The notes under the pieces are model-generated. The model was given only the letters and a program-made list of their open reading frames with translations. It was not told the origin of the DNA and searched no databases. From the NCBI RefSeq assembly GCF_002196705.1, contig NZ_NADJ01000034.1:62001-126000 (forward strand): 64,000 nt of DNA, in the 5' to 3' direction. How positions within the stretch are numbered: the first letter of the stretch is position 1; each line of letters opens with the position of its first letter. The DNA comes from Desulfosporosinus sp. FKB. Lineage in GTDB: Bacteria > Bacillota > Desulfitobacteriia > Desulfitobacteriales > Desulfitobacteriaceae. Below, piece by piece: positions 1 through 64,000 of this stretch. A program made the position numbers and the translations under genes.

Positions 1-546
1 GGAATCAATGGCGGAGCGTTTTGTGATCCTAACGGTGCGGGAAACGGTGGGTTTCCCGACGGGTTAACTGTGCATAAAGGAGAGATTGTCCAAAATAATA
101 TCGGTAGTAATAGCACGGACATCGTAGCTCTGGATAAGGAAGGCAAACTGATTGTAGGACAAATTACGGCAGATGACGTTAAAAAGAAAAATATTCAGGA
201 AGCGGTATTTTTCTGGCCCCCTTTAATCCAGGACGGAAAACGCTGTGAATTTAAGGACTCAGAATGGGGAATAGGACCTCGCACAGCTATCGGGCAGAAA
301 GAAGATGGCACGATTATCCTGGCTGTCATTGACGGACGTCAGCCACTTTGGAGTTTGGGGGCCAAAATGAGTGACCTCTACAACCTTTTCAGGGATTATG
401 GGGCAGTCAATGCGGCTAATCTGGATGGCGGCTCCTCTTCGGAGCTCTTCTATAACGGAAAAGTACTTAATAAACTCTGGGATTGGGCCGGTGAGCGGTA
501 TCTGCCAACCGCCTTTGTGGTTATGCCGGAGGAAAGCAAATCATGA
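1..546 (+). CDS. Phosphodiester glycosidase family protein (5' truncated by window edge)
   Basis: The frame is open from base 1 and begins with INGGAF, so the real start lies outside the window; the GTG at 70 is only an internal codon. The protein is the C-terminal part of an NAGPA-like phosphodiester glycosidase domain. The landmarks are INGG near the beginning, GPRTAIGQ, VIDGRQ, and NLDGGSSSELFYNGK near the end. The whole-length relative at 7836-8882 shares all of these, so the two are paralogues. Family members cleave sugar phosphodiesters such as GlcNAc-1-phosphate links and are usually anchored or secreted in Gram-positives. The substrate here is unknown. It is followed 40 bases later by a membrane-anchored protein of unknown function, probably in one transcript. 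Confidence 0.85.
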   Translation, partial: GINGGAFCDPNGAGNGGFPDGLTVHKGEIVQNNIGSNSTDIVALDKEGKLIVGQITADDVKKKNIQEAVFFWPPLIQDGKRCEFKDSEWGIGPRTAIGQKEDGTIILAVIDGRQPLWSLGAKMSDLYNLFRDYGAVNAANLDGGSSSELFYNGKVLNKLWDWAGERYLPTAFVVMPEESKS

Positions 547-586
547 CCTTGAATTTTAAATACTGACACCAAAGGAGAAATATGGC

Positions 587-1864
587 ATGAAGAAGAAAAT
601 GCGTACCCTCTTGGTGTGGATACTAGTTTCAATCATCCTGCAATTTGGAGGGTACTCTCTTTTAAACAAGCAGATGGAACGAGTTCTGGGAAATTCGGGG
701 ACAGATAGTCAACCACCCATTACTACCGAGCTTCAAGCAACGATCCCAGGTTCAGGGTTATCCAATATCCAAGTTTCCTATGCTAAAGATTATGCCGCGT
801 ATATGGACAATAATGTACTGAAGGTTTTTAATCTTAAAAAAGGAAATGTTGTGTTTGAGAAAAATCCTTCCACAGCTAACGATCAAACATTAGGGGTACT
901 TGATTACCAATGGCTGCCGGATCGAAATATTTTGCTCTATTTTTATGCTCAGAAAAACCCAAATGCTGTGACGACTGTAAAAGTCTACCCAGCCAAGCCT
1001 GAAGTCTCGACGCCTTCAATTTCCTTTAATTCCGAAGACCCTAAGCAAGAAAAAACCGTTATCAAGACCTCTCCCCAGCCCAAGCTTGAAAAACGCTATG
1101 GCAATTCTCAGCTCACGGAACTATATTCTTTGGAACTTCCGAATAGTGACGAAGATGCAATCCCGGATGATCGCCTGAATCCCTTTGAGAGTGGTAGTAA
1201 AGAGTTTCCAGCAGGCGGAAAAATTGAAAAATTTGTTGTCTCACCTGTTACGAATTTGATGTATCTAACTGTGAAGACCCGTTCCGGGCAGCAGCTTATG
1301 AAGATCGATGTTATGAAAAAGGTTAGCGTTCTCAGCGAATCACAGGAGGAAATCGATAATATGGCCGCTTCTGACCAATATGGAACCCTTTATATTGATA
1401 GTAAGCTAGGCGCTCTTCAACAGATTACAGCAATTCAGTATGATACTGCTTCGCAAAAGAACAAACGTTATATCATCACTAAAAATACCTCAGATCGAAT
1501 CCTCGGCGTTAAAAAGGGAAAAGTCTATATCGGAGAAGTGAAGAACAATCAACTTGTAACGATAAAAACTACGAATGACCTTTCGGACGTTAAAGAAAAC
1601 CCTTCTTTGAAAACTGAATGGGAAGGTTCAATTCCCTTCAACCCAACTACACGTGCGATTATAGGTGCTGATGGACAAATAATTGTCTGTGATAATCAGA
1701 AAGCCTATATCGTTAGAGATGAACATCTTAAAGAGGTCGTTTTGCAGGGGGATGAAAATTATTGTTCCGAGGATGGAGCTGAGCTTATCCAGCTGAGAAA
1801 GGAAGGTACCTCCACTTTAGTTAAATTGCAGCCATTAGAGCAATTGACTCAGGTAGGCTTCTAA
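587..1864 (+). CDS. Membrane-anchored protein of unknown function
   Basis: The product is 425 residues. The N-terminus has a basic MKKKMR followed by one hydrophobic helix (about residues 7-25), so it is probably a type II anchored or secreted protein. The remainder is rich in short beta-strand-like stretches with repeated Y-x-D/N patterns and could be a beta-propeller, but I recognise no family. AAGGAG about 8 bases before the ATG supports this start. It follows the phosphodiester glycosidase closely, which suggests a shared role at the cell surface. I cannot assign a function. Confidence 0.75.
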   Translation: MKKKMRTLLVWILVSIILQFGGYSLLNKQMERVLGNSGTDSQPPITTELQATIPGSGLSNIQVSYAKDYAAYMDNNVLKVFNLKKGNVVFEKNPSTANDQTLGVLDYQWLPDRNILLYFYAQKNPNAVTTVKVYPAKPEVSTPSISFNSEDPKQEKTVIKTSPQPKLEKRYGNSQLTELYSLELPNSDEDAIPDDRLNPFESGSKEFPAGGKIEKFVVSPVTNLMYLTVKTRSGQQLMKIDVMKKVSVLSESQEEIDNMAASDQYGTLYIDSKLGALQQITAIQYDTASQKNKRYIITKNTSDRILGVKKGKVYIGEVKNNQLVTIKTTNDLSDVKENPSLKTEWEGSIPFNPTTRAIIGADGQIIVCDNQKAYIVRDEHLKEVVLQGDENYCSEDGAELIQLRKEGTSTLVKLQPLEQLTQVGF

Positions 1865-1929
1865 AATCAAATGAAGGAGAGCAAATACCTGACGCATCAA
1901 ATATTTAAGCAAGTTCATTGTATAGGGAT

Positions 1930-1966
1930 GAAGCTCTGATGTTTAGCTTTAGCTGAACGAGTTCAC
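1930..1966 (+). repeat. Structured repeat, 3'-end fragment (copy M)
   Basis: This fragment holds GAAGCTCTGATG, then the GTTTAGC-TTTA-GCTGAAC terminal hairpin and the GAGTTCAC end that is common to the repeat family. The 5' three quarters of the element are missing. It lies between the 425-residue surface protein and the tetrahaem cytochrome gene. Confidence 0.8.
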
Positions 1967-2073
1967 TACTTCGTGTTGTCTTGAACGAAATTTAAATGCC
2001 CCAAAGTCAATTCATTAAAATGATTATTTTCTCACATACTACCAGGAAAAGAAAACTGTCGGAGATTAAAAAT

Positions 2074-2556
2074 ATGTGGAAAAAAATTATTTTAAGTGTT
2101 GCCTTAACTTTTGTTGGCTTTTATGCTTTGTTTCAAGTCGGTTATTATGCTACCTCAACTCCACCCTTTTGTGGTTCATGTCATGAGGTGAATAAATATT
2201 TAATATCATGGCAAACCTCTGCCCACAAAGATGTAAACTGTCTGGATTGCCATCAACCACGAGGTGAGCTGGGAAAATTTCAGGCTAAGGCACGGGGGCT
2301 AAATTATGTATTTCAACATTTCAGCGGTGATTATACGATTCCAACCAAGGCAATTGTATCCGATCAGAACTGTCTTCAATGTCATCTAGGGGATGATAAA
2401 TCCTTTCCCAATGCAGCTAAACTTAAAAACACTCCACAAGTAGATCATTATCAGACGATTAAAAAAGCCCAATCCTGTTTAGATTGCCATAGAGCAACGG
2501 GGCATGATATCGATATCTATTTGACTCGGGATTTGAAAGGTAGAAAGCAATTATAG
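2074..2556 (+). CDS. NapC/NirT-family tetrahaem cytochrome c (NrfH-like)
   Basis: The protein has 160 residues from ATG 2074, which is chosen because GGAG stands 10 bases upstream. The longer open frame from 1996 has no ribosome binding site and would put charged residues before the membrane anchor. One transmembrane helix (about 5-23) is followed by four CxxCH haem sites, CGSCH, CLDCH, CLQCH and CLDCH at about 32, 55, 99 and 134. Size and layout fit NrfH-type quinol dehydrogenases, which take electrons from menaquinol and pass them to a periplasmic-side reductase. No reductase gene (such as nrfA) is adjacent, so the partner is unknown. Confidence 0.9.
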   Translation: MWKKIILSVALTFVGFYALFQVGYYATSTPPFCGSCHEVNKYLISWQTSAHKDVNCLDCHQPRGELGKFQAKARGLNYVFQHFSGDYTIPTKAIVSDQNCLQCHLGDDKSFPNAAKLKNTPQVDHYQTIKKAQSCLDCHRATGHDIDIYLTRDLKGRKQL

Positions 2557-2585
2557 CCTAGCATGGCTTTATTCTTAAGGGGAGT

Positions 2586-2632
2586 GTTGCTCTACGAACT
2601 TGAGCAGTTCGTAGAGCAACGTTTCTTTTTTA
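2586..2632 (+). terminator. Rho-independent terminator after the tetrahaem cytochrome gene
   Basis: A 14-bp perfect stem (2586-2599 with 2607-2620) with a 7-base loop is followed by GTTTCTTTTTT. The 220 bases from here to the next gene show no further coding potential. Confidence 0.9.
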
Positions 2633-2852
2633 TGCTTCAAAATAATTAGTTTTACTATTTAAGTTTGAGGTGTTAATACCAGAGTATGACTCCGTTCGAC
2701 TGTCAAGGCATATTCTTCGAGGGATTAAATTAGAAGCGTTCACAGGGCCTTTGCTTTGAAATGATAGTAAAGCTCGCTTTACATTACATAGGAATCATGC
2801 TACCATATTATATGGAAAGTATCCTTTACAATTCGTGTTTGGAGGAATGTCC

Positions 2853-3050
2853 TTGAAGAATAAGCTTGAAGAAATTAGAAAACAACGCGGGATTACACAG
2901 GAAGAACTTGCTGACAGGTTGGAAGTATCAAGGCAGACGATTAGTTCTTTGGAAAATGGTCGTTATAACCCGTCTATTATGCTGGCATTTAAGATTGCTC
3001 GTTTCTTTAATCTGAGTATCGAACAGATATTTATCTATGAGGGGGAGTAG
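2853..3050 (+). CDS. XRE-family helix-turn-helix regulator
   Basis: The product is a 65-residue single-domain Cro/C1-type DNA-binding protein. The HTH (TQEELADRLEVSRQTISSLENG) covers about residues 14-36, and NPSIMLAFKIARFF follows, typical of short regulators of this class. I chose the TTG at 2853 because GGAGG (2841-2845) lies 7 bases ahead; the ATG at 2847 and GTG at 2835 are too close to or before it. It lies 3 bases upstream of a small membrane protein, an arrangement common for regulator-membrane pairs, and it may control its own transcript. Confidence 0.9.
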   Translation: MKNKLEEIRKQRGITQEELADRLEVSRQTISSLENGRYNPSIMLAFKIARFFNLSIEQIFIYEGE

Positions 3051-3053
3051 AAA

Positions 3054-3482
3054 GTGAAGAAGCGTAAATTATGGTTATACGCTATTTTAACAGTCGCGGG
3101 AGCCGTGCTGTTTTATCTGGGAGAATTTGTATTGGTCAGTGAAGCAGTAAAACAAATTTCAGGGCTGGGCATTGGGCTTGGTGCAGCTTTGTTTTGTCTT
3201 GGATTAGGGAAGTTTTTTGATGATCTTTTGGTATCAAAGACTGAAGGTGAAACAATGAAACGCAGAATAGCAATTGAACGTAATGATGAACGGAATATAC
3301 GATTAAAAGAAAAGGTTGGTGCTAAAGTTAATCAAGTATTGATTTATCTCTTAAGTATTTTGGTTTTGACCTTGAGTTTTATGGGAGCAAAGAGTGTCAT
3401 TATACTAATGGTTGCAGCTATAATATTTATTCAATTGTTCTTAACCATTTTTCTTTTTAATTATTATGGGAAGAGAATGTAA
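3054..3482 (+). CDS. Four-helix membrane protein, DUF2178-like
   Basis: The product is 142 residues with a GTG start just 3 bases after the XRE gene; the purine-rich GGGGGAG at its end serves as ribosome binding site. Two hydrophobic segments (about 7-25 and 35-52), a basic cytoplasmic loop with IERNDERNIRLKEK, then two more helices (about 92-108 and 112-135). The ERNDERN signature resembles DUF2178-type membrane proteins that travel with small XRE regulators. The molecular role is unknown. Confidence 0.8.
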   Translation: MKKRKLWLYAILTVAGAVLFYLGEFVLVSEAVKQISGLGIGLGAALFCLGLGKFFDDLLVSKTEGETMKRRIAIERNDERNIRLKEKVGAKVNQVLIYLLSILVLTLSFMGAKSVIILMVAAIIFIQLFLTIFLFNYYGKRM

Positions 3483-3582
3483 GGATAGGTTCATAAATTA
3501 TCATAGGTTGGCGACTTGTCTCATAGTCATAACTAATATACACTTCTTCATTTGCAGAATGATTAGAAAGTGGGAGGGCGTT

Positions 3583-3861
3583 ATGACTAAAGAGCAAGAG
3601 ATTCTCGATTTTCTGGAAGTCAATTTATTTAACCCCATTTTGCAATCACCAAGTACTTCAGAACGGTTCAAGAAGGCGACTCGTGGTTTACATTTGCGAA
3701 TGAAACAGAGAGATGCTCAAGGGATGATACAGTACTTCTGGAATACAGTTGTCGATACTAAGACGAAGCAGGCAAATTACGGGCGTTTGCTTGAGAATGA
3801 AGGGTTTTCTGAGTTTGAGGAGGTTGTTGCCAACTTTCGGGTTCGTTTTAAGGAATTGTAG
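3583..3861 (+). CDS. Small conserved-looking hypothetical protein
   Basis: The 92-residue product starts at ATG 3583 with GGGAGGG upstream; the in-frame extension back to 3466 overlaps the preceding gene and has no ribosome binding site. It is soluble and charged, mostly helical, with no cysteines or recognised motif. A terminator lies just downstream. I do not recognise a family. Confidence 0.65.
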   Translation: MTKEQEILDFLEVNLFNPILQSPSTSERFKKATRGLHLRMKQRDAQGMIQYFWNTVVDTKTKQANYGRLLENEGFSEFEEVVANFRVRFKEL

Positions 3862-3898
3862 GCAACAAATAGAAGTAAGTAAAAGTGATTTCTCTAAT

Positions 3899-3930
3899 AG
3901 GGTCAGCAGATTAAGCTGAACCTTTTTTTA
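3899..3930 (+). terminator. Rho-independent terminator
   Basis: AGGGTCAGC (3899-3907) pairs with GCTGAACCT (3915-3923) with one mismatch and is followed by a run of seven T. It ends the transcript of the 92-residue gene. Confidence 0.8.
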
Positions 3931-3943
3931 TCACACATTTGAT

Positions 3944-3988
3944 CCAATCGTAAGACATCCGCTTCTAAAGTGGGAGTGATTCCCATAG
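3944..3988 (+). repeat. Structured repeat, 5'-end fragment (copy K)
   Basis: It is preceded by TTGAT, then CCAATCGTAAGAC and a degenerate P1 hairpin (CTTCTAAAGTGGGAG), and it stops after the TTCCCATA block. The rest of the element is missing. The bases up to the next gene at 4146 hold no other repeat. Confidence 0.75.
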
Positions 3989-4108
3989 TTAATTCCGGTT
4001 AATTTCCATTTTGGAATAATATACCAAATTCGTTTAAATAGGACACGTTCGTTGTTTAAAAGCGCATCATCAGCATGCTCTCTTCGACAGTCTTCATTTC
4101 TTCAGCAT

Positions 4109-4126
4109 GAGATAATTATCTCGATA
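4109..4126. promoter_or_regulatory. Overlapping palindromes, candidate operator
   Basis: GAGATAATTATCTC (4109-4122) is a perfect 14-base palindrome, and TTATCTCGATAA overlaps it (4115-4126). Both lie directly before the ribosome binding site of the CWB2-VanW gene. A repressor site is inferred from position and symmetry only. Confidence 0.4.
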
Positions 4127-4145
4127 ATTGAAGGAGTGAGTTTTG

Positions 4146-5882
4146 ATGAGCAAAAAAATGATCGCGTCAATCATTATTGTTTGTAACACAATGATGGCAG
4201 GGTTGCCGGTTTACGCTGCAACGAATAATTCAAGTTCAGATATTAGTACGTCACAAAGTGTTAAGATGAATCGTTTAGCTGGGAAGACAAAATATGAGAC
4301 GGCCAAGGCCATTTCAGAGTATTATAGCAGTGGTAAAGTTAATAATGTAATTCTGGCAACTGGAAATAACTTTGCTGACGGAATTTCAGCAAGTGTATTG
4401 GCTCATACCAAAGAAGCTCCTATTCTCTTAGTTAATTCAACCGTTGAGGATTCTCAAGATGCCTTTGACTATATTCGCCAACATCTTGATCCCCTTGGCA
4501 CAGTTTATATTATTGGGGGGACAGGAATTATTGGAAATGAGTTCGAAGCTGAACTTAACGAACTAGGATTTGCCAAAATTGAACGAATTGCTGGTTTAGA
4601 TCGCTATGATACATCTTACCAAATAGCTGAATCTCTTCACACTGCGATGGGATCATCCGTTGTAATTTCATCAGGAGAGGACTATTCCGATGCGTTAAGT
4701 ATTTCGAGCTTTGCTGCTAATAAAAACTGGCCAATTCTGTTGTCACCTGCCAAGGAACTCCCTGAAGAATTGAAAAATTATTTGCAAGAACTAAAACCAG
4801 CGAAAGTTTTTGTTACTGGCGGAGAAGTTTTAATCTCGAACAATGTAATCTCCGAAATCCGCGATCTTTTGCCTGAGGCCAGTATCGAGCGGTTAATGGG
4901 GCAATCACGATTTGATACCAATGTAATTATTGCCAAGACATTTGTGACCAATCCGGCAATGGTCTATCTTGCCAACGGTTATGGCTTTGCAGATGCTTTG
5001 GCAGGAAGTGCGGTAGCTGCTCGAAAAGGAGAACCCATAATTATGGTCGATCCTTCCATCCCTACGTTACCTAAATCAACAGCTGGCTATTTTGAGAATT
5101 TTTTCATGAATAACTTAAGTCCCGATTTAGTTGCCTTTGGCGGAAGCGGAGTGGTATCCGATGAAATAATGGCAAACTCAAAACGTTTAATTTCGGGAGC
5201 AGTGAAAGGTACGAGTATCTATTCCATAGATGACCTTAATCAAACGGTAACCCAAAATGAAAGTTATTCTTTGCCCACAACAGTCCCCGCAAAACTCTAT
5301 AATAGTGATATAGAGAATCTGTCTGTCCAGTGGAATCCCCAGACGGTTGATACCAGTAAAGTAGGTACAACAGTTTACATCGGGGTCATTGATGGTTTTG
5401 CTAATCCTATAAAGCTTAACCTTACTGTCCGAGAACCGTTGCCAATCGCCCAATATACGACTTACTTTGATCCTGGCTTGGCCAATAGAACTGAGAACAT
5501 TCGCCTTGCAGCGAAAGCACTTGATGGAAAACTTTTAGCGCCTGGAGAACGCTTTTCCTTCAATAAAAGTGTCGGGGAACGAACTGCTGAAGCGGGTTAT
5601 AAGGAAGCCCTGATTATAGAAGGAGACTCTTTTACCCCTGGACTTGGAGGAGGGGTATGTCAAGTTTCCTCCACGCTATATAATGCGGTAAGTCTTGCAG
5701 GCTTAGAAATTATTGAACGACATCCCCATACGCTGCCTATCAGTTACGTACCGCCTGGGCAAGATGCAACCGTTGCTTATCCAGAACTTGATTTTAAGTT
5801 TAAAAATAACACCGCGGCTTCTATCTTAATTCGTAGTTTTGTTGGGGATAATTCTTTAACATTTAAGCTTTATAAGAAGTAA
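4146..5882 (+). CDS. Secreted cell-wall protein: three CWB2 repeats, Ig-like domain, VanW domain
   Basis: The product is 578 residues from ATG 4146 (AAGGAG 9 bases upstream; a TTG one codon earlier is less likely). A signal peptide ends near VYA at about 25. Three cell-wall-binding type 2 repeats begin at RLAGKTKYETA (about 44), RIAGLDRYDTS (about 148) and RLMGQSRFDTN (about 250). A bacterial Ig-like stretch (about 355-430) and a VanW-type domain (about 435-570, with GERFSFN and GGGVCQVSSTLYNA) follow. CWB2 modules bind anionic wall polymers without covalent linkage. VanW domains occur in vancomycin-resistance clusters and wall proteins, but their reaction is not established. Confidence 0.92.
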   Translation: MSKKMIASIIIVCNTMMAGLPVYAATNNSSSDISTSQSVKMNRLAGKTKYETAKAISEYYSSGKVNNVILATGNNFADGISASVLAHTKEAPILLVNSTVEDSQDAFDYIRQHLDPLGTVYIIGGTGIIGNEFEAELNELGFAKIERIAGLDRYDTSYQIAESLHTAMGSSVVISSGEDYSDALSISSFAANKNWPILLSPAKELPEELKNYLQELKPAKVFVTGGEVLISNNVISEIRDLLPEASIERLMGQSRFDTNVIIAKTFVTNPAMVYLANGYGFADALAGSAVAARKGEPIIMVDPSIPTLPKSTAGYFENFFMNNLSPDLVAFGGSGVVSDEIMANSKRLISGAVKGTSIYSIDDLNQTVTQNESYSLPTTVPAKLYNSDIENLSVQWNPQTVDTSKVGTTVYIGVIDGFANPIKLNLTVREPLPIAQYTTYFDPGLANRTENIRLAAKALDGKLLAPGERFSFNKSVGERTAEAGYKEALIIEGDSFTPGLGGGVCQVSSTLYNAVSLAGLEIIERHPHTLPISYVPPGQDATVAYPELDFKFKNNTAASILIRSFVGDNSLTFKLYKK

Positions 5883-5899
5883 ACCTCTCTTGCCTACAC

Positions 5900-6145
5900 T
5901 TATAATTTCCTTAGGTTCTGGAAAACCCTTTTATACCACTTCCAGTGACCACAAAAATGATAAACAGAGACAACGATTAGAATAATGGAAGCCCATTTAT
6001 GGATGGTTTCAAAGAACATGGCTAATTCGTCATTTCCTGAATCAAAAGGAAAGATAAACCAGACGAGAAGACCTGTAATTGACACTATCAACAATAACAA
6101 GATGAGCGCAGTATCAACCAGAAAATAATTTTTTGCTTTATTCAA
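5900..6145 (-). CDS. Small two-helix membrane protein, DUF4405-like
   Basis: The 81-residue protein starts at a TTG with GGGAGGTG upstream. Hydrophobic helices span about 10-30 and 50-68, with histidines at HKW and YHFCGHW that could bind haem b. The pattern resembles DUF4405 proteins, which are cytochrome b-like membrane modules. The haem role is inferred. It converges with the CWB2-VanW gene, with stop codons only 17 bases apart. Confidence 0.75.
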   Translation of the reverse strand: MNKAKNYFLVDTALILLLLIVSITGLLVWFIFPFDSGNDELAMFFETIHKWASIILIVVSVYHFCGHWKWYKRVFQNLRKL

Positions 6146-6274
6146 GCTACACCTCCCAAGAGATAGTTCAGATCGTCGGCCACGTCATAAAGAGTTCCTT
6201 ACTTTGTTTAATACGACCAATGCTTTCAAGTTATAATCTGTGGAAGGAAGATTTGGTGAGGTTATTTGTTTGAG

Positions 6275-6301
6275 AAGCAAGCTTTTTCTTAGAGCTTGCT
6301 T
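6275..6301 (+). terminator. Hairpin in the leader of the MFS gene
   Basis: AAGCAAGCT (6275-6283) and AGCTTGCTT (6293-6301) form a 9-bp stem followed by TATCTTGCTT. It precedes the likely MFS start and could be an attenuator or an upstream terminator. The T tract is weak, so this is tentative. Confidence 0.4.
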
Positions 6302-6321
6302 TATCTTGCTTACCGTTCTTC

Positions 6322-7605
6322 TTGAAGCTATACTCTAGCTATAACAATTTTCTCGAGCTAAATTCTCCCAATAAGAGAGGTGCGAGCGTCATTAACAACT
6401 TTACAACCTTAAGGAATAAATCATTAGCTTTATTAATGACCTCCCGTGTAGCTAATACGTTAGCAATTCAGATGCTGACGGTCGCTGTCGGATGGCAAAT
6501 GTATTCCTTGACACACTCAGCATTTTATTTAGGGCTTGTCGGATTAGTTCAGTTTATGCCTATGATTTTTTTAACCCTTGTCGTTGGACATGTTGCTGAT
6601 CGCTATGACCGAAAATTAATTATCTCGATAAGCCAGATGGTTGGAGCTATGTCCGTTTTCTTACTCGCGTTTGGGAATTTTCATGGCTGGATTAGTGAAG
6701 AAAGAATCCTGATCTTAATCTTTATTATAGGAATCGCCAATTCCTTTCAGGGCCCGCCGATGCAAGCGTTGCTTCCCAACATCGTCAGCGACGAAGTTTT
6801 TCCCAGGGCGGCGGCTCTTGTGGCTTCAGCCTCTCAATTTGCAGTAATTATTGGCCCTGGTTTAGGAGGTATAATCTATTCCTTCGGCCCTGGAGCAGTG
6901 TATACTATCACCGGACTTTTAATATTCACCTCAAGTGTACTGATACTTTTTGTTTCAGTAAGAAAAGACCAAGTTAAAACAGAATCTAAAAATTTAAAAA
7001 CCTTGTTTGCAGGTATATCCTTTATCAGAAGCAGGCCTGTGATCCTTGGTGCTATTTCTCTTGATTTATTTGCCGTATTATTTGGCGGTGCCACGGCCTT
7101 GCTCCCCATTTATGCCAGCAAAATACTCTTTATTGGTTCCTTTGGACTGGGAGTACTCCGCTCAGCTCCGGCTGTTGGAGCACTGTTAATGTCAGCTTTT
7201 CTGGCCAGATATCCGCTTAAGAAAAATGTCGGGCGAACTATGTTTCTAGCTGTAATTTTCTTTGGCGTCGCCACTATCATTTTTTCGTTATCGACTTCCT
7301 TTATTGTATCTATTTTGGCACTTATTTTATTAGGAGCTTCTGATGTCATAAGTGTTGTTATCCGTTCGACCTTTGTTCAAATGGAAACTCCTGACACAAT
7401 GAGGGGCAGAGTTAGCTCCGTAAATATGCTCTTCATAGGTACTTCCAATCAGCTTGGCGAGTTTGAATCCGGTCTGACAGCTTCTTGGTTGGGTACAGTT
7501 CCGGCAGTTTTCATTGGAGGAATCGGAACCATAGCCGTCGCTCTTCTTTGGATGAAACTGTTTCCTGAACTTCTGCACATTGATAAGTTAGAAGTTAGAA
7601 GGTGA
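6322..7605 (+). CDS. MFS transporter, EntS/MFS_3-like exporter
   Basis: The open frame gives 427 residues with about 12 hydrophobic segments. ALLMTSRVANTLAIQM, the loop GHVADRYDRK after the second helix pair (the MFS signature A), and NSFQGPPMQALLPNIV match the EntS-like exporter family, which moves siderophores or small drugs by proton antiport. The start is uncertain: the TTG at 6322 has no ribosome binding site, and the family core begins near residue 32-38. Translation may start inside, for example at an unusual codon after GAGAGGTG (6376-6383). A strong terminator follows. Confidence 0.88.
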   Translation: MKLYSSYNNFLELNSPNKRGASVINNFTTLRNKSLALLMTSRVANTLAIQMLTVAVGWQMYSLTHSAFYLGLVGLVQFMPMIFLTLVVGHVADRYDRKLIISISQMVGAMSVFLLAFGNFHGWISEERILILIFIIGIANSFQGPPMQALLPNIVSDEVFPRAAALVASASQFAVIIGPGLGGIIYSFGPGAVYTITGLLIFTSSVLILFVSVRKDQVKTESKNLKTLFAGISFIRSRPVILGAISLDLFAVLFGGATALLPIYASKILFIGSFGLGVLRSAPAVGALLMSAFLARYPLKKNVGRTMFLAVIFFGVATIIFSLSTSFIVSILALILLGASDVISVVIRSTFVQMETPDTMRGRVSSVNMLFIGTSNQLGEFESGLTASWLGTVPAVFIGGIGTIAVALLWMKLFPELLHIDKLEVRR

Positions 7606-7636
7606 ATTATTAACCCAATAATCATGAACTTAGCTG

Positions 7637-7670
7637 TCCACCCAGTAACAAAATTACTGGGTGGATTTTT
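7637..7670 (+). terminator. Rho-independent terminator after the MFS gene
   Basis: A 12-bp perfect stem (7637-7648 with 7654-7665), loop CAAAA, and TTTTT directly after. It lies inside a 71-codon open frame that I therefore consider non-coding. Confidence 0.93.
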
Positions 7671-7835
7671 AATACAATTGTTCGAAGGTATCACATTTTT
7701 CGAGATGAATTTTATCCGTCATATGACCGAAGAATGTATTTTGTTTCCGAAAATTGGGTTAACGTTTATCGTGAAATATGTTGTAGAATATAGATATTTA
7801 AGGTATCGTGTTTTCTCCAAGAGAATGGAGGTAAA

Positions 7836-8882
7836 ATGAGTAATACAGGAATTTCTCGGTCATCTGACCCAATGGGGAACCAGAGGCTACAGCGAAAACC
7901 TGCCGGAATTTATTATTACAGCCGTAGAAAAAAACGGCTAAAGCAGGCTTTTATAGGGATGTTTGCAAGTTTCTCGATTTTCGTCTTGTGCTTTTTAGGA
8001 TTTTTGTTTGCACCTGTTGAACCTTTTGAGTCCCTTCGCGATTTATGGGTAACTAGTGCCATGACTACGCTGCATCATCAATATTTGGCAACCTTTTTAT
8101 TTAGTGAAGCGGAAATCAAAAAAATAATGGATAGTAATAAAATAGCCGATTTGGGGAATTCTCATCCTGATAATATTCGAACTCAAGGAACGGTCAATAA
8201 CAGTGGAACGGAACTAATTGACATTAGTCAAAAGGGATTTAAGGGTTATTTGCTTAAGATTAATGATCCGGCCCGTGTTCAAGTCGCTGCGACGCGTTAT
8301 CTGGGTAAGGTAGGAGAAAAAGCTGAGGATATTGCCAAGGAGAACGGAGCAAGTGCTGTAATCAACGGCGGGGTGTTTGATGATCCACAAGGAACCGGTA
8401 ATGGCGGGCAGCCCCTCGGCATTCTTATTTCTGACGGTCAGATTCTGCATAAAGATCCCGTTTCATCCTTTGATATCATTGGGTTAAATCGCGATAATGT
8501 ATTAGTTCTTGGACATTATACTTTAACCCAAATTAAACAAATGGATATCCGGGATGCAGTTACCTTTAGTCCGTTTCTTGTCGTCGATGGCAAGCCTTCA
8601 ATTACATATGGAGACGGGGGATGGGGGATTGCTCCCAGAACAGCCATCGGACAGACTAAGGACGGCACAATCTTAATGCTGGTTATTGATGGGCGGCAAG
8701 TCGGCTCTTTGGGTGCAACCCTTAAAGATGTACAGGATATTATGCTTCAGTATGGCGCCTATAATGTTGCTAATCTTGATGGCGGTGCATCTTCAGTTCT
8801 TTATTATAACGGCAAGATAATTAATCATCCGTCAAGCCGTTATGGCGAACGATCTATACCATCGTTCTTTATTGTAAAATAG
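7836..8882 (+). CDS. Phosphodiester glycosidase family protein (NAGPA domain)
   Basis: The 348-residue protein starts at ATG 7836 with GGAGG upstream. It has an N-terminal basic segment, one transmembrane helix (about 38-58), then an extracytoplasmic NAGPA-like phosphodiester glycosidase domain (about 150-347). Landmarks are INGGVFDDP, GNGGQPLGILISDG, APRTAIGQT, VIDGRQVGSLGATL and NLDGGASSVLYYNGK. The same landmarks occur in the truncated gene at 1-546, so this region carries two paralogues about 7 kb apart. The natural substrate is not known. Confidence 0.88.
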   Translation: MSNTGISRSSDPMGNQRLQRKPAGIYYYSRRKKRLKQAFIGMFASFSIFVLCFLGFLFAPVEPFESLRDLWVTSAMTTLHHQYLATFLFSEAEIKKIMDSNKIADLGNSHPDNIRTQGTVNNSGTELIDISQKGFKGYLLKINDPARVQVAATRYLGKVGEKAEDIAKENGASAVINGGVFDDPQGTGNGGQPLGILISDGQILHKDPVSSFDIIGLNRDNVLVLGHYTLTQIKQMDIRDAVTFSPFLVVDGKPSITYGDGGWGIAPRTAIGQTKDGTILMLVIDGRQVGSLGATLKDVQDIMLQYGAYNVANLDGGASSVLYYNGKIINHPSSRYGERSIPSFFIVK

Positions 8883-8974
8883 TTTTTAACGAGAAGTTAA
8901 AGTAATGATTTGCTTGCGGTCTTATAGAGCCGCTTATTAGTGCCGTCAGCGACAGTGGCGGAATGGAGGTAATT

Positions 8975-9589
8975 ATGGTTATTACTAAGGAAAAGTCCTT
9001 TTTCGTCTATGGCCAAAAGGAGATAGACTATCTTCGAAGAAAAGATAAAAAACTGGGCGCAGCTATTGAGAGAATCGGTATAATCTGGCGTGAAATTACT
9101 CCAGATCCCTTCACTGCTTTGATCTCCAGTATTGTCAGTCAACAGATTTCCAGCAAGGCGGCAGAAACGGTTTGGAACAGATTAAATTTTCTATTTCCAG
9201 AATTGACGCCTGGAAGCATTGCTCAGGTTGATCTTGCTGAAATAAAAGCCTGTGGAATGTCGGAAAGAAAAGCAAGCTATATTAAAGGAATTGCAGAGGC
9301 AGCCATAACTGGAGTTATCGATTTCCAAAACCTAAATAAATTAACGGACGCGGAAATCACTTCCAAGCTTACTTCCTTACGAGGCGTGGGCCTTTGGACT
9401 GCGGAAATGCTTCTTATATTTTCTTTGAACCGTCCCGATGTCTTAAGCTTCAAAGATTTAGCCATTTGCAGAGGTATGATGAATCTATACAATCTTAAGG
9501 AACTTCCTAAAGAGAAATTTGAACGTTATCGAAAACGATATTCTCCCTATGGTTCGGTAGCCTCACTATATTTATGGGCTTTATCGTGA
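8975..9589 (+). CDS. DNA-3-methyladenine glycosylase II-type (HhH-GPD)
   Basis: The 204-residue product starts at ATG 8975 behind GGAGG; the upstream ATG at 8963 overlaps that site. It carries the HhH-GPD fold of AlkA-like enzymes: SSIVSQQISSKAAETVWNRL, the helix-hairpin-helix LRGVGLWTAEMLL (about 137-150), and the catalytic aspartate in LSFKDLAICRG (about 163). It excises alkylated bases from DNA in base excision repair. It is shorter than E. coli AlkA and lacks its N-terminal domain, as is common in Firmicutes. Confidence 0.92.
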   Translation: MVITKEKSFFVYGQKEIDYLRRKDKKLGAAIERIGIIWREITPDPFTALISSIVSQQISSKAAETVWNRLNFLFPELTPGSIAQVDLAEIKACGMSERKASYIKGIAEAAITGVIDFQNLNKLTDAEITSKLTSLRGVGLWTAEMLLIFSLNRPDVLSFKDLAICRGMMNLYNLKELPKEKFERYRKRYSPYGSVASLYLWALS

Positions 9590-9729
9590 TAGCAATGTCA
9601 TTTCGATTTCGATCTTCAAAACAATGTTTTATTTTATCTCTAAAATAACCTCTAAAGAATTGAATTCTTTTGCTGATTAGAGTAATATGTTGACAGGAAA
9701 TAAGGAATTATGATTGGGGAGGGGAGATT

Positions 9730-9894
9730 ATGAATCAGGATGAAGTTTTAGGTCTAATTGAGAGTCTAAGATCTCAACTCGTCATGTTAGCCCAACGTAA
9801 GTCCTTGATTGATCCTGAAGTGATCAAGCTTAGCCAGCGTTTGGATTCGTATTTGACGCTCTATCATAACATTATGTCTAATTTTGTTAGTTAA
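9730..9894 (+). CDS. Spo0E-like aspartyl-phosphate phosphatase
   Basis: A 54-residue gene with GGGGAGG 7 bases before the ATG. The sequence contains LSQRLDSYLTLYH (about 34-46), which matches the SQxLD core of the Spo0E family, small helical-hairpin phosphatases that dephosphorylate Spo0A-P and so delay sporulation. The helical N-terminus (IESLRSQLVMLAQRK) fits the first helix. Assignment rests on that motif and the size. Confidence 0.82.
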   Translation: MNQDEVLGLIESLRSQLVMLAQRKSLIDPEVIKLSQRLDSYLTLYHNIMSNFVS

Positions 9895-9980
9895 GAAAAT
9901 AACTATTGGGCAACTACCTGGCTGCTGATGGAATAGGATTTTTGTAACGTTAAACTATTATGAATCTAGGGGTTTTCCAG

Positions 9981-10475
9981 ATGATGAGAAGAGCAGTAGT
10001 TGAAGATGTTCCGCAAATTATGGACATGGTCCAAAAGACAATTTTGGAAATGCATTCATATGGGAATTATCAATGGGATGAGAATTATCCACAAGCCGAT
10101 GATTTTACGATGGATATTAAGGCAGGAAACTTATACGTACGAGAAGAGAAGGGTAATCTTGCGGCGTTTATCTGTGTAAATAGGGTTGAACCTGAGGAAT
10201 ATTCTCATCTTCAGTGGTTCTCCAGGGAAGGGATGGTAATCCACAGAATGTCTGTCCATCCCGATTATCGAAGGCGTGGTTTAGCTGTCGAATTGCTTCA
10301 ATTTGCTGAGACCTTGGCGCGAAGCAATGATTTACCCTATTTGAAAACTGATACAAATTCAAAAAATGAAAAAATGAAGTCTCTCTTTATGAAATGCGGT
10401 TTTAAATTTATTGGTCAAATTAATTTTATGTCTAAAGAAGCCCCCTTTTTTTGTTACGATAAAGTTCTTGAGTAA
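9981..10475 (+). CDS. GNAT-family N-acetyltransferase
   Basis: About 165 residues from ATG 9981 (AGGGG 8 bases before); an ATG at 9960 gives a slightly longer version. The domain shows MRRAVVEDVPQIMDMV at the start, motif A (MSVHPDYRRRGLAVELLQFAE, about 94-114, acetyl-CoA binding R-R-x-G-L-A), and KCGFKFIGQ near the end. The acyl acceptor is unknown. Confidence 0.88.
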   Translation: MMRRAVVEDVPQIMDMVQKTILEMHSYGNYQWDENYPQADDFTMDIKAGNLYVREEKGNLAAFICVNRVEPEEYSHLQWFSREGMVIHRMSVHPDYRRRGLAVELLQFAETLARSNDLPYLKTDTNSKNEKMKSLFMKCGFKFIGQINFMSKEAPFFCYDKVLE

Positions 10476-10510
10476 AAGCGCTGAACATCAACTTTCGATG
10501 TTCAGCGCTT
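10476..10510. terminator. Bidirectional terminator
   Basis: A 14-bp perfect stem (10476-10489 with 10497-10510) lies between the stop of the GNAT gene and the stop of the convergent CDF gene, with A/T-rich flanks on both sides. Confidence 0.88.
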
Positions 10511-10511
10511 C

Positions 10512-11498
10512 TTAATTAGAGGATTCAATTGGCTGCCAATCTTTAATCCCATCATCTTCAATAATGCCTAATGTTACATCTGTGACATCTTCGTATGCCA
10601 ATAAATTGTCTCGGATTTTGGCTTTGATTTTATCTGCTTCTGCTAAGGTAAACCCTCTGCGCAGTTCAATGTAGCTTTCAACGTGATAAAAACGTCCTTC
10701 CTGGAGGATACGCATTTTATTTATATCTGTCACAGCAGGATCGACCAAAATAATCTGAGATACTTTATCTTCCACCTCTTTGGGGGCGGAAACTCCAATA
10801 AGCCCGACCATATTGTCATACCCCACTCGAAAGGCAACTCCGACCATAAGCAGCCCGATTATGATCGCGGCAAATCCGTCAAGAGCCTTGAGAGGAGTAA
10901 AGCGTGTGAGTAGGATCGCTCCTAAAGCCAGAACTGCTCCGGAGGTGGCTACAAGGTCTTCATAAAAGACCAAACGGGTTGGGGGAGAAGCCTGTCTGAC
11001 GTTTTTGAGTGCAAAAGGGATTAGATTTAGCCCTTTTTTATCACTGTGAGTCTCTTTGCCAATTTCACGGATTGCTTTAAGGAGAACGTAACCATCCGTT
11101 GCCATAGAAGCAACAAGACTAAAAATAGTAAATCCCAAAGTTTGAAACGACGAGGGATGCTTAATGAGATGGATTCCTTCGAGTACCGTTTCATAAGCCA
11201 TAATTGTTACAACGATTACAGCCCCCATACAAAAGACATTAATGAGTCTGCCAAACCCCGTGGGGAAACGAGATGTTGGTTTTCGTTCCGCAAGGATGCT
11301 GCCGACAAAGACAAAGATCTGGTTAACCGTATCGGCCCCAGTATGCATAGCTTCAGCAAACATAGCCCCGCTTCCGCTGGTGAAAGCGGCAATGCCTTTA
11401 ATCACAACCAGTATGAGATTCCCTATGGAAGCATATAAGGATGAGGAATTCCCCTTCTTAATTAATTGCCAGAGATTATTCACGAATATCCACACCAA
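10512..11498 (-). CDS. Cation diffusion facilitator (CDF) transporter
   Basis: The 328-residue protein has five to six transmembrane helices and a C-terminal cytoplasmic ferredoxin-like domain (about 225-310). EAMHTGADTVNQIF in the second helix holds the metal-site H and D, and the paired site lies near GFAAIIIG in the fifth helix. CDF proteins export divalent metals such as zinc, manganese, iron or cobalt by proton antiport. The metal cannot be read from sequence alone. The start is unsettled among TTG 11498, GTG 11495 and GTG 11483, since no clear ribosome binding site is visible. Confidence 0.9.
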   Translation of the reverse strand: MVWIFVNNLWQLIKKGNSSSLYASIGNLILVVIKGIAAFTSGSGAMFAEAMHTGADTVNQIFVFVGSILAERKPTSRFPTGFGRLINVFCMGAVIVVTIMAYETVLEGIHLIKHPSSFQTLGFTIFSLVASMATDGYVLLKAIREIGKETHSDKKGLNLIPFALKNVRQASPPTRLVFYEDLVATSGAVLALGAILLTRFTPLKALDGFAAIIIGLLMVGVAFRVGYDNMVGLIGVSAPKEVEDKVSQIILVDPAVTDINKMRILQEGRFYHVESYIELRRGFTLAEADKIKAKIRDNLLAYEDVTDVTLGIIEDDGIKDWQPIESSN

Positions 11499-11612
11499 TC
11501 AATCATGTTTCTTCTTAGCTTCTCTGAAATAAGGGTGTTTATTCGTCAGGCGTGACAGAAATGAATTGGAAATCATACCCTATTAGAAAAGAAAGATCTT
11601 TGGAAAGTAGGT

Positions 11613-12248
11613 GTGAATTTGTCGTTGTATCTGGCATTGGGAGATTCTATCACTGCTGGGTATGGGGTTGGAACGATTTTCTCGTTTCCGTCGATATATG
11701 CCCAATTTCTAAGAAGGCGTGAGCCGAATTTGCTGCTGCGTAACGTTGGGGTTAATGGTTTGACAACCGGCGGACTTTTAGTTTTGTTACGGCAAAACGC
11801 AGCAATACGTCGCTATGTTTGTCAGGCTTCGTTAATAACGATTACGATTGGTTCGAATGATCTTCTTCAATTTTTGAGGAATTCCTTGAGAAGTTCTGCC
11901 TGTATCTTTAGTCCCGCTCAGTTGTCTTTGACCCTCGTTTCTATGGGGAAAACCGTATCCCAAATAGGGGAAGAAATCAGAAGGATAAATCCAAAGGCGA
12001 CACTAAAAATAGGTACTCTGTATAATCCTTTACCAGCAGGACCCTATGCGCGGTTCACTTGTCAAGCACAGCAAATAATTGACCAGGCCAATATGATGAT
12101 TGCTGCCTGGGCAAACCGTTATGGGGGAAATGTTGCCTATATTAATCGAGAATTCCGCGGTAAGGAGCAACAATTAATAGGCCCGGATTTTGCTCACCCA
12201 AACGTAACAGGATATCAGAGGATTGCCAGAGCCTTTAGCCGAGCTTAA
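11613..12248 (+). CDS. SGNH/GDSL-type hydrolase
   Basis: The 211-residue product starts at GTG 11613. Block I is GDSITAGYG with the nucleophile serine at about 10, block III is the IGSNDLL asparagine (about 90), and block V is DFAHPNVTGY with the catalytic histidine (about 200). No signal peptide is apparent, so it is probably cytoplasmic. Such enzymes are esterases or lipases; related Bacillus proteins act on short acyl esters. A hairpin terminator follows. Confidence 0.9.
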   Translation: MNLSLYLALGDSITAGYGVGTIFSFPSIYAQFLRRREPNLLLRNVGVNGLTTGGLLVLLRQNAAIRRYVCQASLITITIGSNDLLQFLRNSLRSSACIFSPAQLSLTLVSMGKTVSQIGEEIRRINPKATLKIGTLYNPLPAGPYARFTCQAQQIIDQANMMIAAWANRYGGNVAYINREFRGKEQQLIGPDFAHPNVTGYQRIARAFSRA

Positions 12249-12261
12249 GATTTGCTGAGAC

Positions 12262-12300
12262 AGCCTTCATTAATCATTGCATGAAGGCTTCTTATAGTTT
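12262..12300 (+). terminator. Terminator after the SGNH hydrolase gene
   Basis: AGCCTTCAT (12262-12270) pairs with ATGAAGGCT (12281-12289) and TCTTATAGTTT follows. Confidence 0.75.
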
Positions 12301-12367
12301 GTGATGAAGTTCTCTATTAAGTATTAGGAAGAGAAGATGGAAAGGGAACTAGAGTGGTTTCTTGGTT

Positions 12368-13012
12368 TTAATGCTGGGGATCTGTTCTATTAGTTATGTA
12401 CCAATAATAAATTACTAAGCCAAAGAGGATTATTCCTATACTTAAAGAAATAAGAAGACGGCCTGGATGGTGGGAAGCTCGCCAGAAATCATGGCCAACC
12501 CAAGATTCCCAAATAATCATTGGGAATTTTCCGCAAAGAGTAGCCAGAATAAAAGAGGGAAAAGGCATTTGAGATAATCCGGCCGAATAGTTGACGGCCG
12601 CAGAGGGAAGTATGGGAATGAGCCTGGAGAGAAAAACAATCGAAAAGCTGTTGCCCTCGATGAGCTTTCCCCATTTTCCCGATTGAGCGATTTTAGGTTG
12701 GGCCCAAGCTTGGCCTAGGGACCGAGAGAGCCAAAAGCCAAGAGCAGCGCCTAAAAGGCTCCCTGCCAGAGAAAGCGAAAAACCGCCAAGCCCGCCAAAG
12801 AGGATAGTGTTCACTCCGGCAACCAATACGAAGGGAACTACCGGAAAAAGCATTAATAGTGCAATTATTAAAATATCAATAAAAAGGCTTAGGTTTCCCC
12901 ATTGTTTAATAAAGGTTTGAAGTACAAAAGGGTGTTGAAGCTTGGGATAGAGGATAATCACCAGAGAAAGGGAGAGCAACAAGGTGAGAAGGGAAAAATG
13001 TTTTTTTTTCAA
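12368..13012 (-). CDS. TVP38/TMEM64 (VTT, DedA-like) membrane protein
   Basis: The 214-residue protein starts at the TTG at 13012 with GGGGGGT just upstream; the open frame reaches five codons further back. It has five or six hydrophobic segments. The VTT domain (about 45-175) shows LFPVVPFVLVAGVNTILFG, GSLLGAALGFWLSR and RLIPILPSAAVNYSAGL. Relatives are thought to scramble or flip lipid carriers, but this is unproven for this subfamily. Confidence 0.88.
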   Translation of the reverse strand: MKKKHFSLLTLLLSLSLVIILYPKLQHPFVLQTFIKQWGNLSLFIDILIIALLMLFPVVPFVLVAGVNTILFGGLGGFSLSLAGSLLGAALGFWLSRSLGQAWAQPKIAQSGKWGKLIEGNSFSIVFLSRLIPILPSAAVNYSAGLSQMPFPSFILATLCGKFPMIIWESWVGHDFWRASHHPGRLLISLSIGIILFGLVIYYWYITNRTDPQH

Positions 13013-13176
13013 GAGATACCCCCCCAATGAAGAGTTTAACAGCGCACCTATTGTTTATCCTAACATATTATGTACTCTTTTGAATAGAAGTGATATTCAA
13101 TCTTGAAAAGACTTTTTCTTTTCTTGGTTTATGATAAAATATGGTTATGACATGAGAATGAAAGGGTGATAAACCC

Positions 13177-14724
13177 ATGCCGGCCCAATCTAATATGTAT
13201 CGTCTCAAACCCGAGGACATCTTTGGTCTTCTTCAAGAAATTAATCACCAAGAGAATTTAGAAGACGCCCTAAAATTACTGACAAAACGAGGGCTTGATT
13301 TTTTTAATTCGACGATGGCTGGTATTTGGCTATTTGAAGAACAAAAATTTCATTCTCTGACCATTAGTGCTCTTACAGAACAACAAGAAAGATTTTTAAA
13401 GCGTAGCTTTCTTTCTTCAGATTTGAGGGATTTTTTTAAAGGCATAATAGAAAGCGATACTTTTTTTGAGCCTAAAATTACGCTCCATGAAATTGACGAG
13501 CAAGGGTATGAACATGATTTCGGAGCATTAAAGAAGGGGTATTCTTTCACAGAATGGAGCGAACATCTACAGGAATTTGAAATACGGCGAATTTTATGTG
13601 TTCCTTTGGTTCATTATGGCCAGTTTTTTGGCTTGCTGGCTCTATTTAGTCCTAATCTTTTCGCCTTTGATGAAAATAGCGTCTATTGGCTGGAACAACT
13701 GATGCCCTTGATTTCTTCGAATGTCTATGAGCAGCAGCTGCGTTTGGCGGCTTTAGACCGTGAACAAGCTTTGTCACTGCTTTTACGGGGAACTGAAATT
13801 TTAGTAAAGGCTGTTTCTGAGGATCAATTGTTAGCTGAAGCCGGGGAAATGGCTATGGAAATTTTATATCTCGAAGCAGGCTTTTTTCATATGGAGCAAG
13901 ATGGGGATTGGATCATACGGTCACCCTTTGGGCGGTTAAAGCACTTAGAAAAAGTTTGGCAAGAGTGGATGAATTCCGATAAGCAAATCCATTTTCCGTT
14001 GGGGTATGTACCACGTTCGACACCAACATTAAGGATTTTAGAAAAATCGGATCAAAGAGATATGCCATATCCTGTGAAGCGGATTTATGTCCATCCGATT
14101 ATAGCCCATCGCGGGATTGTCGGGGAACTCTGGCTTATGGACTCAGGAGTCAGGAATCTTGAACAAACTCAAGAAATACTATCGGCTTTTGTCAGGATTT
14201 TAAGTATGTCTCTAGAAACGATACGCCAAAGGCAGGAACTTAGACGTTTGGCAACAACAGATTGCTTAACAGGGATTTTAAATCGTCAAGGTTTTGAACA
14301 GCGGATGTTGGGAGAAATGGCGAATACCTTGAGGCGCGGAACGACCTTTCAATTTTTGCTTCTTGACTTAGACGGTTTTAAAAATTTGAATGACACCCAA
14401 GGACATCCCGCGGGAGATCTTGCCCTCGTTCATGTTGCCCAAAACCTGCAAAAATCTGTTCGGTTAGGCGATATTGTTGCTCGAACAGGCGGTGATGAAT
14501 TTGCTGTGGTCTTTACGGATTTAAAGGCAGGTACAGACGCCATTAAAATTATTGAACGGTTAAAGAAAAATTTAGACCTCGAAAAATTTGGTTTGGGTAT
14601 AACCATTGGGGTTGCAGAATTTCCTACGGAATCTCAGGACTATGAAACATTATATAAAGTTTCCGATCGTCGGCTCTATATCGGAAAACAAAATGGGAAA
14701 GGACAAATCATTGTCAGAGACTAA
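13177..14724 (+). CDS. Diguanylate cyclase with two GAF-like domains
   Basis: The 515-residue soluble protein starts at ATG 13177 after GAAAGGGTG. Two GAF-like sensor regions (about 15-170 and 195-350) precede a GGDEF domain (about 355-515) with an intact RTGGDEFAVVF active loop at about 436 and DLDGFKNLND upstream. It should make cyclic di-GMP from GTP. I see no RxxD inhibitory site in the usual place five residues before the GG motif. It is followed by its own terminator and then a second c-di-GMP protein, so the two form a local signalling pair. Confidence 0.92.
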   Translation: MPAQSNMYRLKPEDIFGLLQEINHQENLEDALKLLTKRGLDFFNSTMAGIWLFEEQKFHSLTISALTEQQERFLKRSFLSSDLRDFFKGIIESDTFFEPKITLHEIDEQGYEHDFGALKKGYSFTEWSEHLQEFEIRRILCVPLVHYGQFFGLLALFSPNLFAFDENSVYWLEQLMPLISSNVYEQQLRLAALDREQALSLLLRGTEILVKAVSEDQLLAEAGEMAMEILYLEAGFFHMEQDGDWIIRSPFGRLKHLEKVWQEWMNSDKQIHFPLGYVPRSTPTLRILEKSDQRDMPYPVKRIYVHPIIAHRGIVGELWLMDSGVRNLEQTQEILSAFVRILSMSLETIRQRQELRRLATTDCLTGILNRQGFEQRMLGEMANTLRRGTTFQFLLLDLDGFKNLNDTQGHPAGDLALVHVAQNLQKSVRLGDIVARTGGDEFAVVFTDLKAGTDAIKIIERLKKNLDLEKFGLGITIGVAEFPTESQDYETLYKVSDRRLYIGKQNGKGQIIVRD

Positions 14725-14764
14725 TCCTAGAATTATCTTGAACTGAAAAGCGAATTCTAAAATT

Positions 14765-14792
14765 CGGCCGGCCGTATGGCGGCCGTTTTTTT
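14765..14792 (+). terminator. Terminator after the GAF-GGDEF gene
   Basis: CGGCCG (14769-14774) pairs with CGGCCG (14780-14785) around a 5-base loop and is followed by seven T. The GC-rich stem stands out from its AT-rich surroundings. Confidence 0.88.
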
Positions 14793-14888
14793 ATACGGAA
14801 AAAATTTGTCTATATTTAGAAAAAAACCAATTATTAGCAGGATTTTCATTGAATCTTGGAGAATGGATTTCTAAGGAGGAGATCCATT

Positions 14889-17800
14889 ATGATGGTTAAC
14901 CTGAAATGGGACAATTTAAAACGAATTACCCCATGGCGCTTAACGAGCCTATATGCTTTAATTGGTGGCTTTTGGATACTTTTTTCTGATCGTATTTTGG
15001 GCTTTTTTATTCAGGATCAGAAGTTATATGTTCAGTTATCAACCCTAAAGGGGTGGGCCTATGTTTTTGTTACTTCGGTTTTTCTTTATCTGTTCTTTTA
15101 CTGGGGATTAAAGTCACTTCAGGATTCTGAAGAAGCGCTTCAGGACAGTTATCAACGACTACAGTCAAAGCATAAGGAACTTGAAATTGCCCATGAAGAA
15201 ATGGAGGCGACTCATGAAGAGCTTGTGGCCGCCGAGGAAGAGCTGAAGCAGCAATTTTATGAAGTTCAAGAACAAGAGGCGTATTATCGAAGGGTATATG
15301 AGGGAATTTCCAGCGGAATTATAGTGCAGAATCGCCATGGACAGCTTATTCATGCCAATGATGCTGCCTGTCGTTTGTTGAGGCGTGGCCGCTCTCAATT
15401 GAGATTGCCTTCTCCTATTGATGGTTCTTGGCGAGCTTATTTTTCAGACGGGACACCCTTTAAATGGGAGGGATTACCTAAGGATGCTTTAGCTCACAAT
15501 GAAAAATCACCTCTTTATCGTGAACTGGTAGTTTCAGAGGGAAGTCAACAGAAATCCTGGCTATCGATCCATTCTGACATTATTCAAAATCTAAATTCTG
15601 ATCATGATCAGGAGATCATAACAACCCTCGTAGATATTACAGAGGAGAAAACGTTAGAAATCTATGAACATCTTTTAAATGAAATCAATCAAATGGTGTT
15701 ATCTGAAAAGACCCTGCCTGAAATTAAACGATATCTCTGCGAACAGCTTGTCAAGCAAATGGAATTTCCTTGGGTTTGGATCGGGGTAAAAAAGGACGAT
15801 GGAATGGTTGAATTTCGGGCCCAAGCTGGTCTGAAGTATTTGGACTCTAATCCGATCCGTTGGGATGAATCCTTATATGGGCAAGGAGCAGTAGGACGGG
15901 CAATTCAAACCGGCTATAAACATGTGGAAGTGTTAGAGGGAAACCCCATTTTCGATGCTTGGAAAGATTTTATTGAGAAAAATGAACTTCGTTCAGTGGC
16001 AGTTTTTCCTCTGATCCATCAGGGAGAAACCTTTGGAGTTTTGACGTTATACTCGCGAATAATTGACTATTTTAATGAAAAGCGGCTAGCTTTTTTGGAA
16101 CATTTCTCGTTTCAATTAGCCGTTATGTTTAATTCAGCAAGCGATCGGGAACATATGGAACGCTATCGCCTCTTAGCTGAGGATTCATTGGAAATGATTC
16201 TTTTTGTCCAATCGGACGGACGGATCATAGATGCTAATGAGGCTGCTATAAATCGTTATGGATATACCCGGGAAGAGTTAACGAGTATGTATATCCAGGA
16301 TATACGCTTAAATGCTGACCGTGATAAACTTATCGAACAACTCAGGCTAGCACAAACCGGGATTCAGTTTGAGTGCATGCACCACTGCAAAGACGGCAGC
16401 ATTTTTCCGGTCGATGTCAGCTCTAAGGGGGCTGTTTTTCGTGGCCAGTCAATAATCGTAAGTATCATCCGTGACGCCACAGAACGAAAAAATACAGAGG
16501 CTATCATCTGGCTGGAAAAAGAACGTGCGCAAGTTACTTTGGATTCAATTGGGGATGCGGTTATTACTACGGACGTTCAGGGTAATGTCGAATATCTTAA
16601 CCCTATAGCTGAAGCCCTGACCGGTTGGAGTAATGCTGAAGCAGTGGGCCGTCCATTGGAACAAGTTTTTCGGATAGTCAATGAAAATACCAGCGCCCCC
16701 GTTGAGAGTCCCATTGTTCGCTGCCTAAGAGAAGGGCGTATCGTTGGCTTAGCAAACCATACTGTCTTAATCCATCAAAATGGACAGAGAATAGCCATCG
16801 AAGACTCTGCTGCACCAATTCGCGATCGGCAAGGTGCCGTTATTGGAGGAGTTTTGGTCTTCCATGACGTTAGTGACAAGCGAAATTTAATGAAGGAACT
16901 TGCACATCAAGCCCACCATGATTCTCTTACTGGCCTGCCAAATCGTCTTCTGTTCAATGAACTCCTGAACCAGGCGTTGGCACAAGCTCGGCGTAAGAAG
17001 AGTATGCTGGCAGTTTTGTTCCTTGATTTAGACCATTTCAAGCTAATCAATGATACTATGGGACATAATATGGGTGATCTTCTCCTTCAGCTGTGTTCGG
17101 AGCGACTTCAACAAGCGATACGTGAAGGAGATACTATTGCTCGTCAAGGCGGAGACGAATTTTTGATTCTTCTTCCCGAAATTAGGCGGGGAGAAGAAGC
17201 CGCCTATGTCACTGACAGGATCTTAAAAGTTTTTTTAGAGCCCTTTATGCTCAGTGGGAACGAAGTATTCATTAGTACAAGTGTCGGAATAAGCCTTTAT
17301 CCTAATGATGGCAGTGATTTAGAATCTTTAGTCAAACAAGCAGATACAGCAATGTATTATGCCAAGGAGCAAGGCCGAAAAAACTATCAATTTTTTACAC
17401 CGGAACTCAACAGCCGGGCACAGGAACGTCTCACGCTTGAGAATAATCTGCGTAAAGCCTTAGAACGGGAAGAGTTTGTTCTTAACTATCAACCACAAGT
17501 GGATTTTAGTACAGGACGGATTGTTGGCATGGAGGCCCTGATTCGTTGGAATTCTGCCGAGAGAGGAATCGTTTCCCCGGACGTATTTATTCCTATTGCT
17601 GAAGAAACAGGTTTAATTGTTCCTATTGGGGAATGGGTATTGCGAAATGCCTGTGCCCAAAATGTTGCCTGGCAAAAACAAGGACATCAGCCCTGGCGCA
17701 TTGCTGTAAATATTTCGGCGCGACAGTTCCAGGAAGCCAATTTTATTGAATTACTGTCTAAAGTAATAAACGATACCGAAATGGATCCTCAGTGGCTGGA

Positions 17801-18194
17801 AATTGAAATCACAGAGAGCATTGCCATGAAAAAGGGGGAATCTTCCGTTAATTTATTACATCGTATTAAAGAATTGGGAGTTCGGATTTCCATTGATGAT
17901 TTTGGAACGGGATTTTCGTCACTAAATTACTTACAACGATTGCCGGTAGATACTTTAAAAATTGATCAGTCTTTTGTTCGAGATATTACTGAAGATAATA
18001 ATGGGGAAGAAGTGATTACTACAATTATTTTATTGGCTCGAAGTCTTCACCTTAGAGTAATCGCTGAAGGAGTAGAAACGAAAATCCAATGGCATTTCCT
18101 CAAAGAAAAACAATGCGATGAAATGCAAGGGTATTTCTTTAGTAAACCGCTCTTGGCAGAGGACATTGAACGAAGGTTCTTATTGTCCGATTAA
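14889..18194 (+). CDS. Membrane PAS-GAF-PAS-PAS-GGDEF-EAL protein
   Basis: The 1101-residue protein starts at ATG 14889 (AAGGAGGA 8 bases before); ATG 14856 is upstream of that site. Two transmembrane helices (about 17-38 and 55-78), a coiled coil (about 83-135), PAS (about 140-260), GAF (about 265-425), two PAS domains (about 430-545 and 550-675), GGDEF (about 680-840; RQGGDEFLILL intact) and EAL (about 855-1100). The EAL domain keeps MEALIRW, NISARQF, EITES, DDFGTGFSSL and AEGVET, so both synthesis and hydrolysis of c-di-GMP look possible. Which activity dominates cannot be decided here. Confidence 0.93.
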   Translation: MMVNLKWDNLKRITPWRLTSLYALIGGFWILFSDRILGFFIQDQKLYVQLSTLKGWAYVFVTSVFLYLFFYWGLKSLQDSEEALQDSYQRLQSKHKELEIAHEEMEATHEELVAAEEELKQQFYEVQEQEAYYRRVYEGISSGIIVQNRHGQLIHANDAACRLLRRGRSQLRLPSPIDGSWRAYFSDGTPFKWEGLPKDALAHNEKSPLYRELVVSEGSQQKSWLSIHSDIIQNLNSDHDQEIITTLVDITEEKTLEIYEHLLNEINQMVLSEKTLPEIKRYLCEQLVKQMEFPWVWIGVKKDDGMVEFRAQAGLKYLDSNPIRWDESLYGQGAVGRAIQTGYKHVEVLEGNPIFDAWKDFIEKNELRSVAVFPLIHQGETFGVLTLYSRIIDYFNEKRLAFLEHFSFQLAVMFNSASDREHMERYRLLAEDSLEMILFVQSDGRIIDANEAAINRYGYTREELTSMYIQDIRLNADRDKLIEQLRLAQTGIQFECMHHCKDGSIFPVDVSSKGAVFRGQSIIVSIIRDATERKNTEAIIWLEKERAQVTLDSIGDAVITTDVQGNVEYLNPIAEALTGWSNAEAVGRPLEQVFRIVNENTSAPVESPIVRCLREGRIVGLANHTVLIHQNGQRIAIEDSAAPIRDRQGAVIGGVLVFHDVSDKRNLMKELAHQAHHDSLTGLPNRLLFNELLNQALAQARRKKSMLAVLFLDLDHFKLINDTMGHNMGDLLLQLCSERLQQAIREGDTIARQGGDEFLILLPEIRRGEEAAYVTDRILKVFLEPFMLSGNEVFISTSVGISLYPNDGSDLESLVKQADTAMYYAKEQGRKNYQFFTPELNSRAQERLTLENNLRKALEREEFVLNYQPQVDFSTGRIVGMEALIRWNSAERGIVSPDVFIPIAEETGLIVPIGEWVLRNACAQNVAWQKQGHQPWRIAVNISARQFQEANFIELLSKVINDTEMDPQWLEIEITESIAMKKGESSVNLLHRIKELGVRISIDDFGTGFSSLNYLQRLPVDTLKIDQSFVRDITEDNNGEEVITTIILLARSLHLRVIAEGVETKIQWHFLKEKQCDEMQGYFFSKPLLAEDIERRFLLSD

Positions 18195-18329
18195 TACATA
18201 ATGATTACAACAACTTGATCTCTGGCAGGAAATTATTTCAGAAAGTAGAATAATATATTAGCCAACTATATAAAAGAGAGAAGAATATCAAAATGTGACA
18301 TATATCAGGTGAACTGAGGAGGATTTAAG

Positions 18330-19490
18330 ATGCGGTATGCAAAATGGATGGCTAATATAGGTGAAAGCTTTATAGGGGAAATGCTAAAAGCTGCCCAGAA
18401 TCCAGATATGATATCATTTGCCGGCGGTTTGCCGGCCCATGAACTTTTTCCGGATCAGGTCTTGCAGCGCAGTTTTCAGCGCGTTTTCGAGGAACAGGGA
18501 AAACCTGCTCTTCAATATGCTCAAACTGCCGGACATCCGCCCTTAAGAGAATGGCTTGCGAAAGAGCATCTGAGAAATGGTAAACCGGCTGAGATGGAAA
18601 ACATCGTTGTGACAACAGGAAGTCAACAGGGCTTAAGTTTATTGGGTCAAACCTTTTTAGATCCGGGTGACGTTGTGTTTTTGGAAATGCCGACTTATCT
18701 GGGAGCGATTCAGGCCTTTCAGGCTTTTGGTGCTCGATTCAGGATGATTCCCTGCGATGATCAGGGGATCATTCCCGAGGAACTGGAGAAAATGCTTGGC
18801 GAAGTAACTCCCAAATTCTTATATCTTATTCCTAATTACCAAAATCCTACCGGTAAGGTGATGGGCCTTGCGCGCAGACTGCAGCTTTTGCGGGTAGCTC
18901 AAATTTATGATTTGCTGATCGTTGAGGATAATCCTTACGGGGAACTGCGTTTTGAAGGGGAAGCTTTGCCCAATTTAGTGGAATTGGGTGAAAATGTCAT
19001 CTATTTGGGAACCTTTTCAAAAGTTTTAGCCCCTGGACTAAGGGTCGGATACGTTGTTGCAGATGCAGACATTGTAGATCACCTTTGCCAAACGAAAGAG
19101 GGGGTAGACTTACACAGCAATAATCTGACTCAGCGTGCGGTGTTAGAGTTTTTAAAAGAAGGTGTGCTCCCGGAACATATTCAAACCTTGCGAAGGGTCT
19201 ATAAGGAACGAAGACAATCTATGGTTGAGGCTATTGAAAAGTATCTCGGTGACCAGGTGGAAATGATTGTGCCTTCAGGAGGTCTCTTTCTTTGGGCTCG
19301 TTTCAAAAATATAGCCAGCAGTTTTGATTATGTTGAGGAGACTATTCGTCAGAATGTTCTCTATGTTCCGGGCGCGGTCTTTTACACAGATCAGCGAGTC
19401 ACTCCAGAGGTACGTTTGAACTATTCCTGCTCGACACCGGAAGTAATTGATGAGGGAATTAAGCGCTTAGCACGGGCGATCGTAGGCTAG
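18330..19490 (+). CDS. PLP-dependent aminotransferase, class I/MocR-like domain (LysN/2-aminoadipate type)
   Basis: The 386-residue product starts at ATG 18330 with AGGAGG upstream. MISFAGGLPAHELFP at the start, PNYQNPTGK (about 170), the PLP aspartate region VEDNPYGELRFEG, and the Schiff-base lysine in YLGTFSKVLAPGLRVGY (about 232) place it with 2-aminoadipate/kynurenine-type aminotransferases. No GntR domain is fused. The amino donor is unknown. It is monocistronic, with a terminator shared with the convergent cobS. Confidence 0.88.
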   Translation: MRYAKWMANIGESFIGEMLKAAQNPDMISFAGGLPAHELFPDQVLQRSFQRVFEEQGKPALQYAQTAGHPPLREWLAKEHLRNGKPAEMENIVVTTGSQQGLSLLGQTFLDPGDVVFLEMPTYLGAIQAFQAFGARFRMIPCDDQGIIPEELEKMLGEVTPKFLYLIPNYQNPTGKVMGLARRLQLLRVAQIYDLLIVEDNPYGELRFEGEALPNLVELGENVIYLGTFSKVLAPGLRVGYVVADADIVDHLCQTKEGVDLHSNNLTQRAVLEFLKEGVLPEHIQTLRRVYKERRQSMVEAIEKYLGDQVEMIVPSGGLFLWARFKNIASSFDYVEETIRQNVLYVPGAVFYTDQRVTPEVRLNYSCSTPEVIDEGIKRLARAIVG

Positions 19491-19582
19491 ATAATTATAG
19501 TCTAGATCAACGAAGATGATTTGCCAGGATAGCTACTAGGATGATTAAATAGGACTGTGAGAACTAATCAATAAGAAATTGG

Positions 19583-19612
19583 GGCCGTAACGAAGATTAA
19601 TTCGTTACGGCC
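19583..19612. terminator. Convergent terminator hairpin
   Basis: A 12-bp perfect stem (19583-19594 with 19601-19612) sits between the aminotransferase and cobS stops. T tracts on both sides are modest. Confidence 0.75.
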
Positions 19613-19654
19613 TCTTCCACAAATAATGAGCCTATTTAAAGATGTATTTTTATT

Positions 19655-20392
19655 TTAATGGAGAAAAGGAAAAGCTGCAAAAAGGCAAAGTACTTCAGAA
19701 AGCTCGATAATGGCTCCATAGAGATCGCCGGTCAAGCCCCCGATAAGGGAAGTGATTTTATGTGCCCAAAGGGTTACAGCAATAATACAAACGAAGAAGG
19801 AGATTATGCCTGCGAAGCCTGATAATAAATAGGAGATTCCACAGACTAGGGCTCCCGAAATAAGAAGTGTAATCCATTGAGTCGCCTCGTGAAATCCCTT
19901 GCCTAATCCTTGAGCTCGAGCATATGGAAAGGCTATGACGCCTATTTGAAAAACCCAACGCGAAAGCATAGGCATAATAAGAAGAAGAGAAAATTTTGCC
20001 GGAGTTAGACTTGCAAGTAAAGAAAATTTAAAGAGCAGTAAACCAAAGAGTGCCATGGAAGCATGGGCTCCAACTCGGCTGTCCTTCATGATTTCTAAGA
20101 TCCGTTCCGGGCTGCGGGCGGACAGCAATCCGTCCATGCTGTCCATGAAACCATCAAGATGGAGCCCGCCGGTGAGCATTAGTTCGGCAGCTAAGAGGAG
20201 AGCACCTAACACCAACGGCGGAAAAAATGGAAACAACCCTTTGGCCAGAAGCCAAAGAATAAAGCCTATTAAAAGCCCTACTAATGGATAATAACGATAA
20301 CTTCCAGTAAACTCTTCCGAGGTTACCTCCACCTTAGGTGAGGGTAAAGGAAGTCTGGTCAGGAAAGTGAGAGCGATGAGAAATCCGCGCAT
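19655..20392 (-). CDS. cobS: Adenosylcobinamide-GDP ribazoletransferase (cobalamin synthase)
   Basis: The 245-residue integral membrane protein has six or so helices. The conserved acidic motif DGFMDSMDGLLS (about 100-111) and FLTRLPLP near the start identify CobS. It joins adenosylcobinamide-GDP to alpha-ribazole (phosphate), the last assembly step of the cobalamin nucleotide loop. Its ribosome binding site lies in the end of cobU, and the genes are 3 bases apart. It is the third gene of the cobT-cobU-cobS transcript. Confidence 0.96.
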   Translation of the reverse strand: MRGFLIALTFLTRLPLPSPKVEVTSEEFTGSYRYYPLVGLLIGFILWLLAKGLFPFFPPLVLGALLLAAELMLTGGLHLDGFMDSMDGLLSARSPERILEIMKDSRVGAHASMALFGLLLFKFSLLASLTPAKFSLLLIMPMLSRWVFQIGVIAFPYARAQGLGKGFHEATQWITLLISGALVCGISYLLSGFAGIISFFVCIIAVTLWAHKITSLIGGLTGDLYGAIIELSEVLCLFAAFPFLH

Positions 20393-20395
20393 TGG

Positions 20396-21031
20396 CTATC
20401 TCTCCTTGCGCAGGGATGAGAGCAAGGCCTCGCCTGAATGCTTGATTTCCACGGGGAGACCCGCAGTGACCCAATAAACCTTATCTGCGCTTTGGGCGAG
20501 AATTTGATTACTTCGTCCTGCTAAATCGCGGTAAGCACGGGATAAGGAATTTTCCGGAACAATTCCCTGACCGACTTCATTGGTAACGAAAATAACAGAC
20601 GGCTGAATTTCTTGCGCCAGGAGCCCTACTTCTTGTACGAGGGATAAGATTTTAGGTTCGATCATCTCATAAATGGTTTGGGTAATATGAGCTGATTGCG
20701 AAGCTTGTGCATTTTTCTCTGTCTCAGAAAGAAGAAGATTCGTGAGCCAAAGGGTGACACAATCGAGGAGAATAACCCCATTAGTCTCTTTTAGTTTCTG
20801 CAAGGTATCGGGAATATTTAATGGTTCTTCGATCAATTGCCAAGTTGCGGGCCTTTGTAGTTGGTGCTTTTTGACCCGGTGCGCCATTTCTTCGTCCAAG
20901 ATTTGAGCCGTTGCAATATAAATGACAGGTCGACTGGGGTACGCCGTATGGGCAGCTAATAGTTCCGCAAAACTACTTTTGCCGCTTCGTGACCCTCCCG
21001 TTATAAGGGTGAATTGTGACATCGTTTTCAA
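20396..21031 (-). CDS. cobU: Adenosylcobinamide kinase / adenosylcobinamide-phosphate guanylyltransferase
   Basis: The 211-residue enzyme has an N-terminal P-loop GGSRSGKSS (about 12-20), CVTLWLTNLL (about 94) and the guanylyl-binding region VTNEVGQGIVPENSLSRAYRD (about 148-168), all diagnostic of CobU. It phosphorylates and then guanylylates adenosylcobinamide, feeding CobS. TTG 21031 has GAGGGG about 6 bases ahead; ATG 21022 is the alternative. The middle gene of the riboswitch-controlled operon. Confidence 0.96.
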   Translation of the reverse strand: MKTMSQFTLITGGSRSGKSSFAELLAAHTAYPSRPVIYIATAQILDEEMAHRVKKHQLQRPATWQLIEEPLNIPDTLQKLKETNGVILLDCVTLWLTNLLLSETEKNAQASQSAHITQTIYEMIEPKILSLVQEVGLLAQEIQPSVIFVTNEVGQGIVPENSLSRAYRDLAGRSNQILAQSADKVYWVTAGLPVEIKHSGEALLSSLRKER

Positions 21032-21071
21032 TGACTCCCCTCATTGTCTTAATAAACCCAATCACGTGGCC

Positions 21072-22151
21072 CTAATTTGCTTTTTCACTGACGCCTGCAT
21101 CTTCAAAGGTCGCCATTTCGTTTAAAATGTGCAGGGCAGCTTCAACGAGGTGAAAGGTCAAGGCTGCTCCCGTGCCCTCACCTAATCTCATATCAAGATT
21201 TAGCACCGGTTCCAGTTTTAGTTCAGCTAGTGCTTTACGGTGCCCAATTTCGACGGATCCATGGGATGGGAGCATATAAGCCACGCTCTTGGGAGCAAGT
21301 TTAGCAGCAATTAAAGCTCCTGCTGTAGAGATAAATCCATCAATAACGATGGGAACATGACTGGCAGCGGCTTGAATGATGCTGCCTGCAATGGCGGCTA
21401 TTTCTAGACCTCCAACTTTCATGAGGACATCAAGTGCATCCGTTACGTCCGGCCGGTTCACTTCGATGGCTTTTTTAATGGCTTGGCATTTTCTTAAGAG
21501 GCCTTTGTCATCAATTCCAGTTCCTCGTCCCACAACGGACTCAACGGAAGAATTCGTCAGGAGGGCTACAATAGCTGAACTGGGAGTGGTATTGCCGATA
21601 CCAAGTTCTCCGGTAGCAAAAAGGTTATAGCTGTTTTGAATTTTTTCTTGGGCAACTTCAGCCCCGGTGAGCAACGCTTGGAGCGCTTCCTTCTTCGTCA
21701 TGGCCGGCCCTTTCGTCATATTCCGAGTTCCGTCGGCTACACGCTTATGAAGGCAGTTACCTTCGAGAGGAAAAGCAACTCCAACATCGGTTAAAACGAC
21801 ATCAGCTTGGGCTTGGCGAGCCAAGACGTTAATAGCTGCACCGCCGTTTATTATATTATACGCCATTTGGGGAGTTACTTCCTGAGGAAAGGCACTGACC
21901 CCTTCTTCTACGACTCCATGGTCTCCAGCCATTAAGAGGACGGCTCTTTTTAAGAGTTTGGGCTGAGAAGTGCGTTGAATTCCGCCAAGCTGTTTCGCAA
22001 AGTGTTCTAACTGTCCTAAGCTTCCTTGTGGTTTAGTCAGGGAATCTAAACGTACTTGAATTTTGGCCATAGCCGCTTCATCAAGGTCGGAAACTGAGGT
22101 AATGAGATGTTGAAGTTGATCATGGAGTTGTGTTTCGGATAAATTTTTCAT
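21072..22151 (-). CDS. cobT: Nicotinate-nucleotide--dimethylbenzimidazole phosphoribosyltransferase
   Basis: The 359-residue enzyme starts at ATG 22151 with a perfect AAGGAGG. The longer open frame up to 22295 runs through the riboswitch expression platform and is not translated. Motifs are LDSLTKPQGSLGQLE (about 27-41), MAGDHGVVEEGVSAFPQEVT (about 66-85), GELGIGNTTPSSA (about 169) and the C-terminal LDMRLGEGTGA with the catalytic glutamate. It makes alpha-ribazole phosphate from a lower-ligand base, the CobS co-substrate. First gene of the operon. Confidence 0.97.
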   Translation of the reverse strand: MKNLSETQLHDQLQHLITSVSDLDEAAMAKIQVRLDSLTKPQGSLGQLEHFAKQLGGIQRTSQPKLLKRAVLLMAGDHGVVEEGVSAFPQEVTPQMAYNIINGGAAINVLARQAQADVVLTDVGVAFPLEGNCLHKRVADGTRNMTKGPAMTKKEALQALLTGAEVAQEKIQNSYNLFATGELGIGNTTPSSAIVALLTNSSVESVVGRGTGIDDKGLLRKCQAIKKAIEVNRPDVTDALDVLMKVGGLEIAAIAGSIIQAAASHVPIVIDGFISTAGALIAAKLAPKSVAYMLPSHGSVEIGHRKALAELKLEPVLNLDMRLGEGTGAALTFHLVEAALHILNEMATFEDAGVSEKAN

Positions 22152-22178
22152 GACATAATCCTCCTTAATTTTCAGATG

Positions 22179-22221
22179 AAAAAAAGTAAAGTCCCGCCAC
22201 AAATAATGTGGTCGGGACTTT
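22179..22221 (-). terminator. Riboswitch expression-platform terminator
   Basis: On the minus strand, a 14-bp stem (22207-22221 with 22188-22201; one G-U pair) is followed by ACTTTTTTTC. It sits between the cobalamin aptamer and cobT, so B12 binding probably causes premature termination. Confidence 0.88.
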
Positions 22222-22264
22222 GCCGTCGTCACCGACGCTTCCCAATATAGGGAAGCCGTCAACA

Positions 22265-22412
22265 TTTTAGGCAGGTCTCCTGGCTCTCGAATCATTGCCG
22301 GTTCGCAGCCTTCCCAGCATAAGCCAGTGGTCAGCGAGGCTCATCGAATACAGTGGTGGGTCCGCGTCGTTTTTTATTCCGAACTTCCCTATTCTCCCCA
22401 AAGGGCACCTAA
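22265..22412 (-). promoter_or_regulatory. Cobalamin riboswitch aptamer
   Basis: Read on the minus strand it starts with AGGTGCCCTT, continues with GGGGAGAATAGGGAA and CCACCACTGTATTCG, and ends with the B12 box AGCCAGGAGACCTGCC. These blocks, in this order, are the conserved core of cobalamin (AdoCbl-type) riboswitches. It precedes cobT and the terminator just downstream. The 150 bases on its far side (22440-22588) are AT-rich and probably hold the promoter. Confidence 0.95.
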
Positions 22413-22588
22413 AATGGATTGATTTTCTATAGCATATCACAACGGTTACTAATTCTCAAGACGGGAAAAGCTTATTGGTTGAAAATAACAACAATTTAAT
22501 GAATTAAAAAGTTTGAGTTTCCGTAAAGCTAAACTATTTAATAAGCTAATCTAAACTATAACTATATTAAAAGCAAAAATCACGCGTT

Positions 22589-22912
22589 ATGTATGATGGT
22601 AAAAAAGCTTACCCTAGAATTTGCAAGAACAATTTTAGCGAAGAAAGTTCAAATACAGCACCTACTCCAACACCGCCATCATCGACACCAACTTCCACGG
22701 GAAAAGATATTTATGACAAGAATTGTGCCGCTTGTCATGGTCCCGCTGGAGCAGGTGGTTCAGCGCGAGCCCAAAATACGGAAACAAGGTCCCAGAATGA
22801 AGTTGCTAATATCACACGAAATGGAAAAGGATCAATGCCTGGTTTTGGAAGTTCTTTGAGCGTTGCTGATATTCAAGCAGTTTCGGAATATGTCGCCGGT
22901 TTAAAAAAGTGA
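22589..22912 (+). CDS. c-type cytochrome domain lacking an export signal (possibly 5' damaged)
   Basis: The frame encodes 107 residues: a proline/threonine linker (APTPTPPSSTPTSTG, about 25-38) then a class I cytochrome c domain with CAACH (about 48) and the distal methionine in GSMPGF (about 80). Cytochromes with this layout are normally lipoproteins, with a hydrophobic signal and lipobox cysteine before the linker. Here the 25 residues ahead of the linker are polar, an in-frame stop lies at 22568, and no ribosome binding site precedes ATG 22589. The gene has probably lost its 5' part or carries a frameshift. ATG 22593 in another frame begins MMVKKLTL, perhaps the relic of the original start. 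Confidence 0.6.
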   Translation: MYDGKKAYPRICKNNFSEESSNTAPTPTPPSSTPTSTGKDIYDKNCAACHGPAGAGGSARAQNTETRSQNEVANITRNGKGSMPGFGSSLSVADIQAVSEYVAGLKK

Positions 22913-23004
22913 ACAGCCTAAGATGGACATCTTATTTTTAGCAGAGATGTCCTTTTTTACAAGTCATAATCTATCATATATAATTGTTATAATCACTAAG
23001 TTGA

Positions 23005-23088
23005 GTGAACTCGGATGGACCCTACCCCACCGAAGCAAGGTATGGGAACCGCCCCCACTTGAAGAAGTGAGAGTCTTCTTATGATTGG
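23005..23088 (-). repeat. Structured repeat, partial (copy I)
   Basis: On the minus strand it follows TTTAT with CCAATCATAAG, a P1 hairpin (CTCACTTCTTCAAGTGGGGG, imperfect), TTCCCATACCTTGCTTCGG, and then jumps to GAGTTCAC. The central stems and the terminal hairpin are deleted. It lies between the cytochrome and CorC-type genes. Confidence 0.8.
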
Positions 23089-23151
23089 ATAAATGTCGTA
23101 AAAAATTATGGAGTTCTCTATAGAAATATTAGGAAAGGAAAAGGTTAGGCT

Positions 23152-24540
23152 GTGTTCGAGAGAACATCGCTTAATCAGGGGAGTGTCATAGAAGGTCTGC
23201 TTTGGAGCCTTTTTAAGGTTTTATTTGCTTTTCTCTTAGTTTTAATAAATGGTATTTTTGTAGCTGCCGAGTTCTCGATGGTTAAAGTCCGAAAAACCCG
23301 TTTGGCCGAGCTGGCTGAAAACGGTTCCCATCGTGCTCAGACGGCTTTAGAAGTTACCTCAAAGCTTGATGCTTATCTTTCGGCGAGTCAGCTGGGTATT
23401 ACCCTGGCTTCTCTGGGCCTGGGCTGGTTGGGCGAACCGGCTGTTTCGGCACTTATCGAACCTTTGTTCAGCGGGCTGGGAAGATGGGAGAGGCTTTATA
23501 CTGAAACCATCTCCGTAATTATTGCCTTTTTATTGATTACTTGTGTGCATATTGTTCTTGGCGAACTTGTTCCAAAGTCAATGGCCATACAGAAAGATGA
23601 AGGAACGGCTCTGGCAACGGCCGGTTTATTAAAAGGATTTTATCGAGTTTTTTATCCGGTGATTTGGACTCTTAACAGTCTTGCGAACTTTGTCCTGCGA
23701 CTCTTGGGTATTCAACCGGCTAATGAACAGGATCTTGTCCACAGTGAAGAAGAACTGCGCATGTTAGTAGATGCCAGTCAACGATATGGCTATTTGGATA
23801 AAATGGAAGGAAAGCTTCTCGATAATGTCTTCGAATTTTCAGACCGCATTGCCAGTGAAGTCATGATTCCCCGCCAGGACATGGTCTGTATTTTTCTCCA
23901 GGATACCTTTGCCGAGTGTCTTGAACTTATAAAGAAATATGGGCATACTCGGTATTTGCTCTGCGATGGGGACAAAGATCATGTTCTGGGGTTAGTACAC
24001 ATGAGAGATATCTTCTGGCTTCAGGAACAATCTGAAGAGAAGGATATTACTAAGATTAAACGAGACATACTTGTTGTTCCGGAAGGAATGCCAATTTCAC
24101 ATTTAGTTCAAGCCATGCGAAGTCAAAGAACTCATATGGCTGTGGTCGTTGATGAATTTGGCGGTACTGCGGGACTTGTAACCATTGAAGATATGCTGGA
24201 GGAACTCGTTGGCGAAATTTACGATGAATTTGAATTAGAGCAGCCTCCTGTTGAAAAGCTTAATGATCAGGAATATATTCTTAACGGTCGTGTTCTTATG
24301 GAAGAAGTATCAGAATTGCTGGAAATTCAACTTGAAGAAGAAACTGTATCTACCATCGGCGGCTACGTCTTTTCCCGCTTAGGCCGTAAGCCTTTAAAAG
24401 GCGACGTGGTATATTTTGATGGCTTCCTTTTTGAAGTTATTGAAGTCAATGGTTTCCGTATAACGAAAGTTAAGGTCACCAAAAAGCAACCTCAGGAACC
24501 CAAAGAGGAAGAAATAAACAATTTTGATGATATAAAATGA
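23152..24540 (+). CDS. CNNM/CorC-type transporter or efflux protein (HlyC/CorC family)
   Basis: The 462-residue protein starts at GTG 23152 after AGGAAAGG. A CNNM transmembrane domain (about 20-215, LVLINGIFVAAEFSMVKVRKTR and GELVPKSMA) is followed by two CBS domains (about 230-350; IPRQDMV, VVDEFGGTAGLVTIEDMLEELVG) and a C-terminal CorC_HlyC domain (about 365-445). These proteins are implicated in magnesium or cobalt export; the old haemolysin label is misleading. It ends at a compact terminator. Confidence 0.92.
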   Translation: MFERTSLNQGSVIEGLLWSLFKVLFAFLLVLINGIFVAAEFSMVKVRKTRLAELAENGSHRAQTALEVTSKLDAYLSASQLGITLASLGLGWLGEPAVSALIEPLFSGLGRWERLYTETISVIIAFLLITCVHIVLGELVPKSMAIQKDEGTALATAGLLKGFYRVFYPVIWTLNSLANFVLRLLGIQPANEQDLVHSEEELRMLVDASQRYGYLDKMEGKLLDNVFEFSDRIASEVMIPRQDMVCIFLQDTFAECLELIKKYGHTRYLLCDGDKDHVLGLVHMRDIFWLQEQSEEKDITKIKRDILVVPEGMPISHLVQAMRSQRTHMAVVVDEFGGTAGLVTIEDMLEELVGEIYDEFELEQPPVEKLNDQEYILNGRVLMEEVSELLEIQLEEETVSTIGGYVFSRLGRKPLKGDVVYFDGFLFEVIEVNGFRITKVKVTKKQPQEPKEEEINNFDDIK

Positions 24541-24568
24541 GGCCTGCAATTGTGCTGCAGGCCTTTCT
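24541..24568 (+). terminator. Terminator after the CorC-type gene
   Basis: GGCCTGCA (24541-24548) pairs with TGCAGGCC (24556-24563), then TTTCT. It starts directly at the stop codon. Confidence 0.8.
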
Positions 24569-24623
24569 AATCGTGAGACTTCCCACTTCTACAAGTGGGA
24601 GCGGCCCCCGTTCTCGAGTTCAC
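24568..24623 (+). repeat. Structured repeat, internally deleted (copy J)
   Basis: This copy has AATCGTGAGAC, the P1 hairpin with loop CTAC, then only a short GC-rich remnant before CGAGTTCAC. Its last base is the first of the three bases that make the asnB stop codon on the other strand. The inner stems and terminal hairpin are missing. Confidence 0.8.
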
Positions 24624-26506
24624 TAAAGAATTTGGATCTCTTTTTCCCTTAGCCAAAAATCGACTTGAATCAAAAAGGCGAAAAGTTGTGGAATGTCCAT
24701 TAACTGACCAAACCACGGGCGCCCTGAAGGCAGTGTATCTGAAAGTTTCATTAAGTCTTCAAGAGCAGGAAGATTAATAAGAGGCAGCAGAGGAGAAGAA
24801 GAGTCGGCGACAATTTCTTTTAGCCAACTGCGCACGGCCTGCAGATATGCGGGGTGATGTGTTTTTGGATACGGACTTTTGCGGCGCCAGAGGACATCTT
24901 CAGGAAGAACGCCGGTTAGAGCATGACGCAGAAGCCCTTTTTCCCGACCTTCCAAGGCCTTCATCTCCCAAGGAATATTCCAAGCATATTCAACGATGCG
25001 ATGATCACAGAAAGGCACCCTTACTTCTAGGCCTGTAGCCATGGTCATTCGATCTTTACGATCAAGGAGAGTGGGCATAAAACGAGTGAGAGTTAAATAG
25101 GAGATTTCTCGGATGCGAGCCTCGCGTTGACGTTCTTTGACAGTTCTGCTGTCTTGGTGAACCGGTGCGTTGCCCGGAAGTTTAGAAATCTCAGCTAAAG
25201 CTTCTTCATATCGTTCGCGAATATAGTCATAGGGTTGAAGAAATTCTATTAATTCGGGTGAAAGGACCTGCAATCGATTTTCAACATGAAGTGCCCAGGG
25301 AAAGGTTTCTGCAGCAAGGGAGTCAGGACGATGAAACCAGGGGTAGCCTCCGAACACTTCATCCGCGCATTCCCCTGAGAGCCCGACAGTTACATGCTTT
25401 TTGATTTCTTGGGAGAAGAGAAAGAGTGAAGAATCAACATCTGCCATGCCTGGAAAGTCACGTGCCGATGCGGCTATTTTAAGAGCTTCAACGAGGTCAG
25501 GAATCGAGAATGTACAATTTGTGTGTTGAGTGGAGAAGGCTTCCGACATTCGTTTTATCCATGGACCGTCGGCTCCGGGCTGAAAATCATTGGGCTTGAA
25601 ATATTTATCATTATCTGCGTAATCCACTGAAAAGGTAGGTAAGGGGCCTTTGCCTTGATATGCTATCGTATTAGCGGCAATGGCGGTAATAGCGCTGGAG
25701 TCCAGCCCGCCCGAAAGCAGAGTGCCGATCGGTACATCCGATACCAGTTGCCGCTGGACAGTATCGAGAAAGAGGTTTCGGATTTTCGTTGAGGTCTGGC
25801 TAAGATCATCAGTATGAATGTTATTTGGCAGAGCCCAATATTGATAAATTTTTAAACCGTTGTTGGAATAAATCATGCTATGTCCGGGTCTTAATTCAGA
25901 AATCCCTTCAAAGACACCGTTGCCTGGAGTACGGGCAGGACCGATAAGAAAAACTTCCGCTAACCCATTTTTCCCAATTAACGGGGAGATTTCCGGGTGT
26001 TTGAGTATGGCTTTAATTTCTGAAGCAAACAGCAAATAACCGTTTTGTTCACTGTAGAAGAGAGGTTTTACTCCCATTCTGTCCCTTGCCGCAAACAAAT
26101 GTTGAGATTTACTGTCCCAAATGCCAAAGGCAAAAATTCCATTGAGACGCTCAACACAGGAGGGACCCCATTCTAAGTAAGAGACAAGGACAACTTCTGT
26201 ATCCGAGTGGCCTTCAAAATGATAGCCGAGACTCTGAAGTTCTGAGCGAACATCTTGCGTATTGTAGAGCTCACCATTATAAATGAGGGTATAAGTATGT
26301 TCTCCGCGCTGGCGACTCATCGGCTGCAGTCCGCCTTCAGGATCAACAACAATCAGACGTCGATGTCCGAAGGCAGCTCGTGGTGAGAACCAGTACCCTT
26401 CTGCATCAGGTCCTCGGGGTGTTAGAGTCTGAGTCATACTTCCAAGAACTTCTTGCTGAGATGATAAATCACGTTTCCAATCAATCCAACCAATAATGCC
26501 ACACAT
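24623..26506 (-). CDS. asnB: Asparagine synthase (glutamine-hydrolysing)
   Basis: The 627-residue enzyme starts MCGIIGW, so cysteine 2 is the glutaminase nucleophile. The N-terminal class II glutaminase domain (about 2-210, RGPDAEG, YNGELYN, SDTEVVL) is joined to the synthetase domain (about 240-600) with the PP-loop LLSGGLDSSAITA and GLSGECADEVFGGYP. Full length and all catalytic residues are intact. AAGGAGG lies upstream of the ATG. A near-perfect Fur-type box lies about 25 bases before the start, unusual for this gene. Its stop overlaps the end of repeat copy J. Confidence 0.95.
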   Translation of the reverse strand: MCGIIGWIDWKRDLSSQQEVLGSMTQTLTPRGPDAEGYWFSPRAAFGHRRLIVVDPEGGLQPMSRQRGEHTYTLIYNGELYNTQDVRSELQSLGYHFEGHSDTEVVLVSYLEWGPSCVERLNGIFAFGIWDSKSQHLFAARDRMGVKPLFYSEQNGYLLFASEIKAILKHPEISPLIGKNGLAEVFLIGPARTPGNGVFEGISELRPGHSMIYSNNGLKIYQYWALPNNIHTDDLSQTSTKIRNLFLDTVQRQLVSDVPIGTLLSGGLDSSAITAIAANTIAYQGKGPLPTFSVDYADNDKYFKPNDFQPGADGPWIKRMSEAFSTQHTNCTFSIPDLVEALKIAASARDFPGMADVDSSLFLFSQEIKKHVTVGLSGECADEVFGGYPWFHRPDSLAAETFPWALHVENRLQVLSPELIEFLQPYDYIRERYEEALAEISKLPGNAPVHQDSRTVKERQREARIREISYLTLTRFMPTLLDRKDRMTMATGLEVRVPFCDHRIVEYAWNIPWEMKALEGREKGLLRHALTGVLPEDVLWRRKSPYPKTHHPAYLQAVRSWLKEIVADSSSPLLPLINLPALEDLMKLSDTLPSGRPWFGQLMDIPQLFAFLIQVDFWLREKEIQIL

Positions 26507-26531
26507 TATAATTTCTGCCTCCTTGTTTAAA

Positions 26532-26546
26532 GGATAATCATTATCA
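26532..26546. promoter_or_regulatory. Fur-box-like palindrome upstream of asnB
   Basis: GGATAATCATTATCA matches the 7-1-7 Fur consensus TGATAATNATTATCA at 14 of 15 positions. It lies about 25 bases upstream of the asnB start and 240 bases upstream of the divergent Cys-rich membrane gene. The core GATAATCATTATC is symmetric. Fur binding is an inference. Confidence 0.55.
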
Positions 26547-26786
26547 ATTAACCTCCTACACTTTATGTTCCAAACGCATAATAGTTTACGTATTTGTTGT
26601 ATACTTGGTGAAAAATTTTTTGAACCTTTATCGTCAAATCTCGAGTATGTAGTTCACTCATGATTTATTAATTCCCTAATGCCTCTACGCTTTGACGCTA
26701 TTTAAATATTAAGGGAGCCATGCTCTTTATGGAATAAACTGGAATATTCTATAGGTAAGCGGATCAATAGTTGGGAGGCTATGGTT

Positions 26787-27008
26787 ATGACTGAAAATGA
26801 AGCGAGTTGTTCATGCCACTGTAAAAAGGAATCGAATAACATGCCTATATTAATTGGGGGCATTATTGTCTATGAATTGGCTGTTGCAGTGATCCTATTG
26901 ACATTTATCTTTTGGGAACTTGAAAAACCATGTGGGTGCGATTCCCGCGAATCTTGCTGTCAAGATGAATCAAAAGGCGGTGTTGTCGAACTCTCAACGG
27001 AAGAATAG
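26787..27008 (+). CDS. Small cysteine-rich single-span membrane protein
   Basis: The 73-residue product starts at ATG 26787, 8 bases after GGGAGG; an ATG two codons earlier is too close to that site. A CSCHC cluster (about 8-12), one transmembrane helix (about 20-43) and a C-terminal CGCD...CC cluster (about 49-58) place cysteines on both sides of the membrane. It could bind metal, but no family is recognised. Repeat copy A follows within 30 bases. Confidence 0.65.
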   Translation: MTENEASCSCHCKKESNNMPILIGGIIVYELAVAVILLTFIFWELEKPCGCDSRESCCQDESKGGVVELSTEE

Positions 27009-27037
27009 CAAAACAAGAGTTGCGCAGATAATTTATC

Positions 27038-27217
27038 CAATCCTAAGGCTTCACTTCTACAAGTGGGAGTGGTTCCCATACCTTTCTTCGGTGGGGCTAG
27101 AGTCCATCCTTCAGTGCGATTGCATTTGTTATGGGCTAGGCGCTTGCGGCGAAAGTGTCCACAGGACACTTTCGTCATCGAAGTCTCGATATTCAGCTTT
27201 GCTGAACGAGTTCGCAC
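27038..27217 (+). repeat. Structured repeat, full length (copy A, subfamily 1)
   Basis: It follows TTTAT with CCAATCCTAAGG and contains the P1 hairpin, the P2 arm CTTCGGTGG, the P3 region, the perfect P4 hairpin CGAAAGTGTCC-ACA-GGACACTTTCG, the second P2 arm, the terminal hairpin (here TTCAGC-TTT-GCTGAA) and a slightly altered end GAGTTCGCAC. It fills much of the 433-base gap before dapL; the rest (27218-27441) is AT-rich promoter-like DNA. Confidence 0.88.
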
Positions 27218-27441
27218 CTTTGGGTTAAAAAGAAACTATTGAATCAAACAGGAGCTTCTATTAAACATTTTGCTGTCAATGATATGTTCTATGAATACAA
27301 TAAAAGGAGCGGGAACATACAAAGAACATATTATTAATCTGCTTGAGCATTGTATACTTAACTAATAGAGTTGCAAAATTTCCAATCAATAAATATAATT
27401 TGTAACAAGTACGAGGAATAAATAAAGGAGTTTGAATACAT

Positions 27442-28674
27442 ATGGCACTTGTCAATGAAAATTATTTGAAGTTACCTGGGAGTTATCTGTTTTCTGAAAT
27501 CGCCCGCAGAATTAATCAATTCAAAGCCACCAATCCGGAAGCGGATATTATTCGTTTAGGCATTGGTGATGTAACCCGTCCTTTGCCGCCTGCCGTTATT
27601 GAGGCAATGCACAAGGGCGTTGATGAGATGGGAAAGGCAGAAACTTTTCGGGGTTATGGACCAGAGCAAGGTTATGAGTTCTTGATTGAGAAAATTATAG
27701 AACATGACTTTACTCCTCGCGGAGTGGGACTTTCCGTTGATGAAGTTTTTATCAGCGATGGAGCCAAAAGCGATACAGCAAATTTCCAAGAACTTTTTGG
27801 AGTTAATAATATTATGGCTGTGACCGATCCCGTTTACCCTGTTTACGTGGACAGCAATGTCATGGCTGGGCGGACAGGAATGTATGACAGTGATAAGGGA
27901 CAGTATGGTAAAATTGTCTATCTTCCCTGTACGGAAGCAAACGGCATGAAACCTTCCCTTCCCAAGACAAGAGTAGATATGATATATCTTTGTTTCCCTA
28001 ATAACCCCACCGGAATGACTCTGTCTAAAGACGAACTGAAACAATGGGTGAACTACGCGCGCGAAAATCGTTCGATCCTTTTATTTGATGCTGCCTATGA
28101 AGGTTATATCCGAGAAGAAGGAGTTCCCCACAGTATTTTCGAGATCGAAGGCGCACGAGAAGTTGCCGTTGAGTTTCGCAGTTTTTCCAAGACGGCTGGT
28201 TTTACAGGTACTCGCTGTGCCTATACCATTGTCCCGAAGGACGTAAAAGTTTATGATTCCAAAGGTGAAGCGCACAGTCTTAATCAACTTTGGCTAAGGA
28301 GACAAACAACCAAGTTCAATGGTGTTTCCTATCCGGTCCAAATGGCTGCGGCTGCTGTTTTCTCGGAAGAAGGCCAGCGGCAGATTAAGGAGACGATTAA
28401 TTACTATATGGAAAATGCCCGGATTATTCGTGAAGGATTACAAGCTGCCGGCTATACTGTTTTCGGAGGCGTCAATGCTCCCTATATCTGGATGAAGACC
28501 CCCAATACTATGGGTTCGTGGGAGTTCTTCGATAAACTTATGACGAATGCCCATGTCATTGGAACGCCGGGAGCAGGCTTTGGAGCAAACGGTGAAGGAT
28601 ATTTTCGCTTAACTGCTTTCGGTACACGTGAAAATACTTTGCAAGCGATTGAAAGAATAAAGACGAGAATGTAG
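27442..28674 (+). CDS. dapL: LL-diaminopimelate aminotransferase
   Basis: The 410-residue enzyme starts at ATG 27442 with AAAGGAG upstream. [20 protein letters not shown] at the start, [12 protein letters not shown] (about 41-52), FPNNPTGM (about 184) and the PLP lysine in [15 protein letters not shown] (about 243) are characteristic of DapL. It makes LL-diaminopimelate directly from tetrahydrodipicolinate and glutamate, for lysine and cell-wall synthesis. A terminator separates it from the norspermidine genes. Confidence 0.96.
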
Positions 28675-28706
28675 GCGAAAAATTAATAGAAATAGTTGGG
28701 TGTATA

Positions 28707-28750
28707 AAAACAAGGGATAATTCAAAGAATTACCCTTGTTTTCTTTATTT
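28707..28750 (+). terminator. Terminator after dapL
   Basis: AAAACAAGGGATAATTC (28707-28723) pairs with GAATTACCCTTGTTTT from 28728, with one bulged A, and then TCTTTATTTTT. Confidence 0.88.
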
Positions 28751-28763
28751 TTCGAGATTGTTA

Positions 28764-28792
28764 TTGCTAAATTGACGCTGTTTAGGTATAAT
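28764..28792 (+). promoter_or_regulatory. Sigma-A-type promoter of the carboxynorspermidine genes
   Basis: TTGCTA (28764-28769), a 17-base spacer and TATAAT (28787-28792) stand 36 bases before the start codon, between the dapL terminator and the synthase gene. Confidence 0.65.
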
Positions 28793-28827
28793 TTGCATTG
28801 CTGTAAAAGTGATAGGAGGTTGTTGAC

Positions 28828-30027
28828 ATGGGGAAGGCTTTGATTATCGGTGCTGGCGGTGTTGCCAGTGTTGCAATTCATAAATGTTGTCAGAATCCGG
28901 ATGTTTTTGAGGAAATATGTATTGCCAGCAGAACTTTAGAGAAATGTGAAGCAATTAAAAGCAAGCTATCCGGAAGCCGAACAAAAATCCAAACGGCACA
29001 GCTTGATGCTGATTATACCGACGAGGTTATTGAACTAATCAAGAGCTTTAAGCCGGATATTGTCATGAACCTTGCACTTCCTTATCAGGATTTGACTATT
29101 ATGGATGCTTGTTTAGCAGCAGGTGTTGACTATATGGATACGGCAAATTATGAACCACCGGACATTGCAAAATTCGAATATAAATGGCAGTGGGCTTACC
29201 GAGAAAAGTTTGCTCAGGCTGGGTTAACAGCGTTGTTAGGAAGCGGTTTTGATCCCGGAGTTACCGGAGTCTTTTGTGCCTATGCCCAAAAGCATTATTT
29301 TGATGAAATCCATTCCATTGATATTGTTGATGCCAACGGTGGTGATCATGGTTATCCCTTTGCCACGAATTTTAACCCTGAAATAAATATTCGGGAAGTC
29401 ACAGCAAATGGAAGGTACTTCGAAAACGGCTCTTGGATAGAAACGCCTCCTCTTTCTATGAAGCAAGTTTATGATCTTCCCGAGATCGGTCCCAAAAACA
29501 TTTATCTTATGTACCATGAAGAATTAGAGTCCCTGGCAGTAAATATTAAGGGAGTAAAACGAATCAGATTCTGGATGACCTTTTCGGATAATTATCTTAA
29601 TCATTTACGAGTCCTCGAAAATGTTGGTATGACGTCCATTGAGCCTATTGAATTTGAAGGACGACAAATCATCCCCTTGCAATTCTTGAAAGCAGTTCTT
29701 CCCGACCCTGCATCTCTGGGGCCAAGAACGAAAGGGAAAACGAATATCGGTTGTATTATCCAAGGGCTTAAGGACGGAAAACCCAGAACCTATTACGTTT
29801 ACAATGTTTGTGACCATCAGGAATGTTATGCAGAGGTCGGTTCGCAAGCTATATCCTATACGACTGGTGTTCCGGCCATGATTGGCGCCATGTTAATGCT
29901 CAAAGGTGTTTGGAAAAAGCCCGGTGTCTTTAATGTTGAAGAATTCGATCCGGATCCTTTTATGGAAGCCCTTAATAAATCTGGTCTGCCCTGGCAGGAA
30001 TCGTTCATGCCAACACTCCTTGATTGA
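28828..30027 (+). CDS. Carboxynorspermidine synthase (saccharopine dehydrogenase family)
   Basis: The 399-residue NAD(P)-dependent enzyme starts at ATG 28828 after AGGAGG. The Rossmann motif is ALIIGAGGVASVAIHKC, followed by LALPYQDLTIMDACLAAGVDYMDTANYEPP and GSGFDPGVTGVFCAYAQKHYFDEI. It condenses a diamine with aspartate semialdehyde to give carboxy-(nor)spermidine. The decarboxylase starts 9 bases downstream, so the pair makes norspermidine or spermidine by the carboxy route rather than from decarboxylated SAM. Confidence 0.94.
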   Translation: MGKALIIGAGGVASVAIHKCCQNPDVFEEICIASRTLEKCEAIKSKLSGSRTKIQTAQLDADYTDEVIELIKSFKPDIVMNLALPYQDLTIMDACLAAGVDYMDTANYEPPDIAKFEYKWQWAYREKFAQAGLTALLGSGFDPGVTGVFCAYAQKHYFDEIHSIDIVDANGGDHGYPFATNFNPEINIREVTANGRYFENGSWIETPPLSMKQVYDLPEIGPKNIYLMYHEELESLAVNIKGVKRIRFWMTFSDNYLNHLRVLENVGMTSIEPIEFEGRQIIPLQFLKAVLPDPASLGPRTKGKTNIGCIIQGLKDGKPRTYYVYNVCDHQECYAEVGSQAISYTTGVPAMIGAMLMLKGVWKKPGVFNVEEFDPDPFMEALNKSGLPWQESFMPTLLD

Positions 30028-30036
30028 GGTATTGCC

Positions 30037-31176
30037 ATGGACTTTGATATTAATACCTTGCCATCTCCCTGTTACTTAGTGGATGAGCGGCTGATTTTAA
30101 AAAATTTGGAAATTCTGAATTCTGTGCAAGAACGTACGGGATGCCGTATTCTTCTTGCTTTAAAGGGCTTTTCTATGTTTTCTGTCTTTCCTCTTGTGGC
30201 TAAATATCTTAAAGGGGTCACAGCAAGTTCTTTGTACGAAGCGAAACTGGGGCGGGAAGAAATGGGCAAAGAAGTTCATATATATGCACCTGCCTACATT
30301 GAAGAGGAATTTGACGGTATCCTTGAGAACTGTGACCATATCGTTTTTAACTCGTTTTCTCAATGGAATCGATATAAAGGAAAAGTGCAGCAATATGGAA
30401 ACAAGAAGATTAGCTGCGGTCTTCGCATTAACCCGGAATATTCGGAGATTGAGACCCCTATTTATAATCCTTGTTATCAAAACTCCAGGCTGGGTGTGAC
30501 ACTGTCGAATTTTAGACCTGATGAACTGGAAGGAATTGAAGGCCTCCATTTTCATACAATGTGTGAGCAGAATTCTGACACCCTGGAACGAACACTTCCG
30601 GTGGTCGACAGGAAATTTGGGCAATATATTAAAACTATGAAATGGCTTAATCTTGGCGGAGGCCATCACATTACCAGACCTGATTACGATATCGAAAGGT
30701 TGATTCAAGCGATCAAGTGGCTTCAAGATAAATATTGCGTGGATATTTATCTTGAACCGGGGGAAGCGGTTGCCTTAAATACAGGATTTCTTATTGCCAG
30801 CGTTCTTGACATTGTTGAAAACGGCATGAAGATTGCTATTTTAGATACCTCTGCGGCCTGTCATATGCCGGATGTTCTTGAAATGCCCTACAGACCTAAT
30901 GTAATTGATGCCGGGAAGCCTGGTGAATATTCTTATACCTATAGGCTGGGAAGTCATACTTGTTTAGCGGGAGATGTCATTGGAGATTATTCCTTTAAAC
31001 AACCCTTAAAAATTGGTCAGAGACTTGTTTTCTGTGACATGGCCCATTATACTATGGTAAAGAACAATATGTTTAATGGCGTTAATCTTCCTGCCATTGC
31101 ACTTTTCAACGAAGAACAAGGAATTAAAGTCATCAGACAGTTTGGTTATGAAGATTTTAAACATCGTTTGTCCTGA
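30037..31176 (+). CDS. nspC: Carboxynorspermidine decarboxylase
   Basis: The 379-residue fold III PLP enzyme starts at ATG 30037. PCYLVDERLILKNL at the start, the PLP lysine in ILLALKGFSMFSVFP (about 43), GLHFHTMCEQNSDTLE, WLNLGGGHHITRPDYD and YLEPGEAV, plus the C-terminal DMAHYTMVKNNMFNGV, are NspC hallmarks. It removes the carboxyl of carboxy(nor)spermidine. Coupled to the synthase gene. Confidence 0.95.
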   Translation: MDFDINTLPSPCYLVDERLILKNLEILNSVQERTGCRILLALKGFSMFSVFPLVAKYLKGVTASSLYEAKLGREEMGKEVHIYAPAYIEEEFDGILENCDHIVFNSFSQWNRYKGKVQQYGNKKISCGLRINPEYSEIETPIYNPCYQNSRLGVTLSNFRPDELEGIEGLHFHTMCEQNSDTLERTLPVVDRKFGQYIKTMKWLNLGGGHHITRPDYDIERLIQAIKWLQDKYCVDIYLEPGEAVALNTGFLIASVLDIVENGMKIAILDTSAACHMPDVLEMPYRPNVIDAGKPGEYSYTYRLGSHTCLAGDVIGDYSFKQPLKIGQRLVFCDMAHYTMVKNNMFNGVNLPAIALFNEEQGIKVIRQFGYEDFKHRLS

Positions 31177-31223
31177 AATTTGTGCTATAATAAGTTCAAG
31201 ACGATCAACTTATGAGGTATTTT

Positions 31224-31475
31224 ATGTATGATTTAGCGGACTACCGCAGTTTGAAAAATCGAAAGCATGTTCAGGATTCTCCCGTGGGAATATTAGATGT
31301 GATTGAATCAGATTATCCGAGTCAATATTCACTGCTTCTTGATAATCAATCCCTTATGGCGACTCTGTTTTCCAAAGAGGAATGGATTGACATATTAACG
31401 AAGTCGCGAAATTCTTACAAAGATCATATTCAACGACCGAATTTATCAAGGAAAATTTTAGTTCATAAAATTTGA
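31224..31475 (+). CDS. Hypothetical protein
   Basis: The 83-residue product starts at ATG 31224, where GAGGT lies 5 bases ahead; the ATG at 31212 overlaps that site. It is charged and soluble with no recognised motif (MYDLADYRSLKN at the start). It lies 47 bases after nspC and just before a terminator, so it may be the last gene of that transcript. Confidence 0.6.
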   Translation: MYDLADYRSLKNRKHVQDSPVGILDVIESDYPSQYSLLLDNQSLMATLFSKEEWIDILTKSRNSYKDHIQRPNLSRKILVHKI

Positions 31476-31493
31476 TCTTACTTTTAAAAAAAA

Positions 31494-31532
31494 GGTTTAG
31501 TTTGTGTTCCGGCACAATCTAGACCCTTTTTT
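31494..31532 (+). terminator. Terminator
   Basis: GGTTTAGTTTGTG (31494-31506) and CACAATCTAGACC (31513-31525) pair with two weak positions, then CTTTTTT. Confidence 0.82.
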
Positions 31533-31608
31533 AGGTTGCGAGTCTAACTTTCCTCCTCAAACAATATCATAACATTAGGATGTTCTATGAAGGAGGTAGG
31601 ATTTTAAC

Positions 31609-32421
31609 TTGACTGCTGAATCATCTGAAAGTGTTTTATTTGAGCACCGTTTTTGGTTACAAGTTCTTGGTGACCATAGCCGATTCTTTTTAAAAGCTTT
31701 GGGACCTTCTGAAAAAGATGAGATTAGTCGTGCACTTTATTTTATTCACGAGTTTGACAGTCTTCTTGCTTTAGTCCGTAAGGGAACAGGTATGGGGGAA
31801 TTACATAACTTTCACAACCACATTTGGCAGAAGGTACAGCAATTAAAGGATTTTAAGTTACATTTAATCAGCCGCCAGCTGGAAGGTCAAATACGAATCA
31901 ATTTAGAACCCTCGCTGATAAGCCATATGGTTAATGAACTGGAAGAATACCAAACATTACTGAGTTATATAGTCAAGGGGGAAACTGTTCCCTTGCTTCA
32001 TCCGACCCATTACCATTTACTGTGGTTGTTAGATGCGATTGGACATGCCGATACAATTACCATTTCACTTGATGTTGTAGAAGCATCCCTCAGAAACGAA
32101 AGTCAACGCTTTACCAAAGATTTCGAAGACAGCTATCGCAAAGCTCATGAAATCAGAGGCTTAACAAGAGCAATGCGGGATTTTTCAGTTCTAACGACAT
32201 TTAATCATGAGGCAGCAAATCAAATTCAGCAATTTATTCATTTTCTGACTCAACTATTAGAACGTCTTCTCAATAAATCAATTTTAGGGATGTTAGACCC
32301 TCTAATGCCGGACCATATGCTGCGGGAAGAGTGCTACTATTTGACAAAGCTATCACTCGTTACAGATGCGAGCAGTCCCTCTTGTGACCCAGGGAGAGCT
32401 AGAATTATGGAAAAGCTTTAA
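31609..32421 (+). CDS. DUF2935 domain protein
   Basis: The 270-residue protein starts at TTG 31609, about 12 bases after AAGGAGGT. It is all-helical with two repeats of an ExxxH type pattern: LFEHRFWLQVLGDHSRFFLKAL (about 9-30) and, further on, LLHPTHYHLLWLLDAIGHADTI (about 127-148). This is typical of DUF2935, whose histidine/acid residues suggest a metal-binding four-helix fold. The function is unknown. The N-terminal repeat holds LFEHRFWLQ as in other members. Confidence 0.82.
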   Translation: MTAESSESVLFEHRFWLQVLGDHSRFFLKALGPSEKDEISRALYFIHEFDSLLALVRKGTGMGELHNFHNHIWQKVQQLKDFKLHLISRQLEGQIRINLEPSLISHMVNELEEYQTLLSYIVKGETVPLLHPTHYHLLWLLDAIGHADTITISLDVVEASLRNESQRFTKDFEDSYRKAHEIRGLTRAMRDFSVLTTFNHEAANQIQQFIHFLTQLLERLLNKSILGMLDPLMPDHMLREECYYLTKLSLVTDASSPSCDPGRARIMEKL

Positions 32422-32589
32422 CCAGATGATGAATATAGGATAATCCTGCTAAACATTGGTTATGTGTTTAGAGATAATCCCCTAATTAAGATTAAACCAG
32501 TCGTTTTCAAAATTAAACTGATTAATGAATAATTGTATTAATCCTGCACAACACTCTTAATATAAAAAAAGCTTGTTAGGAGTGTTGAC

Positions 32590-34062
32590 ATGGCAGGTTC
32601 TTGGATATCGTTATTACCTTTTTTGGTTGTTATTCCTGTTTCGATTATTACGAAACAAGTTCAACCCGGATTATTTGTCGGATTAATCTTGGGATGTTAC
32701 TTAAAGACTCCTGATGTCCTAGGGGGCATGAAGACATTGATTGGTTATATTGTCGCTAATATTATAAAAGAGAATAATATTCGCATTATTATTTTCCTCT
32801 ATGTATTTGCAGGATTGATCAGTTTAACGAAAATGACCGGCGGAATTAAAGGTTTTGTCAATCTCGTCGGAAATAAGGTTAAAACAAAAGGTTCCGCCAT
32901 GTTATTAACTTGGCTTTCAACCATTGGAACCTTTTCTGATCCGGATTTTAGGATTGTGACGATTGCTCCGATCATGAAAGCATTAAGGCAGCGCTTAAAG
33001 ATGACGAAACAAGAAATTGGTTTTGTCATCGAAGCAACGTCTAATCCTGTTGTTGCTCTCGTTCCCGTTGCTACAGCATTTGTCGGCTATATGGTTTCCT
33101 TGACAGGGACAGCTCTTAAACATGTGGGAAGTAAGGAAGCGCCTTATGTCATCTATATCAAGAGTATCCCCTTTAATTTCTTTTCTTTTGTTATTATAGC
33201 CTTCGGGATTTATTACAGTTTCTTTCATGATTTTGGGGCAGGGAAGCTGGAAAACGGAAAGAGTTCCGTAAGTAATCAAACAAGTGGCCAAACAAACAAT
33301 CAGGCGAATAGCCAAGACCCAAATGAGAAACAGGGCGAAGAAGACCTTCAACAGTGTTATCGGTCTTTCGAAAAAGAAACTCCCACGAAACCTTGGAATT
33401 TGATTCTGCCCCTCATCTGTGTCGTATTTGGTACGGTCTTTTTGAGTTGGTGGGATGGGCATACAAAATCCAGCAGTTTTATTGGTGCCTTTTTGAAAGT
33501 TGATGCTCTGGGTGTTATGCTTGAGGCGGTGTTTCTTACCTTGGTCCTTGCCATAATCTTTTATTTAGTTCAGCATTTCAGTGTTGCAAAACTCGTAACG
33601 CATTTTGTAAAAGGCGGCAACGAATTAATGTCCGTGATCATTATGTTGACTTTGATCTGGGCGCTGTCCGCTGTATCGGAAGATTTAGGATTCTCTAAAT
33701 ATATTGCAGCCCAAGTGGCCGGCCGAATTCCCCATAATTTTATCGCTCCCGCTATGTTCCTTCTTGGCGGTTTAATTTCGTATTTTATTGGCTCGTCATG
33801 GGGGACATGGGGATTACTCATGCCCTTAGGAATAACTCTTGCTCATCAATCGGGAGCCAATCTTTTAATTGTTATTGGTGCTGTTTTTTCCAGCGGAACT
33901 TTTGGGGCTTTTGCGTCGCCTCTCAGTGATAATACCGTGACTCTGTGTACAATTCTCGACCTTCCAGTAATGGAATATGCGCGTTTAAAACTGAAACCCG
34001 CCTTACTTGCGGCAGCGATTACAACCATAATGTTTGGGGCGGCAGCTTTTCTGTTCCACTAG
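32590..34062 (+). CDS. NhaC-family Na+/H+ antiporter
   Basis: The 490-residue membrane protein starts at ATG 32590 (TTAGGAG upstream). It has about 11-12 helices; a hydrophilic loop at about 210-270 rich in Q and N divides it in halves. TWLSTIGTFSDPDFRIVTIAPIMK and SSWGTWGLLMPLGITLAH with SPLSDNTVTLCTI are NhaC family motifs. It should exchange sodium or an organic substrate against protons. A close paralogue lies at 41161-42696. No partner gene is nearby. Confidence 0.9.
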   Translation: MAGSWISLLPFLVVIPVSIITKQVQPGLFVGLILGCYLKTPDVLGGMKTLIGYIVANIIKENNIRIIIFLYVFAGLISLTKMTGGIKGFVNLVGNKVKTKGSAMLLTWLSTIGTFSDPDFRIVTIAPIMKALRQRLKMTKQEIGFVIEATSNPVVALVPVATAFVGYMVSLTGTALKHVGSKEAPYVIYIKSIPFNFFSFVIIAFGIYYSFFHDFGAGKLENGKSSVSNQTSGQTNNQANSQDPNEKQGEEDLQQCYRSFEKETPTKPWNLILPLICVVFGTVFLSWWDGHTKSSSFIGAFLKVDALGVMLEAVFLTLVLAIIFYLVQHFSVAKLVTHFVKGGNELMSVIIMLTLIWALSAVSEDLGFSKYIAAQVAGRIPHNFIAPAMFLLGGLISYFIGSSWGTWGLLMPLGITLAHQSGANLLIVIGAVFSSGTFGAFASPLSDNTVTLCTILDLPVMEYARLKLKPALLAAAITTIMFGAAAFLFH

Positions 34063-34232
34063 AAAGCCTATTGATTTCTGAGATTCAATTTGGGCTGTAT
34101 TTTTGGAATTTTCGCAGGTGATTTTATTCTAAATTCGTTTACAAGATTATTCCTGCCAATAATAAATTAGTTTTCAAATAGCTCAGTTTTTCAGCGTTTT
34201 CCCCTTTTTAAGAGGATATTAATTGGGATGGT

Positions 34233-34262
34233 TTAACAATTTATCCTTTTCAGTGGTATAAT
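34233..34262 (+). promoter_or_regulatory. Sigma-A-type promoter of the aminotransferase gene
   Basis: TTAACA (34233-34238), an 18-base spacer and TATAAT (34257-34262) stand 54 bases before the start codon. Confidence 0.6.
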
Positions 34263-34315
34263 GAGACATTAGATAAAAGGGACAAATTACAATTGTTAAA
34301 GGAAGGTTGAAGGCA

Positions 34316-35500
34316 ATGATATCTAATAAAATGAAAGAGCAGGTTCAAAGCAGCTCGATTATTCGTGCAATGTTTGAGGAAGGAAAGCGATTGGCGGAAA
34401 TTCACGGTGCAGAAAATGTTTTTGACTTCAGCCTCGGAAATCCAAGTGTTGAGCCTCCGGAGGATGTTAGGCAAGCAATCTTAGAAATATTAAATACGGA
34501 AAACACCACTAAAATTCATGGATACATGAATAATTCAGGATTTGAGGACGTTAGGGCAATAATCGCCGATTCGATAAATGATAAATTTGGCACTGTTTTT
34601 GGACAGAGGAACATACTGATGACCGTCGGTGCTGCCGGCGGCATAAACGTTATTCTTAAAACATTACTAAACCCAGGAGATGAAGTCATTACCTTTGCCC
34701 CTTTTTTCGGAGAGTACCGAAATTATGTTAATAATTTTGAGGGCCAGCTGCTCGTAGTCTCCCCTAATACTCTTGATTTTCAACCAAATCTTGAAGAATT
34801 TAAGCAAAAAATTACTCCTCAAACCAAAGTGATTATTATAAATTCACCGAATAATCCTACCGGTGTGGTTTATTCCGAAGAAACTATCCTTAAAATGACA
34901 GACATTTTAAGAGAAAAACAAAAAGAATTTGGCACCGATATTTATCTCTTTTCTGATGAACCCTACCGAGAATTGGCCTATGACAATGTAAAAGTTCCTT
35001 ATGTAACTAAGTATTATGAAAACACAATTATCGGCTATTCATTTAGTAAGTCTCTTTCTTTGCCAGGCGAACGAATTGGCTATTTAGTAATTCCCGATCA
35101 GGCAGCAGATTTCGAAAATATACTGATAGCGGCGAATATCGCAAATCGTACCTTAGGTTATGTTAATGCGCCATCTCTATTTCAAAGAGTTGTGGCTAAA
35201 TGCTTGAATGCCAAAGTGGATGTTGAGACCTATAATAAGAATCGTGAACTTTTCTATAACGGACTCTTATCCTACGGCTATCAATGTATTAAGCCTGAAG
35301 GCGCATTCTACTTGTTTATTAAAACCCCCCTTGATAACGACGTGGAATTCTGCAATTTGGCCAAGCAGAAGAATATTCTTATTGTACCCGGAACTGCTTT
35401 TGGTTGTCCCGGCTATGCGCGTATTGCTTATTGTGTTGCTTATAAAACCATCGAGAACGCTTTGCCGGGATTCAAGGCGTTAATTGAAGAACTTCAATAA
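34316..35500 (+). CDS. Pyridoxal-phosphate-dependent aminotransferase, class I
   Basis: The 394-residue enzyme starts at ATG 34316, 9 bases after GGAAGG; TTG 34307 abuts that site. FDFSLGNPSVEPP (about 38), MTVGAAGGINVILKTLL, INSPNNPTGVVYSEE, FSDEPYRELAYD and the PLP lysine in GYSFSKSLSLPGERIGYL (about 244) show a complete fold I aminotransferase of the aspartate/aromatic type. The substrate is not determined. A strong terminator follows. Confidence 0.9.
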   Translation: MISNKMKEQVQSSSIIRAMFEEGKRLAEIHGAENVFDFSLGNPSVEPPEDVRQAILEILNTENTTKIHGYMNNSGFEDVRAIIADSINDKFGTVFGQRNILMTVGAAGGINVILKTLLNPGDEVITFAPFFGEYRNYVNNFEGQLLVVSPNTLDFQPNLEEFKQKITPQTKVIIINSPNNPTGVVYSEETILKMTDILREKQKEFGTDIYLFSDEPYRELAYDNVKVPYVTKYYENTIIGYSFSKSLSLPGERIGYLVIPDQAADFENILIAANIANRTLGYVNAPSLFQRVVAKCLNAKVDVETYNKNRELFYNGLLSYGYQCIKPEGAFYLFIKTPLDNDVEFCNLAKQKNILIVPGTAFGCPGYARIAYCVAYKTIENALPGFKALIEELQ

Positions 35501-35560
35501 GATATAAGTATCCTATTTATCCTTCGATGATGAAAGATGACATCTTAATTACATGTTAAT

Positions 35561-35590
35561 TGCGGGCTTTTTAGCCCGCAGTTTATTTTT
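35561..35590 (+). terminator. Terminator after the aminotransferase gene
   Basis: TGCGGGCT (35561-35568) pairs with AGCCCGCA (35573-35580), then GTTTATTTTT. Confidence 0.9.
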
Positions 35591-35678
35591 GTAGAGGAAA
35601 AAGCCGTAGGCTAACGGACTTTCTGTTCTTTATCCACTCTTCGGTTTTTTGCTTTTTATATAAAAATTAACCTCATGA

Positions 35679-36524
35679 CTAGGAAATAAACTCTAGAATT
35701 TTTTGGTAGGTTTCTTTTGTGTCCAGATACCCGTTTTGCAATAGTCCATGAAGCTTTTGAGGATTCTTTTCAATTCGACCAACCTCTAAGGCTTTAGATG
35801 GCCTGACGACAAGAGCCTGACCGTTACTCTCAAGCTGCTCAATATAATCTAAGGTATCGTTGTAAATTTTATAGCGATTCAACATCGTTTCTACTAAGGA
35901 AGGGTACTTTCTGTAAGCTACTTTGAGGAATCCGGTGAACTTAGCCGGACTTTTCCTGTAGCCGCGATTTCTTGTTAAGACGATGACATTTTTAGAGTTG
36001 CCGTCCTCAATGGATTTGCGGATAGGTATGGAATCTGAGATTCCACCATCTAATAATTCGTACCCTTTATAATGCACAATAGGAGATATAAGAGGCAGAG
36101 AAGCTGAGGCTCTTAAAGCCTGAAACTTTTCACCAATTTCTTCTTTAGTTAAATAAACAGGTTTACCGGTTTTACAATCTGTGGCACCTACTAAAAAATT
36201 ACAAGGAGAATTATAAAAAGTCTTAAAATCAAAAGCGACATGCTTATTAGGAACTTCGTCAAAGATAAAATCCATTCCAAAATATGATTTGCTGAGCAGA
36301 AGATTTCTTAAACTCATGTACCGCCAATCTTGCGCATAATTGATAATAACCTTCTCGTTACGTCCACGCTGCTTCGAAATATAGGAAACAGCATTGCATG
36401 CGCCGGCGGATACGCCAATGATATAGTTGAAATAGAGATCATTCTCCATAAAATATTCCAGAACTCCACAGGTATAGAGTCCTCTCATGCCTCCGCCCTC
36501 TAACACTAAGCCTATTTTTTCCAT
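35679..36524 (-). CDS. Patatin-like phospholipase family protein
   Basis: The 281-residue protein starts at ATG 36524, seven bases after GAGGTG; the GTG at 36533 lies in that site. The oxyanion motif is LEGGGMRGLYTCG (about 7-19), the nucleophile elbow is GVSAGACNA (about 38-46) and the dyad aspartate is in LLDGGISDSIPI (about 160). It closely resembles the YjjU/RssA group of single-domain patatins, probable cytoplasmic lipid acyl hydrolases. Confidence 0.93.
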   Translation of the reverse strand: MEKIGLVLEGGGMRGLYTCGVLEYFMENDLYFNYIIGVSAGACNAVSYISKQRGRNEKVIINYAQDWRYMSLRNLLLSKSYFGMDFIFDEVPNKHVAFDFKTFYNSPCNFLVGATDCKTGKPVYLTKEEIGEKFQALRASASLPLISPIVHYKGYELLDGGISDSIPIRKSIEDGNSKNVIVLTRNRGYRKSPAKFTGFLKVAYRKYPSLVETMLNRYKIYNDTLDYIEQLESNGQALVVRPSKALEVGRIEKNPQKLHGLLQNGYLDTKETYQKILEFIS

Positions 36525-36725
36525 AGCCTTCACCTCTGCAATATTAATTATTCATATAGCAATTTCATAATGCTGTAAAACTGAATTAGCGTTAGTTAAC
36601 AAACCTATAAGACATTTGAATAAAACTCTAATTGGCAACAGTATCCAAATTCATAGAAGAATATCCCATCTTGTACTATAATTAATACTAGACTATTAAG
36701 TAAGAAACATAGAGGAGAAGTATTC

Positions 36726-38006
36726 ATGGCACATAGAACGTTGAAATCAGGATATGAGCAATTAAGTGAGCGCTTAAATCGATTTCCGCAAGGGGCACCG
36801 CCTACCGAGTATTTGTTTAAAATACTTAAGGTTCTCATGAGCGAAAAAGAAGCTAGGATTATGTCCAAGCTGCCTATAAAGCCATTCACGGTTCAAGCTG
36901 CTAGCGCGGCCTTATCTATGGATTTAAAAGATACAGAAAAAACACTAATAGAACTTGCCTCCAGAGCCCTATTGTTGGATATTGAGGATCCCACAGGCGT
37001 AAGAACCTTTGTACTGCCGCCGCCGATGGCCGGTTTTTTCGAATTTTCTTTAATGCGGCTTAATGGGAACAGTAATCAAAGACTCCTTGCCGAACTATTT
37101 TATCAGTACTTAAATGTTGAGGAGAATTTTGTTCGCGATTTATTTGTTACCGAAACGAAATTAGGCCGGATTTTTGTCAATGAACAAGCGTTAAGCACCG
37201 TAAATGATCTTCATATCTTGGATTATGAACGAAGTAGTGAAATAATTAAAAAAGCCTCCCATATAGGAGTTGGCACTTGTTATTGCAGACATAAGATGAG
37301 TCATCTTGGCAAGGCATGTGATGCTCCTCTGGAGATTTGTATGACATTTGGAGGAACTGCAGCCAGCCTGATTAAATATGGTTATGCCAGAGAAATCACC
37401 GTTTCCGAATGTATGAGTTTAATTGAAAAGGCTTATGAGCATAACTTAGTCCAAATTGGTGAAAACGAACAAGAAGGATTACCTTTTTTATGCAATTGCT
37501 GCGGCTGTTGCTGTGAAGCTCTCTTGGCCATAAAACGGTTCGGAACCTTAAACACTATAAATACAACAAATTTCCTGCCAGAGGTAGACGAAGCCCGGTG
37601 CAAAGGCTGTGGAAGGTGTGTTCAAGCCTGCCCCGTGGGGGCCTTGTCCATTGAATCTCAAACGATAGGCGATAGCACAGTCCTAAAAAAAGTCAAATTA
37701 GATGAGAATGTCTGCCTGGGATGCGGTGTTTGTGTGAGAAATTGTAATCATGGGGCCTTAAAGCTTAATCACCGGGATAAACGGGTAATAACACCTGTCA
37801 ACTCTGTTCATCGCATCGTTTTGCAAAGTATTGAGAAAGGGCAGCTTCATAATCTCATCTTTGATAATCAGGCTTTGTTTAGTCACCGCGCCATGGCAGC
37901 AATTTTGGGAGCAATCTTAAAAATGCCTCCCCTTAAACAAATGATGGCAAGTGAACAGGTCAAGTCCAAGTATTTGTTAGCTCTTATTAAAAATTATAAG
38001 GTATGA
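36726..38006 (+). CDS. 4Fe-4S protein with helical N-terminal domain and extra cysteine clusters
   Basis: The 426-residue protein starts at ATG 36726 behind GAGGAG. A winged-helix-like N-terminal region (about 25-90) is followed by a helical segment, then GTCYCRHKM...C...C (about 182-206) and the dense CNCCGCCCEALL (about 255-266). Two ferredoxin motifs follow, CKGCGRCVQACP (about 291) and CLGCGVCVRNCN (about 328). The protein is cytoplasmic and could host several Fe-S clusters. Similar proteins in sulfate reducers and dehalogenators are annotated only as 4Fe-4S binding proteins. It could be a redox sensor or an electron carrier; I cannot choose. Confidence 0.8.
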   Translation: MAHRTLKSGYEQLSERLNRFPQGAPPTEYLFKILKVLMSEKEARIMSKLPIKPFTVQAASAALSMDLKDTEKTLIELASRALLLDIEDPTGVRTFVLPPPMAGFFEFSLMRLNGNSNQRLLAELFYQYLNVEENFVRDLFVTETKLGRIFVNEQALSTVNDLHILDYERSSEIIKKASHIGVGTCYCRHKMSHLGKACDAPLEICMTFGGTAASLIKYGYAREITVSECMSLIEKAYEHNLVQIGENEQEGLPFLCNCCGCCCEALLAIKRFGTLNTINTTNFLPEVDEARCKGCGRCVQACPVGALSIESQTIGDSTVLKKVKLDENVCLGCGVCVRNCNHGALKLNHRDKRVITPVNSVHRIVLQSIEKGQLHNLIFDNQALFSHRAMAAILGAILKMPPLKQMMASEQVKSKYLLALIKNYKV

Positions 38007-38037
38007 AAAGAATTAGATAATCGTTCTTTATGCCAGC

Positions 38038-38074
38038 AAAGGAAGAGACTTTTTAAAAAAAGTCCTTCCTTTGT
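38038..38074 (+). terminator. Terminator after the Fe-S gene
   Basis: AAAGGAAGAGACTTT pairs with AAAGTCCTTCCTTT with one bulge, and TTGTC follows. The T tract is short, but the hairpin sits in the expected place. Confidence 0.65.
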
Positions 38075-38127
38075 CTATATTGATTAGTTTTAGATTTTTG
38101 GGAAGCATGCAGCAGGCAATGATAACA

Positions 38128-38745
38128 TTATACTTCTTTAAGGATTAGTTGGTCTAAATCAATTCTCGGGCGTGGCTTAGGGTTTTGATCAGGATAGCCG
38201 ACAGGGATTAAGGCTACGACACGATAATTATCACTCAAATCGAGGATTTTCTTAACCTTTTCTTGATCGAACATCATGATCCAGCATGTGCCAAGACCAA
38301 GATCAACAGCTCGTAATGTAAGATGATCAACAGCAATGGCGGCATTTAACCGTAGATAGCCTTCGGCGACTGCTGGATCCAAGGGTATGCGTTTGGCATA
38401 GGCATCGGGGTCCATTTTTTCAAGAGGAGTATCATTAAAAGCTCCTGCTTCTTTAAGTTCTCGGGCTCTTGTTCCCATGCCTCCGAAGGACTCCATGTCC
38501 ACACAGCAGGCAATGACAACAGGTGCGTGGCTGACAAAGGGCAACGGCGAAGCTTCTGTCAGTCTGGCACGTGCTGCTTCACTTTTGATAACTACAAAGC
38601 GAGTAGGCTGAAGGTTACTGCCTGAGGGGGCAAGCCGAGCTGCTTCGATCAACTCTCTGATCGCCGTCTCAGGGACTGAATCTGCTTTGAATCGTCGAAT
38701 ACTCCGTCTGGTTTTCAGAGCATCAAGTAATTCCATAGAATTCAT
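38128..38745 (-). CDS. Nitroreductase family protein
   Basis: The 205-residue flavoprotein starts at ATG 38745 (ATG 38736 is the alternative). TRRSIRRFKADSVPE (about 12-26) and RLAPSGSNLQPTRFVVIK (about 37-54) are the FMN-binding motifs. DLGLGTCWIMMFD and the C-terminal LIPVGYPDQNPKPRPR follow. It should reduce nitro groups, quinones or flavins with NAD(P)H. The physiological substrate is unknown. Confidence 0.92.
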   Translation of the reverse strand: MNSMELLDALKTRRSIRRFKADSVPETAIRELIEAARLAPSGSNLQPTRFVVIKSEAARARLTEASPLPFVSHAPVVIACCVDMESFGGMGTRARELKEAGAFNDTPLEKMDPDAYAKRIPLDPAVAEGYLRLNAAIAVDHLTLRAVDLGLGTCWIMMFDQEKVKKILDLSDNYRVVALIPVGYPDQNPKPRPRIDLDQLILKEV

Positions 38746-39034
38746 CTTCTTTCTTTAAAACTAAAATTGCTTTTTAAGTATTTTTATCAGGCAAGGCATA
38801 CGTTCTTAATCTTATCTACTTACATTTTAGGGGATTACCCCCTTATTTGCAAATTCTGCACTGACTATAAAAAATTGTAAGTTGCTAGTCTTTTTAAAGA
38901 GAAAGTTTTAAGTAATTGGCAGTAATTAGAAGGTTATTGCTCTTAGTTGTCGAAATAGAAAAATACAATGATTATAATATAGCCTTGAGTAAAGCTGTTG
39001 CAAGAGATTAACTATTGAAATGGAGTGTCTGCCT

Positions 39035-40774
39035 ATGAAAAATAAAACGAAGAATTCAAAATCGGTTATCAACTACGGGATTAGGTTTAAATTACAAGCT
39101 AGCTTTTTAGCCGTAATTATAATGACACTTTTTGTGGGGATAGTGGGGTATTATGGTATTTACCGGCTTAATCAGAGCGCACAAGATCTGGGTGATCATT
39201 GGCTAAAGGCCACTAATGCCTTAGGACTGGTCGTTGAGGATACGGAAGATATGCAGAGGACGCTCCTATTGGGCTTTTCGGAACGAGGCGATGCGACGGC
39301 TTATCAAGGTATTAAGTTCAGCTTTCTTAATAATAAAACGAAATGGGAAAATGATTTCACGACCTATAGCAGATATGTAACGAGCTCCGAAGGGAAAACC
39401 AGAAATGAATCTATGAAAAAGGCATTCGATGCTTACATAACAGATGCTGATCAGGTTTGGAAGTTGATTGAAGACAATAACGACAAAGAGGCCCGAGCTC
39501 TTTTAATCGATAAGAGCAAGGAAAGTTTTGATCAAGTAATTAATGCAATGGAAGCTCAGATGTATTTTATGGATAAAGGAGGAGAACAAGCGGTTGCTGA
39601 CGCCCAGCTTACAAATGCTACTGGCTTAAAGTTTCTGATTATTTTTATCGGCGCCGCTTTTCTCCTCGGAATAGTGCTGACAATATTGTTGGCGAGAAAC
39701 ATCAGTCGGCCCCTTAATAAGGTCACGATGATTGCTCAATCCGTAGCTAATGGTGATTTAAAGGTTAGTATTCCGGAGATAAAAAATCGAGATGAAATAG
39801 GTATTTTAGCACAAGCGGTGGGGGATATGGTTCGATCGCTAAGAGAAATTATCGGTGAAGTATTAAATCAATCCGAGAGTGTAGCGGCAACGAGTGAAGA
39901 ATTGTCGGCAGCTGCCGAAGAAGCAACCACTGCGAGTGAACAAGTTTCCACCACTTTGGTTCAACTTACGACTGGCGCATCGAGTCAAGCATTATCGGTG
40001 AAGGATACGAGTGTTGTCATCGAACAGATGTCTTCGAGTGCTCAACAGGTGGCAGCCAATACGGAGATTGTTAATCAAAGTAGTGAGAAAGCAGCACAAG
40101 CAGCTGATGTGGGATTTCTGCAGGTGGAAAATGCAGTGCAAAAAATCGAACAAATTCGTGAAGTTTCGGTCCAAACCGCTGAGGCCGTATTTCATTTGGG
40201 CGAGCAATCGAAAGAGATTGGACAAATTGTTGATGTGATTAAGGGCATTTCGGAACAAACGAATTTATTAGCTTTAAATGCTGCCATTGAGGCGGCTCGA
40301 GCAGGTGAACATGGAAGGGGTTTTGCGGTGGTAGCTGACGAGGTTAGAAAGTTAGCGGAACAATCTTCTTTATCTGCTACTCAAATCGCATTCTTGATTG
40401 AAACGATACAACGTGACACGGAACGGGTTGTTGAGGGGATGGAGAAAGGCAAAGATGAGGTCGCTGCCGGTGTTGAAGCTGTAAATTTGGCAGGAAATTC
40501 CTTTAGAACTATCGTCGAAGAGGTTAATACTGTCGTCAAACAAATCCAGGAAGTTATTTCTGTTGCTCAGCAAATGGCCAGCGGAGCTGTTCATGCTGTG
40601 GAATCTGTTAAAAGTATTGGAGATATTGCCGAACAAACAGCGGCTAATGTGGAAGAAGTTTCAGCAACTTCTGAGGAGCAAGCGGCAACAATGAGTTCTG
40701 TAAGTCAATCTGCCGAGGCCTTGGCGAAGCTAGGTGAAAGTCTAGCTTTACTGGTGAGCAAATTTGACGTTTAA
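39035..40774 (+). CDS. Methyl-accepting chemotaxis protein
   Basis: The 579-residue protein starts at ATG 39035, with GGAG 9 bases ahead. One helix near 18-40, a four-helix-bundle sensor domain (about 45-200), a second helix (about 203-225), HAMP (about 226-280), and a cytoplasmic signalling domain with the hairpin tip [38 protein letters not shown] (positions about 413-450). Methylation helices flank the tip. Typical class with a 4HB_MCP input; the ligand cannot be guessed. Confidence 0.95.
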
Positions 40775-40879
40775 ACTTTAGTGAAGATGTGTGTGATCAG
40801 AGTTCTGCGCAAAAGAAGTCTTCGGAGGAAGAGATTGGTCTCAGGTTGGAATTCACTGTTAAAATAAAGGAGGAAGCAT

Positions 40880-41089
40880 ATGGGAACAATGATTGCGGGA
40901 TTTACTCTGAATAAACTATTGACGTTGGGCCTAGGTGTTATTGCTGTGGGCTTTATACTTAAAAAGTTATTTAAGTTGGCAATTGCAGTACTTATAATTG
41001 CTGCACTTGTTTATTATGGCTTGCCTATAATTCATACTACATTGGCTCAATTTCCTAAATTCTCTGATATCTTGTTCGTGAATCTTTAA
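40880..41089 (+). CDS. Small hydrophobic membrane protein
   Basis: A 69-residue product starts at ATG 40880 behind AAAGGAGG. Two hydrophobic stretches (about 7-27 and 32-50) with a short basic KKLFK link suggest a helical hairpin in the membrane. No family recognised. Confidence 0.65.
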   Translation: MGTMIAGFTLNKLLTLGLGVIAVGFILKKLFKLAIAVLIIAALVYYGLPIIHTTLAQFPKFSDILFVNL

Positions 41090-41160
41090 AAAGCTCAGTA
41101 TAGATTACTTTTCAGCGCGGGATATTATAACAATAGCCTACGTTGAAAAGGGGTATTTAA

Positions 41161-42696
41161 ATGCATGGAACTGTATGGTCTTTGGTACCGTTTCTTGTGG
41201 TAATTCCACTGGCTCTGTTCACTAGACAGGTCTTGCCGGGCTTAGTTGCTGGTTTGTTAATAGGAGCCTACATGATTAATCCTACACCGTTAGGCGGGGT
41301 GGATACAGCACTTCAATACATTTTAAAAGAATTAGCTGTTTCGGACAATTTGCGTTTGATCGTCTTCATGTATGGTTTCGGAGCTTTCGTTGGCTTAGTT
41401 CGCATTACCGGAGGAGTCAGCGGTTTTGCTCAAATTATGGAAACAAAGATTCATTCCGGACGAGGCGCCTTTATCGTAACTTGGTTATCGTCCTTCCTTA
41501 CCTTCATGGCGCCTGATTTTCGGATCATTACGGTGGGCCCGGTCATGAAACAAGTATTCTCGCGTCTTCAAGTGCCTGTCAATAAGGTAGCATTTGTGAT
41601 TGATGCTACAGCGACACCTTTATGTGCGATTATGCCTCTAGGAACAGTCTTTATTGGTTATAGTATCGGATTGCTGGGGGTGGCGAGCCGGCATCAAGGA
41701 ATTCCTATGGCTCCTTATAATTTGTTTTTACTCAGCATCCCTTTTAACTTTTTTTCCTTGGCGATGCTCGCTTTTGCTTTGGGCTATACGTTTCTCAAAA
41801 GTGATAAAGTACAAGAAAAAAATTCCAGTGCTCAACCTGTTGAATCCATAGAGAAAATGAGGTCGATTGGTTCGGCGAAATTAGCTTATGCGGAAACTGC
41901 GCTGGAATTGTCAATCCCTTCACCTATCTCCAAAGAGAGGAAAAAGAGGGGTCATGACCATGGTGATGAACTATTTCCTGATCCGATAGAACTTGTCGCT
42001 CAAAAGGTTAAACCAGATGCTCTTAACCTTATAGTACCCTTAGCTCTTTTACTAACCTTAACATTATTTTTTACCTGGTGGGATGGCCATCTTCATTCTT
42101 CAAACATATTAGGTGCCTTTATCCAAGCTAATGCAGCAAAAGCGATGTTGGAAGCCTTGCTATCGACGCTGTTGTTCTCCTTTATTTGGTATGCCTTTCG
42201 CAAGGAACCTATCCAACGAACTCTTTTTGGTTTCATGCAAGGCGGCAATGAAATGATGGCTGTGAATGTTCTTTTAGTTTTTGTCTGGGCTGTTTCGGCA
42301 ATCTCTACAGACCTTGGGTTTGTCACTTATACGGAACAGACAGTGGGACGGTTAGTCCCGGCTGCTTTTATTGCACCAGCTTTTTTCGCATTGGGGTGTA
42401 TGCTCTCCTATGTAATTGGCTCATCCTTCGGTACTTGGGGGATTTTATTGCCGCTGGGGTTTTCGCTGGCGACGACTGAACACGCAGCTTTGCCCTTAAT
42501 TGCAGGAGCCGTATTTGCCAGCGGTACGTTTGGCGGATTTGTATCTCCACTAAGTGATAATACTGTGGCAATGGCAACTGTCATGAGAATTCCGGTTATG
42601 GACTACGCAAAGTTAAAACTGCGTCTGGGACTTCTGGTTGCAGCTGCCTGCATGATCTTATATGGTCTCGTCGGCTGGTTTTATCGTGGGACATAA
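41161..42696 (+). CDS. NhaC-family Na+/H+ antiporter (paralogue)
   Basis: The 511-residue protein starts at ATG 41161. It matches the gene at 32590 across its length: TWLSSFLTFMAPDFRIITVGPVMK, GNEMMAVNVLLVFVWAVSAISTDLGF, SSFGTWGILLPLGFSLA and SPLSDNTVAMATV. Both keep the acidic residue in PDFR and the divided layout, but the central loop here (about 225-280) is charged rather than Q/N-rich. The pair arose by duplication at some distance in the past. Substrate unknown. Confidence 0.9.
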   Translation: MHGTVWSLVPFLVVIPLALFTRQVLPGLVAGLLIGAYMINPTPLGGVDTALQYILKELAVSDNLRLIVFMYGFGAFVGLVRITGGVSGFAQIMETKIHSGRGAFIVTWLSSFLTFMAPDFRIITVGPVMKQVFSRLQVPVNKVAFVIDATATPLCAIMPLGTVFIGYSIGLLGVASRHQGIPMAPYNLFLLSIPFNFFSLAMLAFALGYTFLKSDKVQEKNSSAQPVESIEKMRSIGSAKLAYAETALELSIPSPISKERKKRGHDHGDELFPDPIELVAQKVKPDALNLIVPLALLLTLTLFFTWWDGHLHSSNILGAFIQANAAKAMLEALLSTLLFSFIWYAFRKEPIQRTLFGFMQGGNEMMAVNVLLVFVWAVSAISTDLGFVTYTEQTVGRLVPAAFIAPAFFALGCMLSYVIGSSFGTWGILLPLGFSLATTEHAALPLIAGAVFASGTFGGFVSPLSDNTVAMATVMRIPVMDYAKLKLRLGLLVAAACMILYGLVGWFYRGT

Positions 42697-42721
42697 TTAC
42701 AGTTATTTTGAGATGATTAAG

Positions 42722-42769
42722 GGGACGGTTCAAACAACACATTTTACAAGATGTTGTTTGAACCGTCCC
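42722..42769. terminator. Long hairpin after nhaC paralogue
   Basis: GGGACGGTTCAAACAAC (42722-42738) and GTTGTTTGAACCGTCCC (42753-42769) form a perfect 17-bp stem around a 14-base loop. No T tract follows, so it is a poor terminator and may be a mobile hairpin unit. Confidence 0.55.
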
Positions 42770-42779
42770 TAAATTATCT

Positions 42780-42892
42780 CATACCTTGCTTCTGTTGGGT
42801 AGAGTCTATCCTTCAGCGCGATAGCATTTGTTATGGGCTTGGCGCTTTCGTCACCGAAGTCCCAATGTTCAGCTTTAGCTGAACGTGTTCAC
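42780..42892 (+). repeat. Structured repeat, 5'-truncated (copy B, subfamily 1)
   Basis: It starts at CATACCTTGCTTCTG (P1 is lost), keeps the P3 region AGCGCGATAGC...ATGGGCTTGGCGCT, lacks the left arm of P4, and ends with TTCAGCTTTAGCTGAA and GTGTTCAC. It directly precedes the metallopeptidase leader. Confidence 0.82.
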
Positions 42893-42974
42893 TGTAGGCT
42901 GCATGGGTGTTTCCAATAAATTGATGGCCGCTGTAGATATGATTGTTTTAATCAAGTTAGGAGGATCTCATACC

Positions 42975-43694
42975 ATGGGCCAGATAAATGTCCGAGATGA
43001 AATAATCCCTTATGAAGAACGACGGAGCGTTCGCTATCGAAGAATAACATTAAGCATCCTGAATGATCGAGTTCGAATTTCAGCGCCCCCAAATGTGTCG
43101 AAAAGGCAAATAAAGGAGTTATTAAAGGCTAAAGAGGACTGGATTTTAAAATACTGGCTGATAAAACGCCAAAAGCAAGATCATTCGGTAAAGAACTTTA
43201 CTGATGGTGAACAATTTCCCTTTCGCGGTGAACAATTAAAACTATGTTTCCGAAGCCACAATTATCGTCGGATTCGGGTAAATTCAGATGGACAAATGCT
43301 TATTGTGTCATTGCCTCAGGACGGTCTTGATTCTCAATCTGCGGAAACTCTGCGCAAGTTTATTATAACCTGGTATAAAGTTCAAGCACGCAATCTTTTC
43401 AAGCAAAAACTTGATGATCAGGCAAAGCGAATGCAGGTTACATACCGAGACTTTCGCTTAAAAGATCAAAGAACAAGGTGGGGAAGCTGCTCCAGTCGCG
43501 GAAACTTGAATCTTAATTGGCGAATTATTATGGCTCCCGATAAAGTGATTGATTACCTTATTATTCACGAACTGGCTCATTTGACGCATCTGAACCATTC
43601 GCCGGAATTCTGGCAGCGAGTTAAAACCTTTATGCCGGAATATATGACCTGGAGAAAGTGGCTGAAAGACCATGGACATGAATTAGTGCTCTAG
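42975..43694 (+). CDS. YgjP/SprT-like zinc metallopeptidase (DUF45)
   Basis: The 239-residue protein starts at ATG 42975 (AGGAGG 9 bases before). The open frame extends back into repeat copy B, but without a ribosome binding site. The zinc site is HELAHLTHLNHSPEFW (about 197-212: H-E-x-x-H plus a downstream H), and the family block TRWGSCSSRGNLNLNWRI precedes it. The C-terminus is LKDHGHEL. These proteins are often found near restriction genes, but none is present here. Confidence 0.93.
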   Translation: MGQINVRDEIIPYEERRSVRYRRITLSILNDRVRISAPPNVSKRQIKELLKAKEDWILKYWLIKRQKQDHSVKNFTDGEQFPFRGEQLKLCFRSHNYRRIRVNSDGQMLIVSLPQDGLDSQSAETLRKFIITWYKVQARNLFKQKLDDQAKRMQVTYRDFRLKDQRTRWGSCSSRGNLNLNWRIIMAPDKVIDYLIIHELAHLTHLNHSPEFWQRVKTFMPEYMTWRKWLKDHGHELVL

Positions 43695-43755
43695 GATAAC
43701 GGGATGTCCGAAACTGCGAACTACGAAATAATGAAGTTAGCAAGAGGATGTTCAT

Positions 43756-43868
43756 CCAATCGTGAGACTCCCACTTCTACAAGTGGGAGTGGTTCCCATA
43801 CCTTGCTTCGGTGGGGGTAGAGTCCCCCACCGAAGCCCCGATGGTCAGCTTTAGCTGAACGAGTTCAC
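43756..43868 (+). repeat. Structured repeat, middle deleted (copy C, subfamily 1)
   Basis: It follows TTCAT. It has the perfect P1 stem ACTCCCACTT-CTAC-AAGTGGGAGT, then P2 as an uninterrupted hairpin (GCTTCGGTGGGGG, TAGAGT, CCCCCACCGAAGC), and the terminal hairpin with GAGTTCAC. P3 and P4 are absent. The LysR gene on the other strand reads through most of it. Confidence 0.9.
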
Positions 43869-44751
43869 TAGATCTGAAAAATTCTTCGGCAAATTTCAGC
43901 CACAAATTTGCGGCATGTGGCAAGGAACGTCCTCTTTTCCAAATGATAGACATGCTATGAATGATTTGTGGTTCAGTTAATTGGACAGAGACTATACGAT
44001 TAGGGTCTAATTCGGAACAAACTGCGCTTGGTAAGAAAGCAATACCTAAATTTGCTGCTACCATTTGAGTCATTAGCTCAAGCTGAGACGTTTCAAAAAT
44101 GATGTTTGGAGAAAAACCAACATTCCTGCACTGGTTAATAATTTCATCGTGAAGACTAAAATCTTTACTATACAAAACAAAAGATTCATTAGCTAAGGCT
44201 GAGAGTTCAATGGATGGCAGCTTGCTTATGGGATTCTGTGAGGAGACGATAACAAAAAGAGGGTCCTTGGAAATAGAAATCGAGTCATAGTAGTGATGAT
44301 CTGGGACTATGCATACGACCCCAGCGTCCAGAGTACCGTCTTTTATAGCAATTGCCACTTTTTTGGAGCCATATTCAGACAAGCTAATCTCAATTAAAGG
44401 ATACTTTTGTTTAAACTCTCCTAATAATTCGGCAAATATGGTTGAGCTAGTTATTGGCAATAAACCAATTGAAATTTTCCCTTTTTCCATTTTGATTTTG
44501 TTTTCAAAATCGGTCGTTAAATTATGAAACATAACAACAACCTGTTGAGCTTGCTCTAAAAAAATAATTCCTGTATCTGTCAACTGGACGTACTTTGAGT
44601 TCCTATTAAATAGGGAAGTGCTAAGTTCAGTTTCCAAATCTTTAATCATTTTACTAATGGCGGATTGTGAGACATGGCAAACCAGAGCCGCTTTACTAAA
44701 GCTTTTTTGGCGAGCAACTTCGATAAAATATTCTAAATGTCGAATATCCAT
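43777..44751 (-). CDS. LysR-type regulator with a repeat-derived C-terminus
   Basis: The 324-residue protein starts at ATG 44751 with GGAGGTG upstream; 14 earlier codons lack support. The N-terminal HTH is MDIRHLEYFIEVARQKSFSKAALV...SQSAISKMIKDLE, followed by a substrate-binding domain (about 85-290). About 294 residues are native, and the last 30 (SELVQLKLTIGAS...) plus the TAG stop are encoded by the complement of repeat copy C, inserted at the original 3' end. The ligand and targets are unknown. It is divergent from a 36-codon frame at 44935. Confidence 0.9.
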   Translation of the reverse strand: MDIRHLEYFIEVARQKSFSKAALVCHVSQSAISKMIKDLETELSTSLFNRNSKYVQLTDTGIIFLEQAQQVVVMFHNLTTDFENKIKMEKGKISIGLLPITSSTIFAELLGEFKQKYPLIEISLSEYGSKKVAIAIKDGTLDAGVVCIVPDHHYYDSISISKDPLFVIVSSQNPISKLPSIELSALANESFVLYSKDFSLHDEIINQCRNVGFSPNIIFETSQLELMTQMVAANLGIAFLPSAVCSELDPNRIVSVQLTEPQIIHSMSIIWKRGRSLPHAANLWLKFAEEFFRSSELVQLKLTIGASVGDSTPTEARYGNHSHL

Positions 44752-44934
44752 TAGTAACACCTCCAAATACAGTCTAATATGAATTTCGATCATAGTAAAG
44801 ATTACAATTATATATTTTTTTTATGTTTTGCTGCGATTAGAATAAAGTCAGAACTAACAACAAAGGATAAAAAATGATTAACAAATAATTTCTCAAACGC
44901 GTTTGAATTATCTGGGAAAGGCTGTGATTTTTAA

Positions 44935-45045
44935 ATGAAAAAAGGTAGCAACCCAACGGTTAAAGATCATGAGGACAAGAGAAAGGAACCGTCAGATATT
45001 ACCCAAACAAAAGAATTTTGGTCGACTCTAGGAGTCATTAGTTAA
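44935..45045 (+). CDS. Very short open frame, possibly the remnant of the gene divergent from LysR
   Basis: Thirty-six codons, MKKGSNPTVKDHEDKRKEP... ending EFWSTLGVIS, follow GGGAAAGG at some distance. The polar N-terminus resembles the start of a larger protein. The frame stops 37 bases before the end of repeat copy D, so it may be a gene truncated by that insertion. Coding status is doubtful. Confidence 0.3.
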   Translation: MKKGSNPTVKDHEDKRKEPSDITQTKEFWSTLGVIS

Positions 45046-45081
45046 AGCTATTAAGTTTCTGGTTAGCTTCTGTTGTAACGA

Positions 45082-45193
45082 TGAAACTCGTGCAGTTAAG
45101 CTGAACATCGGGGCTTCAGATGGGGAATCTACCTCACCTGAAGTTAACGAAGGACCACCCACACTTATAGAAGTGGGGGGTCTTAAAAAATGG
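45082..45193 (-). repeat. Structured repeat, middle deleted (copy D, subfamily 2)
   Basis: On the minus strand it follows TTTTAT with CCATTTTTTAAGAC, P1 in the C-rich form (ACCCCCCACTT-CTAT-AAGTGTGGGT, imperfect), ACTTCAGGTGAGG...CATCTGAAGC as P2, then a degenerate end GTTCAGCTTAACTGCACGAG. P3 and P4 are absent. It is the most decayed of the subfamily 2 copies. Confidence 0.8.
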
Positions 45194-45288
45194 ATAAAAT
45201 TCTCATATAAAGAAAATGAGCAGCTAAATCTCATACTTAATCTCAAAAGAGTTTAAGCAACTCATTTTCCATGAATTAATCAACCTTG

Positions 45289-45320
45289 GAAAACTGAAGT
45301 GAATCGGCACTTCGGTTTTC
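45289..45320 (+). terminator. Terminator-like hairpin
   Basis: GAAAACTGAAGTG (45289-45301) pairs with CACTTCGGTTTTC (45308-45320) with one G-T pair, and AATTTAA follows. No gene precedes it now. Confidence 0.5.
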
Positions 45321-45344
45321 AATTTAACCACGTTAGCAAGAAGT

Positions 45345-45380
45345 CCCCTCCCTCAAATCGTCGCAACGATTAGGGAGGGG
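45345..45380. repeat. Compound inverted repeat
   Basis: CCCCTCCCT (45345-45353) and AGGGAGGGG (45372-45380) enclose a second hairpin AATCGT-CGCA-ACGATT. The role is unknown; it lies in a gene-free stretch. Confidence 0.5.
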
Positions 45381-45475
45381 ATGAATTTGCGGCCGAACAT
45401 CTAATTCTTCTAATCATATGCTTATACGTTGCCCGCTCTATACCTCACCGGAAAACTGGAATTAACCTCTTTGAT

Positions 45476-45498
45476 CCAATCGTAAGACTCTCCTTGAA
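45476..45498 (+). repeat. Structured repeat, 5'-end fragment (copy L)
   Basis: TTGAT followed by CCAATCGTAAGACTC. Only the left end remains. Confidence 0.6.
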
Positions 45499-45638
45499 AT
45501 GTGCATTAGAGAAAACCTAATAAGTTAGAGTTGTTTTGTAAACAATCATAAAGAAGGTAAAATAGATATAAGCATCATAGAATGAAAAAACTGTTGTCAA
45601 ATGATTAGGCAAAATTTTATAAAGGGGGACTATTGATT

Positions 45639-45941
45639 ATGAAAGATTTGCTTCGAAAAGGGCTGGCATTTGGTTTGGGATTAGCAGTTGTCAGCAGAGA
45701 ACAAATTGAAAAGTTTGTAGATGAGATGGTAAAAAGAGGAGAAGTAACCTCCTCAGAATCGAAGGATTTAATTCAGGAATTGCTCGAAAAAGGTGAAGCT
45801 CAAAGGAAGGAAATGAATAGCTCTATTCACAATCAATTAGAAAAAATGCTGAAAGAGCTGAATGTAGCCACAAAGGCAGATATTGAACGATTGGAAAAGC
45901 GCATTTCGGAATTAGAGGCTATCATTAAGAACCAGGAATAG
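45639..45941 (+). CDS. Phasin-like coiled-coil protein
   Basis: The 100-residue protein starts at ATG 45639, ten bases after AAAGGGGG. A short glycine-rich hydrophobic start (LLRKGLAFGLGLAVVS) is followed by helices with a leucine-rich coiled coil (about 60-98, ADIERLEKRISELEAIIKNQ). Similar proteins are labelled phasin family and often precede ubiB/aarF kinases, as here. A role at lipid or polymer surfaces is inferred from that pairing only. Confidence 0.75.
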   Translation: MKDLLRKGLAFGLGLAVVSREQIEKFVDEMVKRGEVTSSESKDLIQELLEKGEAQRKEMNSSIHNQLEKMLKELNVATKADIERLEKRISELEAIIKNQE

Positions 45942-46036
45942 CTGATTTCGGGAATTGCTGAATCAAAACTAATCTGCGAAGGGGTTAATTTTTTTCGACA
46001 AAGTAATGACTTTGATAGAGGGGACATTAGGACATT

Positions 46037-47716
46037 ATGATGATCGGGAAGAGAATTCGGCATTTAAAACGATATCGAGATGTTGCAAAGGTTCTCGCTC
46101 GCCATGGATTTGGCTTTTTTGTTGAGGAAATCGGACTTATTCACATGCTTTCTCTTCCCAAACGCCTTTTTACAGATTGGGAGGACATTGATCCCATGTC
46201 TATGGGAGAACGAGTACGTCAAGTTCTTGAAGAATTAGGTCCTGCCTACATTAAAATTGGTCAGATTGCCAGTACCCGCGCAGATATATTCCCGGAGGAG
46301 ATCATTGAGGAACTAGAAAAATTGCAGGATAATGTTCCTCCCTTTTCCTTTCAGGAAGTGCACCGGATTATTGAAGATGAATTGGGATCTCCGCTTGAAG
46401 AGATTTTTTCGATGTTTGAAGAAACAGCTATTGCCGCAGCTTCAATCGGGCAGGTGCATCTTGCCCAATTACGCAGCGGAGAGAAGGTCGCAGTAAAAGT
46501 TCAGCGTCCAAACATTAAGGATCTTATTGAAACGGATTTGGAAATTCTGCTTGATCTGGCGACTTTAGCAGAACATCGGATGGTTCGAATGGAACGCCTG
46601 CAATTGCGAGATGTTGTTGAAGAATTTGCCAAATCCTTGCGCAATGAACTGGATTATACTATTGAAGCACGTAATGCCGAAAAAATTGCTAAACAATTTA
46701 AAGATGATTCAAGTATTCATATCCCCGGGATATTCTGGGATTATTCAACCGGTAAAGTATTAACCATGGAATACGTGGAAGGTCTCAAGCTTAATTTGTA
46801 TGACGAGATTGATGCCAAGGGCTATGAACGCAAAGACATTGCTGACCGCCTGGTGAAAGCACTCTTTCATCAGGTATTAATTGAAGGATTCTTTCATGGA
46901 GATCCTCATCCCGGAAATATCTTCATCTTAGAAGGAGGAGTAATCTCCTTTATTGATTTTGGTATGGTGGGCAGACTTACTCAGGAAATGAAAAACAATT
47001 TTGCATCTATGGTCATTGCCATGATGCGTCAGAATACGGAAAGCATGATCCAGGCAATTTTAAGGATTGGCATAATTCCGGATGACGTAAATTTGCCGCT
47101 TCTCTCCAAGGATGTGGATGATTTGCGGGAAAAGTACATGGATGTTCCCATGAGTCGGATAAGTCTAGGCTTAGCCATTGGAGATCTTTTGGGGGTGGCC
47201 TATCGGCATCAGATTAGAATTCCTGCCGATTTTACCCTATTAGCAAAATGTTTATTGCTTTTAGAGGGGATTGTAGAGAAACTTGATCCACAGCTGAGTA
47301 TCATGGATATGGCTAAACCCTTTGGACTTCGTTTGCTCAAGGAGCGCTATCATCCGAAAACTGTTGCAGGACGAGTGTGGCATAACATCTCGGATTTTAG
47401 TGATCTTTTAGTTGATTTGCCAAAACAGATGAAGGCCTTAATGCGAGATGTTTTAAGAGGAAGAATTCATTTAGATGTAGGTATCCCCGAGCTCGATGTA
47501 TTTTTGCGCAGAATGGATCGGATTTCTAATCAGATTACCTTTAGTATTGTGTTATTGTCTTTTAGTATCGTAATGATGGGCTTAATCATTGCTTCAGCTT
47601 TAGGTCGGCAGCCAATCATGCTCTGGAAAATGCCAGCTATAGAAATAGGGTTTATTGCCGCGGCCTTGATGTTAGTCGGGCTGTTTATTTCCATATTCCG
47701 ATCCAGAAAGTTCTAA
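46037..47716 (+). CDS. ABC1/UbiB-family atypical kinase
   Basis: The 559-residue protein starts at ATG 46037 or 46040. The KxGQ motif is PAYIKIGQIASTRADIFPEEI (about 74-94), AAASIGQVHLAQL replaces the glycine-rich loop, VAVKVQRP holds the lysine, and HGDPHPGNIF (about 287) and FIDFGMVG (about 305) are catalytic-loop motifs. Two C-terminal transmembrane helices (about 497-519 and 530-552) anchor it. Members support quinone synthesis in other bacteria; here menaquinone-related function is inferred. Confidence 0.93.
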   Translation: MMIGKRIRHLKRYRDVAKVLARHGFGFFVEEIGLIHMLSLPKRLFTDWEDIDPMSMGERVRQVLEELGPAYIKIGQIASTRADIFPEEIIEELEKLQDNVPPFSFQEVHRIIEDELGSPLEEIFSMFEETAIAAASIGQVHLAQLRSGEKVAVKVQRPNIKDLIETDLEILLDLATLAEHRMVRMERLQLRDVVEEFAKSLRNELDYTIEARNAEKIAKQFKDDSSIHIPGIFWDYSTGKVLTMEYVEGLKLNLYDEIDAKGYERKDIADRLVKALFHQVLIEGFFHGDPHPGNIFILEGGVISFIDFGMVGRLTQEMKNNFASMVIAMMRQNTESMIQAILRIGIIPDDVNLPLLSKDVDDLREKYMDVPMSRISLGLAIGDLLGVAYRHQIRIPADFTLLAKCLLLLEGIVEKLDPQLSIMDMAKPFGLRLLKERYHPKTVAGRVWHNISDFSDLLVDLPKQMKALMRDVLRGRIHLDVGIPELDVFLRRMDRISNQITFSIVLLSFSIVMMGLIIASALGRQPIMLWKMPAIEIGFIAAALMLVGLFISIFRSRKF

Positions 47717-47795
47717 TATTACTTGTTTTTTGGTGCAATGAGTCCTGGAGTTGAAACTTCTGCTCATGGGTAACCTAAGTATGAGGTGAAAGACT

Positions 47796-48839
47796 GTGAC
47801 AGAAGAATTTGTTCCGCACCGTGTCTTTTTCGAACCATCAGCACTTGAATATCCTTTAGGGAGGCTTTTAGTAGAGGACTTTCGCAGAATGGGTGTTTCC
47901 GTGACCCCGACACCTTCTCACAACAGAGTCACAGGAATACCCGGAAATAATCCACCTCAGGCTTACCGTGAAGCAAAACGAACCTTGGTTATAGGCGTAA
48001 GGCGGGGTGGAAAATTTCAAACTTGTAAACCATCGGCACATTACCAACTGCCCTTAGTGACCAGCTGCCCTGGGATGTGCGAATATTGCTATTTGTCGAC
48101 GACCTTGGGGAAGAAACCTTATGTGCGAGTTTATGTGAATATAGAAGAGATCTTGGAAATTGCCTCTAAGCTAATTCAAGAGCGTTCACCCGTAATCACT
48201 TTTTTTGAAGGAGCTGCGACATCTGATCCCATTCCTGTAGAGAGATATACAGGCGCTCTAAAACAGACCATTAATTTCTTTGGTTTAAATCAATATGGGC
48301 GTTTTCGTTTCGTAACGAAATTTACTGATGTGGATTCCTTGCTTTCAGCTCGTCACGAAGGGCATACACGCTTTCGCTTCAGCCTGAATTGCGATTATGT
48401 TGTGAGCAGGTTTGAACATTTGACACCTTCTCCCGAACAACGAATTATTGCTTCCGGTAAGGTACTTAAGGCAGGTTATCCCTTAGGTTTTATTATTGCG
48501 CCTATTTTCAAGTTTTCCGGCTGGAAAGAGGAATATGAACATTTATTGGAGAGAACAGCGGAGGAATTAACACGTCTGGCTCCTAAGGGATGGTCTCCAG
48601 AGCAGCTGACCTTTGAGTTTATTTCCCATCGGTACACTTTGAAAGCGAAAGCAACAATTCTTGAGATTTACCCCAATTCTTCATTGCCTATGACAGAGGA
48701 GGAACGTAAGTTTAAATATGGCCAGTTTGGCTATGGAAAATATATTTATCCTAATGAAGATCTCGAAGAGTTAAAAGAATTCTTCAGAGAACAAGCAGAT
48801 ACCTATTTTCCTATGGCTAGAGTGGAATATTTTATCTAA
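47796..48839 (+). CDS. splB: Spore photoproduct lyase
   Basis: The 347-residue radical SAM enzyme starts at GTG 47796 after GAGGTG. The cluster motif is CPGMCEYCYL (about 91-100), preceded by SAHYQLPLVTSCPG. FEGAATSDPIPVE and FIAPIFKFSGWKEEY match SplB. It repairs the thymine dimer of spore DNA during germination, consistent with a spore former. Cysteine 140-type chemistry cannot be verified by position here. Confidence 0.93.
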   Translation: MTEEFVPHRVFFEPSALEYPLGRLLVEDFRRMGVSVTPTPSHNRVTGIPGNNPPQAYREAKRTLVIGVRRGGKFQTCKPSAHYQLPLVTSCPGMCEYCYLSTTLGKKPYVRVYVNIEEILEIASKLIQERSPVITFFEGAATSDPIPVERYTGALKQTINFFGLNQYGRFRFVTKFTDVDSLLSARHEGHTRFRFSLNCDYVVSRFEHLTPSPEQRIIASGKVLKAGYPLGFIIAPIFKFSGWKEEYEHLLERTAEELTRLAPKGWSPEQLTFEFISHRYTLKAKATILEIYPNSSLPMTEEERKFKYGQFGYGKYIYPNEDLEELKEFFREQADTYFPMARVEYFI

Positions 48840-48926
48840 CCCTTAACGAGGTTGTTATAGAATGAACCCGCAATAGCAATTTACTCAAGCATTTTGTATA
48901 AAGTGATTCCGGAATAAAGTAAAAAG

Positions 48927-48994
48927 GCCTGAAAGACATTAATTAAACTGCTCCCGGTCAAGAAGGGGAGCATACCATTAGGCGTCTTTCAGGC
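48927..48994. terminator. Nested hairpin after splB
   Basis: An outer stem GCCTGAAAGAC (48927-48937) with GTCTTTCAGGC (48984-48994) encloses an inner stem GCTCCC (48950-48955) with GGGAGC (48966-48971). It lacks a T tract and ends right next to the TTTAT that precedes repeat copy E. It may act as terminator for splB or lutC. Confidence 0.5.
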
Positions 48995-49002
48995 TAATTT
49001 AT

Positions 49003-49183
49003 CTGGTCACAAGACTCCCGCTTCTACAAGTAGGAGTAGTTCCCTTATCTTGCTTCGGTGGAGGTAGAGCCCATCCTTCAGCGCGATAGCATTTGTTATG
49101 GGCTAGGCGCTTATGGCGAAAGTGTCCACAGGACACTTTCGTCACCGAAGCCCCGATGTTCAGCTTTAGCTGAACGAGCTCAC
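49003..49183 (+). repeat. Structured repeat, full length (copy E, subfamily 1)
   Basis: It follows TTTAT. P1 is CTCCCGCTTCTACAAGTAGGAG, P2 arms are GCTTCGGTG and CACCGAAGC about 85 bases apart, P3 is AGCGC...GGCGCT, P4 is a perfect CGAAAGTGTCC/GGACACTTTCG with loop ACA, the terminal hairpin is GTTCAGC-TTTA-GCTGAAC, and the end is GAGCTCAC. It is the best reference copy of subfamily 1. Confidence 0.92.
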
Positions 49184-49248
49184 TTATAAAAACGTATAAA
49201 TATTCATTATGCAACGGTCACTTGGTTCCAAGAAGTTAACTTTAGAGA

Positions 49249-49962
49249 TCAGTCACTTGAATTTGAAGCCGTGTCCTCAGAATCGTCAATGAGAAGAACG
49301 TAAACTTCTATCGGGCCATGTACACCAATGGACAGATCCATTTCAATATCCGAGGTCCGGCTGGGCCCAGTAATAAACTCCAGCGCTGCCGGTGGGTTCT
49401 CCAGGGCAGAAACTTCAGAGAGGATTTCAGCGATGGTATTTCTGATTTTTGACGTTTCCATAACCGTCAGGTGACGGGGAGGAAGCAAGCTAACGGCCCG
49501 ACCCCGCTGAGGATTGCTGCTGGTTACGATGGTGCCGGAGAGAGCAACCCCCCAGTCCGCTCCTGTCACGCCAAGTTCAGCCTGAGCAGCTAATTGGTGT
49601 CGGTCTTGAGGGGAGGGGGCCGCTTGTGAATAGCGGGCCAGTGGCCAGTTTAAGGTTGTAAACGCGGATTCGGCAAATGCTGGGAGCAGGTTCCAGCTAA
49701 CTATCGTTCCTTGATTGGTGGTTTGAGCAAAGGAAAGATCGCCGAACCATTCTTGGAGACATTGGATCGCTTCATCCGGTGATTTAACAATGGCTCCTTT
49801 ACCGCCTAAAGCTTGCCAATTATCAAGAAAGGTTCTTACCCGCTCTTGACTTGAGACTTGGAAAGAAGGAACATCGAACGCTGCTGGTTCTGGAGCTGAT
49901 TGGGGAGTGGAGCGCCCAAGTTTTGATGCCAGGAGACTAATAAAATCGTTAGTGTTGGTCAT
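49249..49962 (-). CDS. lutC: Lactate utilisation protein C (LUD domain)
   Basis: The 237-residue protein starts at ATG 49962, about 10 bases after GAGGTG. The LUD domain (about 60-225) includes GVTGADWGVALSGTIVTSS, SLLPPRHLTVM and the C-terminal ITGPSRTSDIEMDLSIGVHGPIEVYVLLID. LutC acts with LutA and LutB in oxidation of L-lactate to pyruvate in the cytoplasm. Last gene of the lutABC transcript. Confidence 0.93.
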   Translation of the reverse strand: MTNTNDFISLLASKLGRSTPQSAPEPAAFDVPSFQVSSQERVRTFLDNWQALGGKGAIVKSPDEAIQCLQEWFGDLSFAQTTNQGTIVSWNLLPAFAESAFTTLNWPLARYSQAAPSPQDRHQLAAQAELGVTGADWGVALSGTIVTSSNPQRGRAVSLLPPRHLTVMETSKIRNTIAEILSEVSALENPPAALEFITGPSRTSDIEMDLSIGVHGPIEVYVLLIDDSEDTASNSSD

Positions 49963-49980
49963 TATTGATCTCACCTCGTC

Positions 49981-51423
49981 TTACTCTTTGGAGTTGGGAG
50001 TAGGGATGGTCCCTTTGTGTTTTGCTTCGGCCCAGAGGTACATAAAGGATTTTGAAGCAACTTTAGGCAAGGTCTTGCTTTTGGTCCAATTGGAGAGAGG
50101 AGGCGGACCGCTGACAATCCGGTCATGCTGCACAAAGGGAAACTGAAACCTCGCACCTAGACGCAGAGCCTGACGCAAGGTTTTTTCATGAGTAAACATA
50201 TAACGATAGGCTTGGAATATTCGTTTTTCAATTTGAGGAGTGTGGCCTGTCATGGTCTTGCGGGCTCTAAGTTTAACCAGAAGGTCATGAAGAGGAATAC
50301 GCACAGGACAGGCTTCGGTACAAGCACCGCAAAGAGAAGAAAAGTAGGGCAGATGCCCCCATTTTTCCCAATCGTTTTCCAGGAGGGGTGTGATGACGGA
50401 GCCTATCGGTCCGGCATAAACAGATCCGTAAGCATGTCCTCCAATTTGGCGGTAAACAGGGCAGACGTTAAAGCAAGCTCCGCAGCGAATACATTTTAAG
50501 GACTGACGGAAGGTGGGATCACCAAGGATTTCAGAACGGTTATGATCTAAAATGACAAGATGAAATTCTTCTGGTCCATCAGCATCGGTTGATTGTTTGG
50601 GAGGCGTAAGAATTGTTGTATAACTGGAAAGACGCTGTCCCGTCGCACTTCGGCCGAGGAGATTGAGTAAGACGCTGAGTTCACGGAAGGAGGGTACAAT
50701 GCGCTCCATCCCCATAAGAGTAATCTGGACACGGGGCAGGGTGCTTACCATGCGCCCGTTTCCTTCATTGGTAACCATTGTGATACTGCCTGTCTCTGCG
50801 ACGGCAAAGTTACACCCAGTAATTCCAATATCACCCTGTAGAAATTTCTGACGCATTTGCTGGCGCACAAACTTTGTGAGGGTGGGTGTATCTGAACTAA
50901 GAGGGTGGCCTGCGAGAGGTTCAAAGATTTCGGCAACTTGTTGGCGGGTTTTATGCATAGCAGGAACGATAATATGAGAAGGTACTTCTCCGGCAACTTG
51001 TAGTATGTATTCTCCCAAGTCTGTCTCAACAACACTGATGCCGTCCTTTTCCAAGACTTTGTTAAGATGAATTTCTTCCGAAACCATTGATTTCGATTTA
51101 ATAATCGTTTTGGCGCCATGGTCGCGGGCAATCTTACTCACAATGTCAACGGCTTCAGAAGGAGTTTGGGCAAGATGGACGTGGCCCCCGTTTTTTTCAA
51201 CTTGTGTTATGAGTTGTTTGAGATAATAGTCCAAATTGGCAATAACATGGGAACGAATAGTATCCCCGGCTAAGCGCCACTTCTCCCAATCTCCCAGCTC
51301 ATCCGCTGCATTGTATTTGTTATGGCGCAAACGGTCTGTGGCTCGCCGAGTCGCTTTGCGCAAAAAGTCGTTGGTGAGAGCATTATCGACTCTTTTTTCA
51401 ACGATAGGTTTATATGTGGACAT
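49981..51423 (-). CDS. lutB: Lactate utilisation protein B (LUD plus ferredoxin domain)
   Basis: The 480-residue protein has an N-terminal LUD domain (about 65-290; GITGCNFAVAETGSITMVTNEGN) and a 4Fe-4S dicluster region with CIRCGACFNVCPVYR (about 306-320) and CGACTEACPVRIPL (about 360). The C-terminus is the usual LutB tail. It is the electron-transferring core of the lactate oxidase complex. Its first 14 bases overlap the end of lutA, showing translational coupling. Confidence 0.94.
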   Translation of the reverse strand: MSTYKPIVEKRVDNALTNDFLRKATRRATDRLRHNKYNAADELGDWEKWRLAGDTIRSHVIANLDYYLKQLITQVEKNGGHVHLAQTPSEAVDIVSKIARDHGAKTIIKSKSMVSEEIHLNKVLEKDGISVVETDLGEYILQVAGEVPSHIIVPAMHKTRQQVAEIFEPLAGHPLSSDTPTLTKFVRQQMRQKFLQGDIGITGCNFAVAETGSITMVTNEGNGRMVSTLPRVQITLMGMERIVPSFRELSVLLNLLGRSATGQRLSSYTTILTPPKQSTDADGPEEFHLVILDHNRSEILGDPTFRQSLKCIRCGACFNVCPVYRQIGGHAYGSVYAGPIGSVITPLLENDWEKWGHLPYFSSLCGACTEACPVRIPLHDLLVKLRARKTMTGHTPQIEKRIFQAYRYMFTHEKTLRQALRLGARFQFPFVQHDRIVSGPPPLSNWTKSKTLPKVASKSFMYLWAEAKHKGTIPTPNSKE

Positions 51424-52147
51424 TCTTCATTCCCTCCCCAAGTAACTGAATAATATGCATAGTTTTAATCGGTTTATTGATTTTCTCCAGATAACCAGAG
51501 ATATTCATGAGGCAGCCCATATCCAGACCGAGCAGCAGATCGGCTCCCGATTCTAAAACGTGTTCCGCCTTTTCGGCGACCATCGCTTCAGAAATTTTTG
51601 GCATCTTGACCGAAAAGGTTCCGCCAAAACCACAACACAATTGGGATTCGGGCAAGGGAAGAAGTTCAAGATCTTGAACATGTTCAATCAGGGTAAGGGG
51701 AGCATCTTTAATTCCTAGAAGCCTGGTGGCATGACAGGAAGGATGATAGGTGGCTTTGGCCTTATATTTGGCCCCTAAATCAGGTTTATGCAAGACATCA
51801 ACAATGAATTGAGTAAATTCATAGCTTTTGTGAATCAAGTCTTCGGCCTTAGCAAGATAAACTGGATCATTTTCAAAAAGAAACGGATAGTAATGATGGA
51901 TCATAGCTATGCATGATCCACTCGGTCCGACGACAACTTCGCTCTTCTCAAAGGCATCAATAAGTGTACGAGCTACCTCCCGGGCATCATCGAAATAACC
52001 GGAATTAAAGGCAATTTGGCCGCAGCAGGCTTGTCCATCGGGCACATCAACGGTATGCCCCAAGTATGTAAGAATTTTTGCCATCGTCAGATCAACGTCC
52101 GGATAAAGAGCATTCGCCAGACAGGTGGCAAAGAGGGAAACTTTCAT
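51410..52147 (-). CDS. lutA: Lactate utilisation protein A (CCG-domain Fe-S protein)
   Basis: The 245-residue protein starts at ATG 52147 (AGGGATGG upstream). Two cysteine-rich CCG domains are seen: PDGQACCGQIAFNSGY (about 36-51) and QLCCGFGGTFSVKMP (about 165-179), with YHPSCHATRLLG between. It is the GlpC-like subunit of the LutABC system. First gene of the operon; no permease gene is attached. Confidence 0.94.
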   Translation of the reverse strand: MKVSLFATCLANALYPDVDLTMAKILTYLGHTVDVPDGQACCGQIAFNSGYFDDAREVARTLIDAFEKSEVVVGPSGSCIAMIHHYYPFLFENDPVYLAKAEDLIHKSYEFTQFIVDVLHKPDLGAKYKAKATYHPSCHATRLLGIKDAPLTLIEHVQDLELLPLPESQLCCGFGGTFSVKMPKISEAMVAEKAEHVLESGADLLLGLDMGCLMNISGYLEKINKPIKTMHIIQLLGEGMKNVHI

Positions 52148-52272
52148 AACTGACCATCCCTTCGTTAAAACTATTCACGCATAGTATAAAGTTAGTATTT
52201 CCTAAAACTATGAGTTTTGATGCGGTAGGAATGGCTTTTTGATGGATTTGTCTGCGGGAATGACTTTAAATG

Positions 52273-52315
52273 CAAAGGAGAAGCTTAGGCAAAATAAGCC
52301 TAAACTTCTCCTTTG
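52273..52315 (-). terminator. Terminator of the 56-residue gene
   Basis: CAAAGGAGAAGCTTAGGC (52273-52290) pairs with GCCTAAACTTCTCCTTTG (52298-52315) with one mismatch around loop AAAATAA. It lies between that small gene and lutA, and in the minus direction a short T-rich tail follows. Confidence 0.75.
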
Positions 52316-52414
52316 TATTACTGGAATTAATGGCAAAAGAATCAACTCTCATAACATAGATCGAGTACATAGCTCTTTATGAGCAAGAATGAACCTTTAA
52401 GATAAAAGACTTCA

Positions 52415-52585
52415 TTAGCCAAGGATAGGAACATTGGGTTCATTATACCAAATTGAAATTACAGTTGTTGATCCTGTACTTTGAGTAATATTAACAACTT
52501 TAACCCAACTGTTATCCTCGAACCATTGATTAATTTCTTTTTCCAGAATTCTTGGATCGGGGGAAGTGAAAATCTTTACATTCAT
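52415..52585 (-). CDS. Small hypothetical protein (56 residues)
   Basis: The frame reads MNVKIFTSPDPRILEKEINQ and ends with STTVISIWYNEPNVPILG. An N-terminal beta strand, a helix (about 10-24) and two strands suggest a compact alpha/beta fold. Its own terminator and conserved-looking composition favour a real gene, although the ribosome binding site (AAAGGAC) is weak. It lies upstream of lutABC in the same direction but is separated by that terminator. No family recognised. Confidence 0.6.
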   Translation of the reverse strand: MNVKIFTSPDPRILEKEINQWFEDNSWVKVVNITQSTGSTTVISIWYNEPNVPILG

Positions 52586-52630
52586 AGGGGTTAGTTCGTC
52601 CTTTCGATGAAATATTAACGTTCTTTTGGT

Positions 52631-52653
52631 AGTAAACTCGTTCAGCTAAAGCT
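52631..52653 (-). repeat. Structured repeat, terminal fragment (copy N)
   Basis: On the minus strand, AGCTTTAGCTGAACGAGTTTAC, the last part of the terminal hairpin and end, remains just upstream of the 56-residue gene, where it may lie in the promoter. Confidence 0.6.
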
Positions 52654-52797
52654 TTAAACTTATCATAGCTGCTATGTGAAGAATGTCAAGGAAGGACATT
52701 TGAAAGATAAATCATTTCAGAAAAAACTATTTATCTTTCCAAGAGCATTATGTTAAACGTGACGTCCTATGGATGTAGCCCTCTAAAAGTAAAAATT

Positions 52798-52832
52798 CCT
52801 GCGGTCTTTAAGTATAGCTTAAAAACCGCAGG
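52798..52832. terminator. Hairpin abutting repeat copy F
   Basis: CCTGCGGTCTTTAAG (52798-52812) pairs with CTTAAAAACCGCAGG (52818-52832) with one mismatch. It is followed directly by GTTTAT and copy F. In the minus direction, TTTTTACTTTT follows, so it would terminate transcription of the 31-residue gene through the repeat. Confidence 0.75.
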
Positions 52833-52838
52833 GTTTAT

Positions 52839-53016
52839 CCAGTTTTTAAGACCCCCACTTCTATAAGTGGGGGTGGGTCCTTCGTTAACTTCAGGTGGGG
52901 TAGAGTCCTCCTTCGCCGCTAAGTATTCCTATTGGAAAAGGCGGCTCGGCAATAATGTCCACTGGACATTATTGTATCTGAAGCAACGATGTTCAGCTTT
53001 AGCTGAACGAGTTCAC
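52839..53016 (+). repeat. Structured repeat, full length (copy F, subfamily 2)
   Basis: It follows TTTAT. P1 is the perfect ACCCCCACTT-CTAT-AAGTGGGGGT, P2 arms are ACTTCAG and CTGAAGC, P3 is GCCGC...GGCGGC, P4 is the perfect CAATAATGTCC/GGACATTATTG with loop ACT, and the terminal hairpin and GAGTTCAC are as in subfamily 1. It is the reference copy of subfamily 2. It ends 9 bases from the stop of the 31-residue gene. Confidence 0.92.
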
Positions 53017-53025
53017 TGGCCACTT

Positions 53026-53121
53026 TTATTTCGCTGCAATATTGGCTAATGTTTCATTTGATTCCTTAACTTCAACATATACAGGGCAACCCATAACGTA
53101 CATTAAAAGTTGTTTTTTCAT
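53026..53121 (-). CDS. 31-residue microprotein
   Basis: A perfect AAGGAGG precedes the ATG by 8 bases. The product reads MKKQLLMYVMGCPVYVEVKE then SNETLANIAAK. It contains one cysteine. It is divergent from the second LysR gene, 250 bases away, so it may be that regulator's target. The ribosome binding site is the main support. No family is recognised. Confidence 0.6.
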   Translation of the reverse strand: MKKQLLMYVMGCPVYVEVKESNETLANIAAK

Positions 53122-53371
53122 TATATATACCCTCCTTTTTTATAGATACTAAACGTGAAATGTTTAATAATCTTGTTTGTAAATTATAGTAAAGTAATAC
53201 TTGTTTTGCCTTATCTATCATCTCCTGGTTTATGTAATTATTTTAAATCGTTTTCATACATAAGTGAAATACATAGTTGGAATATAATTTATTGCCAAAA
53301 CGAATAAATACATATAGCATATAAATAAATCCGTTTGACTATCTAAACAAAATCAAGAGGAGGATATTTCG

Positions 53372-54262
53372 ATGGATATTCGCCAATTAGTTTATTTCGC
53401 TGAGGTTGTAAAGCGCAAGGGCTTTTCTAAGGCAGGAGAATCCCTTCATATTACTCAGCCTACTATTAGTAAGATGATCAAAAGTATGGAAGACGAGTTG
53501 GGAGTCACTTTGTTAGAACGGACAACTAAAAAAGTTGAACTAACTGACATAGGAGAAGTCGTCTACAGGCATGCGCTAAACGTTGTTCAATCCATGGAAA
53601 GTCTCGAAGCCGAATTAGACGACGTACGGCAAGTTCGAAAAGGATATATACGAATGGGTCTTCTCCCTATGATTGGTTATAACTTTATTTCAAGGATTAT
53701 AGCCGAATTTCAGAAACTTCATCCGCACATAACGATTCAGATTTTGGAAAACGGTGCTCGAGAAGTGGAACATTCTATTTCCGAAGGTGATATCGATCTG
53801 GGAATCGTCGTCTTGCCCGTTAGCGAAGACGTTTTTGAATGTCTTCCAGTCGTCGAAGAGTATTTGAAGTTACTGGTCCATCCGAAACACCGCCTGGCAA
53901 GCAGTAATGAAGTATGCTTAGAAGAATTGAAAGAGGAAACGTTTATTTTTTATCCGGAAAACTTTGCTCTTTACTATCACATAAAGGAAGCCTGCCAAAA
54001 AGCAGGCTTTAATCCCAACGTGCTTTATGAAAGTTCGCAATGGGATTTTATTAGTGAAATGGTAGCAGACAACCTGGGAATCGCTTTTCTGCCGGATAGT
54101 ATATGCAAGAATTTGGATTCTTCGCGTATTAAGGTTATCCCTTTGGCACCGCCTGGTATTCCTCGTTACTTGGCATTCATTTGGCGGAGGAATACTTACC
54201 TGAAGTTTGCTGCAAGGGAATTTATTAGTTTTGTCAGATCTCAACTAGAGCCAGTGCTCTAG
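53372..54262 (+). CDS. LysR-type transcriptional regulator
   Basis: The 296-residue protein starts at ATG 53372 with AGGAGGA upstream. The N-terminal HTH MDIRQLVYFAEVVKRKGFSKAGESLHITQPTISKMIKSME is followed by the effector domain (about 90-290). It resembles the LysR at 43777-44751 along its whole length, including NPNVLYESSQWDFISEMVADNLGIAFLP, so the two are paralogues. This one has a native C-terminus. The divergent 31-residue gene is its likeliest local target. Confidence 0.93.
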   Translation: MDIRQLVYFAEVVKRKGFSKAGESLHITQPTISKMIKSMEDELGVTLLERTTKKVELTDIGEVVYRHALNVVQSMESLEAELDDVRQVRKGYIRMGLLPMIGYNFISRIIAEFQKLHPHITIQILENGAREVEHSISEGDIDLGIVVLPVSEDVFECLPVVEEYLKLLVHPKHRLASSNEVCLEELKEETFIFYPENFALYYHIKEACQKAGFNPNVLYESSQWDFISEMVADNLGIAFLPDSICKNLDSSRIKVIPLAPPGIPRYLAFIWRRNTYLKFAAREFISFVRSQLEPVL

Positions 54263-54382
54263 AAATTCTTCTAGTAACCATAAGCCGTTCAAATTCAAGG
54301 AAATAAAGAGCACAGAATATTATAAGTTAATTTTGTACCATAAAATAGAGTAACAGCACAAAGAAAAATAGTGGGTAACAGT

Positions 54383-54418
54383 AAAACGAACTTGAGTCAA
54401 ACTACTCAAGTTCGTTTT
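54383..54418. terminator. Bidirectional terminator
   Basis: AAAACGAACTTGAGT (54383-54397) pairs perfectly with ACTCAAGTTCGTTTT (54404-54418). It lies between the LysR gene and the convergent zinc-ribbon gene. Confidence 0.85.
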
Positions 54419-54449
54419 GCGACACGCCTTATTTTAACGTTAATGACTA

Positions 54450-54641
54450 TTACTGAAGATGTGCGCATCGATCACATAGTACGTAAGTCTTTTGATCAGT
54501 TACTCCAGAAAAAAAGATGGTTTTATTACATTCCTTACAAACGATGTGATAGGGATAGAGTATAGTCTTAGGTTCGCCCAAATCAGCGTTCAAGTCTGAA
54601 GTGGATTTACTGATTTCCTTTGAAGTGTACATTTTGTTCAC
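54450..54641 (-). CDS. Small zinc-ribbon-like protein
   Basis: The 63-residue product starts at GTG 54641 with GGGAGG 7 bases before. A polar N-terminus is followed by HIVCKECNKTIFFSGV and YVLCDRCAHLQ, two CxxC pairs 20 residues apart that can bind one zinc. The arrangement recalls SR1P/GapA-binding peptides in size and spacing, but this is a weak likeness. No operon partner. Confidence 0.7.
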   Translation of the reverse strand: MNKMYTSKEISKSTSDLNADLGEPKTILYPYHIVCKECNKTIFFSGVTDQKTYVLCDRCAHLQ

Positions 54642-55110
54642 GATATTCCTCCCATTCAAGTCACAGTGAATTACAAAAGTAGCTAAGGTAAGTTACTGAA
54701 AAATAAAAGTCATTTTAGGGGTAAAATTTGTGTAAACATATTATTGGCTATAATATTTACGGGAAATTCTGCTGGAGATAATTAACTTATAGCATAATTG
54801 GAGTTTAAAGACAAGAAAAGGCATAAATCAAATAAATTAACTGAAGTAAATCGAAACCGAATATTAGAGACTTAAGATGAGATTGATAGCATAAAAACTC
54901 AACATGAGAATTAAAAATGGGTTGGGTAATGTGAATGAGGTAATATTTTCCAAAAACAAATAGTTGTAAGATCAAGCAGGGATACAAAAATAATTGAAAT
55001 TAATATTGTCGATATTACGTTTCTCAGCTATGATAGAAGTAGGGTTAGCTTATGAAAAAAAGCTAATAGAGTTGAGAGAATTAATCTATTTAGAGAGTGT
55101 GTCGAGAGTT
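54642..55110. other. AT-rich gene-free leader before hutP
   Basis: About 470 bases with very low GC. I see no convincing gene. A frame running into hutP from TTG 54994 has no ribosome binding site. One NAG-N4-NAG pair (TAG at 54961, AAG at 54968) occurs but may be chance. Confidence 0.5.
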
Positions 55111-55554
55111 ATGATGGAACAATGTTCATCTTTGGGAAAAGCAGCTTTATTAATAGCTATGGCTGAAGGGGATCTTAGCGATAGTTATATTGACTATGCC
55201 CGAGAAAAAGGGTTTGCGGTGACCTCTGGAAAAGTGGGATCTATGGATATACAGAAGATTATTGCGGCTATAGAAACTGCTGGCCGACGAGAAGGACTTG
55301 TTGATGAACGATATCGTTCTCAACATGCGCTCTATCATGCTATCTTAGATGCTTTACAAGGACTTGGACGCGGACAAATTCAATTAGGTAATGTTCTGCG
55401 TACGGCCGGTCTGCGTTTTGCCATTGTCATAGGCCCCCGGACTCTTCAAGAAAAAGATGATTTATGGATAGCTGTCGGATTATATGGGATGATCGGAGCT
55501 CCGATTAAAGGACATGAACATGAAGTTTGTGGATTGGGAATTAATCATTTATAA
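55111..55554 (+). CDS. hutP: Hut operon antiterminator HutP
   Basis: From ATG 55111 the product is 147 residues, the usual HutP length; the frame stays open back to 54994, so the start is uncertain. The family core is intact: GKVGSMDIQKIIAAIETAGRREGLV, HALYHAILDALQGLGRGQIQLG, LRTAGLRFAIVIGP, LWIAVGLYGMIGAPIKGHEHEVCGLGINHL, with the HxHE-type histidines that bind the magnesium. With histidine and magnesium it binds NAG triplets in RNA and prevents termination. The hutH gene follows after a NAG array and a terminator. Confidence 0.9.
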   Translation: MMEQCSSLGKAALLIAMAEGDLSDSYIDYAREKGFAVTSGKVGSMDIQKIIAAIETAGRREGLVDERYRSQHALYHAILDALQGLGRGQIQLGNVLRTAGLRFAIVIGPRTLQEKDDLWIAVGLYGMIGAPIKGHEHEVCGLGINHL

Positions 55555-55600
55555 GTGTTGATTTATTCACTAAACAGCAGTATGAAATTATGAAAATTGC

Positions 55601-55637
55601 AAGAGAATAGGGTATGCTCAAAGATGTTAGATGACAG
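55601..55637 (+). promoter_or_regulatory. Putative HutP-binding NAG array
   Basis: NAG triplets with 4-base spacers appear as AAG 55601 and TAG 55608, then AAG 55621, TAG 55628 and CAG 55635. The 7-base period of the last three is the pattern HutP binds in Bacillus (NAG-N4-NAG-N4-NAG). The last triplet overlaps the base of the terminator stem. Confidence 0.7.
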
Positions 55638-55681
55638 AGGGCTAAACTGTAAACAAGGGTTTGCAGTTTAATCCTCTTTTT
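55636..55681 (+). terminator. Regulated terminator before hutH
   Basis: AGAGG (55636-55640) pairs with CCTCT (55673-55677), TAAACTG (55643-55649) with CAGTTTA (55664-55670), and AAAC with GTTT around loop AAGG, followed by TTTTTC. Its position and the NAG triplets suggest that HutP controls it. Confidence 0.8.
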
Positions 55682-55710
55682 CATTGCGCTGAATTTTGGG
55701 AGGAATTAGG

Positions 55711-57261
55711 ATGAACGAGATTGTCGAAAAACCATTGGAAGTTGCCTTGGATGGGGAATCCCTGACCTTAGAGCAAGTGATCGCAGTCGCGAGGCATGGG
55801 GCAAAAGCGCATTTAACATTGAACGCTAAAAATAAGGTTCTCAAATCCAGAGAATTTGTGGAACAATTGATTAAAGATAATAAATCAGTTTATGGAATTA
55901 CAACAGGTTTTGGGATGTTCAGCAATGTGGTGATTTCCACGGATGATGCTAAAAAGCTGCAAAGAAACCTTATTATGAGTCATTCCACGGGAGTGGGAGA
56001 CCCTCTTCCGGCAGAAGTTGTCAGGGCAATCTTAGTTTTGCGTGCAAATGCTCTTGCCAAAGGGTATTCCGGGATTCGACCGGAAACGTTAGAGACATTG
56101 CTTGAGGTTTTAAATGCCGGAATTGTTCCGGTTATTCCGGAAAAAGGTTCCTTGGGGGCCAGCGGTGACCTCGCTCCGTTGTCCCATATGGTTTTAGTTT
56201 TACTTGGTGAGGGGGAAGCGTTTTATCAGGGACGGCAAATGAAAGGGAGTGAGGCCTTAGCCTTAGCCGGAATTAAGCCGGTTGCTTTAGAAGGGAAAGA
56301 AGGTCTTGCCCTAATTAATGGTACTCAAATAATGACAGCCATAGCCGCCTTAGCCGTTTGGGATGCAGAATTGCTTTGCAAATCGGCCAATATAACTGCA
56401 GCCTTGTCAATGGAGGCCCTCGAAGGAATTCTAGATGCTTTTGATCCTAAAATACATGCTGTTCGCCCTCACCATGGTCAAATGGAGGTAGCAGAGAAAA
56501 TTCGTCAGCTTACCTTCGGGAGCAGCTATTTAGCCGGAGAACCGCGGCCGCGTGTTCAAGATGCTTATGCTTTACGCTGCATCGCTCAAGTTCATGGCCC
56601 TTCAAAAGATGCATTGGAGTATGTCAAAAAGGTTGTCGAAACTGAAATAAATTCTGCCACAGACAATCCTTTAATTTTTCCCGAGCAGGGGGAAGTTTTT
56701 TCGGGCGGAAATTTCCATGGTCAGCCAATTGCCTTAGCCATGGATTTTTTGGGAATTGCCGTTGCAGAACTGGCAAACATTGCAGAGAGACGCTTAGAAC
56801 GTTTAGTGAATCCCAATTTAAGTGGTTTGCCGGCGTTCTTAACGCCGGATGGCGGGCTGAATTCGGGATTTATGATTGTACAGTATGCTGCAGCTTCTTT
56901 AGTTTCGGAAAATAAAATACTGGCCCATCCGGCAAGTGTTGATTCCATACCCTCTTCGGCAAATCAGGAAGATCATGTCAGTATGGGGACGATTGCTGCC
57001 CGTAAAGCTCGGAGTATTATAGAAAATACAGCCAATGTTTTGGCCATGGAACTATTAGCTGCTTGTCAAGGTATTGATTTGAGAGAGGGATCGGTAGAGC
57101 GGCAGTTAGGTAAGGGAACCATCGGAGCTTATAAGCTTGTTCGCTCCCACATTAACAAGCTTCAAGAGGATCGGATTATGTATCCGGATGTACAAAGGGC
57201 TAAGGAATTAGTCACTTCGGGAAAACTCGTGTCATCAGTTCAGGCTTGTTACGCTAAATAA
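55711..57261 (+). CDS. hutH: Histidine ammonia-lyase
   Basis: The 516-residue enzyme starts at ATG 55711, six bases after GGGAGG. The MIO prosthetic group forms from Ala-Ser-Gly in GSLGASGDLAPLSHM (about 143-157). YGITTGFGMFSNV, QLGKGTIGAY near the end and NFHGQPIALAMDFLG are present. It converts histidine to urocanate. No other hut genes follow, so the rest of the pathway must lie elsewhere or be absent. Repeat copy G begins 12 bases after the stop. Confidence 0.96.
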   Translation: MNEIVEKPLEVALDGESLTLEQVIAVARHGAKAHLTLNAKNKVLKSREFVEQLIKDNKSVYGITTGFGMFSNVVISTDDAKKLQRNLIMSHSTGVGDPLPAEVVRAILVLRANALAKGYSGIRPETLETLLEVLNAGIVPVIPEKGSLGASGDLAPLSHMVLVLLGEGEAFYQGRQMKGSEALALAGIKPVALEGKEGLALINGTQIMTAIAALAVWDAELLCKSANITAALSMEALEGILDAFDPKIHAVRPHHGQMEVAEKIRQLTFGSSYLAGEPRPRVQDAYALRCIAQVHGPSKDALEYVKKVVETEINSATDNPLIFPEQGEVFSGGNFHGQPIALAMDFLGIAVAELANIAERRLERLVNPNLSGLPAFLTPDGGLNSGFMIVQYAAASLVSENKILAHPASVDSIPSSANQEDHVSMGTIAARKARSIIENTANVLAMELLAACQGIDLREGSVERQLGKGTIGAYKLVRSHINKLQEDRIMYPDVQRAKELVTSGKLVSSVQACYAK

Positions 57262-57273
57262 TAGAACACGAGA

Positions 57274-57451
57274 GTGAACTCGTTTACGCTAAAGCTGAAC
57301 ATCGTTGCTTCAGATACAATAATGTCCAGTGGACATTATTGCCGAGCCGCCTTTTCCAATAGGAATACTTAGCGGCGAAGGAGGACTCTACCCCACCTGA
57401 AGTTAACGAAGGTCCCACCCCCACTTATAGAAGTGGGGGCTTAAAAACTGG
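57274..57451 (-). repeat. Structured repeat, full length (copy G, subfamily 2)
   Basis: In minus orientation it follows TTTAT and matches copy F almost throughout, including the perfect P4 CAATAATGTCC/GGACATTATTG and P3. The terminal hairpin right arm is changed to GCGTAAAC, weakening P5. It lies in the gap between hutH and the cupin gene. Confidence 0.9.
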
Positions 57452-57527
57452 ATAAATAATCAATAGAGGAATTCGAGCTGAAAGGTAGAATTCAGTAGTG
57501 AACCAGAATATTTGAGGAGGAGATTAC

Positions 57528-57875
57528 ATGATTGTTGCCCAGGAAAAAGATGCTTTCAGAATTAAACTTGAAGGTGATACCGTAAAAAATGTCTATAAAA
57601 AAGTTCTTGTATCCCCGCGTGAAGGATGGGAAGGGTATGTTATGCGGCTTTTTGATCTGGAAGCAGAAGGATATACACCTAAACACAGTCACCCTTGGCC
57701 TCATATCAACTATGTTGTCCGGGGGAAGGGAATTCTTCATCTCGATGGGGTAGATCATGAAGTGGAGGCAGGTTCTTACGCTTATGTTCCGGAAAATGCT
57801 CTTCACCAATTCACCAATCGCGGTAAGGAATTGTTTTCAATGATTTGTATTGTCCCGGAAGAAGGGGACCAGTAG
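57528..57875 (+). CDS. Cupin domain protein
   Basis: The 115-residue protein starts at ATG 57528 with GGAGGAG upstream. Cupin motif 1 is TPKHSHPWPHINYVVRGKG (about 50-68: H-x-H plus downstream E-less variant with N), and motif 2 is SYAYVPENALHQFTN (about 84-98). It is a small single-domain metal-binding beta barrel. The substrate is unknown. It is monocistronic, before a terminator. Confidence 0.88.
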   Translation: MIVAQEKDAFRIKLEGDTVKNVYKKVLVSPREGWEGYVMRLFDLEAEGYTPKHSHPWPHINYVVRGKGILHLDGVDHEVEAGSYAYVPENALHQFTNRGKELFSMICIVPEEGDQ

Positions 57876-57940
57876 AATACTTTTATTCACTAAAGGATAT
57901 TTCACTAGAATAAGGTTATGATAATATTGCTCCTTAATGA

Positions 57941-57977
57941 AAAGATTCATGGGTAAGACCATGAATCTTTTTTCTTT
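57941..57977 (+). terminator. Terminator before csoR
   Basis: AAAGATTCATGG (57941-57952) pairs with CCATGAATCTTT (57959-57970), then TTTCTTT. It ends cupin transcription ahead of the csoR promoter. Confidence 0.92.
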
Positions 57978-57978
57978 C

Positions 57979-58010
57979 TTGACAGATAGAATAGGGGGGT
58001 ATACTATAAT
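57979..58010 (+). promoter_or_regulatory. Promoter with G-rich operator before csoR
   Basis: TTGACA (57979-57984) and TATACT (58000-58005) or TATAAT (58005-58010) frame a GGGGGG tract. Spacing is 15 or 20 bases, both off the 17-base optimum. The G tract resembles half of a CsoR operator, so repression by the next gene's product is likely. Confidence 0.6.
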
Positions 58011-58026
58011 CACGAGAGGTGATTTT

Positions 58027-58371
58027 ATGAAAATTAATGAGGAGCTTGAGCATACATGTACGGAATGTCAAAAGGATGAAGATACTTCCGGAGAACGTTT
58101 GAGCCATCACGATGATAAAACAATTAAAGAGCTTGTCACCCGGATGAATCGGATTGAAGGGCAGCTTCGGGGAATTAAAGGTATGATCGAACGGCATGTG
58201 TATTGTGATGATGTTCTTAACCAAATTTCTTCAGCCCAATCTGCCTTAGATGGAGTAGCTCGCTTGCTTTTAGAAAAGCATATGAAATCTTGTGTTAAAG
58301 AACAGCTTCAAAATGGAGAAATTGAGGTTGTAGATGAAGTCTTGAAAACAATTTTTCGCATGAGACGCTGA
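58027..58371 (+). CDS. csoR: CsoR-family copper-sensing repressor
   Basis: The 114-residue helical protein starts at ATG 58027 after GAGGTG; upstream in-frame codons cross the terminator and promoter. RMNRIEGQLRGIKGMIE (about 38-54) is the DNA-binding helix, and the copper triad is C in HVYCDD (about 59), H and C in EKHMKSC (about 85-89). Copper binding should release DNA and allow expression of copA. It lies 30 bases before copA. Confidence 0.93.
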   Translation: MKINEELEHTCTECQKDEDTSGERLSHHDDKTIKELVTRMNRIEGQLRGIKGMIERHVYCDDVLNQISSAQSALDGVARLLLEKHMKSCVKEQLQNGEIEVVDEVLKTIFRMRR

Positions 58372-58401
58372 GGGGTTTGTTAGGCGAAAGGAGGGATTAC
58401 T

Positions 58402-61119
58402 ATGACAGAAAACATTATGCGAGAGGAAAAAACAATCGGTGTTTATGGTATGTCCTGCCAACACTGTGTCAATCATGTCACCAAACTGTTAGAGTCCATA
58501 CCGAGTGTTGAGCAGGTAAAGGTCTCCTTAGAGGATTCGCAGGCCAGTTTTACCTGTGACCCATCTCAACTAGACATGGGTGCTTTGCGGCAGGAAATCG
58601 AAGACGCCGGATATTCCTTAGATAAGCCTGTTGATGATCAACAATCAGGGGAAAATTTAGGAGATAACAAAGAATCAACAATAATTCCGTTACAGTCAAT
58701 TTCCATGAGTCCTGAGGAGAAAAAACAGCAGTTTAAGATTAGCGGCATGACCTGTGCCAATTGTGCTTTAACTATTGAAAAAGGGCTCAAAAACATGCCG
58801 GGCGTTAATTATGCTGCTGTTAATTTCGCCTCAGAAAAACTAACAGTGGCCCTTGATCCTAATAAGATCCAAGAGGAAACTCTTTTAGCTAAGATTAAGG
58901 ACCTTGGGTATGCTGCTCAAAGCGTTGATGCGGGGAAACATCAATTTAAAGTTGGCGGTATGTCCTGTGCGAACTGTGCGCTGGCCATTGAGAAAAAACT
59001 TAACGGGACTGAGGGAGTTCAAAAGGCGGCCGTTAACTTTGCCAATGAAACGGTCATGGTTGAGTTCGATCCCAATGTTGTTTCTATAGGAAAAATCTTC
59101 GAACAGGTTCGTGAAGCCGGATATACGCCTATTGAATCGAAGGATGAAAACGATGAGGATCGGATAGCAATTCAACAAAGGAATTGGCTTATCTTTAGTG
59201 CGGTTCTTTCGCTGCCAATTATGCCTCTGATGTATCTTCCGATGAGCAGACCTTTGATGTATTTAATTCTTGCTCTGGCAACGATCGTTCAATTTACTGC
59301 CGGATGGACCTTTTACCGGGGAGCCTACCATGCCTTGAAAAACCGCTCGGCTAATATGGATGTTCTAGTGGCCCTGGGGATTACAGCCTCCTACGGTTAT
59401 AGTCTGATGACAACTCTGCATATGTTTGTCCCTTCGTTGTTTTTTAAGGGCCCCAATTTCTTTGATACCTCTGCTCTTTTAATTACCTTTGTGCGTTTTG
59501 GCAAATATCTGGAAGCAAAAGCAAAAGGCCGCGCCGGACAAGCTTTGAAGCGACTGCTGGAGCTGCAGGCAGATCGAGCCCGTTTGATAATCAATGGAGA
59601 AGAAAAAGAAGTGGCCGCGTCTGATTTAAAAATCGGCGATCTCGTTTTTGTGAAAGCGGGAGAACGAATTCCCGTTGACGGCGAAATTGTGGAAGGACAA
59701 GCAAGTATCGATGAGTCTATGCTGACCGGTGAGTCGATTCCAGTCGATAAGGGAGCAGGCGATGCTGTTATCGGAGCGACGATCAACCGTTCGGGGAGTA
59801 TCAAAGTAAAAACGACAAAAACGGGGCAAGATACTGTTCTTTCCGGGATTATCAAAATGGTAGAGGATGCCCAAGGGGTTAAACCACCCATTCAACGTTT
59901 AGCAGATACGATCTCTAATTATTTTGTCCCTACTGTGGTCTCCATTTCTGTCCTTACTTTTTTGATTTGGTATTTAGGTCTCCATAGGTCGTTTGTTTTC
60001 GCGTTTACAGCAGCAATTGCAGTTTTGGTCATCGCGTGTCCTTGTGCTTTAGGTCTGGCAACACCGACAGCCATCATGGTAGGCAGCGGGGTTGGGCTAA
60101 ACCGAGGGATATTGTTTAAATCTGCGGCTGTTCTCGAAGGAATTGCTCATTTGCAAGCCATTGGCTTTGACAAAACAGGAACCTTGACCAAAGGAACTCC
60201 TGAAGTAACGGATGTCATCCCTTTTGCCAATTATACAAAACAAGAGGTCTTAAAGGTTGCCGCTGCCGGCGAACACCCCTCAATCCATCCTTTGGCGCAA
60301 GCCGTGGTTGCAGCAGCGAAGCAGGAGCAGCTGGATATTCAAGAGGTCTCTGATTATCGAGAGGAGCCCGGGTATGGCGTTACTTGCTTGTACGGCGGAC
60401 AGCAGTTATTAATTGGCAACCTGAAACTAATGAATAGCTATAAGATTGATGTTCAGGAAGCCCAAAGCGATTTTCAAAACTTGGCAGAATTAGGACGGAC
60501 TACAAGTTTTATTGCTTTGGATGGTCGGGTAATTGGTATTATCGCCCTGGCAGATGTGGTTAAGGAGAGCACAAAAGAAGCCATCGATCGACTCCATCAT
60601 TTAGGCTTGAAGACATTCATGATTACAGGTGACAATGATCGGGTCGCTCAAGTCGTTGGCCGGCAGGTTGGAATTGATGAAGTTATTTCTGAAATCCTGC
60701 CTCAGGATAAAATTAGTGTTATTAGACGCTATCAAGACCAAGGCTACAAGGTAGCGATGGTTGGAGACGGTATTAATGATGCTCCGGCCTTAGCCCAAGC
60801 CGACGTAGGAATTGCTATCGGTTCGGGAACTGATGTCGCTAAGGAAACCGGTGATGTGGTGTTAGTACGCAATGACCTCCTGGATGTGGAACGGGCAATT
60901 CGTCTAGGCAGGAGAACCCTTGGCAAGATTAAACAAAATCTGTTTTGGGCCTTGATTTATAATACTATCGGAATACCCGTCGCTGCAGGAATTCTTTATC
61001 CCTTAACGGGACAGCTCCTGCCCCCCGAGTGGGCCGGTTTGGCCATGGCTTTTTCATCAGTCTCTGTTGTGACCAATTCCCTGTTGCTGCGGCGGTATGA
61101 TAAAAGCTTAATGACCTAG
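58402..61119 (+). CDS. copA: Copper-exporting P1B-type ATPase with three metal-binding domains
   Basis: The 905-residue pump starts at ATG 58402 after AAGGAGG. Three heavy-metal-binding domains carry GMSCQHC (about 15), GMTCANC (about 116) and GMSCANC (about 190). The membrane part has eight helices with the CPC motif in [13 protein letters not shown] (about 548). The phosphorylation site is DKTGTLTKG (about 590), with HP in EHPSIHPLA and [14 protein letters not shown] further on. It moves Cu(I) out of the cytoplasm. Three domains rather than the usual one or two is a slight extension. The TAG stop is the first part of repeat copy H. Confidence 0.96.
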
Positions 61120-61174
61120 GGGGTAGAGTCTCCCACCGAAGCCCCGATGTTCAGCTTTAGCTGAACGAGTTCAC
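61119..61174 (+). repeat. Structured repeat, 3'-half (copy H, subfamily 1)
   Basis: It begins at the last base of the copA stop with GGGGGTAGAGTC, a TCCCACCGAAGCCCC P2 arm, and the full terminal hairpin with GAGTTCAC. P1, P3 and P4 are missing. It separates copA from copZ. Confidence 0.85.
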
Positions 61175-61278
61175 TTGGTTTCTTTAAAACTATAAAGGCC
61201 AATTTTTCTCACAAGGCATATTAACTTACTTTTGTGAGAAGGTATAAAAGAAATTCTGTGGGAACGGAGGTGAATAAA

Positions 61279-61479
61279 TTGAGCCAGACAATCCTGAAAG
61301 TTGAAGGTATGACTTGCAATCATTGCAAAATGAGAACCGAAAAAGCTCTGCAAGCAGTCAGTGGGGTTGAAAGTGTTAAAGTCGATCTTGATGCTAAAGA
61401 AGCTGTTGTTTCAGGAAATGCAGATCGTGCTAGTCTTGTTAAAGCCGTTCAAGATGCCGGGTATACCGTAGTTGAGTAA
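61279..61479 (+). CDS. copZ: Copper chaperone CopZ
   Basis: The 66-residue HMA-domain protein starts at TTG 61279, 8 bases after GGAGGTG; earlier codons in frame have no support. GMTCNHCKMRTEKAL (about 11-25) holds the CxxC copper site, and it ends with the DAGYTV strand. It hands Cu(I) to CopA. Repeat copy H and an AT-rich stretch separate it from copA, so it may have its own promoter. Confidence 0.93.
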   Translation: MSQTILKVEGMTCNHCKMRTEKALQAVSGVESVKVDLDAKEAVVSGNADRASLVKAVQDAGYTVVE

Positions 61480-61497
61480 ATAAATTATTTCATAAAT

Positions 61498-61547
61498 AAA
61501 ACCATGCATTTAAGTGAGTTTAACCACTATTTATGCATGGTTTTGTT
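61498..61547 (+). terminator. Terminator of the copper genes
   Basis: ACCATGCAT (61501-61509) pairs with ATGCATGGT (61533-61541), extended by A/T pairs, then TTTGTTTTA. It ends the csoR-copA-copZ region. Confidence 0.85.
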
Positions 61548-61631
61548 TTATGAGGGGCGCTTATGCATTTTGAATCAAAAGGTCTCAGAAATTATGAGCT
61601 GTGCGTGATATATACGTGATATATAATAATC

Positions 61632-62213
61632 CTAAAGTTGTCCTTTTAAGCCAATAGCTTCTGCCGCACTTTGCATCCCCTTGATAGTCTCTCCGATAAT
61701 ATAGTCTAGTTCCATGCCTAACATTTTTGCGCCTTGTTCAATGACTTCGCGGTTTACTCCGGCGGCAAAGCTTTTTTGCTTCCATTTCTTTTTAACCGAT
61801 TTAACTTCAAGATCAAGAATGCTTTTGCTTGGCCGCAAGAGGGCCGTGGCAGCGATAAGGCCAGTTAATTCATCAATAGTGAATAATACTTTTTCCATTG
61901 TGTGAATAGGTTCGATGTCACAGCATAGCCCCCAACCATGACTTTGTACTGCATGAATATAGTCTTCGGGCATGTTGTGTTCTGTTAGCAGCTCTTTGGC
62001 TTTTAGGCAGTGCTGCTCAGGATACATTTCATAATCAACATCATGCAATAATCCGATAATGCCCCACTTTTCTTTTTCAGGTTCGCCAAGAATATTGGCA
62101 AAATGAAGCATTACAGCTTCCACAGAGAGCGCATGGGTAATCAGGCTGTCACTCTTATTATATTTCGTTAAAATATCATAGGCTTGTTCCCTGGTTGGTA
62201 TTGGCTGTTCCAC
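61632..62213 (-). CDS. HD-domain phosphohydrolase-like protein
   Basis: The 193-residue protein starts at GTG 62213 with AAAGAGG upstream. The HD motif is LITHALSVEAVMLHFANIL ... IGLLHDVDYEMYP (about 52-64), with a further H-GWG at about 91 and DELTG at about 113. This is a metal-dependent phosphohydrolase fold of unknown substrate. Adjacent genes give no clue. Confidence 0.88.
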   Translation of the reverse strand: MEQPIPTREQAYDILTKYNKSDSLITHALSVEAVMLHFANILGEPEKEKWGIIGLLHDVDYEMYPEQHCLKAKELLTEHNMPEDYIHAVQSHGWGLCCDIEPIHTMEKVLFTIDELTGLIAATALLRPSKSILDLEVKSVKKKWKQKSFAAGVNREVIEQGAKMLGMELDYIIGETIKGMQSAAEAIGLKGQL

Positions 62214-62404
62214 TATATATGCCTCTTTTCCTTAATTGTTATAAAAAATACTAAACGTTTATTCTTTCCATGTCAACCTCGGCTCAAAGCACTTTTCCGT
62301 TGATGTTTTAATTGCGCATGGTTATAATTAGAACATAAGTTCTATTGGCAGCAAATAAATGTGCTGTCAATGTTAGACTCTAAATTAACGGGTGGTGTTA
62401 AACA

Positions 62405-63658
62405 ATGGCCAAAAACTGTGTTTTTCATATTGATGCAAATTCTGCCTACCTATCTTGGGAGGCTTCGTTTCGTCTTCAACAGGGTGATTCACTCGATTTA
62501 CGGACAGTTCCAGCAGTTGTCGGCGGTGATCCAAGTACCCGTCATGGGATCGTACTTGCAAAATCAATATCCGCCAAAAAGTTTAATATTCAAACGGGCG
62601 AAACTCTTTACTCGGCATGTCAAAAATGTCCAGGGCTAATTATTGTCCCACCGAATTATACCCTTTATCGCCAGTGCAGTGATGCTATGGTTGAGATCCT
62701 TCAAGAGTATAGTCCATTGGTCCAACGTTTTTCTGTCGATGAATGCTTTTTGGATTTTTCCGGAATGGAATTGTGCTTCAAGGACCCTATAAAAACTGCT
62801 TATGAAGTCAAGGATCGAATAAAAAACGAACTGGGCTTTACCGTGAATATTGGAATTTCTACGAATAAGTTATTGGCTAAGATGGCAGGAGAGTTGAAAA
62901 AGCCGGATATGGTCCATACTATTTTCCCTGAAGAAGTTCCCGCAAAAATGTGGCCTCTGCCGATTGAGGAACTTTTCATGGTTGGAAGAGCAACTTCTAA
63001 AAAGCTTAGATCCCGAGGAATTCGAACGATTGGGGAATTAGCTAATTTTGACTTGAAACTGATTAAGCTATTTCTTAAATCCCATGGAGTTCTAATTTGG
63101 AATTATGCCAACGGTCTTGATTATTCACCTGTCCGAAAGGGCGGTTCCCTTGAAGTAAAGGGTATGGGCAACTCAACTACAATTCCCTTCGATGTAGAGG
63201 ATCGAAGGAATGCTCATCTTGTTATACTTTCTCTTGTTGAATCCGTAAGTGCCCGGCTGCGTCAGGCCAGTCTTTTAGCCCGATTGGTATCCATATCCTT
63301 TCGAACCAATGAATTTTATAGTAGTTCGCATCAGCGCAAGCTTTTTAATGCTACCGATTGCACCGATGAAATTTGGGAAATAGCTTGTAAGCTCTTCGAT
63401 GGATTATGGGATAATCAGCCTCTCAGACATATGGGACTGCGTGTATCCGAACTCTGTCAAAACGATTTTTACCAAACATCTTTATTCGGCAAGAATTTTG
63501 CTAAACGACGTAAGGTTGATAATACTATCGATGTAATTAGGGATAAATTCGGGTCTTCTGCTATTTTTAGATCGGCATTTCTCTACAGCGGGCTTCATTC
63601 AATAACCGGTGGTGTCATTGAAAACGAAGATTACCCAATGATGACAAGCCTTTTATAG
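62405..63658 (+). CDS. dinB: DNA polymerase IV (Y-family)
   Basis: The 417-residue polymerase starts at ATG 62405; the ribosome binding site is weak (GGGTGG). FHIDANSAYLSWEA holds the first catalytic aspartate, RFSVDECFLDFSGM (about 99-112) the second acidic pair, and GISTNKLLAKMAGELKKPDMV the polymerase thumb segment. A little-finger region and a C-terminal tail without a clear beta-clamp motif follow. It performs translesion synthesis. No lexA-like box is evident just upstream. Confidence 0.95.
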   Translation: MAKNCVFHIDANSAYLSWEASFRLQQGDSLDLRTVPAVVGGDPSTRHGIVLAKSISAKKFNIQTGETLYSACQKCPGLIIVPPNYTLYRQCSDAMVEILQEYSPLVQRFSVDECFLDFSGMELCFKDPIKTAYEVKDRIKNELGFTVNIGISTNKLLAKMAGELKKPDMVHTIFPEEVPAKMWPLPIEELFMVGRATSKKLRSRGIRTIGELANFDLKLIKLFLKSHGVLIWNYANGLDYSPVRKGGSLEVKGMGNSTTIPFDVEDRRNAHLVILSLVESVSARLRQASLLARLVSISFRTNEFYSSSHQRKLFNATDCTDEIWEIACKLFDGLWDNQPLRHMGLRVSELCQNDFYQTSLFGKNFAKRRKVDNTIDVIRDKFGSSAIFRSAFLYSGLHSITGGVIENEDYPMMTSLL

Positions 63659-63777
63659 GGACAGGAAAAATTTGTGCTTAACCACAAAGAGGGATTTAGC
63701 AATCTTCCATTGAATATCAGGATAAGGAATTCCCTTAATTGATATCAGCAAATCGGGAAAACAGAGGTGAGAAATAC

Positions 63778-64000
63778 ATGAGTTTGAAAGTTCAGTACAA
63801 CTGTTCAAATATTAAATGGGATAATGTAGCACAGACTTTAAAATTAGTTGGAATGGCAAGTTACGCACCAGAAATTCATAAGAAAGCCTTTGAGAATAGT
63901 CATACAGTAGTATTTGTATTTGATGGCGAAAAACTCGTTGGCTTTGGTCGGGCAATCTCCGATGGGACATATCAGGCCGCCCTGTATGACTTGGCAATAT
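63778..64000 (+). CDS. GNAT-family N-acetyltransferase (3' truncated by window edge)
   Basis: ATG 63778 follows AGAGGTGA. The visible 74 residues include LKLVGMASYAPEIHKKAFENS and VVFVFDGEKLVGFGRAISDGTYQAALYDLAI, the first strands of a GNAT domain before the acetyl-CoA motif. The C-terminal half is outside the window. Confidence 0.8.
   Translation, partial: MSLKVQYNCSNIKWDNVAQTLKLVGMASYAPEIHKKAFENSHTVVFVFDGEKLVGFGRAISDGTYQAALYDLAI

Follow-up and report, generated by a model that had tools for sequence, protein, structure and literature searches.

Short mobile elements that carry no gene are known from the haloarchaeon Haloquadratum walsbyi, in which palindrome-associated transposable elements (PATEs) have palindromes near both ends, no terminal inverted repeats, no target duplication, a 4–5 bp target on the 5′ side and, in some versions, nothing but the ends (PMC3119063). 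An ends-only relative of IS605 has also been described in an anaerobic bacterium, Halanaerobium hydrogeniformans, as a single copy from a resident IS605 (PMC7290912). In the IS200/IS605 elements themselves, for which IS608 illustrates the transposition mechanism, insertion occurs 3′ to a short T-rich left-flank motif, and IS608 and ISDra2 have a short right-end motif, subterminal hairpins and a base preference at +1 (PMC5934647). Short hairpin repeats of the REP/REPIN kind are present in high copy number in genomes that also carry Y1 relatives (TnpA-REP/RAYT; PMC8266576).

Here we characterize a repeat family represented by two copies, E and F, and by several others in the window (the whole stretch of DNA analysed, 64,000 nt from Desulfosporosinus sp. 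FKB). It is a real, recently mobile, orphan family of the PATE type with an unusually hairpin-rich interior. The features of the H. walsbyi elements listed above are shared, as is the insertion of other mobile elements beside or in them; the family differs in sequence and phylum, in an interior of stacked, covarying and invertible hairpins, and in that a parent transposon was not found. It resembles the Halanaerobium element as an ends-only IS605 relative in an anaerobic bacterium, although it is high-copy and orphan. The left-flank and right-end motifs, subterminal hairpins and +1 preference are those of IS200/IS605 elements, from which the family differs in lacking tnpA and tnpB and in its extra interior hairpins; guide–target pairing and single-strand DNA (ssDNA) transposition are putative here. 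The literature searched held no published description of the family in Desulfosporosinus.

Anatomy and target

All copies are gene-less and, at 31 to about 280 nt, too short for a transposase gene. Alignments with flanks showed that full copies start after TTNAT and terminate in TTCAC followed by T. The left flank of F copies was TTTAT in 25 of 30 cases and TTNAT in 29 of 30, and T occupied position −5 in 80 of 92 copies, although the search did not demand this base. At the right end, the +1 base was T in 164 of 170 cases (including copy F, position 53017), with mixed bases at +2 and +3. Hairpins lie close to both termini (P1 on the left, P5 on the right) with P2 between them. Terminal inverted repeats are absent, and target duplication was seen neither in about 60 copies aligned with their flanks nor at empty sites in the sister species; the marks of a classical MITE moved by a DDE transposase are thus missing.

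The interior ranges from no hairpin to several. Copies of about 110 nt, the small form, have a single perfect hairpin around GTAGA as their P2. The P2 domain of E and F branches and encloses P3 and P4, and larger forms carry additional hairpins. End-only forms of 31 nt retain P5 alone (TTTAT/CGAT-P5-GAGTTCAC; here and below a slash marks the boundary or insertion point), CGAT being the foot that precedes the end hairpin. In the few Halothermothrix copies, the guide TATG accompanies TANAT-like flanks; it is found next to TTTAT as well, and we do not claim guide–target covariation. Nor do we claim a preference for transcription terminators: a hairpin of at least 7 bp adjoined 8 of 49 insertions versus 27 of 349 control TTTAT sites (p = 0.06).

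Table 1. Copies of the family in the 64,000-nt window, with their parts and flanking target motifs
Feature	Position	Strand	Basis or context
TTTAT target motif, left flank of copy E	48998..49002	+	Sequence inspection, F-copy alignment
Copy E, E-type element	49003..49183	+	Alignment, fold
Parts of copy E	P1 49014-49037; P2 arms 49052-49060/49143-49151; P4 49117-49141; P5 49158-49175		
TTTAT target motif, left flank of copy F	52834..52838	+	Sequence inspection, alignment
Copy F, F-type element	52839..53016	+	Alignment, RNA and DNA folds
Parts of copy F	P1 52851-52874; P2 arms about 52889-52895/52977-52983; P4 52950-52974; P5 52991-53008		
Another full F-type copy (98% identity to F)	57274..57451	-	Similarity search, alignment
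Small form with P1, P5 and a P2 that makes a single perfect hairpin; TTCAT on its left	43756..43868	+	Search, sister-site comparison; supplies the 3′ end of an opposite-strand gene for a LysR-type regulator
E-type copy	27035..27215	+	Search, alignment
F-type small copy, right end damaged, left end at 45193	45086..45193 (approximate)	-	
E-type copy without P4, left end replaced	42782..42891	+	Inside a 180-nt stretch missing from sister species G014
Left-end fragment (P1/P2)	23013..23077	-	Search, alignment
Right-end fragment (part of P2, P5, end)	61106..61173	+	Located at the stop codon of the gene for a heavy-metal P-type ATPase
Right-end fragment (P5 and end)	1930..1966	+	Search

Spread and mobility

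Copies were counted through pattern searches and BLAST listings, the latter giving lower bounds. The right-end pattern was found in 27 of the 30 genomes of the genus Desulfosporosinus, with 158 matches in the window genome, 150 in the sister species G014, 204 in G013 and 68 in G008; the reversed pattern, used as a control, had zero matches. At least 40 copies were recovered in the window genome with E as the query and at least 40 with F. Among the matches listed, F copies were mostly 95–97% identical to F, indicating recent amplification. Beyond the genus, other Bacillota carried the pattern (Acididesulfobacillus, Desulfotruncus, Tepidibacillus, a Halothermothrix MAG, a Dethiobacter MAG and others). 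The viral contigs, plasmids and phages searched held no match that would point to a phage or plasmid origin.

The window genome carries insertions that are missing from its sister species. At the site of one F-type copy, the sister species reads GCTTTAT/TG and lacks a further 46–49 bases on the right side. At the site of the small copy it reads ATCAC/TAGATTT; in the window this copy stands between TTCAT and TAGATCT. Clean junctions are few and the empty site of the small copy contains diverged bases; both sites agree with insertion at TTNAT/T without duplication. One ATAAATTTAT site holds E-type and F-like copies on opposite strands in the two species, and these are independent insertions. In the closed genome G008 (terminus near 2.5–2.75 Mb), 48 of 77 copies have their element strand on the lagging-strand template (binomial p = 0.04; about 0.08 by Fisher test). 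The tendency is weak and confounded with the orientation of genes, which it may simply reflect; its direction is that of IS200/IS605 biology.

Compensating changes in the stems

A sequence-only reading of this DNA had recognized two subfamilies that differ by compensating changes in three stems. Sequence inspection placed copies E and F exactly where that reading had them, and alignment of 22 E-type and 22 F-type copies bore out the two subfamilies. The letters of P4 are as it quoted them, with both sides altered in three pairs. For P2, the inner pairs match the quotation and the outermost A/C of F is unpaired. P1 does show the T-A to C-G change, although the letters quoted for E come from the family consensus; P1 of copy E itself is ACTCCCGCTT/AAGTAGGAGT, which includes a C/A mismatch and a single G/T pair. 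The last hairpin and end, described as identical, differ by one base (E, GAGCTCAC; F, GAGTTCAC).

In the E/F alignment, 11 of 38 pairs had changed on both sides. Double-changed cells numbered 169, compared with 68.8 in shuffles (none of 500 reached the observed value) and 5–14 in slid controls. We also used a tree-aware null, in which the substitutions found by parsimony were redistributed among the branches of a tree made with FastTree; summed covariation exceeded all 400 simulations, and no pair was significant singly because the contrast between E and F is for the most part a single event per pair. A cross-genus alignment held 28 copies, for which covariation covers P1 and P2 (P5 belonged to the search pattern); nine P1/P2 pairs had changed on both sides, with 45 double-changed cells versus 15.9 when shuffled (0 of 500). 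The whole-structure total was significant under the tree-aware null in both alignments (p ≤ 0.0025), and in the cross-genus alignment one P2 pair (87–110) reached E = 0.02. P4-type stems comprise about ten different complementary sequences. RNA folds of E and F had z-scores of −4.6 and −6.0, respectively, and the DNA fold of F had a z-score of −7.5.

Within single copies, stem sites changed about half to 0.6 times as often as other sites in both subfamilies (0.040 versus 0.065 and 0.0165 versus 0.033), so some constraint acts or acted.

Domain inversion and possible template switching

Ten sampled loci, including one in the window genome, have the P2 domain inverted between normal ends, and six more hold both orientations together. 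In fully aligned copies, 77–80 of about 95 bases of the inverted domain were identical to F when reversed, compared with 58 in the direct orientation. The inverted-domain copies sit at different sites with different flanks, and so stayed mobile. Two reports on template switching in inverted repeats describe arm homogenization and spacer inversion, and compensating changes that arise between hairpin arms without selection (PMC8604942, PMC8794818). Domain inversion and two-sided changes in single copies are among the marks known from that work, and part of the covariation may therefore be mutational rather than selected. The earlier statement that such covariation is hard to explain for passive debris was too strong in this respect.

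It is unlikely, in our judgement, that the covariation is wholly mutational, with template switching homogenizing the arms of hairpins in unconstrained dead copies. The inverted loci and the effects described in the two reports are what such a process would leave, as are two E copies in which both sides of one P4 pair have changed and one-sided intermediates are lacking; slower change at stem sites in both subfamilies and the near-invariance of P5 argue against it.

Proposed mechanism and candidate enzymes

We consider it probable (about 0.75) that the family consists of non-autonomous mobile DNA of the PATE type, moved in trans through ssDNA by a Y1 (HUH) TnpA-type enzyme. A copy would be exposed as ssDNA, for example on the lagging-strand template, and a Y1 transposase supplied in trans would bind P1 on the left and P5 on the right. 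Cuts after TTNAT in the left flank and after TTCAC at the right end would allow the element ends to be joined into a single-strand circle, which would insert after another TTNAT, preferably TTTAT followed by T. That hairpins differ between the subfamilies would mean that mobility needs the fold and not the letters; template switching in hairpins would rewrite one arm from the other and could flip the P2 domain, and the interior hairpins may simply hold the ssDNA ends close together. The sequences themselves show the boundaries and target motif, the missing target duplication, the hairpins near the termini, the spread and the recency of insertion in this lineage; the enzyme and the single-strand intermediate we infer. 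Interior hairpins are unnecessary in the known IS200/IS605 mechanism.

A TnpA or TnpB gene with the family's ends was not found among the part of the TnpA/TnpB loci that was searched (own genome, genus and ten other genomes). Two candidates for a parent transposon (L115 and L301) proved to be IS605 elements or remnants directly adjoining a copy. P1 had a weak match (E = 0.005) to a hairpin upstream of a broken TnpA gene (L263); P5 had none in the loci searched. A Y1 gene was present in 25 of the 27 element-bearing genomes and in none of the three element-free genomes; this association, in genomes that are few and partly incomplete, fits a Y1 enzyme. The only Y1 genes of the window genome are two RAYT-like ones; it lacks a canonical IS200-type TnpA, despite its near-identical copies. 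It is conceivable, if doubtful, that the family is an orphan ssDNA family with a strand-symmetric interior folding module, in which template switching adds, inverts and rewrites hairpins whose shape is retained because the folded interior draws the two ends near each other, and that an enzyme other than a canonical IS200-type TnpA acts in genomes without one.

That the repeats are REP/REPIN-like and moved by domesticated Y1 transposases (RAYTs), which most of these genomes encode, is a good deal less probable. Single-hairpin end-only forms exist, and G008, like the window genome, has RAYT-like genes and no intact IS200-type TnpA. The repeat does not flank the RAYT-like loci examined, however, and the richest genome, G013, has only the IS200 type among the matches listed. 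REP feet are of the GTAG/GGAG type, unlike the CGAT found here, and the multi-hairpin build also sets the family apart.

RNA or single-strand DNA

The sequence-only reading had proposed selection for an RNA or ssDNA fold. Selection on a structured non-coding RNA or RNA-guided element, with P1–P5 as the scaffold of, for example, a TnpB omega RNA whose guide lies at the right flank, appears improbable. The strong RNA folds, the covariation and the slower stem sites would all be expected of it, and the elements stop where an omega RNA guide would start. Yet no Rfam 15 family matched at gathering score, the interior varies from none to several hairpins, and G008 has 68 copies and no TnpB match, so TnpB is unnecessary for persistence. 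Moreover, relative to P1 and P5 the P2 domain is found either way round, inverted in several genomes and at several sites. Inversion keeps the hairpins but swaps an RNA for its complement; an RNA function would be lost and a DNA hairpin would not, and we therefore prefer an ssDNA element in which need and a copying mechanism each help to maintain the stems. A single-strand fold is supported, and of the two proposed options ssDNA fits best. The covariation is real, yet it is no evidence for an RNA. Passive debris or an assembly artefact without mobility is barely credible, for although the window contains many truncated copies, near-identical copies occupy many sites with uniform ends, differ in presence between sister species and recur in many independently sequenced genomes.

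Implications

Because hundreds of copies and both domain orientations are available in related genomes, the family is a natural test of selection versus template switching in hairpin covariation. It also provides a caution for RNA discovery, as strong covariation need not mean RNA. The transposase, once found, would show whether IS200-type enzymes or their domesticated relatives move gene-less elements in these bacteria.

Family copies and neighbouring elements

A LysR-type regulator gene carries at its 3′ end, inserted antisense, the short form of the gene-less PATE-type repeat family (small copy), and the last ~28 codons and stop of the gene come from this copy. The match to the LysR-type protein of the sister species stops where the small-copy-derived part begins.

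Two further segments lie outside the family. One, of ~183 nt, is missing from the sister species and carries the inverted repeat AACTTGAGT...ACTCAAGTT; the other, AAGTCCCCTCCC...GGGAGGGGATGAATTT, resembles a left end of the IS605 type with no accompanying gene and looks like another, distinct gene-less element or remnant.

Features in the window and at two other loci
Feature	Sequence	Position	Strand	Support
Cobalamin riboswitch	window	22253-22427	-	Rfam RF00174, 79 bits
LysR-type regulator gene together with the small copy	window	43756-44793
Small copy	window	43756-43868	+
Sequence resembling an IS605-type left end	window	about 45400-45475
~183-nt segment	window	54264-54447
IS605-type element or remnant	L115	1185-1361
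IS605-type element or remnant	L301	1302-1920

In Halothermothrix-type copies (L163, L168, L206, L228 and L234), TATG-like tetranucleotides instead of TAAG precede P1, the hairpin near the left end, and TANAT-kind flanks replace TTNAT; a guide–target change is possible, the copies being too few to judge. At L115 and L301, the IS605-type sequence stands immediately behind the TTCACT end of a family copy, as if one element's end had served as another's target.
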